Source of the DNA: an uncultured Halomicronema sp. | GTDB lineage: Bacteria; Cyanobacteriota; Cyanobacteriia; Phormidesmidales; Phormidesmidaceae | NCBI GenBank assembly: GCA_937899725.1 | Contig: CALCCA010000208.1 | Coordinates: forward strand, 1 to 49,331 | Direction: 5' to 3' | DNA length: 49,331 nt | Translations under genes and position numbers: made by a program | Notes under the pieces: generated by a model | Seen by the model: only the letters and a program-made list of their open reading frames with translations | Database searches by the model: none | Told to the model about the DNA's origin: nothing | In this document: positions 1 through 49,331 of the stretch, in pieces | Layout: each line of letters begins with the position of its first letter | Position numbering within the stretch: the first letter of the stretch is position 1

Positions 1-557
1 CAACGAAGCGCTTTCGCGCTGCTGTAGTGTAGTCGTCATGATTGGGATAATTCCTTTTTCAAGGTAGTTATAAACAGCAGGGATCAAAATTTATGTAAAC
101 CCTGTGTAACACATACTAACGGGATCACTGAGTTTTGTAAAGCGACTTCTCGATCAATTCTGTTGTGACACCTGCAGGTGGATGTCGCTGAATCAGCCCA
201 ATAGCAAGACATTGGCTAGCAGACAAAGCTCTCTTGAGATAAAACAGATTGATGATTTTAATCCTCTGGCAGCTAAAAGATTGATGTTCTGTAATGTTTT
301 TTTGTGTCGCATTGTTATGTTTTAGGTATGGCTGAAGCTACGTTAGTTCAGAGGCATGGCAGCAGGCTCTCGAAGGAGCACTGTCATGGTTTAGGAAGGC
401 GTCGTTGCATAAATACAGGCATTTACATCAAGGGGACTAGCAATCAAAATTTGACGCAATCCTCAATGTGGCCTGTTCTAGTGTCTGCCCCCTGGTTGCT
501 ACAGCGACGGTTCTTACAGCAAGGCCGTGCGGTGAGTCCAAATTGTTCAAAGAAGAT
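1..557. other. 5' spacer, no convincing gene
   Basis: No supported gene lies before cofG here. The open stretch at 304-561 resembles no family and overlaps the likely cofG start. A small hairpin (AGCGC-TTTC-GCGCT) sits at 7-20, and a perfect 12-base palindrome, CACCTGCAGGTG, at 169-180. The sequence is AT-richer than the genes and probably carries the cofG promoter, but no clear -35/-10 pair was found. Confidence 0.5.
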
Positions 558-1601
558 ATGACGACCTTTCTCACAAGCTCCCAGGTTGTCACCTACAGCC
601 CCGCTCTCACATTAGTGCCGACTTACGAATGTTTTAATCGTTGCCAGTACTGCAACTTTCGGGTTGATCCTCTCGTCGATCGCTGGATGTCGTTGCAACA
701 AGCAGAGGAACGACTGCAAGTAGCAAAATCACAGTCGATTATTGAAATCCTGATTCTCAGCGGTGAGGTGCATCCTCAGAGCCCCCGTCGAGCGGCCTGG
801 CTGCAGCGAATTTACGATATCGGTGAATTGGCTCTGGGGATGGGGTTTTTGCCCCATACAAATGTAGGCCCCCTCTCCCCATCAGAGATGGCATTCTTGA
901 AACGGGTCAATGTATCGATGGGGTTGATGCTTGAGCAAATCACCCCCGCCCTATTGCAGGGAGTACACCGTCATGCACCGAGTAAATCGCCGGAGCTGCG
1001 CCTACAGCAATTAGAACAGGCAGGGCAACTGAAAATTCCGTTTACCACTGGCCTTTTACTCGGCATCGGGGAGTCACGGTCTGATCGCATTGCCACATTA
1101 AAGGCGATCGCCACCTGTCATCAGCGCTGGGGACACATCCAAGAAGTTATCCTGCAGCCCCATCAGCCCGGCACATATCAGTTACAAACGCTGCCGGCAT
1201 TTACAGCAGACGATTTAGGAAATTTCGTGAGCACAGCACGGCAATATCTTCCAACTGATATCACTCTGCAAATTCCGCCCAACTTAGTGACTAATCCGTC
1301 TGATCTACTAGCCGCGATCGCCAACGGGGCGCGAGATCTGGGTGGCATCGGCCCAATTGATGAAGTTAACCCCGACTATCACCATCCCAAGCTGCTTGGG
1401 TTAAAAAACCAATTACAAAATGCGGGATTGACAATGCGGCCCCGCTTACCCGTATATCCCCGCTATGACCGCTGGCTAGCCCCTTCGCCACGTCAGGTGG
1501 TTGATCAATGGCGGCTCAGCCTACAGGATATGACCTCAATCCCTCAATTACCATTATCCAGACCAGAAACTGCTAATCTAGGTAGCGGTAACCAGGTATA
1601 G
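558..1601 (+). CDS. cofG: FO synthase subunit CofG (7,8-didemethyl-8-hydroxy-5-deazariboflavin synthase)
   Basis: Radical SAM enzyme which, with CofH, makes the deazaflavin FO from tyrosine and the riboflavin precursor 5-amino-6-ribitylaminouracil. In cyanobacteria FO mainly serves as the antenna chromophore of some DNA photolyases. The [4Fe-4S] motif CX3CX2C is seen as CFNRCQYC at residues 25-32, followed by NFR. The ATG at 558 is preferred over the GTG at 468, because the 30 extra residues are Cys-rich, unlike the family, and homology begins near residue 15; the SD-like AAGAAG upstream of it is weak and close. The length of 347 aa fits CofG. No cofH is visible in the window. The gene converges on the histidine kinase at 1807-3630. 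Confidence 0.85.
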   Translation: MTTFLTSSQVVTYSPALTLVPTYECFNRCQYCNFRVDPLVDRWMSLQQAEERLQVAKSQSIIEILILSGEVHPQSPRRAAWLQRIYDIGELALGMGFLPHTNVGPLSPSEMAFLKRVNVSMGLMLEQITPALLQGVHRHAPSKSPELRLQQLEQAGQLKIPFTTGLLLGIGESRSDRIATLKAIATCHQRWGHIQEVILQPHQPGTYQLQTLPAFTADDLGNFVSTARQYLPTDITLQIPPNLVTNPSDLLAAIANGARDLGGIGPIDEVNPDYHHPKLLGLKNQLQNAGLTMRPRLPVYPRYDRWLAPSPRQVVDQWRLSLQDMTSIPQLPLSRPETANLGSGNQV

Positions 1602-1677
1602 CGCTCGCCAACCCAGTCAGAACACTCAGGCTCGAGCCAGCATAGGCTTCGTGAAGCAAAGATGTCCTAAGTACCTT

Positions 1678-1703
1678 GTCTACAGCTATAAATAGCTGTA
1701 GAC
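1678..1703. terminator. Perfect hairpin between convergent genes
   Basis: GTCTACAGCTAT and ATAGCTGTAGAC form a perfect 12-bp stem with two bases between the arms (in practice an 11-bp stem with a 4-base loop). It lies between the ends of cofG (+) and the histidine kinase (-). There is no U-tract on either side, so it may be a bidirectional weak terminator or an RNA 3'-end stabiliser. Confidence 0.45.
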
Positions 1704-1806
1704 ACTGTCTATGCCAACGATCAAGACCACACTTAGGCCGCGACCGATTGCCTAATTGCCCAACATTGATGAAATCGCACGCGTGCCAAACAACTGCGAC
1801 ACTCAA

Positions 1807-3630
1807 TCAGGCAGCGATCGCGGCCAGTCGCTGGGGAATTTCCACCGTAAATCGAGCCCCACAACCGCCTGCTGCCGGAGAAATAAATGACAGCTTTCCC
1901 CGATGCTGGCGGTGAATAATTTCATAGCTCGTTGACATGCCGAGTCCGACACCCTGACCAGGCGGTTTGGTTGTGAAGAAGGGATCGAAAACTTTGTCTC
2001 GAGCTGATTGAGGAATCATGAGACCGTTATTCTCAATCTCAAGCCGTACGTGATCGCCGACTTCTAAAGTTCTGATCGTAATCAGCGGTTGCCAATTTGC
2101 CTCAGCCTGTTCCCACCGTTCATCAATTGCATCTATGGCATTGCAGAGAATATTCATGCAAGCCTGGTTAATTTGACTGCCATAACATTCCACCAAAGGC
2201 AGCTCACCATAACAACGCTGAATTTGAATTTCCGGCCGTTGGGATTGCCGCTTCAGACGGTGACCTAACAGTAGCAGCGCACTATCTAGCCCATCGTTGA
2301 GATTCGATAGCTTGAGGTGTGACTCTTGTAAGCGAGAAAATATCTTGAGCGACAAGACTAGATTATTAATGCGTTCAGCCCCGTTTTTAATCGAGTGCAA
2401 AACCTTCGGAAAATCCTCACGAATAAAATCAATATCGATATCTTCAGACTCTTCGCATGGAGTGGTCACGGGCTCGCTCAGAGCTGCTCGCAGCTGGTCG
2501 ATCACTGCCAGCAGGCTACTACTGTATTGATCCGCATAGTTGAGATTGCCGTGAATGAAACCCAGGGGATTATTAATTTCGTGGGCGATGCCTGCGACTA
2601 ACTGTCCCAGAGATGACATTTTCTCAGACTGCACGAGACTCAGCTGAGTTCGCCGGAGCGTTGCTAGGGTTTCTTCTAACTCTTGATTCTGGAACGCAGC
2701 AACTTGAGCCGCCTGCTCTAACAATTGTGTGCGCTCAGCAACACGCTCAATCAAATTGTTGAGGGCGGTGGCCAAGACGCCAATTTGGTCATTGCGACTG
2801 ACCGCAATTCTGACGTCATAATCGGCTTTTTGGGTGACTTGCTGCGCCCCGTGAGTAATCTTTTCGAGGGGAACCGCGATCGCCCGGGTGGTGCGCCAAG
2901 CCAGGACACCCGCCAGACCACCCGCCAGGCTCATACTAACGACGATCATAAATTTCTCGAAGCCTTGGGCGGTTTCCATCACGACCGAGGCTTGAGCTGC
3001 TTGACTTTGGGCCACACTAATGAGCGCGGTCAGGTCACTGTATCGCTGATCCAATCGTTCGGTAACTTCAGCGGACAAAATCGCAGGCAAGGCGTCTTGA
3101 GGCTGCTCCGCCTCTAAGGTCGTGACAATGCTATCAACCTGTTGATTGAGCAATTGCTCATAATCAGCCAAGAGCAAACTCAGCACAGCGGGGTCGGCAG
3201 CAGTCCAAGCCGGTTGATCGCTGAGAAAGGCATCGAAGGTTTGGCGCAGGACTGCAACCTCGGACAAATTCGTTCGTAACGCGGACAGTTCTTCGGATAG
3301 CCGGTCGAGATCGTTGCTTAGCACGATCGCGCGAGTGCCATGCAGTTGAGCCTGGCCAACCGTTTGCTCAAATTCCGTCAGCAATTGAGCCTGCTTTTGC
3401 GCTTCAATCAGCTGGAGAATGCCCTGCCCTTGAAAGTAATCGGCAATGACCATTCCAGTGAGCGACCCAGCCCACCCAATCGCGATCGCAACTAGGTACC
3501 CAGAACCAATCTGCCAGCCAATGCGGCGAGGGCGTAGCCGAGCAAAAACGGACGAACCGTACAATTGTCGTGATGGCCTTGGAGAACGTGATGACTCTAA
3601 GGATGGCGATTGACGAGTCCACAGCTGCAT
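1807..3630 (-). CDS. Sensor histidine kinase, HAMP-containing, membrane-bound
   Basis: A 607-aa two-component sensor kinase. Transmembrane segments lie at about residues 44-65 and 226-246 and flank a roughly 160-residue helical extracytoplasmic sensor region. A HAMP domain follows at about 247-300, then a coiled coil at about 300-335. The H-box is GQLVAGIAHEINNPLGF with the phospho-acceptor His350. The ATPase domain has an N-box (NILCNAIDAI, 493-502), an F-box (FDPFFTTK, 548-555) and a G2 box (GQGVGLGMS, 558-566). The G1 box is atypical: IENNGLMIP at 532-540 replaces the usual DNGxGI. The class resembles NtrB/HisKA kinases with four-helix-bundle sensors. No response regulator is adjacent, so the partner is unknown. 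Confidence 0.85.
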   Translation of the reverse strand: MQLWTRQSPSLESSRSPRPSRQLYGSSVFARLRPRRIGWQIGSGYLVAIAIGWAGSLTGMVIADYFQGQGILQLIEAQKQAQLLTEFEQTVGQAQLHGTRAIVLSNDLDRLSEELSALRTNLSEVAVLRQTFDAFLSDQPAWTAADPAVLSLLLADYEQLLNQQVDSIVTTLEAEQPQDALPAILSAEVTERLDQRYSDLTALISVAQSQAAQASVVMETAQGFEKFMIVVSMSLAGGLAGVLAWRTTRAIAVPLEKITHGAQQVTQKADYDVRIAVSRNDQIGVLATALNNLIERVAERTQLLEQAAQVAAFQNQELEETLATLRRTQLSLVQSEKMSSLGQLVAGIAHEINNPLGFIHGNLNYADQYSSSLLAVIDQLRAALSEPVTTPCEESEDIDIDFIREDFPKVLHSIKNGAERINNLVLSLKIFSRLQESHLKLSNLNDGLDSALLLLGHRLKRQSQRPEIQIQRCYGELPLVECYGSQINQACMNILCNAIDAIDERWEQAEANWQPLITIRTLEVGDHVRLEIENNGLMIPQSARDKVFDPFFTTKPPGQGVGLGMSTSYEIIHRQHRGKLSFISPAAGGCGARFTVEIPQRLAAIAA

Positions 3631-4066
3631 AGTAGTTCGGCGCGAAAGTCGAGCATTTGCCTTAGGAATTCTTGATTAGGATGCACGTCTGTTCTTTATT
3701 TGTAACGTATTTCCTCGACGTCACTGGCCATCATCATACAAACCTCAAAATTCCACGCCAGCCGCCGCATCTCAACCTCAAACTTTGATCGATGATTCCT
3801 AGACAATCGCTGTGTATGGCGATTGCCACACCACGGTGATCGTTAAACGTCTAAATCAGCTTGCCAACAGCACCGCCACAACTTTTTCCCTCACGCTGTG
3901 ATGACCCAGCAGGATAGCCACCATAGTCAATCAACTTTTATCAGGGTTCGCAGCATGGTGCGTGTAGCCGGGGTGCTCATAGGAAGATCAACCAGTGCCA
4001 TCCCGGCAATGCCAGAGGTGAACATTTATCCCCCGAGTCTCCATCACTTGACTCGGGATAACCGTC
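3631..4066. other. Intergenic spacer between two minus-strand genes
   Basis: This 436-nt spacer presumably holds the promoter of the histidine kinase, near 3640-3720, and the 3' end of the KaiB-fold gene transcript. A 60-codon open frame at 3898-4080 has no family resemblance and overlaps the end of the neighbouring gene, so it is not called. The only structure recognised is the hairpin at 4027-4060. Confidence 0.4.
4027..4060 (-). terminator. Hairpin downstream of the pilT/KaiB-fold operon
   Basis: CCCGAGTC (4032-4039) pairs perfectly with GACTCGGG (4050-4057) around a 10-base loop, just past the end of the minus-strand operon. The outer TAT/ATA bases can extend the stem across a bulge. The U-tract is weak, so the terminator role is inferred mainly from position. 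Confidence 0.4.
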
Positions 4067-4819
4067 TCAAGGATCGCTGAGCAGGCTCAAAATGGCCCTG
4101 GGGTTGTCCAATTCACCCACTAAGCGCTTGATGGGTTGGGGCGAAATCCTCACCAGAGTAGGAGTCGCCGCAATTTGATCAGCTTCCGCTTGTTCTGGAT
4201 TTTTAGACACATCAATCATCTGCAGCGTGTACGGACTGTATCGCGAACTTTCTAATACGCCTTGCAAGGTCTTTAAAATTTGCTCAGTCAAGGCTGAATG
4301 CCCTGATACGAAGAGTCGTAGAACAGAGCCTTCAGGAGACGGATCAGGCGTCTGCGGCAAAGACTGCTCGCCTGGCTCAACCGTGGATTCCGACAGATCG
4401 AGAATCAAATCATGATTTTCCCAAAGCTGAGGGAATTGCGATCGATAGGTTTCGAAGACAGACAGATTCAAATATTCAGGGCTGGGAATGATACGTCGCC
4501 ACTCAAGGTCGCCTAAATCAAACAGGGCATTTAATAGGCCTTGATACCGGTAGACAAAGGGATAGGCTTCGGCAGCGACAGTCAAGGCTTGCGTCGCGGG
4601 GTCTTGCCAGCAATCCACGGTCGCCGTAAACCCCGGCACCAAAAAGTGGGGGGATTCCTGCAGGCCCAACTGTTCCTGCAGAGCCCCACAAAGCGTGAGA
4701 TGCCACTGTGATTTTTTATGATGATCGCGACAGTAAACAAGATCACCCCCCGGTGTAAACACAGCGATGCCTTTAAACACCGGGGGAGCAAGCGGGCTAG
4801 TCAAGCGAGCACTCAGCAC
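4067..4819 (-). CDS. KaiB-fold (circadian clock KaiB-like) domain protein downstream of pilT
   Basis: A 250-aa protein with two parts. Residues about 10-140 form a globular region I cannot assign, containing FKGIAVFTPGGDLVYC near the start. A charged linker (145-165) leads to a thioredoxin-like KaiB domain at about 166-250. That domain shows the KaiB pattern: LRLFVSGHS strand, a helix (TEQILKTLQGVLE), LQMIDVSKNPEQAEADQIAATPTLV, then RISPQPIKRLVGEL. SasA also carries a KaiB-like domain, but at its N-terminus and fused to a kinase; here there is no kinase. Only 3 nt separate it from the upstream pilT, so the two are almost certainly co-transcribed. Function is unknown; a link between the clock or redox state and pilus retraction is speculation. 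Confidence 0.7.
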   Translation of the reverse strand: MLSARLTSPLAPPVFKGIAVFTPGGDLVYCRDHHKKSQWHLTLCGALQEQLGLQESPHFLVPGFTATVDCWQDPATQALTVAAEAYPFVYRYQGLLNALFDLGDLEWRRIIPSPEYLNLSVFETYRSQFPQLWENHDLILDLSESTVEPGEQSLPQTPDPSPEGSVLRLFVSGHSALTEQILKTLQGVLESSRYSPYTLQMIDVSKNPEQAEADQIAATPTLVRISPQPIKRLVGELDNPRAILSLLSDP

Positions 4820-4822
4820 AGA

Positions 4823-6037
4823 TTAGATGCGGCCTCGCAGCATCTGCGCCATTTCATTTTGGCGCGGCGACATTTCAAGCGCCGTTTCCTCAGTGATGCG
4901 TCCTTCCTCATACAGCGAGTACAGCGACTGATTCATCGTGCACATGCCGTCAAAGCCACATTTAGGCATCAGCGCTTCAATCTCATCCAGATCACCCCGC
5001 AGGATGTAATCCTTAATGGCATCGGTGTTAATCATAATGTCGTGGAAGGCCGCTCGCTTGCCATCGGTTGTCCGGCAGAGGCCTTGAGCGACAACCGCCA
5101 CAAGCGATTCAGCCAAGGAGACACGCACCGGGGCCTGTTGTTCCGGCTCATACAGGTTGAGCACCCGCTCTACTGTTTTAACGGCACTGTTCGTGTGCAG
5201 CGTGCCCAGCACCAGGTGACCCGTTTGAGCGGCCTTTAAGGCCGTATTGACCGTTTCTTGATCGCGCATCTCACCCACAAGAATGATGTCGGGATCTTCG
5301 CGCAAAGAGGCCTTGAGAGCGTTGCCAAATTCCAGGGTGTGACGACCAACCTCGCGGTGTTTGATCAGCGATTTGCGGCTCTGGTGTACAAATTCAATGG
5401 GATCCTCAATCGTGATGATGTTTTTAGGCATCTCTTTATTGATGTAATCCAACATCGCCGCCATCGTGGTCGATTTACCTGAACCTGTGGGGCCAGTCAC
5501 TAAAATCAAGCCCTTGTGATAGTGGCAGATATCCCGCAATACCGTCGGCAGGTTCAACTGTTCCAGCGTCAAGATGGTGTTGGGAATCAAGCGAATGACC
5601 AGAGCCGGCCCCATCAGCGAATCAAAAATGTTGATCCGGATACGAGAAAACTCAAACTTAGCCGCACCATCAAAATCTAAGGTTTGCTTAAATTGCTGAA
5701 CCTCTTCGGGCCTTAACACCTCATTGAGCCAGCGATAAAAGGTAGCTTCATCAATAACGGGGTAGTCAGTAGTCGAAATTTGTCCACGATCGCGAAACCG
5801 GGGCACTTCTCCGACCCCAAGATGCAAGTCAGAAAAACCCTTATCAAATGCTTCCCGCACAATTTTTTCCAGCGTAAGTGCTGGTTTAGCACTCACTGTT
5901 GGCGGCGGCGGCACACTTCGGCCAGGCGGGGGGGAAGCGGGGGAAGCAGGCCGAGCCGCCGCTGCCGCCCGACTGGGCGGGGGCGGGGGCGGCATACGAG
6001 ACGGAACAGCAGGAGGTCGTGAAGATTCGGCAGACAT
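4823..6037 (-). CDS. PilT-family type IV pilus retraction-type ATPase (PilT2-like)
   Basis: A 404-aa secretion-superfamily hexameric ATPase. Walker A is GPTGSGKST (182-190), the Asp box is IITIEDPIEFVH (about 207-218), Walker B is DIILVGEMRD (250-259) and the His box is LKAAQTGHLVLGTLHTN (267-283). The N-terminus carries a roughly 48-residue Pro/Ala-rich extension absent from classical PilT. The retraction motif AIRNLIRE is replaced by AIKDYILR (340-347), which suggests the second cyanobacterial PilT paralogue (sll1533 type) rather than PilT1; that assignment is from memory. It would act on the cytoplasmic face of the type IV pilus base and probably tunes phototactic twitching. It is divergent from rpsB and first in an operon with the KaiB-fold gene. 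Confidence 0.85.
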   Translation of the reverse strand: MSAESSRPPAVPSRMPPPPPPSRAAAAARPASPASPPPGRSVPPPPTVSAKPALTLEKIVREAFDKGFSDLHLGVGEVPRFRDRGQISTTDYPVIDEATFYRWLNEVLRPEEVQQFKQTLDFDGAAKFEFSRIRINIFDSLMGPALVIRLIPNTILTLEQLNLPTVLRDICHYHKGLILVTGPTGSGKSTTMAAMLDYINKEMPKNIITIEDPIEFVHQSRKSLIKHREVGRHTLEFGNALKASLREDPDIILVGEMRDQETVNTALKAAQTGHLVLGTLHTNSAVKTVERVLNLYEPEQQAPVRVSLAESLVAVVAQGLCRTTDGKRAAFHDIMINTDAIKDYILRGDLDEIEALMPKCGFDGMCTMNQSLYSLYEEGRITEETALEMSPRQNEMAQMLRGRI

Positions 6038-6261
6038 AGGACGCTTCCCATAGGTTTACAAAGTTCGAACAGGGCAGTGCAAACGCTTTGGCGGATGCCC
6101 CTTATCGTGCATAGACTTCCCAATTGGACAACTTAATTTTCGTCCCTATTCTAGATGGGATCGGTTCGTAGCCAGCTGATGAAATATTTTCACCAGCGGT
6201 CACAATCGCCGTACAGCTGATTATGCTATTTTAGTAAAGTTGTCAAAAAACGCACACTTGG

Positions 6262-6313
6262 CCTTTTGGGTGTCTTTTCGAAGGCTGCCAGGTGGAGGTT
6301 TAACCCAAAAAGG
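6262..6313 (+). promoter_or_regulatory. rpsB leader hairpin overlapping the Shine-Dalgarno
   Basis: CCTTTTGGGT (6262-6271) pairs with ACCCAAAAAGG (6303-6313) with one bulged A. The 3' arm ends inside the rpsB Shine-Dalgarno AGGAG (6311-6315). The 31-nt loop contains a small CTT-TTCG-AAG hairpin (6274-6283). When folded, the element would mask the ribosome binding site, as expected of a ribosomal-protein autoregulatory leader. The regulatory role is inferred. Confidence 0.5.
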
Positions 6314-6323
6314 AGAAAAATCG

Positions 6324-7169
6324 ATGCCCGTAGTTTCATTGCCTCAGCTCTTGGAGTCTGGGGTTCATTTTGGTCACCAGACCCGCCGATGGAATCCCAA
6401 GATGTCTCAGTACATCTTTACGTCACGTAACGGGGTTCACATCATTGACTTGGTGCAAACCGCTCAGCTCATGGATGAAGCGTTTGCTTACGTGCGTGAC
6501 TCGGCAGCCCAGGGACAAAAGTTTTTGTTTATTGGTACGAAGCGGCAGTCAGCCGGCATTATCGCTCAGGAAGCCACCCGCTGTGGGGCAAACTACGTGA
6601 ACCAGCGGTGGTTGGGGGGCATGCTGACCAACTGGGAAACTATCAAAACGCGCTGCGATCGCCTCAAAGATCTGGAAAAAATGCAGGAAACCGGCGCGCT
6701 CGCGCTTCGGCCCAAGAAAGAGGCGGCAGTTTTACGGCGCGAGCTCGAGAAGCTGCAGAAGTATCTCGGTGGATTGAAAACGATGCGTCGTCCCCCTGAT
6801 GTCGCGCTCATTATCGATACTCGCCGCGAATACAACGCGGTGCAGGAATGTAAGAAGCTCGACATCCCCATCGTGTCGCTATTAGATACGAATTGTGATC
6901 CAGACGACGTAGATATTCCGATTCCGGCTAACGATGACGCGATTCGCTCTATTAAGCTAATTGTGGGTCGATTGGCAGACGCCATCTATGAAGGGTCTAA
7001 CGGCAGAGTTGATTCGGGCGACATTTACGAAGATTACGACGGCAGTGAAGAGGCTTACGCCGAAGACGATATTCCGTCCGCTGATGTTCCAGCCGCTGAT
7101 GTCCCAGCCGCTGATATTCCGTCTGACGACGTTCCATCGGCTGATGGTCAGGGCGACTCTGAAGAGTAG
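6324..7169 (+). CDS. rpsB: 30S ribosomal protein S2
   Basis: S2 binds the 30S subunit between head and body and is needed for S1 docking. The sequence is diagnostic: [19 protein letters not shown] at the start, [27 protein letters not shown], and the [15 protein letters not shown] region. The ATG at 6324 has AGGAG 8 nt upstream and gives the canonical N-terminus; the longer open frame from 6240 is leader. At 281 aa the protein exceeds the usual 255-265 because of an acidic C-terminal tail containing a pentapeptide repeat (see 7065-7139). It is followed by tsf 53 nt downstream, the conserved bacterial rpsB-tsf operon. Confidence 0.97.
7065..7139 (+). repeat. Five tandem 15-bp units in the 3' end of rpsB
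   Basis: The units start at 7065, 7080, 7095, 7110 and 7125. The two best copies differ by one base (GCTGATGTTCCAGCC / GCTGATGTCCCAGCC). They encode [25 protein letters not shown], residues 248-272 of S2. Slippage-type expansion of an acidic tail is the simple explanation. Confidence 0.85.
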
Positions 7170-7222
7170 TTCTGCGATCGCGCGCTAGACAATAAAGCGA
7201 TTTGAGAAGCAACGAGGGCACT

Positions 7223-7882
7223 ATGGCCGATATTTCAGCAAAATTGGTTAAGGAACTGCGCGAAAAAACCGGCGCAGGCATGATGAATTGCAAAAAAGCG
7301 CTCACCGAATCGGGGGGCGATCTAGAGAAAGCCATCGAATGGTTGCGCCAAAAGGGCATTGCTTCGGCAGCTAAGAAAGAGGGCCGAGTCGCTGCCGAAG
7401 GGCTCGTTCACAGCTACATTCATACGGGCGGCCGAGTCGGTGTGCTCGTAGAAATTAACTGTGAAACTGATTTCGTGGCTCGTCGTGAGGAGTTCAAAGG
7501 ACTCGCTCAAGATATCGCGATGCAAATTGCGGCCTGCCCTAACGTTGAATACGTCAAAGTTGAGGACATTCCTCAAGACATGATTCAAAGCGAAAAAGCG
7601 GTTGAAATGGGCCGCGATGATTTGGCAAGCAAGCCGGAGAATATTCGCGAGAAAATCGTGCAGGGCCGAATTGACAAGCGCCTGAAGGAACTATCTCTGG
7701 TGGATCAGCCGTTCATCAAAGACCAAAACATCACCGTGGCCGAGTTGGTGCAGCAGCTAGTCGCCCAGTTGGGTGAAAAAATCCAGGTGCGTCGCTTTAC
7801 CCGGTTTGTTTTGGGCGAGGGGATCGAAAAAGAGGAAGTTGATTTTGCCGCTGAAGTAGCCGCTCAAACGGGTTCCAAGTAG
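7223..7882 (+). CDS. tsf: Translation elongation factor Ts
   Basis: The guanine-nucleotide exchange factor for EF-Tu. It begins [20 protein letters not shown] with the TDF/EF-Ts signature [23 protein letters not shown] and the CETDFVAR core motif. At 219 aa it is the short cyanobacterial type, with a single compact core domain. The ATG at 7223 is preceded by GAGGGC; the TTG at 7202 would add seven unconserved residues. It is the second gene of the rpsB operon, which ends at the hairpin at 8006-8035. Confidence 0.96.
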
Positions 7883-8005
7883 CCTCTATTTAACCGATGT
7901 GAGGGTAAAAACGTGCTATTCAGTATGGCTGCCAGTTTTTGTGGTGCCTGCTAAAGAGGCCTGCAACTAAGACTTGAGATTGCTTAAATAACGGTTTGTG
8001 AGAGA

Positions 8006-8035
8006 GGTGATCACCCAATGTGGTCACCTTTTTTA
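8006..8035 (+). terminator. Rho-independent terminator of rpsB-tsf
   Basis: GGTGATCAC (8006-8014) pairs with GTGGTCACC (8020-8028), with one G-U pair, around a CCAAT loop. Six T residues follow at 8029-8034. It lies 123 nt after the tsf stop. Confidence 0.85.
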
Positions 8036-8207
8036 TTTATGGATAACGCGATCACTTGGGCCTTCGAGTCAGCGCGATCGCTGGCAGCGGGCCGTTAACT
8101 TTACTGGCAGCACCTGTCACCTGACTGACGAACTCTTTAGAATTGTCGAGAAGGGGCGATCGCGCTGGACTGTTCGCTCCCAATTTAGCGGTAATTGTAC
8201 AGAAACA

Positions 8208-9356
8208 ATGGCTAGAAGCCTTGACCAAATTTCAACCGACTTAACCACTCTGGAAACATCGACGAGTCGGATTGATGACGATCTCAAAGCCCTGTACCAA
8301 GAGTATTTAACCGTGCTGGGCAAAGCCGTCAAACGACAGCTAGTACTAGCCGTCTATCATCTGTGTACTCAGGCATACCCCGATGAATTTTTGGTGCTAT
8401 CGGTGAGTCAGCGCGAGCAAGTGCAGACTGGAGTGCGCAAAATTGCGGCCCAAGGTCAGACTCAAATCAAACAGTTGGGACAAGTATTCGATTTATCGAC
8501 GCTGGCTGACAAGCTAGAAGCGGCAGTCGCTGCTAAGTACGAAACTACAACAGAAGAGGAGACCGAGGGTGAGACTCCGGCACCATCATCTACTGCTGCC
8601 GCCGATGCCCCAGTCACCAACATCGGTGACGAGCATTCTGTCGATCTGGGTGAGAGTACAGAAAAGAGAGACGGAACTTTAGCCGATGAAACGCCTGAAA
8701 CGCCAGCTCATGCTGACGAAACACCAGCCGCTGGCGATGCCACCATGGCGATCGCGTCTCAAGAAGCGTCGGAAATGATTCAACGATTGAGCACCTCCCT
8801 ATCGCTGTTTGCCGTCTTTGGTTCAGAATCCCCCTCGCCCATTAGTTTGGCAAAGCGACATGTCTTACTCGAGCGTCATCTGCGGGCAGTGCTCAAAACG
8901 CTGTCGAGCTTGGCAAATCTGCTGTTGAAACAAGTGGATATTTTGCCCGATTTGCCAGAGATGGTGATTGCTGCCGCGGCGGAAGCGGAAGCAGGCGAAC
9001 CCGGACCGAGCACGCCCAACTTGCTCAATGTGCTGGTGGAACTGGGGGGCGATCGCCCTGAAGAGGATCAACCACCTGACTTACCCGAGGACGACGATGA
9101 AGAGGATGCCTTACCAGACGACGATGAGGAGTTTGACACCAAAGACTCGGGTCGGGAAATGACCCACCTGATTGCGATTAATCTCAGGCTGGCTGATATT
9201 GAGTTTTCTGACCCCCACACCGCCCTATGGCGTAGCCGACTGCAAGAGACGCTGCATAAGCTCAAACGCTTAGGCGAACGCTATCAAAAACTGCAGCAGG
9301 AGAAGGCGCGGGCGGAAGCCGAGCATGCTTGGCGAGCCACTTGGTTTGAAGAATAA
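8208..9356 (+). CDS. Conserved-looking acidic hypothetical protein
   Basis: I do not recognise a named family. The 382-aa product has a helical N-terminal region (about 1-115), a Glu/Ala/Pro/Thr-rich linker (about 120-185), a second helical region (about 185-270), and a run of almost pure Asp/Glu (DDDEEDALPDDDEEF, about 300-320). A basic coiled-coil end (LKRLGERYQKLQQEKARAEAEH) follows. It has no signal peptide or membrane segment. The ATG at 8208 is chosen because the frame further upstream (from 7998) runs through the rpsB-tsf terminator; no strong SD is present. The next gene starts 51 nt after its stop. The acidic linkers suggest a scaffold or partner-binding protein, which is inference only. 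Confidence 0.7.
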   Translation: MARSLDQISTDLTTLETSTSRIDDDLKALYQEYLTVLGKAVKRQLVLAVYHLCTQAYPDEFLVLSVSQREQVQTGVRKIAAQGQTQIKQLGQVFDLSTLADKLEAAVAAKYETTTEEETEGETPAPSSTAAADAPVTNIGDEHSVDLGESTEKRDGTLADETPETPAHADETPAAGDATMAIASQEASEMIQRLSTSLSLFAVFGSESPSPISLAKRHVLLERHLRAVLKTLSSLANLLLKQVDILPDLPEMVIAAAAEAEAGEPGPSTPNLLNVLVELGGDRPEEDQPPDLPEDDDEEDALPDDDEEFDTKDSGREMTHLIAINLRLADIEFSDPHTALWRSRLQETLHKLKRLGERYQKLQQEKARAEAEHAWRATWFEE

Positions 9357-9407
9357 ACAAAAGATGGATCGCCCATCGCAATCAACCGCATCAACCATCA
9401 GGAGGCC

Positions 9408-10106
9408 ATGGCGAGCACGATGAATCGGGCCTATACGACCGTTGTGCTGGCGATGAGCGCCGACGGCAAGATTACCGATCGAGATCGCACCGCCGCTCGA
9501 TTTTCTTCACCCAATGATTTGGCACATTTAGAAACAGTGGTCGCGGCCGCAGACGGTGTTTTGTTTGGGGCCGGTACATTGAGAGCCTATGGCACCTGTC
9601 TCTCAGTACGCCAACCCGAGCTAGTTGCTCAGAGACGAGCACAACGGCAACCGCCGCAACCAGTACAAATTGTCTGTTCTGATACGGGCAATTTAGATCC
9701 GCGGCTACAATTCTTTCGACAATCTGTGCCCCGCTGGTTACTAACTTCACCAGCCGGAGCGCAACGGTGGCAACCTCCAGGGGAGGCATTTGAGCAGATT
9801 CTGCCGACCCTGACAACACCCACCCACTGGTTGAGTATGCTGCAACGGCTCAAAGCAATGGGTCTTGAACGTTTAGCGGTGTTGGGCGGCGGCACTTTAA
9901 TCGCCGGCCTGGTTGAGCAAGACGTGGTAGACGAACTTTATCTCACGGTGTGCCCCCTCTTACTCGGGGGGCAGAGGACTCCAACGCCAGTCGATGGCCA
10001 AGGGCTCAAGGCGGATTTAGCCCTCCGATTACGCCTCGTGCAAACGAGCACGAGCAACGATGAGGTGTTTTTGCACTATCGTCGCTGCCATCCGCAAGGG
10101 GATTGA
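9408..10106 (+). CDS. RibD C-terminal (reductase) domain protein
   Basis: A 232-aa NADPH-dependent reductase of the dihydrofolate reductase-like RibD-C fold. The motifs are TTVVLAMSADGKI at the start, LFGAGTLRAYG for the nucleotide loop, LAVLGGGTLIAGLVEQDVVDELYLTVCPLLLGG, and a C-terminal half that completes the sheet. In riboflavin synthesis this fold reduces 5-amino-6-(5-phosphoribosylamino)uracil. Here the deaminase half of RibD is absent, so it is either the separate cyanobacterial reductase or a paralogue with another substrate. The ATG at 9408 has a perfect AGGAGG (9400-9405). Confidence 0.8.
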   Translation: MASTMNRAYTTVVLAMSADGKITDRDRTAARFSSPNDLAHLETVVAAADGVLFGAGTLRAYGTCLSVRQPELVAQRRAQRQPPQPVQIVCSDTGNLDPRLQFFRQSVPRWLLTSPAGAQRWQPPGEAFEQILPTLTTPTHWLSMLQRLKAMGLERLAVLGGGTLIAGLVEQDVVDELYLTVCPLLLGGQRTPTPVDGQGLKADLALRLRLVQTSTSNDEVFLHYRRCHPQGD

Positions 10107-10151
10107 TTTACGCTAAGGAGAGTTTAGCGATCGCGGTCTCCTCCCCCTTTT

Positions 10152-11336
10152 ATGGTTCAGCAGCTCAAGCCTCAATATACGGTCACCTGGGTACGTCAGA
10201 TTAGGGAAATTCCCCAAGCTGCCTGGGATGAAATGGCACTGCCGCTCACCACGCCTTTTCTAGAGTGGACTTGGCTGCATAATATGGAGCGCTCGGGTAG
10301 CGCCGTCGCGAATGCGGGCTGGTTGCCCAATCATCTCGCCGTGTGGCGAGGGACAACCCTCGTAGCAGCCGCACCGCTGTATCTCAAAAGCCACAGCTAT
10401 GGTGAATTTGTCTTTGACCATCAATGGGCAGATGTGGCTAACCGGTTAGGGATTGACTACTACCCGAAGCTGCTCGGCATGTCGCCGTTCACCCCCGCAG
10501 AAGGGTACCGTTTCTTGATTGCCACCGGCGAGGACGAAGGTCTGCTGACCGATATTATGGTTGCCGCAATTGACGAGTTTTGCGATCGCAACCATATTTC
10601 AGGCTGCCATTTTCTTTATGCCGATCCCGAGTGGCAGGCCTTGATGGAACAGCGGGGCTTTAACCGGTGGCTGCACCACAGCTACATCTGGCAAAACGAC
10701 GGCTATCACACTTTTGACGATTACCTGGCCCGCTTTAACGCCAACCAGCGCCGCAATATCAAACGCGAACGCAAATCTCTCGAAAAAGCAGGCTTACGGA
10801 TTGAGCCGATCACCGGCGAAGCGATCGACCGCACTACCTGCTCTCAGATGTATGACTTTTATGCCGACACCTGCGACAAGTTTGGCTGGTGGGGCAGCAA
10901 GTACCTTACCCGTAATTTTTTCGAGCAGCTGTGTCCTGACTATCGCCATCGCGTAGTACTGTTTGCCGCCTATAGCGAAGCGGTCGAGGCCCCGGTAGGC
11001 ATGTCTTTTTGCCTGTATAAAGGCGATCGTTTTTATGGCCGCTACTGGGGATGCGGTGAAGAATACAACCATCTCCATTTCAATGCCTGTTATTACCGCC
11101 CAATTGAGTGGGCCGTCGATTACGGGATTAAAACCTTTGATCCCGGTGCTGGTGGTCGTCATAAAAAACGTCGCGGCTTTCCGGCTAAGCCCAACTACAG
11201 CCTGCACCGGTTTTACGCCCATCGTCTGCAAAAGATTTTGGTGGACTACATTGATGAAATCAATCGTGCCGAACAGCAAGAAATTGAAGCCATTAATGCC
11301 GATTTACCGCTCAAAGATGTCAAGGCAGGCTCTTGA
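10152..11336 (+). CDS. COG3146-type GNAT/FemAB-like protein (peptidogalycan family)
   Basis: A 394-aa soluble protein of the DUF482/COG3146 family, which has a double GNAT fold related to FemAB aminoacyl/acyltransferases. Visible hallmarks are FLEWTWLHNMERSGS near residue 37, a conserved FNANQRRNIKRERKSLEKAGL segment after the middle, and the C-terminal FDPGAGGRHKKRRGF. The true substrate is not established for the family. A purine-rich inverted repeat (10116-10142) sits directly before the ATG and may act as a weak terminator or leader. It is 45 nt after the RibD-C gene and probably co-transcribed. Confidence 0.75.
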   Translation: MVQQLKPQYTVTWVRQIREIPQAAWDEMALPLTTPFLEWTWLHNMERSGSAVANAGWLPNHLAVWRGTTLVAAAPLYLKSHSYGEFVFDHQWADVANRLGIDYYPKLLGMSPFTPAEGYRFLIATGEDEGLLTDIMVAAIDEFCDRNHISGCHFLYADPEWQALMEQRGFNRWLHHSYIWQNDGYHTFDDYLARFNANQRRNIKRERKSLEKAGLRIEPITGEAIDRTTCSQMYDFYADTCDKFGWWGSKYLTRNFFEQLCPDYRHRVVLFAAYSEAVEAPVGMSFCLYKGDRFYGRYWGCGEEYNHLHFNACYYRPIEWAVDYGIKTFDPGAGGRHKKRRGFPAKPNYSLHRFYAHRLQKILVDYIDEINRAEQQEIEAINADLPLKDVKAGS

Positions 11337-11453
11337 TCACCTGGTCAGAGAGCCGCAGTCATTAATCATCTCATCGCATTAATCCAAGCGAGTCTTGCCA
11401 TGATTGGCTCACGCCACTTCTCGCTTTAAAGGTTCCAGACATCCATCAACAAC

Positions 11454-11477
11454 GCTGGGGAGTCAAGCATTCCCAGC
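11454..11477. terminator. Hairpin between convergent genes
   Basis: GCTGGGGA (11454-11461) pairs with TTCCCAGC (11470-11477), one G-U pair, loop of 8. It lies between the plus-strand COG3146 gene and the minus-strand acyltransferase. No U-tract is present, so confidence is modest. Confidence 0.4.
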
Positions 11478-11497
11478 ACCCAGCAGGCAATCTTTTC

Positions 11498-12205
11498 CTA
11501 CCGTGAGCTTTCGACTAAAAGCCTAGAAGACCGGCGTTTTCGCCGTTTGATCACCTTGGCAGGAACGCCTAAGGCCACTGAGAAGGGCGGAATACTCTTG
11601 GTGACCACAGAACCAGCCCCAATGACACTCCCTTCGCCGACGGTCACGCCATCTAAAATACTGACGCCTGTACCAAGCCAGCAGTTATTAGCGATCGTGA
11701 TGCCCTTGTAGGAGTGACCTTGGCGCCTGATCAAAGTTTCTGGATTCGAAAAGGTGTGATTATTGGCATAAATCCTGCAGTGCGAAGCGATCAGGCAGTC
11801 ATTTCCAATAACAATGGAATCGCCAGAAAGACAGGTAAAAGGCCCAATATCAGTGTGATGACCAATCTCGATTCGTCCTAATTTATGGGTCTTGATATTC
11901 ACATATTTATCGAGGGAAACGTTACGGTGCAAGACAATCTTGCTCATAGCACCATGACTTCTGAGGCTAACGCCCGGTTCTATCTTGACGTTGGACTTAA
12001 TAAAAATGCCGGCAGGATTAACAAATTCGACCAGGGGAGCAATGCGCACTTGTTCACCAAATTTGCCGAAGATCGCCGGATAGATGTATCTCCGCAACAA
12101 TACACCTAGATGACTATGAAGAGGTCCTAACCCAGACAAAAGAGCATGAACAAAGATTCGCTTTCTAAACTCATTTAAACTATGGAAGACATGACGAATA
12201 CTCAT
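11498..12205 (-). CDS. Left-handed beta-helix (hexapeptide) acyltransferase
   Basis: A 235-aa WbbJ/maltose O-acetyltransferase-like enzyme. Successive hexapeptide turns run from about residue 55 to 215 (for example VKIEPGVSL, IEIGHHTDIGPF, IVIGNDCLIASHC, ITIANNCWLGTGVSILDGVTVGEGSVIGAGSVVTKSIPP). The catalytic His candidate lies in the YANNHTF segment, and the GVPAKVI end is diagnostic of sugar or serine acetyltransferases. The basic N-terminal 45 residues are helical. It probably acetylates a surface polysaccharide sugar. No glycosyltransferase is adjacent, so the acceptor is unknown. Confidence 0.85.
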   Translation of the reverse strand: MSIRHVFHSLNEFRKRIFVHALLSGLGPLHSHLGVLLRRYIYPAIFGKFGEQVRIAPLVEFVNPAGIFIKSNVKIEPGVSLRSHGAMSKIVLHRNVSLDKYVNIKTHKLGRIEIGHHTDIGPFTCLSGDSIVIGNDCLIASHCRIYANNHTFSNPETLIRRQGHSYKGITIANNCWLGTGVSILDGVTVGEGSVIGAGSVVTKSIPPFSVALGVPAKVIKRRKRRSSRLLVESSR

Positions 12206-12925
12206 TTCAGGAACCTAAGTTTTCAGGTTTAGCTGTCACCAGCAAGAAACCCCATCACAGCCCTGAGCAACCAATATCTGCAGGATGCTCTTCGCACAAA
12301 GCTGAGGGATTATTTTCCAGGGATTGGGCCACCATGCCCATCTGATAAACAACTGTTGCAGACCTGTAGCCTGACCTTCATAGACCAGGAAAACACTATA
12401 GATTTACACGCATATTGCCCATAACTATAGCCTGATCTAGCTAGGATTACTGGATCTTGACCATCACGAGATCAAGCAACTCAGTAAGGTTACTGAGATT
12501 ACCATGCTGGGCGCAGGTGTAATTTTTCTTATTTAATATGCCAAGCTGAACTGACTTTGGCCTTGTCCAGATCGTCGTAATCGGGAGCCTGAAGCTTACT
12601 TCACAGACCAGAACAAGGCGGCTAGACAGCGTGTCATGTTTGACAAAAGATATTTTAATCAGCTGCGTTCGGCCAAAAATATATCAACTTAGAGCTTTTA
12701 TCAATCAGCATTTCCAGCATCTATTTCAGGCTAAATTACTGCGTTCTACTGCGCTGTATAAACCTCTTAATATGACAATGTTTTTGAGCGACCAGAACGA
12801 GGTATTTAGCAGAGATCCCAAGCGCCACATCGGCCCACCCGTCAAGTTAGAATAAAAGTCCTAAGCTAATTTTGCCGACTTAGCCTATGGCCACACTCCG
12901 CACACCTCATCTTTAAGTAGTTCAA
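12206..12925. other. 720-nt gene-poor spacer
   Basis: This long gap between divergent genes is AT-richer than its surroundings and lacks HIP1 octamers. A 74-codon open frame at 12631-12855 has no recognisable family, an unusual His/Gln/Leu-rich composition and no SD, so it is not called. A perfect 8-bp hairpin, CTCAGTAA-GG-TTACTGAG, lies at 12480-12497. It may be decayed DNA or hold long 5' leaders. Confidence 0.45.
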
Positions 12926-13333
12926 ATGGTACCAACCCCGATCGCTCAACCAGCTCACACCCCATCACTCACTGACCTCGACAATCAGCTCTCACAGCGA
13001 TTCATCGAGCTTGATCCGGGGGGGTATTTCTTGGTCTATCTCGAGGTCGAAAAGGGACTCATTTGCGCTAAGCACTTTACCAATGTGATTAACGATAAAG
13101 GTTTGGCCTGTGACCCGGAAACTGGCGAGCCCCTCGCTTGTCAGGGGGGTGAACCCCGTCAATCCACCCATGTCTACACTGGACGCACTGCCAAAGAATT
13201 GTGTATCGCGGTGTTTGAGGTGAGCGATCGCCCTTGCCCTGTCACCCGGATGGATCACGCAGCTTATCTCGGCCGCGAATTTGTGCGGGCTGAGCTGGCT
13301 CTCGTGGCAGGTCAAGAATACGTTCAAGATTAG
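12926..13333 (+). CDS. DUF4346-type small protein
   Basis: A 135-aa cytoplasmic protein resembling the cyanobacterial DUF4346 family. The recognisable core is ELDPGGYFLVYLEVEKGLICAKHF, then a central Cys-containing loop (CDPETGEPLACQGGEPR), then a helical C-terminal half (TAKELCIAVFE and HAAYLGREFVRAELAL). The domain also occurs in some archaeal pterin-related proteins, as I recall, but no activity is established. It is transcribed alone and ends at a strong hairpin shared with psb32. The family call is from memory of the pattern. Confidence 0.6.
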   Translation: MVPTPIAQPAHTPSLTDLDNQLSQRFIELDPGGYFLVYLEVEKGLICAKHFTNVINDKGLACDPETGEPLACQGGEPRQSTHVYTGRTAKELCIAVFEVSDRPCPVTRMDHAAYLGREFVRAELALVAGQEYVQD

Positions 13334-13361
13334 TTTGCTTGCTGCATCTCCATACCAAACA

Positions 13362-13401
13362 GCCTCCTGCAGTCCCCACGAGGGAGCTGACTGCAGGAGG
13401 C
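13362..13401. terminator. Bidirectional terminator-like hairpin
   Basis: GCCTCCTGCAGTC (13362-13374) pairs perfectly with GACTGCAGGAGGC (13389-13401), a 13-bp stem with a 14-base loop. It lies between the convergent DUF4346 gene and psb32. The flanking T-runs are short on both strands. Confidence 0.65.
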
Positions 13402-13457
13402 AGTGTTTCATCGGCGCGGATTAACCGGCTGGGCAGGCTAGTAAAGCAACCGCTGCC

Positions 13458-14162
13458 TTAACCACCAATGGATTGATAAATATAGTAGGTCGCCATCGGG
13501 ATCACCGTCGCGGCAATTAAAAAGCCCACCACGATAATCGTCGCATTACCACGATTTTCTTCAGTTTCTTCAGCCGAAGCAAAGGTGCTTTCCATTTCAA
13601 AGGAAGCGACATCAACGGGGGGACCCGGATCAGGGTCGCCCGACAGCACGGCAAAGAGGCGATCGCTGGCTCCTAAAAACGCCTGGTTATACTTGTTAGC
13701 CTGCCGCAGCGGCAGGCCAATCGTTTCATCCACAACGCTATCGACAATTTCTGTAGATAATAAAGCCGCTGCGCGATCGCCCACTTTCATCGCGGCAGTG
13801 TTCGTCACATCGTCTAATACCAAAATGCTCTGGTTGGCGCGGGCCTCAGGGTCGGGGAACCACTTTTGCATGAGGGCATCCGCAAAGCTCGCAGGTGTTT
13901 CCCCATAATCCAGCCGGTGAATCGTGACGAAGCGCACTTCGTTACCGGTCTCCACCGCTAGCGCCTGCAGCTGGTCAGTAATTTTGCCTTCATTAAGACG
14001 GCTAATCAAACCAGCGTCGTCAACGATCCAAGTGTCGTCTGACAAAGCGGGCATTTGATAAACGCCAGTGGCCCAGGCTGGAGCCGCTGTGAAACAGGTG
14101 ACGAGCAAGACGAACGCCAGGATAAATGGGCCGATGATGGGCTTAATTAAATGCTTCAGCAT
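13458..14162 (-). CDS. psb32: Psb32 / TPM-domain photosystem II repair protein
   Basis: A 234-aa thylakoid-type membrane protein. Residues 1-31 are a signal peptide ending AWA. The TPM domain (about 40-170) shows WIVDDAGLISRLNEGKI, a basic patch with FVTIHRLDYGETP, MQKWFPDPEARANQSILVLDD, and the KVGDRAAALLS region. A single C-terminal transmembrane helix (about 208-228) anchors it with the TPM domain in the lumen. Its homologues (Synechocystis Psb32, plant TLP18.3) protect photosystem II and help D1 turnover. It appears to be transcribed alone: priA upstream on the same strand is 272 nt away with a hairpin between. Confidence 0.88.
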   Translation of the reverse strand: MLKHLIKPIIGPFILAFVLLVTCFTAAPAWATGVYQMPALSDDTWIVDDAGLISRLNEGKITDQLQALAVETGNEVRFVTIHRLDYGETPASFADALMQKWFPDPEARANQSILVLDDVTNTAAMKVGDRAAALLSTEIVDSVVDETIGLPLRQANKYNQAFLGASDRLFAVLSGDPDPGPPVDVASFEMESTFASAEETEENRGNATIIVVGFLIAATVIPMATYYIYQSIGG

Positions 14163-14386
14163 GGAAATAGTTGTTTGGCAGCTATGTCATCACTATACTG
14201 GAACACTTCCTTTCCAGAAATTCACAATCGATTTCAGCCCCAGCAGCATCAATCAAACTTGATCCCCAGTCGTTCAAGCAGCAACCATCGCTGTCACAGT
14301 TAAGCACGCTTCACCAGAGAGAAGCGCCAGCGAGGACGCCGAATAGATACCGATATTGACGGGGTGATAAGAATTGGGCGAGTCCA

Positions 14387-14409
14387 TCAAATGATCACTT
14401 CTCATTTGA
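14387..14409 (-). terminator. Hairpin after priA
   Basis: TCAAATGA (14387-14394) and TCATTTGA (14402-14409) form a perfect 8-bp stem with a 7-base loop, 26 nt beyond the priA stop on the minus strand. The following sequence is not U-rich. Confidence 0.4.
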
Positions 14410-14434
14410 GTGAATGGGCTCCCTCTTGCCCCGG

Positions 14435-16924
14435 TCACATTAAATTGAGCGGGTCAACATCAACCGTCAAACTCACTTGGGCGGGGCACAATTTTGACAA
14501 TTGACTCAGGTCAGGCAGCGGGTCGGCGATCGCCCCCTTGAGCAAGATCTGCCAGCGATAGCGGCGAGCAACCCGCAAAATCGGTGCCGGGGCCGGCCCG
14601 AGGAGTGCCCAGGTGGGGGCGATCGCGGCGACTTGGGCCGCTAGCTGTCGAGCCGCCTGTTCCACCAGATGGGACTGGGGACTGGTGATGCGCAATAAGA
14701 TCAATCGCCCCATGGGAGGGTAATTGAGCATACTGCGCTGCTGCATTTCAGTTTCGAGAAAGCTGCGGAGGCTGTGCTGCTTAACAGCCTCAACAACAGG
14801 ATTCTCCGGATTATAGGTTTGCAAAATAACTCGCCCCGGCTGCTCACCCCGACCCGAACGACCTGCCACCTGCGTCAACACCTGAAAGGCCCGCTCACTC
14901 GCCCGATAGTCGGCCATATACAGCAGACCATCGGCAGCAATGATGCCCACGACTGTGACCCGAGGCAAATCGATGCCCTTCGTCAGCATTTGCGTGCCGA
15001 CCAGCACATCGGCTTCTCCCTGAGCAAACCGGGCGAGCAGGGCGCGGTGGGCACCTTTGGCGCGGGTGGTGTCACTATCAAAGCGCAAACACCGCAGCTG
15101 GGGCAGTTCTTGGGCGATCGCCTGCTCAACTTGCTGGGTGCCACTGCCAAAGTGCTTCAGATATTTCGAGCCACAGGCGGGACAAGCCGGCGGTTGGGTC
15201 TGACTAAACCCACAATAGTGGCAGCGGAGGCGGGGGGCAGCGTTGCTGTGCGATTGGTGGTATGACAGCGACACATCGCAGTGCGGACACATCATTACAT
15301 GCCCACAGAGGCGACAAGAAACAAAGCTACTATGCCCCCGCCGCTGAATGAATAAAATGCCCTGCTCATTTTTGGCTTTCATCGCTTCGAGTGCCGCCCG
15401 CAGAGCACGGCTAAAGATAGAGCGATTGCCAATCTGCAGTTCGAGCCGCATATCGACCACGGTAATGGGCGGCGCGGGTCGCTGATGCACACGCTCGGGC
15501 AACGAGAGGTAATGCGGATGAGCCGACACGGCACTTAGAGCAGTCACGGTAGAGGCAGCTGCTGACGTCGCTGCCCCGACTGCAGCGATCGTCTCTGGGG
15601 CGGCAGGCATCTCAGTTTGAGGCCGCTGACCGGCTGTCACAGGCGGCTGTAGGTCAACGCCCGCGAGGGTAGGGATGGGAAGATTGGCCAAGGCGACCCA
15701 GCTCTCTAAGGAGGGCGTGGCCGAACCCAACAGCAGCGGACAAGTTTCGCGCTCCGCGCGCCATTGGGCCACCGTGCGCGCGTGGTAACAGGGCATCGGC
15801 TGATCTTGTTTGAAGCTGCTGTCATGCTCCTCATCTAAGATGATGATGCCGAGCCGGGAGAGGGGGGCAAAGACGGCTGAGCGCGTGCCGATCGCCACAA
15901 GGGGGTCCCCTTGGAGCATCCGTCGCCAGGCATCATAGCGTTCACCGTCAGACAAGCCACTGTGATAGACGCAGATGCGATCGCCAAAGCGTTGTTGAAA
16001 TCGATCAGTCAGCTGCGGGGTCAAACCGATCTCAGGCACTAACACCAGCGCTGACTGCCCCGCCGCCAAGCGCGGCGCAATCACTTGTAAATAAACCTCC
16101 GTTTTGCCTGAGCCCGTCACCCCATGCAGCAGGTAAGGGCCGGGATCGGTAGCTGCCGTTAACGTTTTCAAGGCCGCTTGCTGAGCTGCCGTCAACACCT
16201 TGGGCTGATCCGGCGGTAACGGTTGCCGATCAGACTGCCGCAGAATTTCTCGGGCTTCGATGGCGAGATAGCCCTTTTGAGCCAGCGATCGCAGCGTTGC
16301 GCTGGTCGTGCGGCAATATTGCAGGGCGTCTGCCAGCCATAGGTCGCCGCCTTGACGCTGCAGCAGTGTCAGCACCTCATGCTGGCGGCAGGTAATGGCG
16401 CTGTCTTCTAGCGATGGCACTTGCATAACGGTCACCGCCTGCCGCCGCTTCGGTTGCGGCGGCGTGGGCAAGGCCAAATAACTCTCGACCCAGCCGCGCT
16501 GGATTAAAGCCTGAATGCCCCGATTAGCGCCCCGACATTTTTGCCGCAGGTATTGCCAGGTATAGTCGCCGTTAGCCGACTGCTGCAGCTGGGTCAGCAC
16601 ACAGACCGCAGCGGGGGGCAAAAAGGTCGCCGCGTCTGGCGGTAGCAGCGCCGACAACAATCGGACTCGCCGCTGCGATCGCCCCAACAATCCCGGTGGC
16701 AAAGCAGTGCGAATCACTTGAATGAGCGGAGTTTGATAATATTCGGCAATTTGGGTCATCAACTGCCAATAAGTAGGCGAAAACAGACCACGACTAATCA
16801 CCGCCGTGACCGCTCGAATCTGGTTTTCTGCCAAATCTGGAGGGGGAGTTGCTAACAGCCGCAGGGCGATCGCCCCGACCTGTTGCGGCCCAAAAGGCAC
16901 GCTTAAAATATCCCCCACCGCCAT
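14435..16924 (-). CDS. priA: Primosomal replication restart helicase PriA (N-terminus incomplete from this ATG)
   Basis: PriA reloads DnaB at stalled forks. Visible are Walker A GVTGSGKTEVYLQ, the DEEHD box, RGHSSF, the eight zinc-ligand cysteines in CRLCGHVMMCPHC and CHYCG with CPACG, and the helicase C-terminal motifs GTQMLTKGIDLPRVTVVGI and QVAGRSGRG. An Ala/Thr-rich insertion of about 60 residues interrupts the helicase region after the ATPSLES motif. This ATG gives 829 aa beginning MAVGDILSVPFGPQQVG. Translation upstream in the same frame continues PriA homology (WVEALVDCAGVQGLYTYRLP), so the real N-terminus lies about 32 residues earlier. No ATG, GTG or TTG exists there before a TGA at 17033-17035. 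Confidence 0.93.
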   Translation of the reverse strand: MAVGDILSVPFGPQQVGAIALRLLATPPPDLAENQIRAVTAVISRGLFSPTYWQLMTQIAEYYQTPLIQVIRTALPPGLLGRSQRRVRLLSALLPPDAATFLPPAAVCVLTQLQQSANGDYTWQYLRQKCRGANRGIQALIQRGWVESYLALPTPPQPKRRQAVTVMQVPSLEDSAITCRQHEVLTLLQRQGGDLWLADALQYCRTTSATLRSLAQKGYLAIEAREILRQSDRQPLPPDQPKVLTAAQQAALKTLTAATDPGPYLLHGVTGSGKTEVYLQVIAPRLAAGQSALVLVPEIGLTPQLTDRFQQRFGDRICVYHSGLSDGERYDAWRRMLQGDPLVAIGTRSAVFAPLSRLGIIILDEEHDSSFKQDQPMPCYHARTVAQWRAERETCPLLLGSATPSLESWVALANLPIPTLAGVDLQPPVTAGQRPQTEMPAAPETIAAVGAATSAAASTVTALSAVSAHPHYLSLPERVHQRPAPPITVVDMRLELQIGNRSIFSRALRAALEAMKAKNEQGILFIQRRGHSSFVSCRLCGHVMMCPHCDVSLSYHQSHSNAAPRLRCHYCGFSQTQPPACPACGSKYLKHFGSGTQQVEQAIAQELPQLRCLRFDSDTTRAKGAHRALLARFAQGEADVLVGTQMLTKGIDLPRVTVVGIIAADGLLYMADYRASERAFQVLTQVAGRSGRGEQPGRVILQTYNPENPVVEAVKQHSLRSFLETEMQQRSMLNYPPMGRLILLRITSPQSHLVEQAARQLAAQVAAIAPTWALLGPAPAPILRVARRYRWQILLKGAIADPLPDLSQLSKLCPAQVSLTVDVDPLNLM

Positions 16925-17080
16925 CGTCAGGTCAGGGGGTAGGCGATACGTATAGAGCCCTTGAACACCGGCACAATCAACTAAGGCTTCTACCCATTTG
17001 GCCGACTCAGTCGTGATATCAACCTCACTTGATCAATCGAATTTATAGTGTAGCGATCGACGACCAAAAAAATTAGCCAT
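16925..17080 (-). other. Upstream coding extension of priA without a canonical start
   Basis: Reading the minus strand in the priA frame, codons from 17032 down to 16925 give a PriA-like N-terminal strand region. An in-frame TGA occupies 17033-17035. Beyond it the frame stays open to an ATG at 17080 (MANFFGRRSLHYKFD, then stop). A GAGG at 17023-17026 sits 5 nt before an ATC codon at 17015-17017, a possible non-canonical start. See findings. Confidence 0.6.
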
Positions 17081-17271
17081 TTTGCGCATTTACCGCTATC
17101 CTTGCAAGGCTGTTTAAACTCTTAATGTTTTCGTTATTCTCCTGTGGAAAACTCACTCGATTTTACAACCGGTAACAATTCCCGAAAAACGTTACACGTG
17201 GGCAAAACTGCCCAATCCCTTGGCAGGGCGATCGTTGATCCCGTATCAAAATATTAATTTTCTCAAATGGG

Positions 17272-17301
17272 TTGCTATTTCGCTGCTAATTCGAGTATAA
17301 A
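17272..17301 (+). promoter_or_regulatory. Candidate sigma-70-type promoter of sigC
   Basis: TTGCTA (17272-17277) and TATAAA (17296-17301) are separated by 18 bp, 20 bp upstream of the sigC start codon. The match is reasonable, but the implied 5' leader would be very short. No experimental support is possible here. Confidence 0.3.
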
Positions 17302-17321
17302 CGCCACAAAAGCGAGGTTTT

Positions 17322-18518
17322 TTGAAGCCCAATATTACCCCTATGGAAGCTTTCTTTATTTCCCCAGAAACTGATTCCGAAACCTTAGCTCATGTCGGCC
17401 TCGCTGATGATGAGTTAGGGTCTGTTAGCACCGAAGAGTCAACCGCCGGTACCCCATCCTCGAACCAAAAAGAAGAGGTTCCTTGGAGTGAAGAGGGGGA
17501 AGTATCGGTGCAATATACCGCCAAAGACTCACTGTCAGAAATTGGCTTGCCGGGGTATCAGAAAACGATCACCGATGATGCCGTTGGGGCCTTTTTTAAG
17601 GAGATGGCTCGCTATCCCCTGCTCAAGCCAGCCGAAGAGATTGAACTGGCTCGCCAAGTCAGATTTCTCGGGCAGCTAGAAGAATTTCGCGAAACCTGGG
17701 TAGAGGAGCATGGTGTTGCCCCGACCCGCACAGAAATCACGCAAGCGCTCCACCTGACAGAAACCGAGTTCAGGCAAAAGCTGCACCACGGGCGGTCAGC
17801 AAAACGCCGGATGATCCGCTCTAATTTGCGGTTAGTGGTGTCGATTGCCAAGCGTTATTTAAATCGCGGCGTGCCCTTTTTAGACCTCATTCAAGAAGGG
17901 GCGTTGGGTCTCAATCGAGCCACGGAGAAATTTGATCCTGACAAAGGATATAAATTTTCGACCTATGCTTACTGGTGGATTCGTCAAGGCATTACCCGCA
18001 CGATCGCCAACGATGCCCGCACGATTCGCTTGCCCATTCATATTGTTGAAAAGCTCAACAAGCTGAAAAAAGCCCACCGCGAACTCCGGCGCGATTTACA
18101 GCGCAATCCGACGGAAGCGGAGCTGGCGGCGGCCCTAGACATGGCCCCCGATCAGTTGCGGAGTTTGCAGCAGGTGCGGCGGCGATCGCTGTCTTTAAAC
18201 CACCGAGTGGGTAAAGGCGAAGATACTGAGCTGATGGAGTTGCTAGAAGACGGCAATACGCAAACGCCGGAAGCCAAAATCAGCGAAGCCATGATGCGGA
18301 AAGAGATTACGGGCGTTTTGTCGGAGGTGCTGACCGAGCGTGAAAAAGACATCATTACTTTGCGCTATGGTCTGACTACGGGCGAAACACACACCTTGGA
18401 AGAGGTCGGCAATATGTTTAACCTTTCACGGGAGCGCGTCCGTCAAATTCAAACTAAGGCAATGCGCAAGCTGAGAAGGCCGCAGGTGGCTTCTCGTCTC
18501 AAGGGATGGCTGCGCTAG
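17322..18518 (+). CDS. sigC: Group 2 sigma-70 factor, SigC-type
   Basis: A 398-aa non-essential sigma factor of the RpoD family. Region 1.2 is at about 85-120 (DDAVGAFFKEMARYPLL). Region 2 is at 158-232, with RSNLRLVVSIAKRY, the DLIQEG motif and YAYWWIRQGITR. Region 3 is at about 240-320 (RLPIHIVEKLNKL) and region 4 at about 335-390 (LTEREKDIITLRYGL, LEEVGNMFNLSRERVRQIQ), ending RPQVASRLKGWLR. The acidic N-terminal 80 residues are short compared with RpoD. The TTG at 17322 has GAGG 4 nt upstream; the ATG at 17343 is the alternative. SigC factors serve heat, carbon or nitrogen stress in cyanobacteria. The SigC subclass is judged from sequence feel, so sigB/sigD types are not excluded. Confidence 0.8.
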   Translation: MKPNITPMEAFFISPETDSETLAHVGLADDELGSVSTEESTAGTPSSNQKEEVPWSEEGEVSVQYTAKDSLSEIGLPGYQKTITDDAVGAFFKEMARYPLLKPAEEIELARQVRFLGQLEEFRETWVEEHGVAPTRTEITQALHLTETEFRQKLHHGRSAKRRMIRSNLRLVVSIAKRYLNRGVPFLDLIQEGALGLNRATEKFDPDKGYKFSTYAYWWIRQGITRTIANDARTIRLPIHIVEKLNKLKKAHRELRRDLQRNPTEAELAAALDMAPDQLRSLQQVRRRSLSLNHRVGKGEDTELMELLEDGNTQTPEAKISEAMMRKEITGVLSEVLTEREKDIITLRYGLTTGETHTLEEVGNMFNLSRERVRQIQTKAMRKLRRPQVASRLKGWLR

Positions 18519-18610
18519 GGGATAAGCGTCAGTGCTGCCGTAGTGCTTCTGACAGACCTTTCTCCCCCAGACCTTGATAATGATAATTTATCTATAAGGA
18601 GAGAGGTTTT

Positions 18611-19879
18611 GTGGACTATAAGCAAGATCTCATTACGACAATTCATGACCTGGGTTGTGACGTTGATCGACTAGACGATCACCTGACTGAAGTGAGTCAA
18701 TCTTTGCCCACAGCGGTGCTTATTCCATCTTTGTATGAGGAACTAGAGCGACCCGCCCTCACGCAAATTCGCGATCAGTTGGCCCATTGCCGGTTTGTCA
18801 ATACGGTCGTTATTAGCCTCTACGCTGATTCCGTCGATCAATACTCCCAAGCCGTTGAGTTCTTTCAACCGCTGCCCCAACCGACCTATGTTATGTGGGA
18901 AAACGGCCCCCGAATTACCAAGCTGCTAGCTCAGCTGCAGGAACAAGGGCTGGATTTGATGCAGCACCGAGGCAAAGGTCGGGCAGTTTGGTTAGGGCTC
19001 GGTGTGGCTTCGCTAGAGGCAGCGGCGATCGCTCTCCACGACGCCGATATTGTCACCTATGACAAAACCTACCCCCTCAAACTGCTGTTTCCCTTACTTG
19101 AGCGCGAGTTTGGTATTGCTTTTAGCAAAGCGTATTACACCCGTCTGAGCGAGTCTCCCCGCAAGATGCATGGCCGCGTGACCCGGCTGTTTGTCACGCC
19201 TCTCATCACCTCGCTGATGGAGCTATTTGGCTACCGCGACTATCTGCGATACCTCAACTCCTATCGTTATCCGCTGTCAGGAGAGTTTGCGCTGACCAGT
19301 GATCTGGCTCTCAATACCCGCATTCCCGCCGATTGGGGGCTAGAGGTGGGTTTGCTGGCAGAGGTGTATCGCAATATCGCACGGAAGCGGATTGCTCAGG
19401 TTGATTTAGGAATTTTTGAGCATAAGCATCAGACCCTAGGCAGTTCTTCAGAACAGGGGCTGCAAAAAATGTGCCGCGATATTCTGAAATCGGTGCTGCG
19501 CACGCTGACCGAAACCGAACAGGTCGCCATTTCCCGTGATCACATTCGCGCCCTCAGCGTGAAATTTCGTCGAGAAGCACAGAACCTGACTCGGCAGTAT
19601 TTTGTAGATGCTCGCTTTAATGGCATTGAGTACGATCGCCATCACGAAGAAGCCACCCTGGAAAGCTTTGAAAAATTGATCTTGCAGGCAGGCGAAGATT
19701 ACCTCAACGATGCGACGGGTACACAGATCCCTGACTGGACGCGCGCGCTGGCTGTCATGCCCCATTTGCGAGAGCAGTTGCGAGATGCCACCGTGGCCGA
19801 TATGGGAGATGCCCGCGAACAAAATGCGCAGGCGCAGGCCTTGGATAATATCCCTTCGTTAACAGTGGTTCCCCAGTAA
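18611..19879 (+). CDS. GT81-type glycosyltransferase, glucosyl-3-phosphoglycerate synthase-like
   Basis: A 422-aa GT-A fold enzyme resembling GpgS/MpgS, which transfer a sugar from a nucleotide sugar to 3-phosphoglycerate as the first step to glucosylglycerate or mannosylglycerate solutes. Motifs are AVLIPSLYEEL (about 35-45), GKGRAVWLGLGVA (about 121-133) and the divalent-metal motif DADIVTYDK (about 143-151). They are followed by AYYTRLSESPRKMHGRVTRLFVTPL and YRYPLSGEFALT, typical of the family. The GTG start at 18611 has AAGGAG 8 nt upstream. The matching phosphatase (GpgP) is not adjacent. A helical C-terminal extension after about 330 is unassigned. Confidence 0.75.
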   Translation: MDYKQDLITTIHDLGCDVDRLDDHLTEVSQSLPTAVLIPSLYEELERPALTQIRDQLAHCRFVNTVVISLYADSVDQYSQAVEFFQPLPQPTYVMWENGPRITKLLAQLQEQGLDLMQHRGKGRAVWLGLGVASLEAAAIALHDADIVTYDKTYPLKLLFPLLEREFGIAFSKAYYTRLSESPRKMHGRVTRLFVTPLITSLMELFGYRDYLRYLNSYRYPLSGEFALTSDLALNTRIPADWGLEVGLLAEVYRNIARKRIAQVDLGIFEHKHQTLGSSSEQGLQKMCRDILKSVLRTLTETEQVAISRDHIRALSVKFRREAQNLTRQYFVDARFNGIEYDRHHEEATLESFEKLILQAGEDYLNDATGTQIPDWTRALAVMPHLREQLRDATVADMGDAREQNAQAQALDNIPSLTVVPQ

Positions 19880-20027
19880 GCCCCGCGCTCATGAGACGAC
19901 AGTCGGCCAATTGCATAGGTGAGAGACCTGGAATCCAGGGTCGATGATATGAGCCCAGCCCCATGATCTCCCTGCATTCCTTCGTCTGTTTTTTGATTAA
20001 GCAGTCTTGACGAGATGATTGAGTCGC

Positions 20028-20423
20028 ATGCTTACTGGCTCCTATCACTGCGGCACTCTCTGCTGGAGCTTCACCGGCCAACCGGACTCGGCAACTGCCT
20101 GCAACTGGACCATTGGCCGTCGCTATGGCGCGCTCTGGATCTACGGGTGGGCAGGTGAGACGATCACCACTACCGGGCTGAGCACCGCCTACTCCCATGG
20201 CGCGGTCATAGAGTTCCACTTTTGCTCGACTTGCGGCTGTTTAGCCCACTACCAGGGGCGGCAGCGCGACGAACAGGGCCGACAACAGATGGCGGTGAGC
20301 CTCCGGATGATAGACGATCCCGCGACAGTCGCCGCACTGCCTATCGACCATTTCGATGGCCTCGACACCTTCGACACGCTGCCTCGGGATCACCGCTGCG
20401 TGGCCGATATGTGGTTTTCATAG
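20028..20423 (+). CDS. GFA-family (Mss4-like) protein with degraded zinc sites
   Basis: A 131-aa protein of the glutathione-dependent formaldehyde-activating fold. The scaffold is clear: TGSYHCGTL at the start, CNWTIGRRYGALW in the middle, FHFCSTCGC later. The canonical ligand patterns C.C, CNC..C and C..C are damaged: the first Cys is Tyr6, the second of CNC is Trp27, and the following Cys is Gly30. Cys8, Cys25, Cys66 and Cys69 remain. The catalytic zinc site is therefore probably lost. The ATG at 20028 is preferred over the TTG at 20019. It stands alone between gpgS and a terminator. Confidence 0.75.
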   Translation: MLTGSYHCGTLCWSFTGQPDSATACNWTIGRRYGALWIYGWAGETITTTGLSTAYSHGAVIEFHFCSTCGCLAHYQGRQRDEQGRQQMAVSLRMIDDPATVAALPIDHFDGLDTFDTLPRDHRCVADMWFS

Positions 20424-20494
20424 ATCACCCAGCCAGCCGTGCTTCTTTCGCCGGATCCCCACAGACATGCAGCTAGGAAGATCCAGCCAGATCT

Positions 20495-20545
20495 AAAAAG
20501 GCTGAGACTCTGTCGCCTAAACGAGAGTGCCTCAGCCCTTGATTT
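20495..20545. terminator. Bidirectional terminator between the GFA gene and yqeG
   Basis: GGCTGAG (20500-20506) pairs with CTCAGCC (20531-20537), with an inner CTCT/AGAG pairing. The plus side continues CTTGATTTTC. The minus side has a clean TTTTT run (complement of 20495-20499), a good terminator for the minus-strand yqeG. A further GGGTC...GACCC hairpin lies at 20558-20579. Confidence 0.65.
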
Positions 20546-20714
20546 TCTTATAATCTAGGGTCTTTATTAAGCTTGACCCCATGTAACTTACCTACATGAT
20601 GAGTGATCCCCAAGCCAATTTAGACAGTTCATAATGTTGTCTTTATATTTCGCCGAGATATTCTTTTGTTAAGGGACATTTCGAAACACAACGCTTCTCA
20701 TAAACCAGGAGAGC

Positions 20715-21233
20715 CTATCGAGTGGCCTGCAAAGACACCCCTAACCTTTGCGATAGCCATACCTCCGTCGATCGCAACAAATACTTGCCCGGCTTGCCCA
20801 TGGGATACACCATCGGCTCAACCAGAATGGTAAACATGCCTAAGCGATTGCCCGCCAGCACATCGGTAAAGAGGCGATCGCCTACCATCGCAATCCGCTC
20901 AATGGGTAACTGCATCGCTGCCGTCGCCTGCCGGAGCTTGCGCCGCGAGGGCTTGCCAGCACCAGTGATGTAAGGCACCGCCAAACTCTTGGCGATGCGC
21001 TGAATCCGCGGTTCATGCAGGTTATTGCTGACTAACCAGATCGGCACCTGCGCTTGCAAAGTCGCGAACCACTCTCGCACTTCAGCGGTGGTTTCAGCCT
21101 CTCTCAGAGGCACCAGGGTTTCATCGACATCGAGCACCAGTCCCTGCAAGTGGTAGCGCTCGATCAGCTCCAGCGTGACTCCGAGCACCGGTTCACCTAA
21201 AACGAGATCGGGCTGTAGCTTGTTCTTCAGCAT
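20715..21233 (-). CDS. YqeG family HAD IIIA phosphatase
   Basis: A 172-aa haloacid dehalogenase phosphatase. Motif I is LVLDVDETL with nucleophile Asp35 and Asp37, motif II is WLVSNN, motif III is GAGKPSRRKL, and motif IV is MVGDRLFTDVLAGNRLGM. YqeG/PGPP1-type enzymes include the phosphatidylglycerophosphate phosphatase of plastids and cyanobacteria, so a role in phosphatidylglycerol synthesis is plausible. The gene follows mltG on the same strand with 45 nt between, an arrangement I recall from other cyanobacteria. Confidence 0.85.
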   Translation of the reverse strand: MLKNKLQPDLVLGEPVLGVTLELIERYHLQGLVLDVDETLVPLREAETTAEVREWFATLQAQVPIWLVSNNLHEPRIQRIAKSLAVPYITGAGKPSRRKLRQATAAMQLPIERIAMVGDRLFTDVLAGNRLGMFTILVEPMVYPMGKPGKYLLRSTEVWLSQRLGVSLQATR

Positions 21234-21278
21234 GGAGGGAGCTTTTCATCCTCAAAGAGGTCAGGGACAGAGCTTGGC

Positions 21279-22382
21279 TTACAGCCCGTCGATCGCATCG
21301 CGAATCTGCGCTTGGGCCGTTTCATGCTCAGCCAGGGTGCGGCTAAACACATGGGTGCCGTCATAGCGTGCGACGAAATAGAGGTATTCCGTCGCCGGCG
21401 GGTTCAGACTCGCCTCGAGGCTAGGCAAGCCAGGGCTAGCAATCGGCGTCGGCGGCAACCCCGCATTGATATAAGTGTTGTAGGGCGAAGGTGTTCTGAC
21501 TTGGGATAGGGTCAAGGGCTGCTCTGGTGTTTGGGTGACGCCCAGGCCATATTCCACTGTGGGATCGGCACCGAGGGGAATACTTTCTTCCAGCCGCCGG
21601 TTAAACACCGCCGCAATCTCAGAGCGCTCCTCGGGAATCACCGCCTCCCGTTCCACAATGCTCGATAGAGTGGCCCACTCCAGCAGCGAAAAGGCCGAGC
21701 TACTTTGCTGATAGACCGGCAAGGCCACGGCTTCAAACCGATCTAGCATCAGGTCGCGAACGCCTTCGGGAGTGACCGTTTCTGCCGGTAAGAGATACGT
21801 ATCGGGATAAAGAAAGCCCTCTAGATGGGGCAGGTTTTGGGGCAGCCAAGGGTAGCGATCGCGAGGCAGCTGCTGAGTAGCGTCTAAAAAGCCCTGCGCG
21901 GAGAAAAAACCGCGTTCCTCAAACGCGGCGGCCATTTGTTCACGCGTCCAGCCTTCGGGAATCGTAAACGACGTCTGGAGTACGTCTCCCGTCCGAATTT
22001 GTTGAGCGATGTCTTGTAGCGACTGGGTTGGCGAGAGGACATAGGTACCGGCCTGATAGCCAGCATCGCGGCGAAGATTTTGCCAGCGACTCCACAGATT
22101 CCAGGCGAGGTGCGATCGAATCAATCCAGCGGCTTCCAGATCTTGGCCAATCTGCTGCCCCGAAGTACCCGACGGAATTTGAATTTGCACCGTATCTGGA
22201 GCCGGTGCTGACGCCTCGGCGGCTGGGGATGCAGCGCTAGCGGCAATGGGCGCGGTGGCCCAACTCCACCACGCCCACCCTTGCCAGCCTGAAACCCCTA
22301 ATGCAATAGGGAGTAACAGAAAAAAGAACAGGATTTTAGGAAGACGAGAAGCCATCAGCTTTGCCGATAATTGAGTAGTCAC
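21279..22382 (-). CDS. mltG: Endolytic murein transglycosylase MltG (YceG-like)
   Basis: Cleaves nascent peptidoglycan strands and so sets glycan length; inner-membrane anchored. A single transmembrane helix lies at about residues 16-34, with an Ala/Pro-rich linker to about 62. A LysM-like region (PSGTSGQQIGQDLEAAGLI) at about 70-135 is followed by the YceG domain, with HLEGFLYPDTYLLP and the catalytic motif SSIVEREAVIPEER, Glu244 corresponding to E. coli Glu218. The downstream LGADPTVEYGLG and SPYNTYINAGLPPTPIASPG are diagnostic. At 367 aa it is normal length. Confidence 0.93.
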   Translation of the reverse strand: MTTQLSAKLMASRLPKILFFFLLLPIALGVSGWQGWAWWSWATAPIAASAASPAAEASAPAPDTVQIQIPSGTSGQQIGQDLEAAGLIRSHLAWNLWSRWQNLRRDAGYQAGTYVLSPTQSLQDIAQQIRTGDVLQTSFTIPEGWTREQMAAAFEERGFFSAQGFLDATQQLPRDRYPWLPQNLPHLEGFLYPDTYLLPAETVTPEGVRDLMLDRFEAVALPVYQQSSSAFSLLEWATLSSIVEREAVIPEERSEIAAVFNRRLEESIPLGADPTVEYGLGVTQTPEQPLTLSQVRTPSPYNTYINAGLPPTPIASPGLPSLEASLNPPATEYLYFVARYDGTHVFSRTLAEHETAQAQIRDAIDGL

Positions 22383-22776
22383 CGCTCCGACGTCGGTTAT
22401 TTTAGCCTGTCACCCTGAAACTGATCTGCCCCAGCCCCCTCGCTGGCCCCTGAAGCAAGTTCTGAGCAAGCCGACATCAGCACCGTCAGGGCGAGTTTAG
22501 CCAGCGACCCTCAATTCACAGCGACCCAATCCTGACAACACTCGCCCTAGCGAGAAATCTTCGCCCCCCATACTCTGCGGCAAAAATGCGCTGTCGCCAA
22601 CATCGAGACGGGCTCTCTTGGGGTAATCACTAGTAGACTGCGGCGTGATTTTACGAACCATTGCCGATAGCTAGAGAGCCCTGGGGAGAAGGGGGCCAGA
22701 GAACTGAAATAGTCGTCTTACTGCTGCCGTGGAGTATTAGCGACTCCGAGACCGAGACGTGCACAGGCTTGGCAGT
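22383..22776. other. Intergenic spacer upstream of mltG
   Basis: These 394 nt lie between the mltG start and the end of the DUF3727 gene (both minus). No gene was found. A perfect 9-bp inverted repeat, GGGCTCTCT (22610-22618) and AGAGAGCCC (22673-22681), is separated by 54 nt and may form a long hairpin or be chance. The mltG promoter presumably lies near the low-coordinate end. Confidence 0.4.
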
Positions 22777-23346
22777 TTATTCCAACACGTCAAAAATAGT
22801 CGACTCAATTTCGGGTCGCAGACGCTCAAACTCTTCGGGCGGAATCATGTGAGCCTCACCTTGACCCGTGACTTCAGCGAACAGCAGCAGCGGATCGACG
22901 GGCGTGCAAACGGTATATTCCAACTCGTTATGGAAAAACGTCGCCAGAGTTTGAAAGTCTTCGGTCTCAGCGTCGCCATCAGTATTGAGCTCGCCAACTT
23001 CAAGCGTAAAACAATCTTCGTCGTTAGGCTCAGGAATATGACCGACCACGCTCAGGGTCACAGCGCTGCGCTTGAGCGATAAATCATGTTCCGCTAAGAC
23101 GGCCCGGGCCGTCGGCAACAGCTCATCAATATCTTTGTCTTCAACATCGATCAGCGAATCCGTTTCACCCGAGTCATCCTCCTCCCAGGCAAAAATTTCG
23201 ACCGGGGTGTCGAGCGGGAGGAGCAGCGCATATTGCCGATCTTCGATTTCGAAGGTTTGCTCAATTTGACAAATCAAGGTACGTCCTGAATCGTCTTTAA
23301 CGGCGATAGTCGGACCCTCTTGGACGTAATCAGAATCCGCAGTCAT
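22777..23346 (-). CDS. DUF3727 domain protein
   Basis: A 189-aa acidic cytoplasmic protein. Its N-terminal half resembles a DUF1292-like beta domain (VKDDSGRTLICQIEQTFEIEDRQYALLLPLDTPVEIF). Its C-terminal half fits cyanobacterial/plastid DUF3727 (EYTVCTPVDPLLLFAEV, then PPEEFERLRPEIESTI). Its start codon overlaps the ruvX stop (ATGA, 23343-23346), so the two are translationally coupled. In Firmicutes, YqgF/RuvX and a DUF1292 protein (YrzB) are also neighbours, which supports a conserved partnership; the function is unknown. Confidence 0.8.
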   Translation of the reverse strand: MTADSDYVQEGPTIAVKDDSGRTLICQIEQTFEIEDRQYALLLPLDTPVEIFAWEEDDSGETDSLIDVEDKDIDELLPTARAVLAEHDLSLKRSAVTLSVVGHIPEPNDEDCFTLEVGELNTDGDAETEDFQTLATFFHNELEYTVCTPVDPLLLFAEVTGQGEAHMIPPEEFERLRPEIESTIFDVLE

Positions 23347-23825
23347 TCCAGGTCTCCTGCAACGGGCTCAAACGGTTTTACAGAGGGGGCTGAATCCTGG
23401 CTAGCACGCTGATCTAACCATTGTTGCAAAATGATCGCAGCAGCTTTACGGTCAATCAACCCTTTATTGCGAGACGGCGAAGTTCCTTCGGCTAAGAGCA
23501 TTTGCTCTGCTTGAAAAGAAGTCAACCGCTCATCTACATACTCTACGGGTAATTGGAGCGCCGATGATAGCCTTTGAGCAAAAGATTTGACCCGTTGCGC
23601 CTGTTGGCCGATCGCGCCGTCCATGGTGTAAGGCAAACCCACTACTAAGACCGTCACCTGCCGGTCTTGGCTTAAGCGCTGCAACGCCTCAACCAGCTGA
23701 GGAAAAGATTTGCCCTGCAGGGTCGTGAGTTCGGTGACGAGCATACCCAGGCGGTCGCAACCGGCCACACCAATGCGCTTATGACCAATATCGAGCCCTA
23801 AAGCCGAGACGTATTTCTGAGCCAC
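23343..23825 (-). CDS. ruvX: YqgF/RuvX family RNase H-fold nuclease
   Basis: A 160-aa putative Holliday junction resolvase / pre-16S rRNA processing nuclease. The RNase H-like acidic residues are visible: Asp12 in LGLDIGHKRIGVA, the VVGLPYTMDG strand, Asp99/Glu100 in YVDERLTSFQAE, and Asp125 in GLIDRKAAAIIL. In Escherichia coli this protein matures the 16S rRNA 5' end. Translation is coupled to the DUF3727 gene downstream. The GNAT gene begins more than 1 kb upstream on the same strand and ends 45 nt before this start, so all three may share a transcript. Confidence 0.9.
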   Translation of the reverse strand: MAQKYVSALGLDIGHKRIGVAGCDRLGMLVTELTTLQGKSFPQLVEALQRLSQDRQVTVLVVGLPYTMDGAIGQQAQRVKSFAQRLSSALQLPVEYVDERLTSFQAEQMLLAEGTSPSRNKGLIDRKAAAIILQQWLDQRASQDSAPSVKPFEPVAGDLE

Positions 23826-23870
23826 AGCAACTACTCCTGGTGCTCTACCACGCTCATCAGCATCGTCTCA

Positions 23871-25130
23871 TTATCCCGACTGGCCCGAAAGGTGATCGGG
23901 CTGAGACCGACGCGGTGGTTTATCGCCTTCAGACAACTCTCCCCTGGGCTTCGGCGATGCTGCCGGTGACCACTTCAGCAAAGTCTCATCCCAGTCACTG
24001 CGCCAAGTCATTCGACCCGGAATCGGCTTACCCGCCGGTTGGAGTCCAGCTAGCACTTCCGGTAGCTGTAACCCTTCTAACGCAGTGGGCTTGGCCTCAC
24101 GCACCTTATGCCAAACTGACCGCGATAACATCAAAGTCCGGTTAACTGGGGTCGCCTGAATTTTCAGCAAAAACTCTTCGCGTTCGGGTTGAAAATCGCG
24201 CGATGTCACCCGTAGCGGCATGGCCGGATAGCCCTGTAAAAGGCTGGCCATATGACTCAACAACTCGGGATAGAGCCACGTGTAAGCGGGATGAACCGTC
24301 AGCTCCGCCGCATGGTAGCGATGCTTGCCGCGACAGGCGATTAAGTCAAAGCGACCAATGGCCGCCTTGCGCTGCGGCTCAAACACATAGCCTTGAATGC
24401 GATTTTCGCGATGCATCCACTGCCTGGCCGTATTGGCCATCGCCTGCACCGGCTCGACTTTAAAATCTTGAATTTGCTGGTCAAAAACCTGTCTCACCAG
24501 GGGCGGCATGGCGGCAGTATCGAGCTGATACAGCAGTTGAGCATCGGCATTGCTCACAGCCATCAAATTGGGTAAATCAGGCTCTTGACTCGCCTGCTCC
24601 GACAAGACATCGGGGCTGATTTCCCAGTAGGTCACCTGCGCTAGGGGCTGAAAGCCATTTTGTCGATAGAGCGCTAGCGCGGCTTTCTGCTCAATATCGA
24701 CTTCCGCGAGCCACATGCGCGCTTCCCAAATGGTCTCAAAGCAGTGGCGCAACAGCTGGGAACCCACTGTATCGAGCGGGCCTTTAGTGCTGGCGGGCAA
24801 CCCTTCTGGATCAACCAGAATGCGGTTGACCTGCCAGGTGCTACGAGTGCGGTTGAAAGGAGCCACCTCGACAATGCCGCAGAGGCGATCGCCTAAGGCC
24901 GCCACAAACCCAGACCAGCGGGGTCGATTGGGTAAAGCCAGCATCGTGGCTCGCTGCCACCAGGCGGCTAGGGGATGATGTACGAGGCTGCGAGTGCCCG
25001 TCATCAACAGCTCTGACCCCGCTTCTGGAATGGTGATACTCGCCTCGCTCCACCCCTCAATAACGTCAATATCACGAGGATAGAGGGGACGTAGCTGCAG
25101 TTCTGAATCGGAAGCATCTGAGTGGGTCAT
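23871..25130 (-). CDS. GNAT N-acetyltransferase-like two-domain protein
   Basis: A 419-aa protein with an N-terminal GNAT domain (about 10-175). An acetyl-CoA-site-like segment, ASTKGPLDTVGSQLLRHCFE, is followed by AEVDIEQKAALALYRQNGF, the typical beta5-alpha5 end of GNATs. The second half (about 190-360) resembles a degenerate acetyltransferase repeat ending in a Pro/Arg-rich tail (GELSEGDKPPRRSQPDHL). The ATG at 25130 is used rather than the GTG at 25139. The substrate is unknown. It is probably co-transcribed with ruvX. Confidence 0.7.
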   Translation of the reverse strand: MTHSDASDSELQLRPLYPRDIDVIEGWSEASITIPEAGSELLMTGTRSLVHHPLAAWWQRATMLALPNRPRWSGFVAALGDRLCGIVEVAPFNRTRSTWQVNRILVDPEGLPASTKGPLDTVGSQLLRHCFETIWEARMWLAEVDIEQKAALALYRQNGFQPLAQVTYWEISPDVLSEQASQEPDLPNLMAVSNADAQLLYQLDTAAMPPLVRQVFDQQIQDFKVEPVQAMANTARQWMHRENRIQGYVFEPQRKAAIGRFDLIACRGKHRYHAAELTVHPAYTWLYPELLSHMASLLQGYPAMPLRVTSRDFQPEREEFLLKIQATPVNRTLMLSRSVWHKVREAKPTALEGLQLPEVLAGLQPAGKPIPGRMTWRSDWDETLLKWSPAASPKPRGELSEGDKPPRRSQPDHLSGQSG

Positions 25131-25308
25131 ACCGAGCACATGAGGGCGAACTGTCTAAACTTTACAAAGCTCTGTGTTGCCATCATAACGCGAGCTTCAA
25201 ACTTCGCTCAAGCTCTGAATGACGCCAAACAGCAAGCGGAAAATCGCGCCCACCGCCAATCGTGCATAGACATTCTCCATCACGACCCAACAGCTCTGCC
25301 CAATCATG

Positions 25309-26490
25309 CTATGACGGCTGCAGCGGACGAATGAGCACCAGGGGCGTTTGTTCATCCGCGTTGCCAGCGGGATTGTCGATCAAAGCTTGGGCAACGACGT
25401 CAGCTCGCACACTCGCGCTGGCCGCAACAATTTTGACTGCCTTCAAATCATTAACGTCGACAATAGCTGCGCCTAACCCGGTGGCTTTTTCAATCTCATC
25501 GACCACGAGCTGCGGTGACTCTGGCCCCATCACCACAAACTGGTCATAGGGGGGCAAGGTGCCGGTCACATCATCAATCAGCCGGGCCTGATCGCCGGCT
25601 AGCTGATAAAAACCACCTCCGCGACGCAGCACTGCTTTCATCAAGGCTCCCCCCACAAAGGCAAAGAAAACCCGCCAAGCGCCGACCATATCCACCAGCG
25701 TTTGGAGACCACAGGCCGTTGCCAGACTGGAGGTCGGCAAAAAGTAGTAGCATAGCCGCCGTGCCAACCAGCCAGGTTGAATCGTCGAAGGATGCCGCCA
25801 GCGCCCCTGCATAATGGCGACCGGCGTTTCGCCTAGGGTAATCGTGTCGCCCGGTTTGGCGTGGGCGGCGACATACCGTTTCACCACTTCAACCGGCGAG
25901 TCTAAATGGGTCAACAAATGAGTCGGAATCGGTAACACCTGAGCTTGAGGGGTGTCTCGCCAGGCCGGTGTGGCTTCAGGTGCGGGAAACTTGAGGGGAA
26001 CGATGACGTGACCCATTTGCGGGTAGCGGCCACCGGGGCCATAGGTCAGATAGTGCACCCGCACCCAAAGGGCCTTGAGCGATCGCAAGTCGGGGCCAGT
26101 GATTTCCACCTTCACTTTGAACTGAGTGCGCTTTTGGAGTTTGACGATGTAAGCAAACCAATAGCCATCGGGGCGCGGCTCCGCATCAGGATGAGCGGTG
26201 GTGATCGCAACCTGCACCTGAATACCGTCCAGGGACCCTCGGGACAGCAGAGTCGTCTCAGCGGTCAGTTCTGGCACCATAATTTCGGACGCCGGGGTGC
26301 GATTGATCAGTTCTGGCAGGCCCACAATCTGGTAGCGGTGGGCCTCAAACTGCTCAATATTCCACTGCCCAGCGGCAAAGGCTAAGCGGTTACCCGCGCG
26401 CTGACGATATTGCCATTCCAGCCCTGCCCAACCCAATAGCCCCACTAAGGCGATCGCTCCTAGCAACCAAACGAGCATCATCACTGCCAC
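25309..26490 (-). CDS. F420-0:gamma-glutamyl ligase-like membrane protein
   Basis: A 393-aa protein with one N-terminal transmembrane helix (about 4-24). A mixed region (35-190) leads to a CofE/F420-ligase-like domain (about 195-390). The supporting pattern is EVVKRYVAAHAKPGDTITLGETPVAIMQGR, then a cluster with GAWRVFFAFVGG and the C-terminal GLGAAIVDVNDLKAVKIVAAS. True CofE adds glutamates to F420-0, but cyanobacteria generally stop at FO, so this membrane-anchored family probably does another amide ligation. It is divergent from cruF across a 415-nt spacer. Family recognition is from memory. Confidence 0.65.
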   Translation of the reverse strand: MAVMMLVWLLGAIALVGLLGWAGLEWQYRQRAGNRLAFAAGQWNIEQFEAHRYQIVGLPELINRTPASEIMVPELTAETTLLSRGSLDGIQVQVAITTAHPDAEPRPDGYWFAYIVKLQKRTQFKVKVEITGPDLRSLKALWVRVHYLTYGPGGRYPQMGHVIVPLKFPAPEATPAWRDTPQAQVLPIPTHLLTHLDSPVEVVKRYVAAHAKPGDTITLGETPVAIMQGRWRHPSTIQPGWLARRLCYYFLPTSSLATACGLQTLVDMVGAWRVFFAFVGGALMKAVLRRGGGFYQLAGDQARLIDDVTGTLPPYDQFVVMGPESPQLVVDEIEKATGLGAAIVDVNDLKAVKIVAASASVRADVVAQALIDNPAGNADEQTPLVLIRPLQPS

Positions 26491-26905
26491 CGTTCTCCGA
26501 AGATATCCACGACAATCTGGTCGTCACTGACCGGATTACTTGCCTAAAGGGTCAGTCTATAAGAACTTTGTCCCCCTGCTCGCAGCCAATCGGTGGGCTC
26601 GCCTCAATTAGTCGCAGCGTTAGACAACGCCAGGTCTTCACGGAAAATGAAATCGCGCTACCTTGGCATCAAGCAGTGCCCTATCCACACGCCGTCGTAA
26701 AAATAGCAGCGCAAGTCACTACATCGGCAGACGTTCAGGCGTACGGTGAATATCGTCAGCTCAATCCCCAGAACAGCCAGACAGATCCCCAGAAAACTTT
26801 ACAAAAGCTGAGAAGTGGGGCACGATTCCAATAAGAAATGTTGCAGCCTCCTGACTACGGCGGATTGAAAGCGACTGAAAAACGCAGTTTGAGGTTTATT
26901 CAGAC
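26491..26905. other. Divergent promoter region, cruF / F420 ligase-like gene
   Basis: These 415 nt have no supported gene; the 88-codon open frame at 26568-26834 has no SD, no family pattern and Gln-rich shadow-like composition. Divergent promoters for the ligase-like gene and the cruF-cruG operon are expected here. A SD-like GAGG sits at about 26890, before the cruF ATG. Confidence 0.4.
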
Positions 26906-27829
26906 ATGACTCGGTTGATGCGCATAGAAAAGTGGTGCCTTTGGGGCCACGTGCTCTCGATGGCCTTTGGGCTGGCAGGGCTGTTGTGGGTCATGCCCCA
27001 CCCTGAAATTTTGGCGTATTTGCCTGCGGGTTCCACGCTGTATCGCTGGAGTATGGCAGGCGGTGGCGTGATTTATATCGTCTTGGGCACGATCGCCGTG
27101 GCGCTCTACACTCGACGAGTTTATGGCTGGAAGACGCTGCTGTCGTTCTTGCTGCCGGCGATCGCCATCTCGCTATCGAGTGAATTGTCGGGCACCAGCA
27201 CCGGGTTTCCCTTTGGCGACTACAGCTACCTCAACGGCTTAGGCTATAAAATTGCGGGTCTCGTTCCTTTCACGATTCCCCTCTCTTGGTTTTATCTGGG
27301 CATTTCATCCTATCTGTTGGCGCGGGGTGGCCTGATGGCCATGCGCGCTTCGTGGTGGCGGCAGGTAACGGCGATCGCCGTCGGGGCTTTGCTCTTGATG
27401 TCGTGGGATTTTGTCTTAGACCCGGCCATGAGTCAGACAGCGATGCCCTTTTGGTACTGGCATCAGCCCGGCGCGTTCTTTGGCATGCCCTATGAAAACT
27501 TCGCCGGTTGGTTTTGCACGGGCGCTGTCTTTATGACGGTGGCGGCTGTGCTGTGGCGGCAGAATGAGCGCCTGATGGGATTGACGAAGCAGCAGCTCGT
27601 GTTGCCGTTGATTATGTATTTGACCAACTTTGCCTTCGCCATGTTCATGAGTCTGGGTGGTGGTATCTACGTACCCATTTTGTTAGGCCTAGTCATTGGG
27701 GTTCTGCCAGCGGTGGTCTGTTGGCTGTTGGCCCCTGATGAGCGGTCGGTGATCGATCTGACTGCTGAGCCGCAGCCTGATTTACCGGTGCTCGAAATGA
27801 CCGCGACACCGGCGACGGCCTCCAAGTAG
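26906..27829 (+). CDS. cruF: Gamma-carotene 1'-hydroxylase CruF
   Basis: A 307-aa integral membrane carotenoid hydratase (DUF422 family) with about eight hydrophobic segments. It adds water to the psi-end of gamma-carotene derivatives on the way to myxol glycosides (myxoxanthophyll). Family features seen: SSELSGTSTGFPFGDYSYLNGLGYKIAGLVPFTIPLSWF in the middle (conserved acidic/aromatic stretch), DFVLDPAMSQTAMPFWYW, and FFGMPYENFAGWFCTG. The C-terminal 35 residues are a variable acidic tail. It is followed 24 nt downstream by cruG, the same order as in Synechococcus PCC 7002. Confidence 0.9.
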   Translation: MTRLMRIEKWCLWGHVLSMAFGLAGLLWVMPHPEILAYLPAGSTLYRWSMAGGGVIYIVLGTIAVALYTRRVYGWKTLLSFLLPAIAISLSSELSGTSTGFPFGDYSYLNGLGYKIAGLVPFTIPLSWFYLGISSYLLARGGLMAMRASWWRQVTAIAVGALLLMSWDFVLDPAMSQTAMPFWYWHQPGAFFGMPYENFAGWFCTGAVFMTVAAVLWRQNERLMGLTKQQLVLPLIMYLTNFAFAMFMSLGGGIYVPILLGLVIGVLPAVVCWLLAPDERSVIDLTAEPQPDLPVLEMTATPATASK

Positions 27830-27853
27830 AAAGTTTTTCCAGAGTTCGTTTAC

Positions 27854-29071
27854 ATGTTCTTGATCGATTTGTCGGGGTGGCTGAGTAGTGCGATCGCGCT
27901 GCTCCTGCTGACGCTACAGCTCCCCGCCGTTATGGTGCTGTTGTCACGCCTGCTCAAAGGCCCAACGCGCCGCCCCCCGTTGCAGCCTCGCCCAGCCACC
28001 CCCGAACAGCGGGGGGCCGTGAGTGTAGTCGTGCCCACCTTGAATGAAGTGGCACGCCTCGGTCCTTGTCTGGAGGGGTTATCGCAGCAGACCGAGGAAG
28101 TGCGAGAAATCTTGATCGTTGATAGCCGTTCTCAAGATGGCACTCGCGATTTGGTCAAGGCCGCTCAAGCCCAGGAATCGCGCCTGCGCTTAATGACGGA
28201 TGAGCCGTTACCGCCCGCCTGGGTGGGTCGCCCTTGGGCGCTGCATCACGGCTATTTACACAGTTCTGCTGAGAGCGAGTGGATTTTAGGCCTCGACGCG
28301 GACACGCAGCCGCAACCTGGCTTAGTGCCCGCCCTGATGGCAGCGGCCGCTGCCGAAAATTATGATCTCGTCTCCCTGTCGCCCCGATTTATTTTGAAAA
28401 GTCCGGGGGAAATTTGGCTGCAGCCGGCCTTACTGATGACCCTGGTCTATCGCTTTGGCCCAACGGGCGCGTCTGAGAGTGGGGCCGAACGGGTGATGGC
28501 CAACGGCCAATGTTTTCTCTGCCGGCGGCAACTGCTTGATCGCCTGGGGGGGTACGCGGTAGCGCGACTGTCGTTTTGTGATGATGTGACGCTGGCCCGC
28601 CATGCCGCTCAAACTGGGGCTAAAGTCGGTTTTTGGGACGGCTCTCGACTCTTGAAAGTACGCATGTATGAAGGGCTGTCAGAAACTTGGCAGGAATGGG
28701 GGCGATCGCTGGATCTCAAGGATGCTTCTTCCACCGGTCAGATCTGGGGCGATCTGTGGTTTTTAACTTGCGTGCAGGCACTGCCCTGGCTAGCTCTGCC
28801 GATTTTGCTCGCGGGCTTAGCCGCCGACCAGCCCACCCTGCCCGTACAGCTGAGCCTAGGCCTCAATGTCAGTTTGATTGCCGCCCGCATCGCGCTGCAG
28901 TGGGCCATCTTGCCATCCTATGACCTGAGTCAGGCCAAACGTCGTTGGGTGTTTTGGCTATCGCCGCTGGCTGACCCCCTAGCGGTATGGCGGATTTGGC
29001 TGTCTTCGCTCCGCACCCCCAAGTCTTGGCGAGGCCGTCAGTATGACTTAGAGGGTGCAGTAGCGGAATGA
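27854..29071 (+). CDS. cruG: 2'-O-glycosyltransferase CruG
   Basis: A 405-aa family 2 glycosyltransferase that glycosylates the 2'-hydroxyl of myxol-type carotenoids. An N-terminal membrane helix (about 8-30) precedes the GT-A domain: VSVVVPTLNE (56-65), LIVDSRSQDGT (about 87-97), ILGLDADTQPQPG with the DxD motif, and the FCDDVTLARHA acceptor-side motif. Two or three C-terminal hydrophobic helices (about 295-375) anchor it. Adjacency to cruF strongly supports the call over a generic glycosyltransferase. Confidence 0.88.
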   Translation: MFLIDLSGWLSSAIALLLLTLQLPAVMVLLSRLLKGPTRRPPLQPRPATPEQRGAVSVVVPTLNEVARLGPCLEGLSQQTEEVREILIVDSRSQDGTRDLVKAAQAQESRLRLMTDEPLPPAWVGRPWALHHGYLHSSAESEWILGLDADTQPQPGLVPALMAAAAAENYDLVSLSPRFILKSPGEIWLQPALLMTLVYRFGPTGASESGAERVMANGQCFLCRRQLLDRLGGYAVARLSFCDDVTLARHAAQTGAKVGFWDGSRLLKVRMYEGLSETWQEWGRSLDLKDASSTGQIWGDLWFLTCVQALPWLALPILLAGLAADQPTLPVQLSLGLNVSLIAARIALQWAILPSYDLSQAKRRWVFWLSPLADPLAVWRIWLSSLRTPKSWRGRQYDLEGAVAE

Positions 29072-29373
29072 TCGCGGTATGTAGTTCCAAGTTTGGTAAT
29101 GCTGGCCCCAGTCAAGCGGTGGGAGCATCAGGAAAAGTGTAGAAAGTCGGGGGGCGATCGCCTTGATGCTTACCCACCTACCATCTCACCCGACAAATGC
29201 CACGCAGCCGAGGCCACCTCATCGCGCTCCGGTCATTCGGCCAAAAGTGTGTTGTGGGTCTGATAGCTTGATATCCTAATCGCACGGCTTCACCCCAGCA
29301 GCGGGAACCTTTGCCGCTAAACAGTCATCATCGGTTGTTGATGGCTGCATTCCTGAGCTAAGGACAACTCAAG
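29072..29373. other. Spacer between cruG and the ABC exporter
   Basis: 302 nt without a gene. I see no convincing hairpin terminator or promoter box, and one HIP1-like site near 29155. It separates the carotenoid operon from the exporter genes on the same strand. Confidence 0.4.
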
Positions 29374-30267
29374 ATGGCGGGTGTACCAAAGCCCCTAAAA
29401 ACATCTCTAAAATCCAGCGGCGTGGGGTTCCAACGTCAACTTGCCCGCTGGCAACAGCGCCTCCCCGTGGATGAAGCGCACTGGGCGCAACTCGCGTTGC
29501 TCAAAACCCTGGTGCAGCGACACCTGTCAGCTCGCTACAAAGGTTCAATCTTGGGCAACCTGTGGCCCCTGATGCACCAAATCGCCCTGCTGTTGATCTA
29601 CACCTACGTCTTTTCGATTGTGTTGGGCGTCAAGCTCAACCTCAACGGCTCGCCTACCGACAATTCTTTTACCTTTGGGCTCTGGCTGTTTGCCGGCTTG
29701 ATCCCCTGGCTCGCCTTTAACAACGGTTTGATGCAGGCATCCACAGCGGTCATTAGCCAGCCGAACTTAGTCAAAAAGGTGGTGTTTCCCCTTAATCTGC
29801 TGCCACTCGTACCCGTCCTCGCCAGCTTTTTAGAAAGCACCTTGGGCATGATGGTGCTGATGGTGTTTGTGGCCATTTTTCATCAGGCGGTGCATCCCAC
29901 ACTACTGCTGCTACCGTTGGTGTGGCTACCCCAACTGCTCTTGACAGCCGGATTAGGCTTTGGTGCTGCAGGGCTGACGGTCTTTATTCGCGACATTCCC
30001 CAAACGCTGACGGTAGGCTTGAATCTGTGGTTTTACGCCACGCCACTGATCTATCCCGTTACGATGATTCCGCAGCCGCTGCAAAGCTGGATTTTTTGGC
30101 TCAATCCCTTAGCCGCGATCGGGGAAATGTATCGCGACGTCATCTTAATTGGTGATGTCACCCACTGGGGCGAATGGGCTGTTGCCACGCTCATTTCTGC
30201 CGGCGTATTGATCGGTGGGGGCTGGTGCTATCACAAGTTGAAGCTGGCGTTTGCCGATGTGTTGTAA
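29374..30267 (+). CDS. ABC-2 type polysaccharide export permease (Wzm/KpsM-like)
   Basis: A 297-aa membrane protein with six predicted transmembrane helices. The N-terminal amphipathic segment RHLSARYKGSILGNLWPL is diagnostic of polysaccharide/teichoate ABC permeases, as is the C-terminal IYPVTMIP...WIFWLNPLAAIGEMYRDV stretch. It forms the channel that moves an undecaprenol-linked glycan or lipid-sugar to the outer face of the cytoplasmic membrane. The partner ATPase is encoded 150 nt downstream. Confidence 0.9.
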   Translation: MAGVPKPLKTSLKSSGVGFQRQLARWQQRLPVDEAHWAQLALLKTLVQRHLSARYKGSILGNLWPLMHQIALLLIYTYVFSIVLGVKLNLNGSPTDNSFTFGLWLFAGLIPWLAFNNGLMQASTAVISQPNLVKKVVFPLNLLPLVPVLASFLESTLGMMVLMVFVAIFHQAVHPTLLLLPLVWLPQLLLTAGLGFGAAGLTVFIRDIPQTLTVGLNLWFYATPLIYPVTMIPQPLQSWIFWLNPLAAIGEMYRDVILIGDVTHWGEWAVATLISAGVLIGGGWCYHKLKLAFADVL

Positions 30268-30417
30268 GTTTGATACCCCATCTTCTCCGGAAGCTCAATT
30301 GGCCACTGCGCGATCGCGCTCCGATCGCGAAATGCCGTCACGCTGCCCTGAATCAACCCACATCACGAGCCGGAAGCTGCTGACTTGCTATCCCGGCCCT
30401 GGCTGGAGTCATCTTTG

Positions 30418-31791
30418 ATGTCTAACGAACCGGCCATCTCACTCAGCCAGATTTCTAAGGTCTACAAGCGTTACCATCGTCCGGTCGATCGCCTACGAGA
30501 AGTTTTGCTGCCAGGCAAACCCCGAGCCGAAGAGTTTTGGGCCCTGCGCAACATTAATTTAGAGATTCCTCAAGGTGACACCGTCGGCATTGTGGGCCGC
30601 AACGGCTCAGGCAAAAGTACGCTGCTGCAGATTATTGCTGGTACCTTGCAGGCGACCTCGGGTCAGCTACAGGTGCACGGTCGCGTGTCCGCTCTGCTGG
30701 AGTTGGGAAGCGGCTTTAATCCGGAATTTACGGGACGACAAAACACCTTTTTTAACGGCCGGATTTTGGGCCTCTCGCAAGCCGAAATTGCGGCCAAGTT
30801 TGATGACATCGCGGCGTTTGCCGACATCGGCAGCTTTATGGATCAGCCGGTGCGCACTTACTCTAGCGGCATGTTTGTGCGGCTGGCGTTTGCCGTCGCA
30901 ATCAATGCTGAGCCCGACATTCTCATTGTGGATGAGGCCCTCTCAGTCGGTGATGAAGCTTTCCAGCGTAAGTGCTTTGCCCGCATCTACGAAATGCAGG
31001 CCAAAGGCGCGACCGTGCTCTTTGTCTCTCATTCCGCTGGCTCCATTGTCGAACTGTGCGACCATGCCGTTTTAATTGATGCCGGCGAAGTAGTTTTGAA
31101 GGGCCTGCCGAAAACCGTGATCGCCAACTATCAAAAGTTTATTTATGCCCCGGCGGATCAGCGCGATGAGTTGCGCCGTGCCTTTCAGGCCGAGCCCGAA
31201 AACTCCTCTGCTCTGGCCTCAGGGCGGGTCGCTGAAGCGGCGATCGCCGCCACTGCCCACCGTCCGGAAGTAGTCGCCACCTCGGAAGCTCCGCGATCGC
31301 TCTACGACCCCTACCTGCTACCGCAACACAGCGTGCAATATCAGTCGCGCGGTGCCCGCATTAAAAGCCCTGAAATTAGAACCGTTGACGGTCAGCCCGC
31401 CAATCTTTTATTGCGCCACGAAACCTACATCTACAGCTATAAGGCCTATTTTGTAGACGCCGCCTGGCAAGTACAGTTTGGCATGATGATCAAAACGCTC
31501 ACGGGCTTTGAGCTGGGAGGGGCCGTTTCCCATGGGCAGCGGCAGCGGCTTGACCACGTTGGGGCAGGCAGTTTAATCGATGTTGAGTTTGAATTTTCCT
31601 GTGCTCTGCTGCCGGGCACGTACTTTCTGAATGCGGGGGTCAGAGGTGATGTCAATGGCGAAGATGTATATTTGGACAGGGCGATCGACGCCGTAATGTT
31701 TAAGGTGCAGCCCGAGGTGGGGTTAAAGGCAACCGGAACGGTAGACTTTCAAGCTGTCGCCCGAGTGGTGACCACTTCAGCGGTAGTTTGA
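30418..31791 (+). CDS. ABC transporter ATP-binding protein, Wzt-like with C-terminal glycan-binding domain
   Basis: A 457-aa ATPase. Walker A is GRNGSGKST (60-68), the signature is YSSGM (148-152), Walker B is DILIVDEALSVGDE (167-180) and the switch His is 205. The N-terminal 45 residues include KVYKRYHRPVDRLREVLLPG, typical of the polysaccharide export subfamily. After a linker (about 245-310) a Wzt-C-type beta-sandwich (about 315-455) would recognise the modified end of the exported glycan. The ATG at 30418 has GGAG at 30405-30408; the upstream TTG at 30385 is unlikely. Confidence 0.9.
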   Translation: MSNEPAISLSQISKVYKRYHRPVDRLREVLLPGKPRAEEFWALRNINLEIPQGDTVGIVGRNGSGKSTLLQIIAGTLQATSGQLQVHGRVSALLELGSGFNPEFTGRQNTFFNGRILGLSQAEIAAKFDDIAAFADIGSFMDQPVRTYSSGMFVRLAFAVAINAEPDILIVDEALSVGDEAFQRKCFARIYEMQAKGATVLFVSHSAGSIVELCDHAVLIDAGEVVLKGLPKTVIANYQKFIYAPADQRDELRRAFQAEPENSSALASGRVAEAAIAATAHRPEVVATSEAPRSLYDPYLLPQHSVQYQSRGARIKSPEIRTVDGQPANLLLRHETYIYSYKAYFVDAAWQVQFGMMIKTLTGFELGGAVSHGQRQRLDHVGAGSLIDVEFEFSCALLPGTYFLNAGVRGDVNGEDVYLDRAIDAVMFKVQPEVGLKATGTVDFQAVARVVTTSAVV

Positions 31792-31829
31792 GCGATTGTT
31801 AACCCCGACTAATCAATACTTTTTGAGTC

Positions 31830-32912
31830 ATGCGGCAGCCAGATAAGACGAACCATCAGCCAGTCATCATCGCTGGGATGCATCGTTCGGGCACGTCATT
31901 GACAGCGGCAATTCTCGAAAAAGCCGGTGTCAACGTGGGTAATGAGCTGTTGGAGGCGAACACAGGCAATCCCCAAGGCTATTTTGAAGACAAAGATTTC
32001 TTGTCGTTGCATCAAGAAATTCTCATTTCTCAAGGCCTGAGCGCTGAAGGGTGGACAACTCTGGGTAGGGTTGACGTTCCCCAACAGTTTTGGGCTCAAG
32101 CAATGGCGCTGTGCGATCGCCGCACCCACCAGCTCGGCCTTTGGGGCTGGAAAGAGCCCAGAACCACCTTATTTTTAGAGTTTTGGGCCGGTTTGCTGCC
32201 GGATGCCCAGTTTATCTTTCCTTATCGGGTGCCTTGGGAAGTGATTGATTCACTCTTTGTCAGAGGCGATCCGGCTTTCCACCGCCATCCCAACTTTGCT
32301 GCCGAGGTGTGGATCGCTTATAACCAAGCCGTTCTGGACTTTTGCCAGCGTCATCCCAGCCAAACATTTTTGTTTAACTGCGATGTGTTGAAAACCGACG
32401 AAAATCAGTTTGTTAACGGCATTGCCGAAAAGCTGGAGCTATCGCTGTCGGCCCCAACCGAAACCCTCTTCCAAGCCGATGTCATGCATGCCCAAGTCAG
32501 TGACACCCACCGACCGGCGTTGCTCGCGAGCCATTGTCCTCAAGCCTTAGAGGTTTATCAAGCTTTAGAGGCCCAGGCTGAGCTACCGTCGCAGTCGCCG
32601 CCGCTCGATATCGCTGCCCTCACTGCCGCTGCAGATCATCCCGACTGGGTGCTGCAAGATTGGTTCACAGCGAGCCGCGCACAAGGCATCGCCGCCAAGA
32701 TGGCACCCATGCAGGTGGAGCTACAAAAAATTCACGCGGAACTCCATAAAACTCAAATAGAGCTACAGCAGACCCAGGCACAGTTGATGGAGGCCCAAGC
32801 TCAAGCCGATCATTGGCAAACCATCACACAAGCCATGGAAGCGAATCGGTTGTGGCAGTTACGCAATGCTTGGGTGGGCCTCAAGGGTGCGTTGGGGTTG
32901 CGTAAAGAATAA
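31830..32912 (+). CDS. Sulfotransferase family protein with C-terminal coiled coil
   Basis: A 360-aa enzyme with the 5'-phosphosulfate-binding loop GMHRSGTSL at 16-24, then EANTGNPQGYFED and a WGWKEPRTTLFL segment matching the bacterial Sulfotransfer fold. It would transfer sulfate from PAPS to a sugar or lipid. Residues about 285-335 form a Gln-rich coiled coil (repeated LQ/LH.TQ.EL pattern), often seen in glycan-assembly sulfotransferases. It is 38 nt after the Wzt-like ATPase, so sulfation of the exported polymer is the obvious inference. Confidence 0.85.
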   Translation: MRQPDKTNHQPVIIAGMHRSGTSLTAAILEKAGVNVGNELLEANTGNPQGYFEDKDFLSLHQEILISQGLSAEGWTTLGRVDVPQQFWAQAMALCDRRTHQLGLWGWKEPRTTLFLEFWAGLLPDAQFIFPYRVPWEVIDSLFVRGDPAFHRHPNFAAEVWIAYNQAVLDFCQRHPSQTFLFNCDVLKTDENQFVNGIAEKLELSLSAPTETLFQADVMHAQVSDTHRPALLASHCPQALEVYQALEAQAELPSQSPPLDIAALTAAADHPDWVLQDWFTASRAQGIAAKMAPMQVELQKIHAELHKTQIELQQTQAQLMEAQAQADHWQTITQAMEANRLWQLRNAWVGLKGALGLRKE

Positions 32913-32946
32913 TCCCTGATTGTCTTCTGCCAACCCTGCAATCGCC

Positions 32947-35265
32947 CTACGCCAATGGCCGGGACGCCTGTTTGAGCGCTTTGACCTGTTGCCCTAAGCG
33001 ATCAGCATCAGCCGGTCGATTGCCATAGCGCCACTGCATGTAGGCTTGCACGATGGTCATCACCTGGTCGGCCTGCGGAAACTGATGGTGGCGGCGGAGC
33101 GCGATCGCATATTCCAGCGGCGTTTGGGTCGGTTGTTTGGGATAGCCTTGCGCGGCCAAGTTTGCCAACATTTGTTGATAAATTCGTTCGATCGCGGGCA
33201 ATCGCTGCCAGTGCCACCGTTGCCGCCAACGTCGCCCACCCTGCAGCACTAACCACAGCGCAAAAGCTAATCCCGTTAAAGCGAGGAGCGCCGCTAAAAA
33301 GCCAACAATGCCCTGAGTGAAAAACTTCACCAGTCGCGCCACCACACCAATCGCGGCCGCAAACACCCCAGAAAGCCAGCCCGAGACTGGTGACGGTAAC
33401 CAGCCCGCCGCCCAGTTCCAGAACTGGCGCAGCACGGTAAAGGTTTGACTGTCTTTAATGGAGGGCGGAATCAGCTCATGCCCTGGAATGGGGTCAAAGG
33501 GAAACCACCCATAGCCGGGGAAAAACACCTCAGTCATGGCGTAGGCGTCAGTGTTGCTCACCACGTAGTACCCCGTGAAGGGGTTAAAGCGACCAGGCGC
33601 GAATCCTGTGACTAAGCGAGCGGGAATGCCGATGCTTCTGAGCATCACCGTCAACGTGGTCGAAAAATGATCGGGATAGCCGCCTTCATAGGTAAACAGA
33701 AACGTTTCTACCAAGTCTTCAGCATCAGCAAAAAAGGGCAGGTCAGCTTGTATGGTGTAGTTCTGCTTCAGGCTCTGGGCTAAATACAGCGTCTGCTCGT
33801 AGGGATTTGTCAACGGTTGAGGCGACTGAGCGAGCAGCGCCTCAGTCTGCTGCCGCACCCGATCGCGAATCGCCTCTGGTACCTGCAGATAGATGCTTTG
33901 AATGTCGGTAGCGTAGCTCGTGCTAGCAGTGCCCAGCGGCGTGCGATCGCGATAGGGCACGTCTGAAATAATGCTGTAGGTGACGCCAGGAGAGAGGGGA
34001 ATGGGTGCTCGTAGAGAGCCCTCGGCATCGATCGCCACTTGCTGAGTCGGAAAATATAGTTGCTCAGCCTGATAAAGGGCTGGGATCAGGTTGGGTAGAT
34101 TGCTGACAATGGTGTAAGTCTGCACCACTTCGCGATCTCGACCTTCAGTATTATGTCGGCCAGTTTTGAAGGCGGCAGGTGGCAAATAGTTGCGCAAAGA
34201 ATAGGCCGAGCGCTCAAAAATCTCAACTTCATCCTCGCGGGAGATTTCCCAGCCTTGACCGGTGTAGTAATCAAAGGCCAACATTCGCCAAAAGCCAGGA
34301 GACTGCGATCGCACACGCATGACCACTTGGGGCTCCATCGTGCCGCGCAGATTTTGGTTCATCCGCTGGTTAAAGCCGTAATACCTTTCGGGGTCGACTT
34401 CGCCGGGGCCGTCAGTCGGGCTGCCTTGAATCTGGGTGCTGTCACCCGCCGCATTTTCGGGATCTTCAGTCAGGGCGTTGCCACCAGCGTAACCGGAATT
34501 GAGAATCTGATCGCCCGAAAATTCCCCCTGAAAATCAATCGTCGTACTCATGGGAAAGCTGCGGATTTGATATCCCGGCAGGCGCGGTAGGGCCGCGAAA
34601 ATCGTCAACCCGATCCCCATTACCAGCGCCAGTAACCAGGCCAGGCGCTTGAGTTGAGGTGCCGATCGCAGCCCTGCCGCCGCCGTGGGAGCCCGTAACC
34701 CCAAGCGCGATTGATAATCGAGCATCAGCACAGGCAGGGCGATCGCCAAAAACAAAATGAGCAGTGGTGCAAAGGTCAACGACTGACTCACCGTCGCGGC
34801 CACGCCCAATAAAATCAGGCCAATCACGATGGAATAGCCTAAGTCTTTGCGGCGCGGCATATCAAAGCTGTGCAACACCTGCAGGTGAATCAGCAATTCC
34901 GCTAAACGAATGCGCGTATCGGTGCTGCCCCCCACTAGACCGACCAAAAAAACGCCCAGGGCAGTCAACATGCCAAAGGCAATCAAAAACTTAGCGGCCA
35001 CATTCCGGCGGAGACGCGATTTCCAGCTCCAATAGCCGCCGATCGCGCTGAGGGGAAGGGCGAACAAATTCAGGTAGGAAGCCTCGGTGACACCCATCGC
35101 GGCGACAGAAACAGACGCAATTCCAACGCTCACCAATAGCTGCACCAATCCCCGCAGCAATACTGAATCTTCCACTTCTGGCGAGGTCGTCTGCCAGCGA
35201 TCGCGAACGGTTTGCCAACGGCGGCGAAAAGCACCTAGACGGGACGGCGGTGAACTAGCAGACAC
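32947..35265 (-). CDS. TgpA-like transglutaminase-domain membrane protein, catalytic residues apparently lost
   Basis: A 772-aa protein with about six to seven N-terminal transmembrane helices (about 38-230, DUF3488-like). An extracytoplasmic region (about 235-600) contains a transglutaminase-like core, a further membrane helix lies at about 650-675, and the C-terminal DUF4129-like tail includes TPLEYAIALRRH. The core keeps the fold motifs MLRSIGIPARLVTGFAPG and GWFPFDPIPGHEL. The catalytic Cys expected in GxCxxFA is Pro531 (GYPDHFS) and the catalytic His of HAW is Tyr575 (DAYAMTEV); Asp591 is kept. It is probably a pseudoenzyme in envelope biology. Confidence 0.82.
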   Translation of the reverse strand: MSASSPPSRLGAFRRRWQTVRDRWQTTSPEVEDSVLLRGLVQLLVSVGIASVSVAAMGVTEASYLNLFALPLSAIGGYWSWKSRLRRNVAAKFLIAFGMLTALGVFLVGLVGGSTDTRIRLAELLIHLQVLHSFDMPRRKDLGYSIVIGLILLGVAATVSQSLTFAPLLILFLAIALPVLMLDYQSRLGLRAPTAAAGLRSAPQLKRLAWLLALVMGIGLTIFAALPRLPGYQIRSFPMSTTIDFQGEFSGDQILNSGYAGGNALTEDPENAAGDSTQIQGSPTDGPGEVDPERYYGFNQRMNQNLRGTMEPQVVMRVRSQSPGFWRMLAFDYYTGQGWEISREDEVEIFERSAYSLRNYLPPAAFKTGRHNTEGRDREVVQTYTIVSNLPNLIPALYQAEQLYFPTQQVAIDAEGSLRAPIPLSPGVTYSIISDVPYRDRTPLGTASTSYATDIQSIYLQVPEAIRDRVRQQTEALLAQSPQPLTNPYEQTLYLAQSLKQNYTIQADLPFFADAEDLVETFLFTYEGGYPDHFSTTLTVMLRSIGIPARLVTGFAPGRFNPFTGYYVVSNTDAYAMTEVFFPGYGWFPFDPIPGHELIPPSIKDSQTFTVLRQFWNWAAGWLPSPVSGWLSGVFAAAIGVVARLVKFFTQGIVGFLAALLALTGLAFALWLVLQGGRRWRQRWHWQRLPAIERIYQQMLANLAAQGYPKQPTQTPLEYAIALRRHHQFPQADQVMTIVQAYMQWRYGNRPADADRLGQQVKALKQASRPLA

Positions 35266-35617
35266 AGAACCACTCCGGTGAAGAGCACCCGGCAGGAAGC
35301 CGGGCCAAGACTGTTCCTATTATGGCGGCTGCATTTAATGACTGAGTCCTTTTTGGCTCAGACGACTAGCTGTGGGGACTTATACCAATTCTCTGAAACT
35401 GGGCTACAGATCTTCCTTTCGACGCCGCTCAAGGAACGTCGGCTGAGCGGAGTCGTTCGCATCGCGTCTCCCCGAGGGAGAAAGCCGACTTGTCTGTGTA
35501 GGTGTAATTCGTAGAACTGGTATTACCTGTGATGAGGACAACCAACCCGACCCGCGAGAGAACCCGTCAGGGCGAGCAGATTTTCCCCGGTGGAGCAGCC
35601 GTTGGTCAGGGACCGAT
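35266..35617. other. Spacer containing a MITE-like repeat
   Basis: 352 nt between the TgpA-like gene and the GDYXXLXY gene, both minus. Most of it is occupied by the palindromic element at 35381-35524; no gene is supported. Confidence 0.6.
35381..35524. repeat. MITE-like palindromic element, about 144 bp
   Basis: Terminal inverted repeats TATACCAATTCT (35381-35392) and AGAACTGGTATT (35513-35524) match at 10 of 12 positions. Inside, CGACGCCGCTCA (35420-35431) and TGAGCGGAGTCG (35444-35455) form a second inverted repeat with one mismatch. The inner motif recurs at 49129-49179, so this is a dispersed family. There is no coding sequence, consistent with a non-autonomous element. Confidence 0.7.
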
Positions 35618-36265
35618 CTAAAACTCGATGCGCTCATCCTGCAGCCAGAGAGCGATCGGCACCGCTTGACCCAACGGGCCAATACGAATTTCTACCCGAA
35701 AGCGCGGCTGTTCGGCACCGGTCTGAGCTTCACGAATGCGGCTTTCAAGGTCGAAGCGTTCTGCTTCAGGCAGATAATAGCGTTCGAGACCATAAACAAT
35801 GCGATCGCGGCGATAGGTACCCTGCAAGGCAATTTGGTCAGCCGGCAGGTTGGCCGGTCGCCGCCGCGCGACGGCAATGGGCTGCCAGGGGGAACCACCA
35901 CTCAGTTCAGTCGCACCGGCTTCGGTATTGTCAGGATTCACCAAAACTACAAAAAATGTTTGTCCGGGTCGCAGCAATTTGCCCGCTGCAGAGGGGGCTA
36001 AACTCGGCCGAATCTCTTCCCAGCCGGCGAGCGTGCTCAAAACCCCCCGTTGAGAAATGTCGTACTGCAGCGTCGTGTAGTAGCCCCGAAAGGGATCGTA
36101 GGGATCCACCGGTACCGTTCGTAAAATGACGGTCGTACCAAAGGCAGTGGCGATCGCCGATTGCAGCGGCACGGCGACAATCAAGAACGTTTGCACCAGC
36201 AAGGGCAGGGCGATCGCCCAAAGACCACGCTGCTGCCACTTCGAGCCAGGACGCGGCGAAGTCAT
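35618..36265 (-). CDS. GDYXXLXY family membrane protein
   Basis: A 215-aa protein with one N-terminal transmembrane helix (about 15-40) and an extracytoplasmic beta-rich domain. The family motif appears as PFRGYYTTLQY (58-68), in which the usual Asp after Gly is Tyr62. A long conserved tail (YYLPEAERFDLESRI, FRVEIRIGPLGQAVPIALWLQD) follows. Its ATG overlaps the stop of the DUF2157 gene (ATGA, 36262-36265). The pairing of DUF2157 and GDYXXLXY is conserved; the function is unknown. Confidence 0.8.
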   Translation of the reverse strand: MTSPRPGSKWQQRGLWAIALPLLVQTFLIVAVPLQSAIATAFGTTVILRTVPVDPYDPFRGYYTTLQYDISQRGVLSTLAGWEEIRPSLAPSAAGKLLRPGQTFFVVLVNPDNTEAGATELSGGSPWQPIAVARRRPANLPADQIALQGTYRRDRIVYGLERYYLPEAERFDLESRIREAQTGAEQPRFRVEIRIGPLGQAVPIALWLQDERIEF

Positions 36266-37713
36266 ACCGAATCGATCCTCAACGTACGAACGTACCGTTC
36301 AAACCACAGGCCAATCAAAATCACCCCTAAGCCGCAGACGACAAACACAAGCGACTTCACCAACAGGCCCGTCTCGTATTCCAAAACGCGGCTCAAGATT
36401 TGTAAGGTCAGCATCACCAAGCCCCACCAAAAGGGCGATCGCGTACCCGAGCCCAGACCTTCTCGCATCATACCGAGGGCCAACACCGCCAGCAGGATGT
36501 TCATCACAGTCGTCGCCAAAATCGGAATCGGCCCCGCGTTGAATGTCCAAAAAAAGAGAGTAGCGGTCACCCCCAAAAAGCCTAAGATGACCGCGCTGAG
36601 GGCATCGAGTCGCCAGGGTCGTTGCGACCGCCAGCCCAAATAAACCCAGGCCCCAATTGTCCACCCGGCAAACACCAGCAGCGTCAGCACCACGAGGCTG
36701 GTGTGGCGCCACACCAGCGGCGGGTTCAGCAAGCTACGGCTGGCGGAGGTAAACCAGACATCCTGAAACGACAGCAGCCAATACAACAGGCTGAGGCTAA
36801 ACAGCATGAGCCCCCGCGCCACCGGCTGAAAACATCGCCCGGTCGCTGCCTCATCCTCCTGGTCAGGGCGAGAGACCGGGGGCGGCGATCGCCGCCCCAT
36901 CAACAGGCGCAGCTGCTGCCAGAGCGTGTCGTCGTAGGCCCACAGCAGCGCGAAGGGCATGATCAACAGCAGGGCATCGAACAGGGCGGGCAGCGATCGC
37001 CCCACATCAAAGATCAACACCATCAGCGAAGACGTGACGGCCATGGCGCTGAGGGCAAACAGCAGGGGCGACTGGCAACGATAGCAGAGCGGCAAGAAGG
37101 CGATCGCGGCGAGCAGCGGCATCATCTGCAGCGTCCACACGCCAAAAATAGAGCTTTGCAGCCAGAGCAGATCCCACAGGGCGCTCCAGTAGCCGATGCC
37201 CAAAATCAGCAGCGCCAACAGGCCCAAAAACGGCAGCTGCACGCCATAGGCCATCGCCAACACCCCAATCGCCCAAGCAGCACACAGCTCATAGCGGGTG
37301 CTGCTCGTGTGCACAATTTGCCCCATCAGGGCCAGGTTAGCGCCCAGCAGCAGCGCGCCCAGCAGCAATAGGGCTTGCCCCAACCGCCGCCAACGGTCAT
37401 TGGGGGCAATGCGATTAATCAGGATAAAGCCGCTGCCATTGCAAATCAGCAGCACCAGAAACAGCAGTCCCGCCTTCAAGGTTTGCGGCAGCGCTTGCCA
37501 GTTGGCAGCGACAAAGGTCATCGCGCCAATGCCCACCAAAATGCTGCCTAACCCCAGCAAAATCATGACAAAGCGATCGCGCGCCGCCGTCTCGAGGGTG
37601 ACGAACTCGTACTGCTGTGACAGCTGCTGAAACTGCTCTTCCGAAATGAGTCCGGTGGAGCGCCAACGCTGCGCTTCTTGCTGCAGCTCCCGGCGAAATG
37701 CATCTGAGGCCAC
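36262..37713 (-). CDS. DUF2157 polytopic membrane protein
   Basis: A 483-aa protein. Residues about 1-45 are a soluble helical DUF2157 head (RRELQQEAQRWRSTGLISEEQFQQL). It is followed by 12 or more transmembrane helices with small cytosolic loops; one loop (about 285-305) is Arg/Pro-rich. The GTG at 37713 is chosen because AGGAG lies 5 nt upstream and the head begins there; the longer frame to 37797 adds 28 unconserved residues. It is translationally coupled to the GDYXXLXY gene. No activity is known. Confidence 0.8.
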   Translation of the reverse strand: MASDAFRRELQQEAQRWRSTGLISEEQFQQLSQQYEFVTLETAARDRFVMILLGLGSILVGIGAMTFVAANWQALPQTLKAGLLFLVLLICNGSGFILINRIAPNDRWRRLGQALLLLGALLLGANLALMGQIVHTSSTRYELCAAWAIGVLAMAYGVQLPFLGLLALLILGIGYWSALWDLLWLQSSIFGVWTLQMMPLLAAIAFLPLCYRCQSPLLFALSAMAVTSSLMVLIFDVGRSLPALFDALLLIMPFALLWAYDDTLWQQLRLLMGRRSPPPVSRPDQEDEAATGRCFQPVARGLMLFSLSLLYWLLSFQDVWFTSASRSLLNPPLVWRHTSLVVLTLLVFAGWTIGAWVYLGWRSQRPWRLDALSAVILGFLGVTATLFFWTFNAGPIPILATTVMNILLAVLALGMMREGLGSGTRSPFWWGLVMLTLQILSRVLEYETGLLVKSLVFVVCGLGVILIGLWFERYVRTLRIDSV

Positions 37714-37827
37714 GCGCTCTCCTGTCACCACGGCAATGGCTATCAGCTTGCCAGGGGTTTTCGCGAACCGCAAGGGGGCACCTCGATACACTGACAAGAG
37801 GACTCCCTACTCACAGGCAATGGCATC

Positions 37828-39069
37828 GTGTACAAACAATTTCAGCGCTGGTTTCCACAGCTCGATCGCCGCGTCTGGCTCTTGGCGGCGGGCCGCCTGC
37901 TCTCGCAGATTGGCATTGGCTTTGTGCTGTTTTATGCGCCGATCTTCTTTGTCAATCAGGTGGGATTGTCTGCGACGCAGGTGGGGCTGGGCGTCGGCAG
38001 TCAGGCTCTATCAGGGCTGGTCGGTCGGTTTGTGGGCGGCTCCATGACCGATTCGCCGCGGTGGGGCAGACGGCAAACGCTGCTGCTGTCGGCGCTGATC
38101 TCGGCCTTGGCCGATGGGGTCTTTTTGCTATCGAACGGCTTCCCGATTTTTATCGCGGGCAATCTGCTGATGGGGCTGGGGGTGGGGCTGTATTGGCCCT
38201 CAACAGAAGCCGTTGTGGCGGATATCACCCCCGCCGCCGAGCGCAACGAAGCCTTTGCCCTAGTGCGACTGGCCGACAGTGTGGGACTGGGGCTGGGCGT
38301 CATTCTCGGCGGTGTGCTGATTTCTACCACCCAGCGCTATCGGCTCCTATTTGCCGTGGATGGGGTGTCGTTTCTGCTGTTTTTTGGCCTGGTCTATTGG
38401 GCGATCGCCGAAACGCGGCCTGAGCAACCAGGCGATCGCTCCTTTTGGCAAGGCTGGACGGTCGCCCTCAAAGACTCAATTTTGTGGGTATATGTCGCAG
38501 TCAACATTCTGCTCACCGGCTACATCGCCCAGATCCAGAGTACGCTGCCGGTTTATCTCAACCAGTTTGTGCCCACGGGCGAGGCCGCTGGTTTTTCCGA
38601 AGCGACGCTCAGCGTTTTGTTCACTGGCCATGTGATTCTCACGGCGCTCTGCCAGCTACCAGTAGCGCGGCTGTTGAAACCGCTGGCACAGCCGCGGGCC
38701 TTAATGATTTCCACAGTACTCTGGGGAGTCGGTTTCGCGCTGGTGTGGGCAACGGGCACGGGGCTGTTTAGTCGTGCCAGTGTTGGAGCCGCACTGGCCC
38801 TGGCCGTCATGGCGATCGCCACCACGGCTTACACCCCGATTGCCTCCTCTTTTGTCGCCATGCTGGCACCCGAGGCACTGCGCGGCGTCTATCTTTCTAT
38901 CAACTCGATGTGCTGGGCGCTGGGCTACTTTATTGCTCCCCCGCTGGGGGGATGGGCCCTCGACCAATCGCCCCAAATGGCTCATAGCTTTTGGCTCTTG
39001 GCAGCCGCTAGTATTGTGCCAGTGTGGGCTATCCTCGCCTACCTCGACCGTCAACTCTCAACTCGATAA
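37828..39069 (+). CDS. MFS transporter
   Basis: A 413-aa polytopic protein with 12 predicted transmembrane helices. The MFS signature between helices 2 and 3 is visible as GRFVGGSMTDSPRWGRR (about 70-86). Acidic residues follow in helix 4 (GLYWPSTEAVVADITP). A C-terminal PEALRGVYLSINSMCWALG motif resembles drug/sugar efflux members. Substrate cannot be read from sequence. It starts at GTG 37828, divergent from DUF2157 with a 114-nt gap, and may head an operon with the lipoprotein gene 24 nt downstream. Confidence 0.85.
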   Translation: MYKQFQRWFPQLDRRVWLLAAGRLLSQIGIGFVLFYAPIFFVNQVGLSATQVGLGVGSQALSGLVGRFVGGSMTDSPRWGRRQTLLLSALISALADGVFLLSNGFPIFIAGNLLMGLGVGLYWPSTEAVVADITPAAERNEAFALVRLADSVGLGLGVILGGVLISTTQRYRLLFAVDGVSFLLFFGLVYWAIAETRPEQPGDRSFWQGWTVALKDSILWVYVAVNILLTGYIAQIQSTLPVYLNQFVPTGEAAGFSEATLSVLFTGHVILTALCQLPVARLLKPLAQPRALMISTVLWGVGFALVWATGTGLFSRASVGAALALAVMAIATTAYTPIASSFVAMLAPEALRGVYLSINSMCWALGYFIAPPLGGWALDQSPQMAHSFWLLAAASIVPVWAILAYLDRQLSTR

Positions 39070-39093
39070 CGTCTTTGAATTCCTGTAGCCACT

Positions 39094-39630
39094 ATGATTT
39101 CATCGCTGACCGCCCGTCCCGCTCGCCTCTTGAGTCTGCTTGCTAGCCTCGGGATTGGGCTAGCGATCGCCAGTTGCGCAGAGGTGGTCACTCAAGACTA
39201 TGAAGCCATGGCTGTGACCACCTATACCTGGCGGGCCGAGTACACGCCACGCGGCGTTTCCCCCGATCGCCCCCGCGAAGGGCGCATCGAAACCTTTGAG
39301 ACGAACTCTCTCATCAACATGAACGGCCAGCCCACAGTTGATCCCACCGGCGAGCGCGACAAAGATGGTATCTGGTGGCCCGCGATTCCGCCTAAGCCCA
39401 CCGTCGAAGAGCTCGAAGCCCGCCAACAAGACGGCGAGGTCTTCTCAGAACCCCTCATTAACAAATCTATCGACTTCACGCTGACCTTTGAACAAGGGGG
39501 CGCCACGGTGACTTTACCGGCGGACGACTCGGTCTATCGCACCGCTGTCAAAGCTGCCGAGTCAGAGCGGCCACTCAAGCTGCTGTTGGGCCCTCAAGAT
39601 GGCTATGTGCAAAAAGCAGAAATGCAATAG
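39094..39630 (+). CDS. Putative lipoprotein, hypothetical
   Basis: No family recognised. The 178-aa product has a basic N-terminus, a hydrophobic stretch (12-26) and a lipobox IASC with Cys28, so it is probably lipidated and membrane-attached. The mature part is acidic, with one Trp-rich loop (GIWWPAIPPKPTVEELEARQ) and a beta-rich C-terminal half. It begins 24 nt after the MFS gene, so the two are likely co-transcribed. Confidence 0.7.
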   Translation: MISSLTARPARLLSLLASLGIGLAIASCAEVVTQDYEAMAVTTYTWRAEYTPRGVSPDRPREGRIETFETNSLINMNGQPTVDPTGERDKDGIWWPAIPPKPTVEELEARQQDGEVFSEPLINKSIDFTLTFEQGGATVTLPADDSVYRTAVKAAESERPLKLLLGPQDGYVQKAEMQ

Positions 39631-39745
39631 CCAGCCAGCGACCAGCCATTGTTCGGTATGGTGTCAGTAGGCAGTAAGCCAGCGTGGCTCAAGGTTTACC
39701 CCGCCTCTGTGTACTGACTGAATCTCTTTTACTTAAACGAACATC

Positions 39746-40015
39746 ATGGCCGATCGCGATCGCATTCCCAAGGGGATGAGTCCAGAACGATACCAACGAC
39801 TCATGGCTGAGGCTAAAGCACCCTACAAAGGATTGCGGAAGTTTGTTTATGGCACCTTTGCGGCTTCCGGGGCGATCGGCGGGTTCATCTTTTTGACCCA
39901 AGTGCTGGCCGGGCGCGATGTGGGGACGGCACTGCCCAACCTAGCCTTGCAAATCGGTGTGGTCGCCCTGATGGTCTTCTTGTTTCGCCTCGAAAGCCGC
40001 AAACCTTCAGAATAA
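39746..40015 (+). CDS. DUF3493 (LPA1/Rep27-type) small membrane protein
   Basis: An 89-aa protein with a basic N-terminal segment (RIPKGMSPERYQRLMAEAKAPYKGLRKFVYG) and two hydrophobic helices (about 36-53 and 61-78). The pattern matches DUF3493, the domain of plant LPA1 and algal Rep27, which assist photosystem II assembly or repair. Two plausible PSII-repair genes (this and psb32) therefore occur in the window, but 26 kb apart. It looks monocistronic. Confidence 0.8.
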   Translation: MADRDRIPKGMSPERYQRLMAEAKAPYKGLRKFVYGTFAASGAIGGFIFLTQVLAGRDVGTALPNLALQIGVVALMVFLFRLESRKPSE

Positions 40016-40590
40016 TTCACTGGCAACTGGTCGAACGACTAGCACAACATTATCAACGGGTTGCGACCAAGGGGATACCTATACTTCGACGTAGCACTGC
40101 CAATCGAAAGGCCGCCACGGTGATCGCCCTGGCAGACCTGTAGGCCTACACTTCACAGCAGACAAAAAGGCCAGCTGTCGCCTCGCTCTAGTTAAGTAGA
40201 AAGCCCTAATCATCGTCGGGTGTGTCATCGCCTAGCGTGACGCCCCCAAGCCAACCCTGGCGGTGCGTTGGGCTGTCACCAAAACACCCCCTACAGCAAT
40301 ATTTATTTATGGCTACCGACTTATCTTCGCCTCATCCCATGGATGGTGAGGCAGCGCTCCCAAAGGTGCATTGGCTGTCCTGTTAGTCGGCCAATGTTGA
40401 CGCCTTTGGCGTAAAGATCAGGCTGACACGACGGCACACCAGTCGCATTTGCCGAAAGATGTCACGACGTTGACCGCAAAGAGACACGGCTGCCAGTTGA
40501 CCGCTCGATAGCATGTTGAGTAGTTACATTAGGGTCAGGTGTGGCCGCCAACTAATGCTGCTTACTGCTCTTTATGAGTTCACTAAAGTA
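40016..40590. other. 575-nt spacer upstream of the Ser/Thr kinase
   Basis: No supported gene; a 25-codon frame at about 40310 lacks an SD. The spacer holds a perfect 12-base palindrome TGTAGGCCTACA (40139-40150) and a small hairpin ACGCC-TTT-GGCGT (40400-40412) that could end an upstream transcript. The kinase promoter is expected near 40450-40560. Confidence 0.4.
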
Positions 40591-41949
40591 ATGCATGAGG
40601 CCCAGCCCCAAGGGGCGTTGATTCAAGCTCGATACACAATTTTGGATGTACTGGGCCAGGGCGGTAGCGGTCTTACCTACCGGGCTGAGGATGCCGTCAC
40701 CGGACGCTCAGTCGCGCTCAAAGAGCTATCACTCAAGGGGTTGAGCGATTGGAAGCAGCTCGAACTCTTTGAGCGCGAAGCGCTGGTCTTAAAGAGTCTC
40801 GACCATCCGGCGATTCCTCAATATATCGATTACTTTCAGGTCGATACAGCCGACAATCGGTTGTTTTATATTGTTCAAGAGATTGCCGAGGGCCAATCGT
40901 TAGCACAGCTGGTCGCAGCAGGGGAGCGCTTTGCTGAAGCAGAAGTGAAACGGATTGCGACTGAGGTTTTGCAGGTGCTGCAATACATCCATCACTTAAA
41001 TCCGCCCATTATCCATCGCGATGTGAAGCCCCAAAATCTCATTCGGCGGCAAGATGGACGCATTTTTCTAGTGGATTTTGGCGCGGTGCAAATGGTTTAT
41101 CGAGCTAGCACCACGATGGGCAGCACCGTCGTCGGCACCTATGGCTACATGGCTCCGGAGCAGTTTCAGGGGCAGGCCTATCCCGCTACTGATTTGTATG
41201 GCCTAGGGGCAACATTACTCAACTTGCTCACCCATCAAGATCCCGGCAATTTGCCCCAAACCCGTCTCCGGATTGATTTTCGCTCTCATGTCACCCTCTC
41301 TGACACCTTTGCTGATTGGCTCGATGACCTCCTAGAGCCGTTGATAGAAGAGCGCTTGGCATCAGCCAGCGAAGCGATCGCCGCCCTGACCCAACCTCGG
41401 CCTCGCCGCAGACACCCGGGTGATGGGCCAGTTGCCAGACCAGCGCCAGCCCTCAAAAGACCCGCCGGCAGCTGCGTTGAATTGACTCGCCGCCCGGGGC
41501 ATCTGTCCATTCGCATACCGCCCGTCGGCTTGCATGAAGACAATGCGGGCAGCGTCTTTCATGCCATATTTGGGATCGGCTTTGTTGTGTTGATGCTATT
41601 CGTAGACGCCCCGTTTTTCTTTACCCTCACGTCATTAATCGCGAGTCTGAATTTCATCTGGCCATTGCTGTACGCTTTCGCGGGCAGAGTCGCCTTAGAA
41701 ATTGACGGCGATCGCTTCACCTTGACCCGTCAATTCTTTGACTGGAAACGAAGCGACCAAGGGGCAACGACTGACCTCTACGGCGCTGAGATCGTGGCGA
41801 CACGGAATAATTTTCAACGTTCCACCAAGGTGATTGCCTTCTCCGATGGCGCTCATCAATTTGGCATGACCCTCTCAACGCCAGAAAAAGTCTGGCTGCT
41901 TTCCGAGATTGAAGCGTTCATTCAAGACCAGGCCAGGTTGAGTCGTTAG
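40591..41949 (+). CDS. Serine/threonine protein kinase (Hanks type), membrane-anchored
   Basis: A 452-aa kinase. The glycine loop is LGQGGSGLTY (21-30), the lysine is Lys44 in VALKEL, the catalytic loop is HRDVKPQN (142-149), the DFG motif is 162-164 and the APE motif is at 188-190. The kinase domain ends at about 275. A Pro/Arg linker (278-310) is followed by two adjacent transmembrane helices (about 345-385) and a C-terminal beta-rich domain, as in many cyanobacterial Spk proteins. The ATG at 40591 is used because the upstream frame from 40513 adds only non-conserved residues. No substrate gene is adjacent. Confidence 0.88.
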   Translation: MHEAQPQGALIQARYTILDVLGQGGSGLTYRAEDAVTGRSVALKELSLKGLSDWKQLELFEREALVLKSLDHPAIPQYIDYFQVDTADNRLFYIVQEIAEGQSLAQLVAAGERFAEAEVKRIATEVLQVLQYIHHLNPPIIHRDVKPQNLIRRQDGRIFLVDFGAVQMVYRASTTMGSTVVGTYGYMAPEQFQGQAYPATDLYGLGATLLNLLTHQDPGNLPQTRLRIDFRSHVTLSDTFADWLDDLLEPLIEERLASASEAIAALTQPRPRRRHPGDGPVARPAPALKRPAGSCVELTRRPGHLSIRIPPVGLHEDNAGSVFHAIFGIGFVVLMLFVDAPFFFTLTSLIASLNFIWPLLYAFAGRVALEIDGDRFTLTRQFFDWKRSDQGATTDLYGAEIVATRNNFQRSTKVIAFSDGAHQFGMTLSTPEKVWLLSEIEAFIQDQARLSR

Positions 41950-42563
41950 ATTCTCATCAAACTGTAAATGCCAGGGATAAACCCATTACAGGAAGCCTCA
42001 TCCTGCCAGCGAAGTCAAAAATCAATTTATCGCACCCATTAGCAGTGCCCGTCTGGCCAAGCCCTCAAGCTGCTAGGGCGCGTCATTAATTAAACTCGAA
42101 AGCTTTACGGGATGAGCATTACCGCGCCCGCTCCGTCAAACTAGCTAGAGGCTGAACCGCTTTCAGCATTAGGACTCAGCCACTAAATGATGACAGCCTC
42201 TAGCACTACCAAATCGTGACGGCCAGAAAGCCGACTACTTTAAGAAAAGTAAAGCTCTTGTCACAATGTTTGTTCCTATTGCCACGTAGGGCATAGGCCA
42301 AAGACAGCTACGAATTTGAGCCCAGTACTCGATGCGGCTCATCCCCCACTGTCCACAGCTTTGTCGTGGGTGTTGCCAACATTCTCAGTCCGGCTGTAGA
42401 CCTCATCTCTGAAACCAAAGTCTTACCAGACCTTCTAGACCCTATGCATCGGCAGATAACCCACCCGTCCTCATACAACACCAGTTAACTTTGACGTCGA
42501 ACGACTGCGATGTCACACAACTGACTGCTGGTGACACATATCTGTAGGAGGATAAAAATCCCT
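41950..42563. other. 614-nt spacer upstream of the sigma-like gene
   Basis: This unusually long non-coding stretch between two plus-strand genes contains no supported ORF. It holds the inverted repeat at 42145-42203 and a possible operator at 42511-42536 (TGTCAC and GTGACA, 14 nt apart). A TTGACG at 42491-42496 could be a -35 box, but no convincing -10 follows. Confidence 0.45.
42145..42203. repeat. Perfect 10-bp inverted repeat (stem-loop)
   Basis: CTAGAGGCTG (42145-42154) and CAGCCTCTAG (42194-42203) pair perfectly across a 39-nt loop. It lies about 195 nt after the kinase stop and 360 nt before the sigma-like gene. It could be an RNA structure or a protein-binding site. Confidence 0.5.
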
Positions 42564-43166
42564 ATGCCTAAGATCTACAAGCAGCTGGAATTGCTACATG
42601 AGGTCGTCAGTCGTTCACTATCACCTCAGGAGGTGGGAACTTCAAAAAATCTAATTTTTTTCATTCGGCGATCGCTAAATCAAATGGGCCTTTACCCGGA
42701 ATGGCACGAAAGTGAAATTCTGATTGAGGCTTATTTAAGAGTCCGCCAGAAAGTCCTGACTGGCCACGAAGTCCAGAAATTCCCCGCTTATCTCACCCGA
42801 GTTGCTCAGCTCATCATCTTTGAGAAGAGCAAACAACGAAGACGCAACTATAGCATCAGTCAAAAGTTATCTCGGGCAGAGGCAGAGGATGATAGTGCTT
42901 TTTCAGTCGATCACTCCTATACAGACGGCATCAACCCAGACACCATCGATACTCTGTGGAGTTCGTTCAAAGCACTATCAGAAAAAGACCAGGAAGTTCT
43001 CACTTTACGCATCGTCCATGGCTATTCTTGGAAAGAGGTGGCCTACACATTTGTCGAGTGGGGACTAGAATCTCACTACAGTGACTCTTTAATTCCCAAA
43101 TTGAGAACCCAAGGGAAAAGAGCACTTGAAAAACTTAGAAAAGGTGTTTTATCTGTCAACAACTAA
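42564..43166 (+). CDS. Sigma-70-like (ECF-type) regulatory protein
   Basis: A 200-aa protein resembling an extracytoplasmic-function sigma factor. The N-terminal half (about 25-100) fits a diverged region 2: IFFIRRSLNQMGLYPEWHESEILIEAYLRVRQKVLTG, then FPAYLTRVAQLIIFEKSKQRRR. Region 4 (133-192) has LSEKDQEVLTLRIVHGYSWKEVAYTF. Its recognition helix is stretched by about ten residues (VEWGLESHYSDSLIPKLRTQGKRALEKLRK), which is odd. The ATG at 42564 has AGGAGG 12-17 nt upstream; a GTG at 42531 is possible. The downstream membrane protein is the likely partner. Confidence 0.7.
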   Translation: MPKIYKQLELLHEVVSRSLSPQEVGTSKNLIFFIRRSLNQMGLYPEWHESEILIEAYLRVRQKVLTGHEVQKFPAYLTRVAQLIIFEKSKQRRRNYSISQKLSRAEAEDDSAFSVDHSYTDGINPDTIDTLWSSFKALSEKDQEVLTLRIVHGYSWKEVAYTFVEWGLESHYSDSLIPKLRTQGKRALEKLRKGVLSVNN

Positions 43167-43235
43167 CTATCCCGATCAGGGAAGGAACATAGCAGACAGC
43201 AAAGCAATTAACTACAAAGGATTGGTGCAACTTTT

Positions 43236-43859
43236 ATGCGACCAGAAGAATCCCGTGACCTAAGAGCCTTTCTAGAATCTGCCGATATCGAGTATACAGA
43301 GGTCGTACAAGAGTATTACTACTTAGCGAAGCTGCCAGAACTCTCTACAGCTCAGGCGACTCGGCTGCATCAGATCCTCCGCATGGGGGAAGTAGATGAT
43401 ACTCTTTGTTTTCTGATGAACGAGATTGATGAAATCACATTTCAAGAACTGGGCTTTTATGAGGCCGAGGTGCAGCCCTATTTCGAAAATGAAACAGCTC
43501 GGATTCGAGAACATATCCTGAGCGAGAGTGAACGAAAGATTTTGATGAGCTTTTCGACCCCGAGGCAGCGAGAGCATGTGAGAAACTCAGGTGCTTCCCC
43601 TCGATATCCCCGGGTTGAAATGCTGTATGACTCAACTCAATCATTGCGATCTTCGCTGAACCGACAGCTATTTTTGGAAAGCGTACCGAACGTCGCTGAG
43701 TACAATACTCTGCAAGTACCCAGCACGGCACTCACCAGGAATCAGCAAAACACATCACAACTAGGGCGGTTCCTGCAGACTTTCTTCGTTGAGGAATCTG
43801 TTTCATGGTTTACCCTCGCAGCGTTAGTTTGGATGATTTTTTGCATCATCCTTATTTGA
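43236..43859 (+). CDS. Unknown protein with a C-terminal membrane anchor, partner of the sigma-like gene
   Basis: No family recognised. The 207-aa protein is acidic and helical for residues 1-115, with a repeated short acidic/aromatic pattern (VQEYYYLAKLPELSTAQATRLHQIL). A Ser/Asn-rich linker (120-185) follows. The last 19 residues (189-207) form one hydrophobic helix ending at the C-terminus, so the protein is probably tail-anchored with its body in the cytosol. It lies 69 nt after the sigma-like gene and before a strong terminator, so the two form a two-gene unit. An anti-sigma role is plausible by position, not shown. Confidence 0.7.
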   Translation: MRPEESRDLRAFLESADIEYTEVVQEYYYLAKLPELSTAQATRLHQILRMGEVDDTLCFLMNEIDEITFQELGFYEAEVQPYFENETARIREHILSESERKILMSFSTPRQREHVRNSGASPRYPRVEMLYDSTQSLRSSLNRQLFLESVPNVAEYNTLQVPSTALTRNQQNTSQLGRFLQTFFVEESVSWFTLAALVWMIFCIILI

Positions 43860-43885
43860 GATCTGTGAAGACAGCAAACAACCTC

Positions 43886-43923
43886 AAAAAAGGCTTCTCA
43901 GCGATCGCTGAGAAGCCTTTTTT
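43886..43923 (+). terminator. Rho-independent terminator with HIP1 apex
   Basis: A perfect 26-base palindrome (43892-43917) has HIP1 GCGATCGC at its centre. Six As precede it and six Ts follow (43918-43923). It ends the sigma-like/membrane protein unit and, being symmetrical with A- and T-tracts, can also act on the opposite strand. Confidence 0.88.
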
Positions 43924-44102
43924 GATGTTTCACTAAACTACGCAGCCAGCCGATGAGTCCCAGATTCAGGCATAGCAATTACAACGCACTCACTTAAAGT
44001 ATGACCGCATCTACTAATTTGATAGGCATCGCCATATCTCTACCGTCACAATATTTTTTCTCGGGACACGTATTAATAAGAGTTCAAAAAATATAGGTGA
44101 CT

Positions 44103-44306
44103 ATGTCATATACCATTCACGATACTCATCTTGATCTGCAGGTTTGTCCAAAATGTGGCAAGCAAGCGCTGGCCCAACCCAAACACAATCACTATCGCTG
44201 TCTTTGGTGTGGATTTGAGTCGGATGTGTCAGATAACGCTGTACGCTTCCCTTTGATTCTGCTCTTAATCCCTCTGGTGGCATTAGCGATTGTGCTTACT
44301 CAATGA
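44103..44306 (+). CDS. Small zinc-ribbon protein with C-terminal membrane helix
   Basis: A 67-aa protein. Cys15-x2-Cys18 and Cys33-x2-Cys36 form a zinc-ribbon knuckle pair (CPKC ... CLWC), followed by a single hydrophobic helix (about 48-65) at the C-terminus. The ATG at 44103 has AGGTG 4 nt upstream; a GTG at 44097 adds only two residues. No named family is recognised. It lies after the sigma-like unit's terminator, so it is probably separately transcribed. The ribbon faces the cytosol if the helix is a tail anchor. Confidence 0.7.
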   Translation: MSYTIHDTHLDLQVCPKCGKQALAQPKHNHYRCLWCGFESDVSDNAVRFPLILLLIPLVALAIVLTQ

Positions 44307-44417
44307 TGAAGGGCCAGTCAACTTGGCTTTCTCGCAAGCGCTTCAGAGCATTTAGATGGGTCGGTAAACGGCAATGATGAAGTGATTTTTCTCAGCCATA
44401 CCTGCAACTAGCAAGCT

Positions 44418-45674
44418 CTATGAATGAGGCCCTAAAACGACCGTAAATGGATCTTCCAGGTACTGCTGAGCCACCGTCTGAACCATATCTTCCGTAACGG
44501 CGCGAATCATGTCTTGAAAGACCGCGTCAAACTCAACGCCGAGCCCAAGCACTTCGTACCAACCGAGCAGTTGCCCCAGCTGAGCATTAGTTTGCTTACC
44601 CAAGGCATATTGGCCCAGCAGCTTGTTTTTCGACGCCTGCAGTTCTGCTGCCGTCAGACCCACGTTCCCTAAGCGCTCGATTTCGGTTCGTAGTCCCTCT
44701 AGGGCAATGGTCTGATTATCTGGCGCAGTGCCCATGTGACCGACAAACTGCGAGAGCCCCAACCGCGTTGGATAGAACGCCGATACGTCATAGGCCAGGC
44801 CGCGTTTTTCGCGCAGTTCGACAAACAAACGACTGGAGAGGCCACTACCCAAATAGGTGCTGATCAGCTTCAGCGGCGCATAGGCAGCGTCTTTGACCGA
44901 AGGGGTTTGGTAGCCCACAATCACGACAGACTGGTTAGTTTCTTGAGCGATCGCGGTATGGGTGGCAGCGGTCGGCACCGCCGGATAGTTCAGTGGCGGT
45001 AGCGGGTGCGCAGGCCCGGCCCAATCACCAAAATTCTGATCGGCCAGCGCGATCGCGGCTTCAGTCGTGATACGACCGGCGATCACCATCACGCAGTGGT
45101 CAGGCCGAAAATACGCTTGATGGGCCTCAACCAAATCATCGCGGGTCAGCTGAGTCACAGTCTTTTCAGTGCCAATGCCCGGTAAGCCGTAGGGATGCTC
45201 GCCATACATGGCGGCTCGCAGCGCATTATAGGCCACCGTAAAGGGCTGCTCTTGCATGGAGCGAATGCTCTGCAGCGTCAAGCGCTGCTCTAGACTCAAC
45301 TCGGCTTCAGCAAAACTGGGATAGCGAATGATTTCTGCGGCTAGGGCCAGCATGGGGGCAAAATCAGCCGACACCGTTTTTAAACTGACGAGGCTGTAAT
45401 CAGCGGAGGCATCACTGCCCAAACTGGCCCCAATCGATTCGACCTGCTCGGCAATTTCAAGGGAAGACAAATGCCGGGTGCCCTTGGTGAGCAGAGAAGA
45501 CATCAGACTAAACAATCCAGCCTGCGATCGCGCCTCATGGCCAGTCCCGGCTTTGACTAGCAGCCGCGCCGAGACAATATCTGCCACCGGATTTTCGAGC
45601 ACAATGACCACGAGACCATTGTTGAGCACACGGCGCTGGAGTAAAGGACGGTCAACGGGAGGGGATGAGGTCAT
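44418..45674 (-). CDS. M16 peptidase-like protein, non-catalytic subunit
   Basis: A 418-aa M16 (insulinase/PqqL-type) protein. The zinc motif HxxEH is missing: the corresponding region reads AGLFSLMSSLLTKGT. The substrate-binding Arg/Tyr pair region SSRLFVELREKRGLAYDVSAFY (about 285-305) is kept. This is the pattern of the inactive half of a heterodimeric M16B peptidase, and the active half is encoded 118 nt upstream on the same strand. The ATG at 45674 is used because MTSSPPVDRPLLQRRVLNNGLVV starts the M16 homology; the longer frame adds 16 residues. Confidence 0.85.
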   Translation of the reverse strand: MTSSPPVDRPLLQRRVLNNGLVVIVLENPVADIVSARLLVKAGTGHEARSQAGLFSLMSSLLTKGTRHLSSLEIAEQVESIGASLGSDASADYSLVSLKTVSADFAPMLALAAEIIRYPSFAEAELSLEQRLTLQSIRSMQEQPFTVAYNALRAAMYGEHPYGLPGIGTEKTVTQLTRDDLVEAHQAYFRPDHCVMVIAGRITTEAAIALADQNFGDWAGPAHPLPPLNYPAVPTAATHTAIAQETNQSVVIVGYQTPSVKDAAYAPLKLISTYLGSGLSSRLFVELREKRGLAYDVSAFYPTRLGLSQFVGHMGTAPDNQTIALEGLRTEIERLGNVGLTAAELQASKNKLLGQYALGKQTNAQLGQLLGWYEVLGLGVEFDAVFQDMIRAVTEDMVQTVAQQYLEDPFTVVLGPHS

Positions 45675-45792
45675 AGTTTCAGCAATCAATTCTTTGCGAT
45701 AGGCCGTTCGACACGCCGCCAACTGTCACCAGCGCCCCTCTCAAGATGCCTTAAAGTTGCTCACTCTGCTGCACTAATTTGGCGAGCCCCCA

Positions 45793-47175
45793 TTAAGCCG
45801 TCGGCAAGAGGATCGTCGAAGCGTAGGCATTGGGGGAGAGGAAGCTTTTGGCCAGCGTGGTCATCGACGTGGGCGTGTGGGCTTGAATGCGCGTGGGATA
45901 GCTATAACTCTCCGCTGCCGAGGCCACAACATCGTAATAACCATAGAGCCCTGCCAGCTGCCCCGGCGTTTCGGTCGAAAAGGCAAAGTCGTTAATCAGC
46001 AGGCGCTGGGCTCGTTCTAACTCAGCCGGTGAGACGGGCTGTAGCGCCAAAGTCGAGAGGCGATCGCAAATCAGCGCCTCCACCGCATCGACCCGATCAG
46101 GCTCTAGCCACGCCTGTAACATAAACAGGCTACAGTCACGCTGCAGCGAAAAGCTACCGCCAATATCGAGCACCCACTGCCGCTCTTCGCGCAGCTCTCT
46201 GACGAGGCGAGCACTACGCCCCTCAGCCAACAGCGTCGCCAGAATATCCATGCCACAGGCCGCATTGAGGTCATCGGCCCCCGGCCCCACCCAAGCCATC
46301 AGCAGCCGCGCCTGCTCTAACCGAGGCACCCGCAAAACCTGTCGTCGCACTCCCCACCAGGGTTGAATCTGCCCGGTCTGGCGGGTTGGACGAGAGGCTG
46401 GCGGTGGAAATGAGCGAAACGTTTGTCGCACCAGATCTAGCGTTGGCTCAAGAGCAATGCCCCCGGTGACCACCACCGTCATGCTGGCTGGCTGGTAGTG
46501 GGTTTGATGAAACCGCCGCATTTCGGCAGGCGATCGCTGCAACAACACTTCTGCAGTGCCCAAAACTGGACGACCGTAGGCATGATCAGGAAACACCTGT
46601 TCAGACAATGCCTGAAAAGCAATCCAGTCGGGATCATCTTGAGCCTGGCGGATTTCTTCGAGCACGACCTGGCGCTCACGACCAAATTCGGCATCGGGGA
46701 TAGCCGCCTGGAGCACGAGTTCCGCCAGATCTGGCAGGGCCGTGGGCAGCGCTTCGGCGGCTAAAGCCATATAAAAATGAGCATAGTCATGACTGGTGGC
46801 GGCATTGCTAAAGCCTCCCTGCGTTTCAATCGCGTAGTCAAACATGCCGGGCCGCAAGCGCTGAGTGCCCTTAAACACCATGTGCTCTAAAAAATGAGCC
46901 ATGCCCATCCACTCCACGGGTTCGAGGGCAGCGCCCGCATCGACCCACACATCGGCCACGACCACCGGGGTGGCAGGCATGTGATGATGCACCACGGTAA
47001 GTCCAGTTTCGAGCGGAGTAACGGTGGCCGGAAAGGTGAAGGGAGTAAAAGTCAAAGCAGGGGTTTGAACCGACAGGATATAAGGTTGAGACCGGCTACG
47101 AGGGCTCTGGCGCTCGGCCCCCCGTGGGGTGATACCAACTGCAGCAAGTCTTCCCAAAGAGTGGCTACAACCCAT
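45793..47175 (-). CDS. M16 family zinc metallopeptidase, catalytic subunit
   Basis: A 460-aa peptidase with the inverted zinc motif HFLEH at residues 94-98 (AHFLEHMVFKGT) and the third ligand region RQVVLEEIRQAQDDPD downstream. The M16 domain begins near FTFPATVTPLETGLTVVHH. The ATG at 47175 is preferred over 47304, since the longer frame adds a Cys/Arg-rich stretch unlike the family; even so, the first 35 residues from 47175 look non-conserved, and a TTG start close to the domain cannot be excluded. It pairs with the inactive subunit downstream. It probably degrades small peptides, in the cytosol or periplasm. Confidence 0.85.
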   Translation of the reverse strand: MGCSHSLGRLAAVGITPRGAERQSPRSRSQPYILSVQTPALTFTPFTFPATVTPLETGLTVVHHHMPATPVVVADVWVDAGAALEPVEWMGMAHFLEHMVFKGTQRLRPGMFDYAIETQGGFSNAATSHDYAHFYMALAAEALPTALPDLAELVLQAAIPDAEFGRERQVVLEEIRQAQDDPDWIAFQALSEQVFPDHAYGRPVLGTAEVLLQRSPAEMRRFHQTHYQPASMTVVVTGGIALEPTLDLVRQTFRSFPPPASRPTRQTGQIQPWWGVRRQVLRVPRLEQARLLMAWVGPGADDLNAACGMDILATLLAEGRSARLVRELREERQWVLDIGGSFSLQRDCSLFMLQAWLEPDRVDAVEALICDRLSTLALQPVSPAELERAQRLLINDFAFSTETPGQLAGLYGYYDVVASAAESYSYPTRIQAHTPTSMTTLAKSFLSPNAYASTILLPTA

Positions 47176-47333
47176 CTGCAAGTCGTGAGTGAAGTAGAAA
47201 CAGCTTGAGCACCGACAGAAGCGGAATTTGCCCCTTAACCGTGCGTTCACCGCTAGCCTACCGGATCTTATTCTTTCGCGATAGGGCAGCGAGCGGCTCT
47301 TCACCCTTATTTAAGAAAACGCTGCCGTCATAA

Positions 47334-47367
47334 CAAAATCCCCCTCGGGTCGAGCCCCAGGGGGATT
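47334..47367 (-). terminator. Rho-independent terminator of 6S RNA / purK
   Basis: On the minus strand, AATCCCCCT and AGGGGGATT (47337-47345 with 47359-47367) form a 9-bp stem, extendable inside by GGG/CCC, followed by TTTTG. It lies just past the 3' end of the 6S RNA. Confidence 0.8.
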
Positions 47368-47374
47368 GCAAAAG

Positions 47375-47560
47375 ATGTTCACCGCAGCGCCGTCTTACCT
47401 CAGTTTCCGACCTGGTAGAACCAGGTGGGAATGCTGGCGCCCATTTAAAGTTTCCGAGTACAAGCTCGGTTTACTGCCACGGGCACAACGTGATTCCCTT
47501 GCAAGACAAAGCATAGATCGACAAACAGTATTGGCAGTCACCAACGCCGTAGTGAATCTC
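47375..47560 (-). ncRNA. ssrS: 6S RNA (SsrS/SsaA)
   Basis: A roughly 186-nt minus-strand RNA starting 66 nt after the purK stop. It folds by eye as the 6S rod. The closing stem joins the 5' segment at 47543-47557 to the 3' segment at 47377-47391 over about 14 pairs with G-U pairs and one mismatch. A GTCTTGC/GTAAGAC stem and GGGAAT/ATTCCC and GTGCCC/GGGCGC stems follow. The apical hairpin is CCGAG-CTTGTA-CTCGG. The 3' side of the central bubble holds the hairpin ACCTGG-TTCTA-CCAGGT. Cyanobacterial 6S RNA is known beside purK. It would sequester SigA-type RNA polymerase. The ends are approximate. Confidence 0.85.
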
Positions 47561-47625
47561 TTGTCATCATAACCAACTCTGCCCCGGCGATCGCAAGGGG
47601 ATGCCGCAAATTATTTGGCCGGAGA

Positions 47626-48777
47626 TTACGACTGGGCAGCGGGATACCACAGGCCCTCAATCTGCCGGATGAGCGCGGCACTGTCGTCGCCTGGGGCCAA
47701 ACACACCGTGACATGCCCGAGTTTACGTCCCGGTCGAGCGGCAGGTTTGCCATACCAATACACCTGAGCTTGAGGAATCTGGGCGAGCTGCTGTCGCGGC
47801 TCAGCGTAGTCAGAGGTGGCCGACTCAAACCCCAGCAGGTTCACCATCAGGGCGCGATCGCAGGTCATCCGCACGCGGCCCAAGGGTTGCCCGGTCACCG
47901 CCAAGAGCTGCTGGGCAAACTGCGATGTTTCGCAGGCATCAAGCGTGTAGTGGCCAGAGTTATGGGTGCGGGGAGCCACTTCGTTCACCAGCACCTGATC
48001 GCCTGGCCCGAGGAATAACTCGATGCCCAAAATGCCCACAAAATCTAATCGTTCGATCAGGGTGTGGGCGATCGCCTGCACCGATTCCACGATCGCTGGA
48101 GCAATCTGAGCAGGAGCCAGCACCCGCCGACAGACTTGGTCAACCTGCTGAGTTTCAACAACGGGATAGACGGCAATCTCGCCCTGCACTGAGCGGGCCA
48201 CCATAACGGCCAGCTCTTTTTCAAAGGGAATGAAGGCCTCTAACAACACCGGGGGGCACTCAATCTGCGTCCAAGTTTCGACCAGTTCCGCCGCCGAGCG
48301 CATAACAAAGGTGCCCTGCCCGTCGTAGCCCAGGCGACGGGTTTTCATCACGAGGGGAAAGCCGATGGGAGCCGCGATCGCGGCCACCGCTTCCACTGCC
48401 GTGGTGTCATCCAGCGTCACATAGGGCGGATTGGGCAAATTATGAGTCGCCAAAAACTGTCGCTGTGTGTACTTGTCGAGCAGCGGTGCGAGGGCCGACA
48501 GCTGAGGCCGAAAGATCACGCCCTGCGCCGCTAACGGTTGCAGCGCGTCAAGATTAACAAACTCATTTTCAAAGGTGATGACTTCGCCGCGATCGCTCAG
48601 CTGCTGAGTGCCAGCCACATCCGCGATCGCGGCATGAACCGCCGCTGCCGCAGTGGCCATGGCAGGATCCGTCGGTTGGGGCGTTTGCACCACAATCGAC
48701 AGATCAAGCTTGGGCGCTTCTAACCCCATCATCCAAGCCAGCTGACCACCGCCAATCACCCCCACCGTTTTCGTCAT
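47626..48777 (-). CDS. purK: N5-carboxyaminoimidazole ribonucleotide synthase
   Basis: ATP-grasp enzyme of purine synthesis that carboxylates AIR with bicarbonate. The 383-aa product starts MTKTVGVIGGGQLAWMMGLE (ATG 48777 with GGGAG upstream), with TFENEFVNLDAL, the ATP-grasp core KTRRLGYDGQGTFV and ELAVMVARS, and the C-terminal NEVAPRTHNSGHYTLDACETSQFAQ motif. The upstream frame to 48828 adds 17 non-conserved residues. 6S RNA follows directly on the same strand, so the two are probably co-transcribed in part, as reported for Synechococcus PCC 6301. Confidence 0.95.
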   Translation of the reverse strand: MTKTVGVIGGGQLAWMMGLEAPKLDLSIVVQTPQPTDPAMATAAAAVHAAIADVAGTQQLSDRGEVITFENEFVNLDALQPLAAQGVIFRPQLSALAPLLDKYTQRQFLATHNLPNPPYVTLDDTTAVEAVAAIAAPIGFPLVMKTRRLGYDGQGTFVMRSAAELVETWTQIECPPVLLEAFIPFEKELAVMVARSVQGEIAVYPVVETQQVDQVCRRVLAPAQIAPAIVESVQAIAHTLIERLDFVGILGIELFLGPGDQVLVNEVAPRTHNSGHYTLDACETSQFAQQLLAVTGQPLGRVRMTCDRALMVNLLGFESATSDYAEPRQQLAQIPQAQVYWYGKPAARPGRKLGHVTVCLAPGDDSAALIRQIEGLWYPAAQS

Positions 48778-49331
48778 GACCGCTCTCCCCCTCTTGTCCA
48801 CAGTCCTGAGGACACGTACTCGTAACACTCATGAATGTCACTAGATAAAAGAGTACGGCAACCGGATCTGAAAAAGACGCCGATTTTGTCGGCAGCGCGA
48901 TGACCTGCAGCTAAGTCCGTGACTAAACCGTCAACGATCGATACGAATTGAGCCCGGTAAGTCTGGAGAGGCGATCGCCAAAATTTTGCGAGACCGTCGC
49001 TGCCGTCTTAAACACACCTCGCCCCCCCTCTAAAACCAAATGCGATTGGCATACCGCAGTCACTGGGAAGTTGCCTTTGGCATGCAGCCGTAAGGGAACC
49101 GCGCCCAAATAAAGTACCGGCAAATCCGGTTTCGACTCCGCTCAACCTACGCATCCCGAGAGTTGAGCGGAGTCGAAACTCGTGCCACTGGTACTTGATT
49201 TTCAAGCGCATCCCTAAGTTGGGCCTCACGTTTGGACCTCAACATTCTTTGGCGTGGCATTGAGCATTTAGAAACCAGACTTTATCGGAAATAAGAGAGG
49301 GGTCGATTTAACCCACCATTTCCCCTGATTC
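48778..49331. other. Right-end spacer, no gene
   Basis: 554 nt between purK and the window end. Two short open frames (48923-49123 and 49008-49229, minus) overlap each other and a palindromic repeat, so neither is called. The purK promoter should lie in the first 100 nt. The only structure seen is the inverted repeat at 49112-49196. Confidence 0.5.
49112..49196. repeat. Dispersed palindromic repeat, about 85 bp
   Basis: GTTTCGACTCCGCTCAAC (49129-49146) and GTTGAGCGGAGTCGAAAC (49162-49179) are perfect 18-bp inverted repeats with a 15-nt loop. The outer AAGTACC (49112-49118) and GGTACTT (49190-49196) extend the symmetry across a mismatched stretch. The core resembles the inner repeat of the element at 35381-35524. 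Confidence 0.8.

Follow-up and report, generated by a model that had tools for sequence, protein, structure and literature searches.

The P1/P2 locus and its upstream spacer

The window analysed here, a whole stretch of 49,331 nt of DNA from an uncultured Halomicronema sp., carries a two-gene unit in which P1, predicted to encode an ECF-type sigma factor, is followed after 69 nt (stop to start) by P2, the gene of an acidic partner (Table 1). Both open reading frames, of 200 and 207 residues, agree in their coordinates with the first-pass annotation, and the terminator noted there behind P2 is a hairpin with a 19-pair near-palindrome, listed on the - strand in our scan; on the + strand the stem is followed by TTTTTT too. 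A Ser/Thr kinase gene upstream (40513-41949) was considered as a third component and set aside because at the CS-180 locus the flanking genes, which we take to encode an MFS protein and an M16 peptidase, are similar but no kinase lies between them.

Table 1. Features of the P1/P2 unit, numbered along the window
Feature	Position	Strand	Basis
Distal motif copy, TGTCAC-N18-CAC	42259..42285	+	Among three other aligned loci, only in G002
Proximal promoter candidate, TGTCACAC-N12-GTGACACAT (-35 TGTCACA, -10 CACAT)	42511..42539	+	Four orthologous loci, identical spacing
Ribosome-binding site, AGGAGG	42546..42551	+	From sequence
P1, ECF-type sigma factor by homology, 200 aa	42564..43166	+	ORF and profile matches
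Lengthened turn of the region-4 helix-turn-helix (P1 residues 166-175)	43059..43088	+	AF2 helices, spacing counts
P2, acidic partner, 207 aa	43236..43859	+	ORF, pI, hydropathy
P2N domain (about residues 10-100 of P2), mobile conserved part	43263..43535	+	Family alignments
P2 C-terminal membrane anchor (residues 189-207)	43800..43856	+	Conserved (V/I)EESVS motif running into the anchor
Operon-closing terminator hairpin	43884..43925	.	Sequence and hairpin scan

The 614-nt spacer upstream of P1 (41950-42563) is real, and it had been described as a control region with inverted repeats. Its sole perfect inverted repeat is one 11-nt pair (42144-42154/42194-42204), and an operator of this kind was set aside. 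The spacer is important for the sigma-type promoter motif that it contains, not for inverted repeats. TGTCAC-N17/18-CAC, sought on both strands, has two matches only in the window, at 42511 and 42259. The distal copy is kept in G002 (97-98% identical) and absent from G003 and G012, and since G002 alone shares it we consider it the weaker of the two. We propose the element at 42511 as a candidate autoregulatory promoter of the P1 operon. In its strict 17-base form, allowing up to two mismatches, it had no further match in the organism's own genome, where a reversed control pattern had one.

P1 and its lengthened region 4

Profile evidence assigns P1 to a cyanobacterial family of ECF-type sigma factors. 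The best match of P1 in the NCBIfam search was sigma70-ECF TIGR02937 (8e-7, residues 48-160), at a score below the curated cut-off (28.8 vs 42.9 bits), as was that to Pfam region 4 (20.1 vs 25.7). Relatives of P1 score up to 2.8e-13 against sigma70-ECF, which 28 of 35 family members match at 1e-3 or better, and the family profile finds SigW among PDB chains at 2e-8, aligned over positions 19-187. The possibility raised beforehand, that P1 belongs rather to a non-sigma family, is not borne out by these searches. The TIGR02937 span, the SigW alignment and the length of 200 residues are those of a protein with sigma2 and sigma4 and without sigma3, as is characteristic of ECF sigma factors, and stand-alone members of the family retain regions 2 and 4. 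The family alignment comprises 35 of 41 candidates, near duplicates and one truncated sigma having been dropped.

About ten extra residues had been noticed in region 4, and against SigW this count holds. The distance from W156 to R181 is 25 in P1, 21 in 20 of the 35 family rows and about 15 in SigW (counted by hand in the alignment); a spacing of 25 recurs in four rows, those of the window clade, and one other row (L027) has 26. From these spacings, about six of the additional residues are a trait of the family and about four were added in the window clade. The AF2 model of P1 places helices at 156-165 and 176-199, with block mean pLDDT of 57-83 over residues 131-200; the monomer models were made from shallow 3-row alignments and their overall means are low (52 for P1, 46.5 for P2). 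P1 is basic (pI 9.15, family mean 8.4), and 7 of the 35 members carry a net negative charge.

P2N, its pairing with P1-family genes and the shared motif

P2 is acidic (pI 4.8) and ends in a 19-residue hydrophobic helix with a mean hydropathy of 2.53, both as first described. Nothing in Pfam, NCBIfam or PHROGs matched it better than E 0.1, and the Hx3Cx2C zinc motif found in part of the class I anti-sigma factors is absent from its sequence, in line with the earlier remark that it lacks a ZAS motif. The part of P2 that recurs elsewhere is P2N, a domain of some 90-100 residues at the N-terminus, predicted to be helical and strongly acidic (net charge -9.7; negative in 41 of 42 domains). Its alignment, 42 of 45 candidate domains after removal of near duplicates, matched no Pfam family and no PDB chain. 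We rejected the idea that P2N repeats the sigma fold (hhalign 0.1%), and likewise its kinship with the zf-HC2-type anti-sigma domain, which P2N resembles by eye in a Y..L..LS..E pattern; here the hhalign probability was only 0.4%, in a comparison confined to the cyanobacterial zf-HC2-type domain (28 of 29 rows; L220 dropped). A zf-HC2 protein occurs in 39 of 59 relatives, and in the window's own genome it lies beside another, 46-bit sigma (G000:C88), which we take to be SigG.

Co-occurrence of the two genes had been set beforehand as the test of their association, and they do recur together. With pairing defined as a distance of no more than 2 kb between a P2N gene and a sigma scoring 75 bits or above, 58 of 97 P2N genes among 95 relatives have a P1-family neighbour; the other 39 do not, and a single genus supplies 29 of these. 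Two laboratory cyanobacteria, Oscillatoria sp. CS-180 and Nostoc sp. ATCC 53789, have such a pair. Both families are found in 37 of these genomes and neither in 52, with three genomes holding one alone and three the other. The first survey had given 10 of 11 P2N loci adjoining a P1-family sigma. In 25 held-out genomes, picked for containing P2N and including three from a genus also in training, 29 of 42 P2N genes are paired and four more adjoin a low-scoring or fused sigma (33 in total). Weak P2N copies may have been missed, since few first-look candidates were scored per genome (at most 13 in two surveys, at most 8 in another). P1 and P2N also diverge together (r=0.81, 64 pairs), as is expected of linked genes even without binding; swapping paralogues within genomes gave a mean r of 0.21 and a maximum of 0.67, with none of 2000 swaps reaching 0.81. 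In L291, L292 and L100 sigma and P2N parts share a single open reading frame, the sigma part scoring 24-34 bits, where shuffled sequences reached 6.4 at most. The recurrent adjacency and the sigma-like character of P1 support the original suggestion of a sigma/membrane-regulator pair of a type not named. The membrane side of that suggestion holds for P2, which has the anchor in common with its three orthologues; in the wider family the tail is one of many C-terminal modules, and the conserved part is P2N.

The promoter motif accompanies these genes. Its reduced form was set after inspection of upstream regions that included most of the 29 loci first scored, so that first count was not blind. 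In held-out loci, whose upstream regions were unread when the motif was fixed, TGTCAC-N17/18-CAC precedes 20 of 62 P1/P2N genes vs 3 of 84 other open reading frames, and the exact motif is present in 71 of 245 P1/P2N upstream regions; for both P1/P2N counts regions were made distinct by exact 100-nt identity alone, with kinship uncorrected. Before the sigma-unlinked P2N genes of an '80-type' group it was found in all 12 scored loci (8 exact, 4 with one base changed), before those of a '110-type' group of the same genus in none of 16, and before other unpaired or fused P2N genes in 3 of 15. Scorable loci were 12 of 16 '80-type' and 16 of 17 '110-type', a simple ORF caller having lost the rest, and the groups were drawn by score, not from a tree.

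At the level of the motif, the -35 TGTCACA and the spacer of 16 +/- 1 nt are those of tested ECF41 promoters, where the neighbouring gene is served by the same promoter (PMC3426412), as also appears to be the case here. The -10 differs, being CGTC in the ECF41 account and CACT/A in the P1/P2N motif. ECF41 proteins are further described there as extended by a C-terminal regulatory domain and encoded beside a COE gene, whereas P1 stops at residue 200 with its last region-4 helix (176-199); neither this extension in P1 nor a COE neighbour was found among Pfam matches, P2 having no family. In the parts of that report available, the adjacent COE genes are the sole targets found and a signalling role for them was not observed (PMC3426412), and P2 could by analogy be the main target or effector of P1 and not its regulator. 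The motif upstream of P2N genes themselves, unlinked ones included, and the highly varied, effector-like C-terminal modules, TIR/NB-ARC among them, are consistent with such a role. We think it quite unlikely: conservation lies in the small P2N domain and not in an enzyme, some proteins have P2N fused to sigma-like parts, and the paralogue-specific co-divergence exceeds what a promoter link needs.

The modules joined to P2N are peptidoglycan (PG)-binding, pentapeptide, DPBB and TIR/NB-ARC domains and the tail anchor. PG-binding domains were matched by Pfam in 43 of 87 P2N proteins (88 less the truncated L102), with families tallied from the best 25 of 37 in Pfam and the best 25 of 48 in NCBIfam; NCBIfam matches common to many of these proteins (HxsA, SleB and others) are taken to lie in the PG-binding part. 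A loose hydropathy threshold was passed by 12 of the 87, none of which has a PG-like motif, and the remaining 75 show no membrane helix by this measure. A PG-binding domain predicted in a protein with no such helix is odd for an envelope sensor. L070 and L077 continue into TPS/OprB or DPBB domains, and their K/R counts before and after the helix (7 vs 0 and 6 vs 3) indicate an N-in orientation by the positive-inside rule.

One P2N protein has a TIR-NB-ARC architecture, and certain members of the P1 family are fusions of a sigma with EAD1/TRADD-like_N, CHAT/NB-ARC or PIN domains. These unions bring to mind the TRADD-N/EAD/EACC2 conflict systems of multicellular cyanobacteria, in which ECF-like sigma domains are fused to, or neighbours of, small adaptors with variable effectors (PMC8195603, PMC7159879). 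P1 might accordingly be no longer a sigma factor and instead a DNA-binding or adaptor protein of an immunity-type network, with P2N an adaptor like the effector-associated domains; the fusions and the TIR-NB-ARC protein point that way, as does region 4, which looks degenerate in the fused sigma parts of L096 and L100. Such a loss of function is very improbable given the intact regions 2 and 4 of stand-alone members, the SigW alignment over 19-187 and the upstream sigma-type motif with its tested ECF -35. A catalogued defence system was likewise rejected: among eight proteins scanned with PADLOC, P1 and P2 had no match, L069 matched TIR and TPR models and L105 had one weak match (9e-4). No P2N domain (0 of 42) matched the EAD/TRADD-N Pfam models, a library that does find TRADD-like_N in both L126 and L198 and EAD1 in the latter, and no caspase is among the matches listed for P2N proteins. 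The sigma links described in the available parts of those reports are to EACC2/DUF1822 and TRADD-N, not the P1/P2N pair (PMC8195603, PMC7159879). A classification of cyanobacterial sigma70 proteins recognizes r2/r4 sigma factors and fusions to NB-ARC and TPR_MalT, with classes set by Pfam domains; in the text available, unlike our survey, gene neighbours go unmentioned and 'anti-sigma' appears once, in a reference (PMC11119718).

A candidate autoregulated sigma/regulator module

Computational support for a regulatory pair comes from the homology of P1 to sigma factors, from the repeated pairing, co-divergence and fusion of P1 and P2N, from the modularity of P2N proteins and from a common promoter motif. 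On these grounds we consider an autoregulated sigma/regulator module reasonably likely; its binding, inhibitory sign, signal and regulon are what we infer. P1 would drive its own operon from TGTCACA (-35) and CACT/A (-10) separated by 16-17 nt, and P2 would be its dedicated regulator, the acidic P2N binding the basic P1 and the C-terminal helix anchoring the complex at the membrane. At rest P1 would most likely be sequestered by P2 in the fashion of an anti-sigma factor. A membrane or envelope signal would release it, and freed P1 would raise the levels of both proteins, giving positive feedback that carries its own brake. At related loci P2N is coupled instead to peptidoglycan-binding, DPBB, pentapeptide or TIR/NB-ARC modules.

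P2N is, judging from this pattern of association, probably a new sigma-binding domain, putatively anti-sigma. Class I anti-sigma factors bear an N-terminal domain, are often membrane-bound and often form an autoregulated pair with their sigma (PMC7406223, PMC8103513, as far as these accounts extend). P1/P2N pairs likewise have the two genes side by side, with a two-domain P1 next to a P2 whose small N-terminal domain is predicted to bind sigma; the class I arrangement, a cytosolic N-terminus and often a membrane helix, is also seen in prediction, in that the window P2 and its three orthologues have a C-terminal helix and L070 and L077 are N-in. They differ in that P2N shows no profile similarity to the zf-HC2-type domain, has no zinc motif and in 75 of 87 proteins comes with no helix by hydropathy.

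The sign of the interaction could also be positive, P2N serving as a co-activator or sigma-loading chaperone that aids engagement of P1 with polymerase while the C-terminal module reports the stimulus. Fusions that put P2N right behind the sigma-like part, possibly as a built-in activation domain, would suit this, as would the missing homology to the anti-sigma domain compared (zf-HC2-type) and the divergent transcription of 31 of 58 pairs (12 of 29 held-out), which leaves the ratio of P2N to sigma unfixed. We regard a positive partner as unlikely, as the tethering of P2 and its three orthologues is explained more easily by sequestration, and a common promoter suits a negative feedback brake.

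The clostridial SigI/RsgI systems comprise paralogous pairs in which one sigma-binding domain is joined to a varying extracytoplasmic sensor module. P2N similarly recurs with varied modules in paralogous pairs; the sigma family and binding domain are different, and the P2N modules often appear to be cytosolic. In a wider scheme, to which we give slightly less than an even chance, P2N would be a new class of sigma-binding regulator with no kinship to known anti-sigma classes, feeding swappable inputs into one cyanobacterial sigma family with a single promoter code, TGTCACA-N16/17-CACT. The inputs would be membrane tails, receptors for peptidoglycan fragments in the cytosol, DPBB sensors in the envelope, pentapeptide helices and an immune-type TIR/NB-ARC protein; if true, this would be plug-in signalling from cell-wall state and immunity to transcription. 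Confirmed binding would add a class of sigma regulator and connect a single transcriptional output with modules of the envelope-binding, pentapeptide and TIR/NB-ARC kinds.

P1/P2 may be viewed as a two-gene switch whose relatives often keep the pair and one promoter signature, making a new switch family now testable. For some ECF sigma factors the gene neighbours allow no regulator to be inferred, according to the portion of PMC8103513 available; here one such cyanobacterial family is given a putative partner domain together with a promoter signature, as well as a means of target prediction. P2N genes also occur in four plasmid records, annotated there as 'hypothetical protein'.

An ECF-type sigma factor and the P2N domain

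The best-supported reading of the computed sigma homology, pairing, fusion, modularity and promoter motif is that P1 and P2 would form an autoregulated ECF module, the N-terminal domain of P2 (P2N) binding the sigma factor. P1 (200 aa, pI 9.15) matches ECF sigma factors by TIGR02937 (8e-7) and Pfam region 4 (5e-4), each below its curated cut-off. The family signal is clearer in an alignment of 35 P1 relatives than in P1 alone: 28 of them match TIGR02937 at E no worse than 1e-3, and a PDB search with the profile recovers SigW (5wuq, 2e-8), SigL (6dv9, 1.7e-6) and RpoE (1or7, 9e-4). The family averages basic (mean net charge +2.5; negative in 7/35). What the first-pass annotation described as a stretched region 4 is a lengthened turn within the helix-turn-helix, as indicated by AF2 helices at 156-165 and 176-199 (pLDDT block means 57-83 over 131-200, model mean 52) and by the W156-R181 spacing, which is 25 in P1, 21 in 20 of the 35 aligned rows and ~15 in SigW (hand count from the alignment).

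Searches of Pfam, NCBIfam and PHROGs gave P2 (207 aa) no family match below E 0.1. Residues ~10-100 were found again in other proteins, and this domain was named P2N. Across 42 aligned copies one Tyr is invariant and Leu, Leu, Leu, Ala and Asp are nearly so (rough consensus L..EYC.LA..P.LS.....RL..IL..AE.D..L.F.I.E.DH). No Pfam model describes these copies; two single matches, to unrelated families (5e-4 and 9e-4), were taken as chance. The P2N profile likewise found no PDB match (best E 0.24, to a designed protein). The domain is strongly acidic, with a mean net charge of -9.7 and a negative value in 41/42 copies. A zf-HC2 anti-sigma-type protein occurs in 39/59 related genomes, and its domain has no profile similarity to P2N; the copy in the window's own genome adjoins a different, 46-bit sigma factor on contig C88.

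Features of the window and of related loci
Feature	Record	Position	Description
Operon	window	42564-43859	two genes
P1	window	42564-43166 (+)	ECF-type sigma factor
P2	window	43236-43859 (+)	P2N protein
Proximal promoter candidate	window	42511-42539	TGTCACAC-N12-GTG(A/T)CACAT; directly before ribosome-binding site; conserved in four aligned orthologous loci
Ser/Thr protein kinase	window	40513-41949	Pkinase 1.1e-41; immediately 5' of P1 spacer
67-aa reading frame	window	44103-44306	just past terminator; two CxxC pairs (zinc-ribbon-like by eye), hydrophobic C-terminal helix
Stand-alone P2N protein	L196, Gloeothece verrucosa PCC 7822 plasmid Cy782203	3977-4243	88 aa
Gene row	L293 (G560:C231)	2172-8534	three P1-type sigma and three P2N genes; N-terminal part duplicated in one sigma; two P2N domains in one P2N protein
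Sigma fusion	L198, Calothrix sp. NIES-4105 plasmid2 (AP018292)	1921-3504	EAD1, TRADD-like_N and P1-type sigma in one protein; downstream, plasmid gene annotated RNA polymerase subunit beta'
Sigma fusion	L105	5980-9462	1160 aa; P1-type sigma, NfeD, NB-ARC, CHAT
Sigma fusion	L106	2786-6655	1289 aa; domains and multi-gene neighbourhood like L105
Sigma fusion	L120 (G249:C1)	3516-4637	P1-type sigma with PIN-type domain (PIN_3, 3e-7)
Two-gene unit	L097 (G012:C1)	2334-4947	region-4-like HTH protein, then P2N protein
Two-gene unit	L301 (G560:C216)	918-3534	as L097

Pairing, co-divergence and fusion

The first-pass annotation had proposed a possible sigma/membrane-regulator pair of an unnamed type, to be refuted if homologues of the two genes were rarely neighbours; the counts do not show such rarity. 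In 95 related genomes, including the window's own, there are 97 genes for P2N and 82 for the P1 family (≥75 bits), and 58 of the 97 P2N genes have a P1 gene within 2 kb (31 divergent, 25 sigma-first, 2 P2N-first); 29 of the 39 unpaired genes belong to one genus, g12. By genome, 37 have both, three P1 only, three P2N only and 52 neither, the relatives not being independent. In a phylum-wide sample of 386 genomes P2N occurs in seven, and a P1-family gene adjoins 10 of 11 P2N loci, four of these ten lying in two genomes (the window's own and G088) that also supplied model rows. Twenty-five further genomes, absent from model building and selected for having P2N, contain 42 P2N genes: 29 adjoin P1, four a low-scoring or fused sigma, and nine stand alone; these genomes have 34 P1 genes, 29 of them in pairs.

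A tblastn search with P1 found five plasmid records. In three of the four examined (two Nostoc, one Fischerella) a P2N gene adjoins the sigma gene, as with GJB62_RS34430 (sigma-70 family) and GJB62_RS34435 (hypothetical protein, P2N 5e-25) of Nostoc sp. ATCC 53789; in the fourth (Calothrix) the sigma is instead fused to EAD1 and TRADD-like_N. The Gloeothece plasmid gene is an exception to pairing, having no P1 match within ~4 kb and lacking the exact promoter motif.

P1 and P2N distance matrices correlate over 64 pairs (r=0.81). With paralogues swapped inside each of the 21 multi-pair genomes, the mean r was 0.21 and the maximum 0.67 (0/2000 reached the observed value); in a reduced set of 31 divergent pairs r was 0.55, reached by 0/5000 shuffles. 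This shows faithful co-inheritance and is not of itself proof of binding. Fusions of a sigma-like part and P2N in one frame link the two more directly. L291 and L292 join a ribbon-helix-helix-like N-terminus, and L100 an HTH-like part (both by eye), to sigma-like and P2N parts; in that order their sigma parts score 26.4, 34.0 and 24.3 bits, where shuffled sequences reach no more than 4.4, 4.7 and 6.4, and their P2N parts score 43-50 bits. L096 is weaker (11.8 against 9.2), and the sigma part is unconvincing in L098 (8.9 against 6.3) and L099 (-0.3 against 2.6). The two-gene units L097 and L301 (HTH Pfam 0.005 and 1e-6; P2N proteins of 616-647 aa with C-terminal DPBB; no clear sigma part) are possibly a split form of this fused type.

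A shared promoter motif

A reduced motif, TGTCAC-N17/18-CAC, was set after further upstream regions had been read. Beyond the orthologous group it precedes 8 of 29 non-redundant sigma genes, a count that is not blind, as most loci were read before the motif was set; dinucleotide shuffles gave a mean of 0.10 and at most 2/29, and other spacings from 5 to 35 two together. The opposite strand carries it in 5/29, which is what shared use of the signal by divergent P2N genes would produce. In the full collection of distinct upstream regions at that stage it lies before 41/120 P1, 30/125 P2N and 8/774 other ORFs, with one to five matches for each of six control spacings. The held-out loci give the clean test, their upstream regions being unread when the motif was fixed: 11/29 P1 and 9/33 P2N regions against 3/84 for other ORFs, among them L280 at the fragmentary sigma of G539, and 0 or 1 for the six control spacings.

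Within the window, both strands counted, the motif has only two matches, each in the P1 upstream spacer. Among 49 non-redundant instances the spacer is 17 in 38 and 18 in 11. Positions outside the search pattern are biased too: TGTCAC is followed by A in 38, and CAC by T in 35, with A at the next position in 32. In 17 of 27 sigma instances its distance to the assumed ORF start is 33-65 nt, and the window's proximal copy is 53 nt before the ATG. The motif is also present at some P2N genes remote from any sigma: 12/12 scored loci of one g12 group (eight exact, four with one changed base) and those of G022 and G594; G514, with its sigma 4.4 kb off, carries it as well. It is absent from the other g12 group (0/16 scored) and from 12 of a further 15 genes that are unpaired or fused. 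For ECF41, PMC3426412 reports an experimentally tested -35 of TGTCACA, a spacer of 16 +/- 1 nt and a -10 of CGTC; since -35 and spacer are alike, the motif has sigma-promoter geometry, and only its -10 differs.

Attached modules and proposed mechanism

Among the best 25 of 37 Pfam families, PG_binding_1 occurs in 43/87 P2N proteins, pentapeptide repeats in four (including the TIR protein) and DPBB in two; held-out loci add two pentapeptide and one DPBB protein. Single cases are a TIR/TPR/NB-ARC protein of 1875 aa (L069), TPS with OprB (L070) and a Mo-nitrogenase C-terminal domain (L023). A loose hydropathy threshold is passed by 12/87, among which the stretch falls within a pentapeptide repeat region in L103 and precedes P2N in L098. 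In L070 and L077 the helix has a charged stretch ahead of it and a domain of envelope type behind it, which predicts a cytosolic P2N; P2 and its three orthologues end with the helix, and these proteins should therefore be cytosolic and tethered. No P2N protein with a PG-like motif passes the threshold, for which recognition of wall fragments in the cytosol is a tentative explanation.

P2N would bind P1, the C-terminal module setting the timing of release, and at the window locus the P2 tail would keep the complex at a membrane; this binding, its inhibitory sign, a signal and a wider regulon are what we infer. The main rivals are that P2N is a co-activator, or that it is a target or effector. 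The parts of the literature covered by our search contain no description of the pair or of P2N; a name for the group may exist in the 2021 ECF re-classification. Word counts on a sigma classification (PMC11119718) indicate no neighbour analysis. P1-family sigmas are fused also in L126 (TRADD-like_N), L120 (PIN) and L105/L106 (NB-ARC/CHAT), and these fusions, together with the one to EAD1, link the family to the systems of PMC8195603. At the CS-180 locus (L067) no kinase ORF lies between the corresponding genes.
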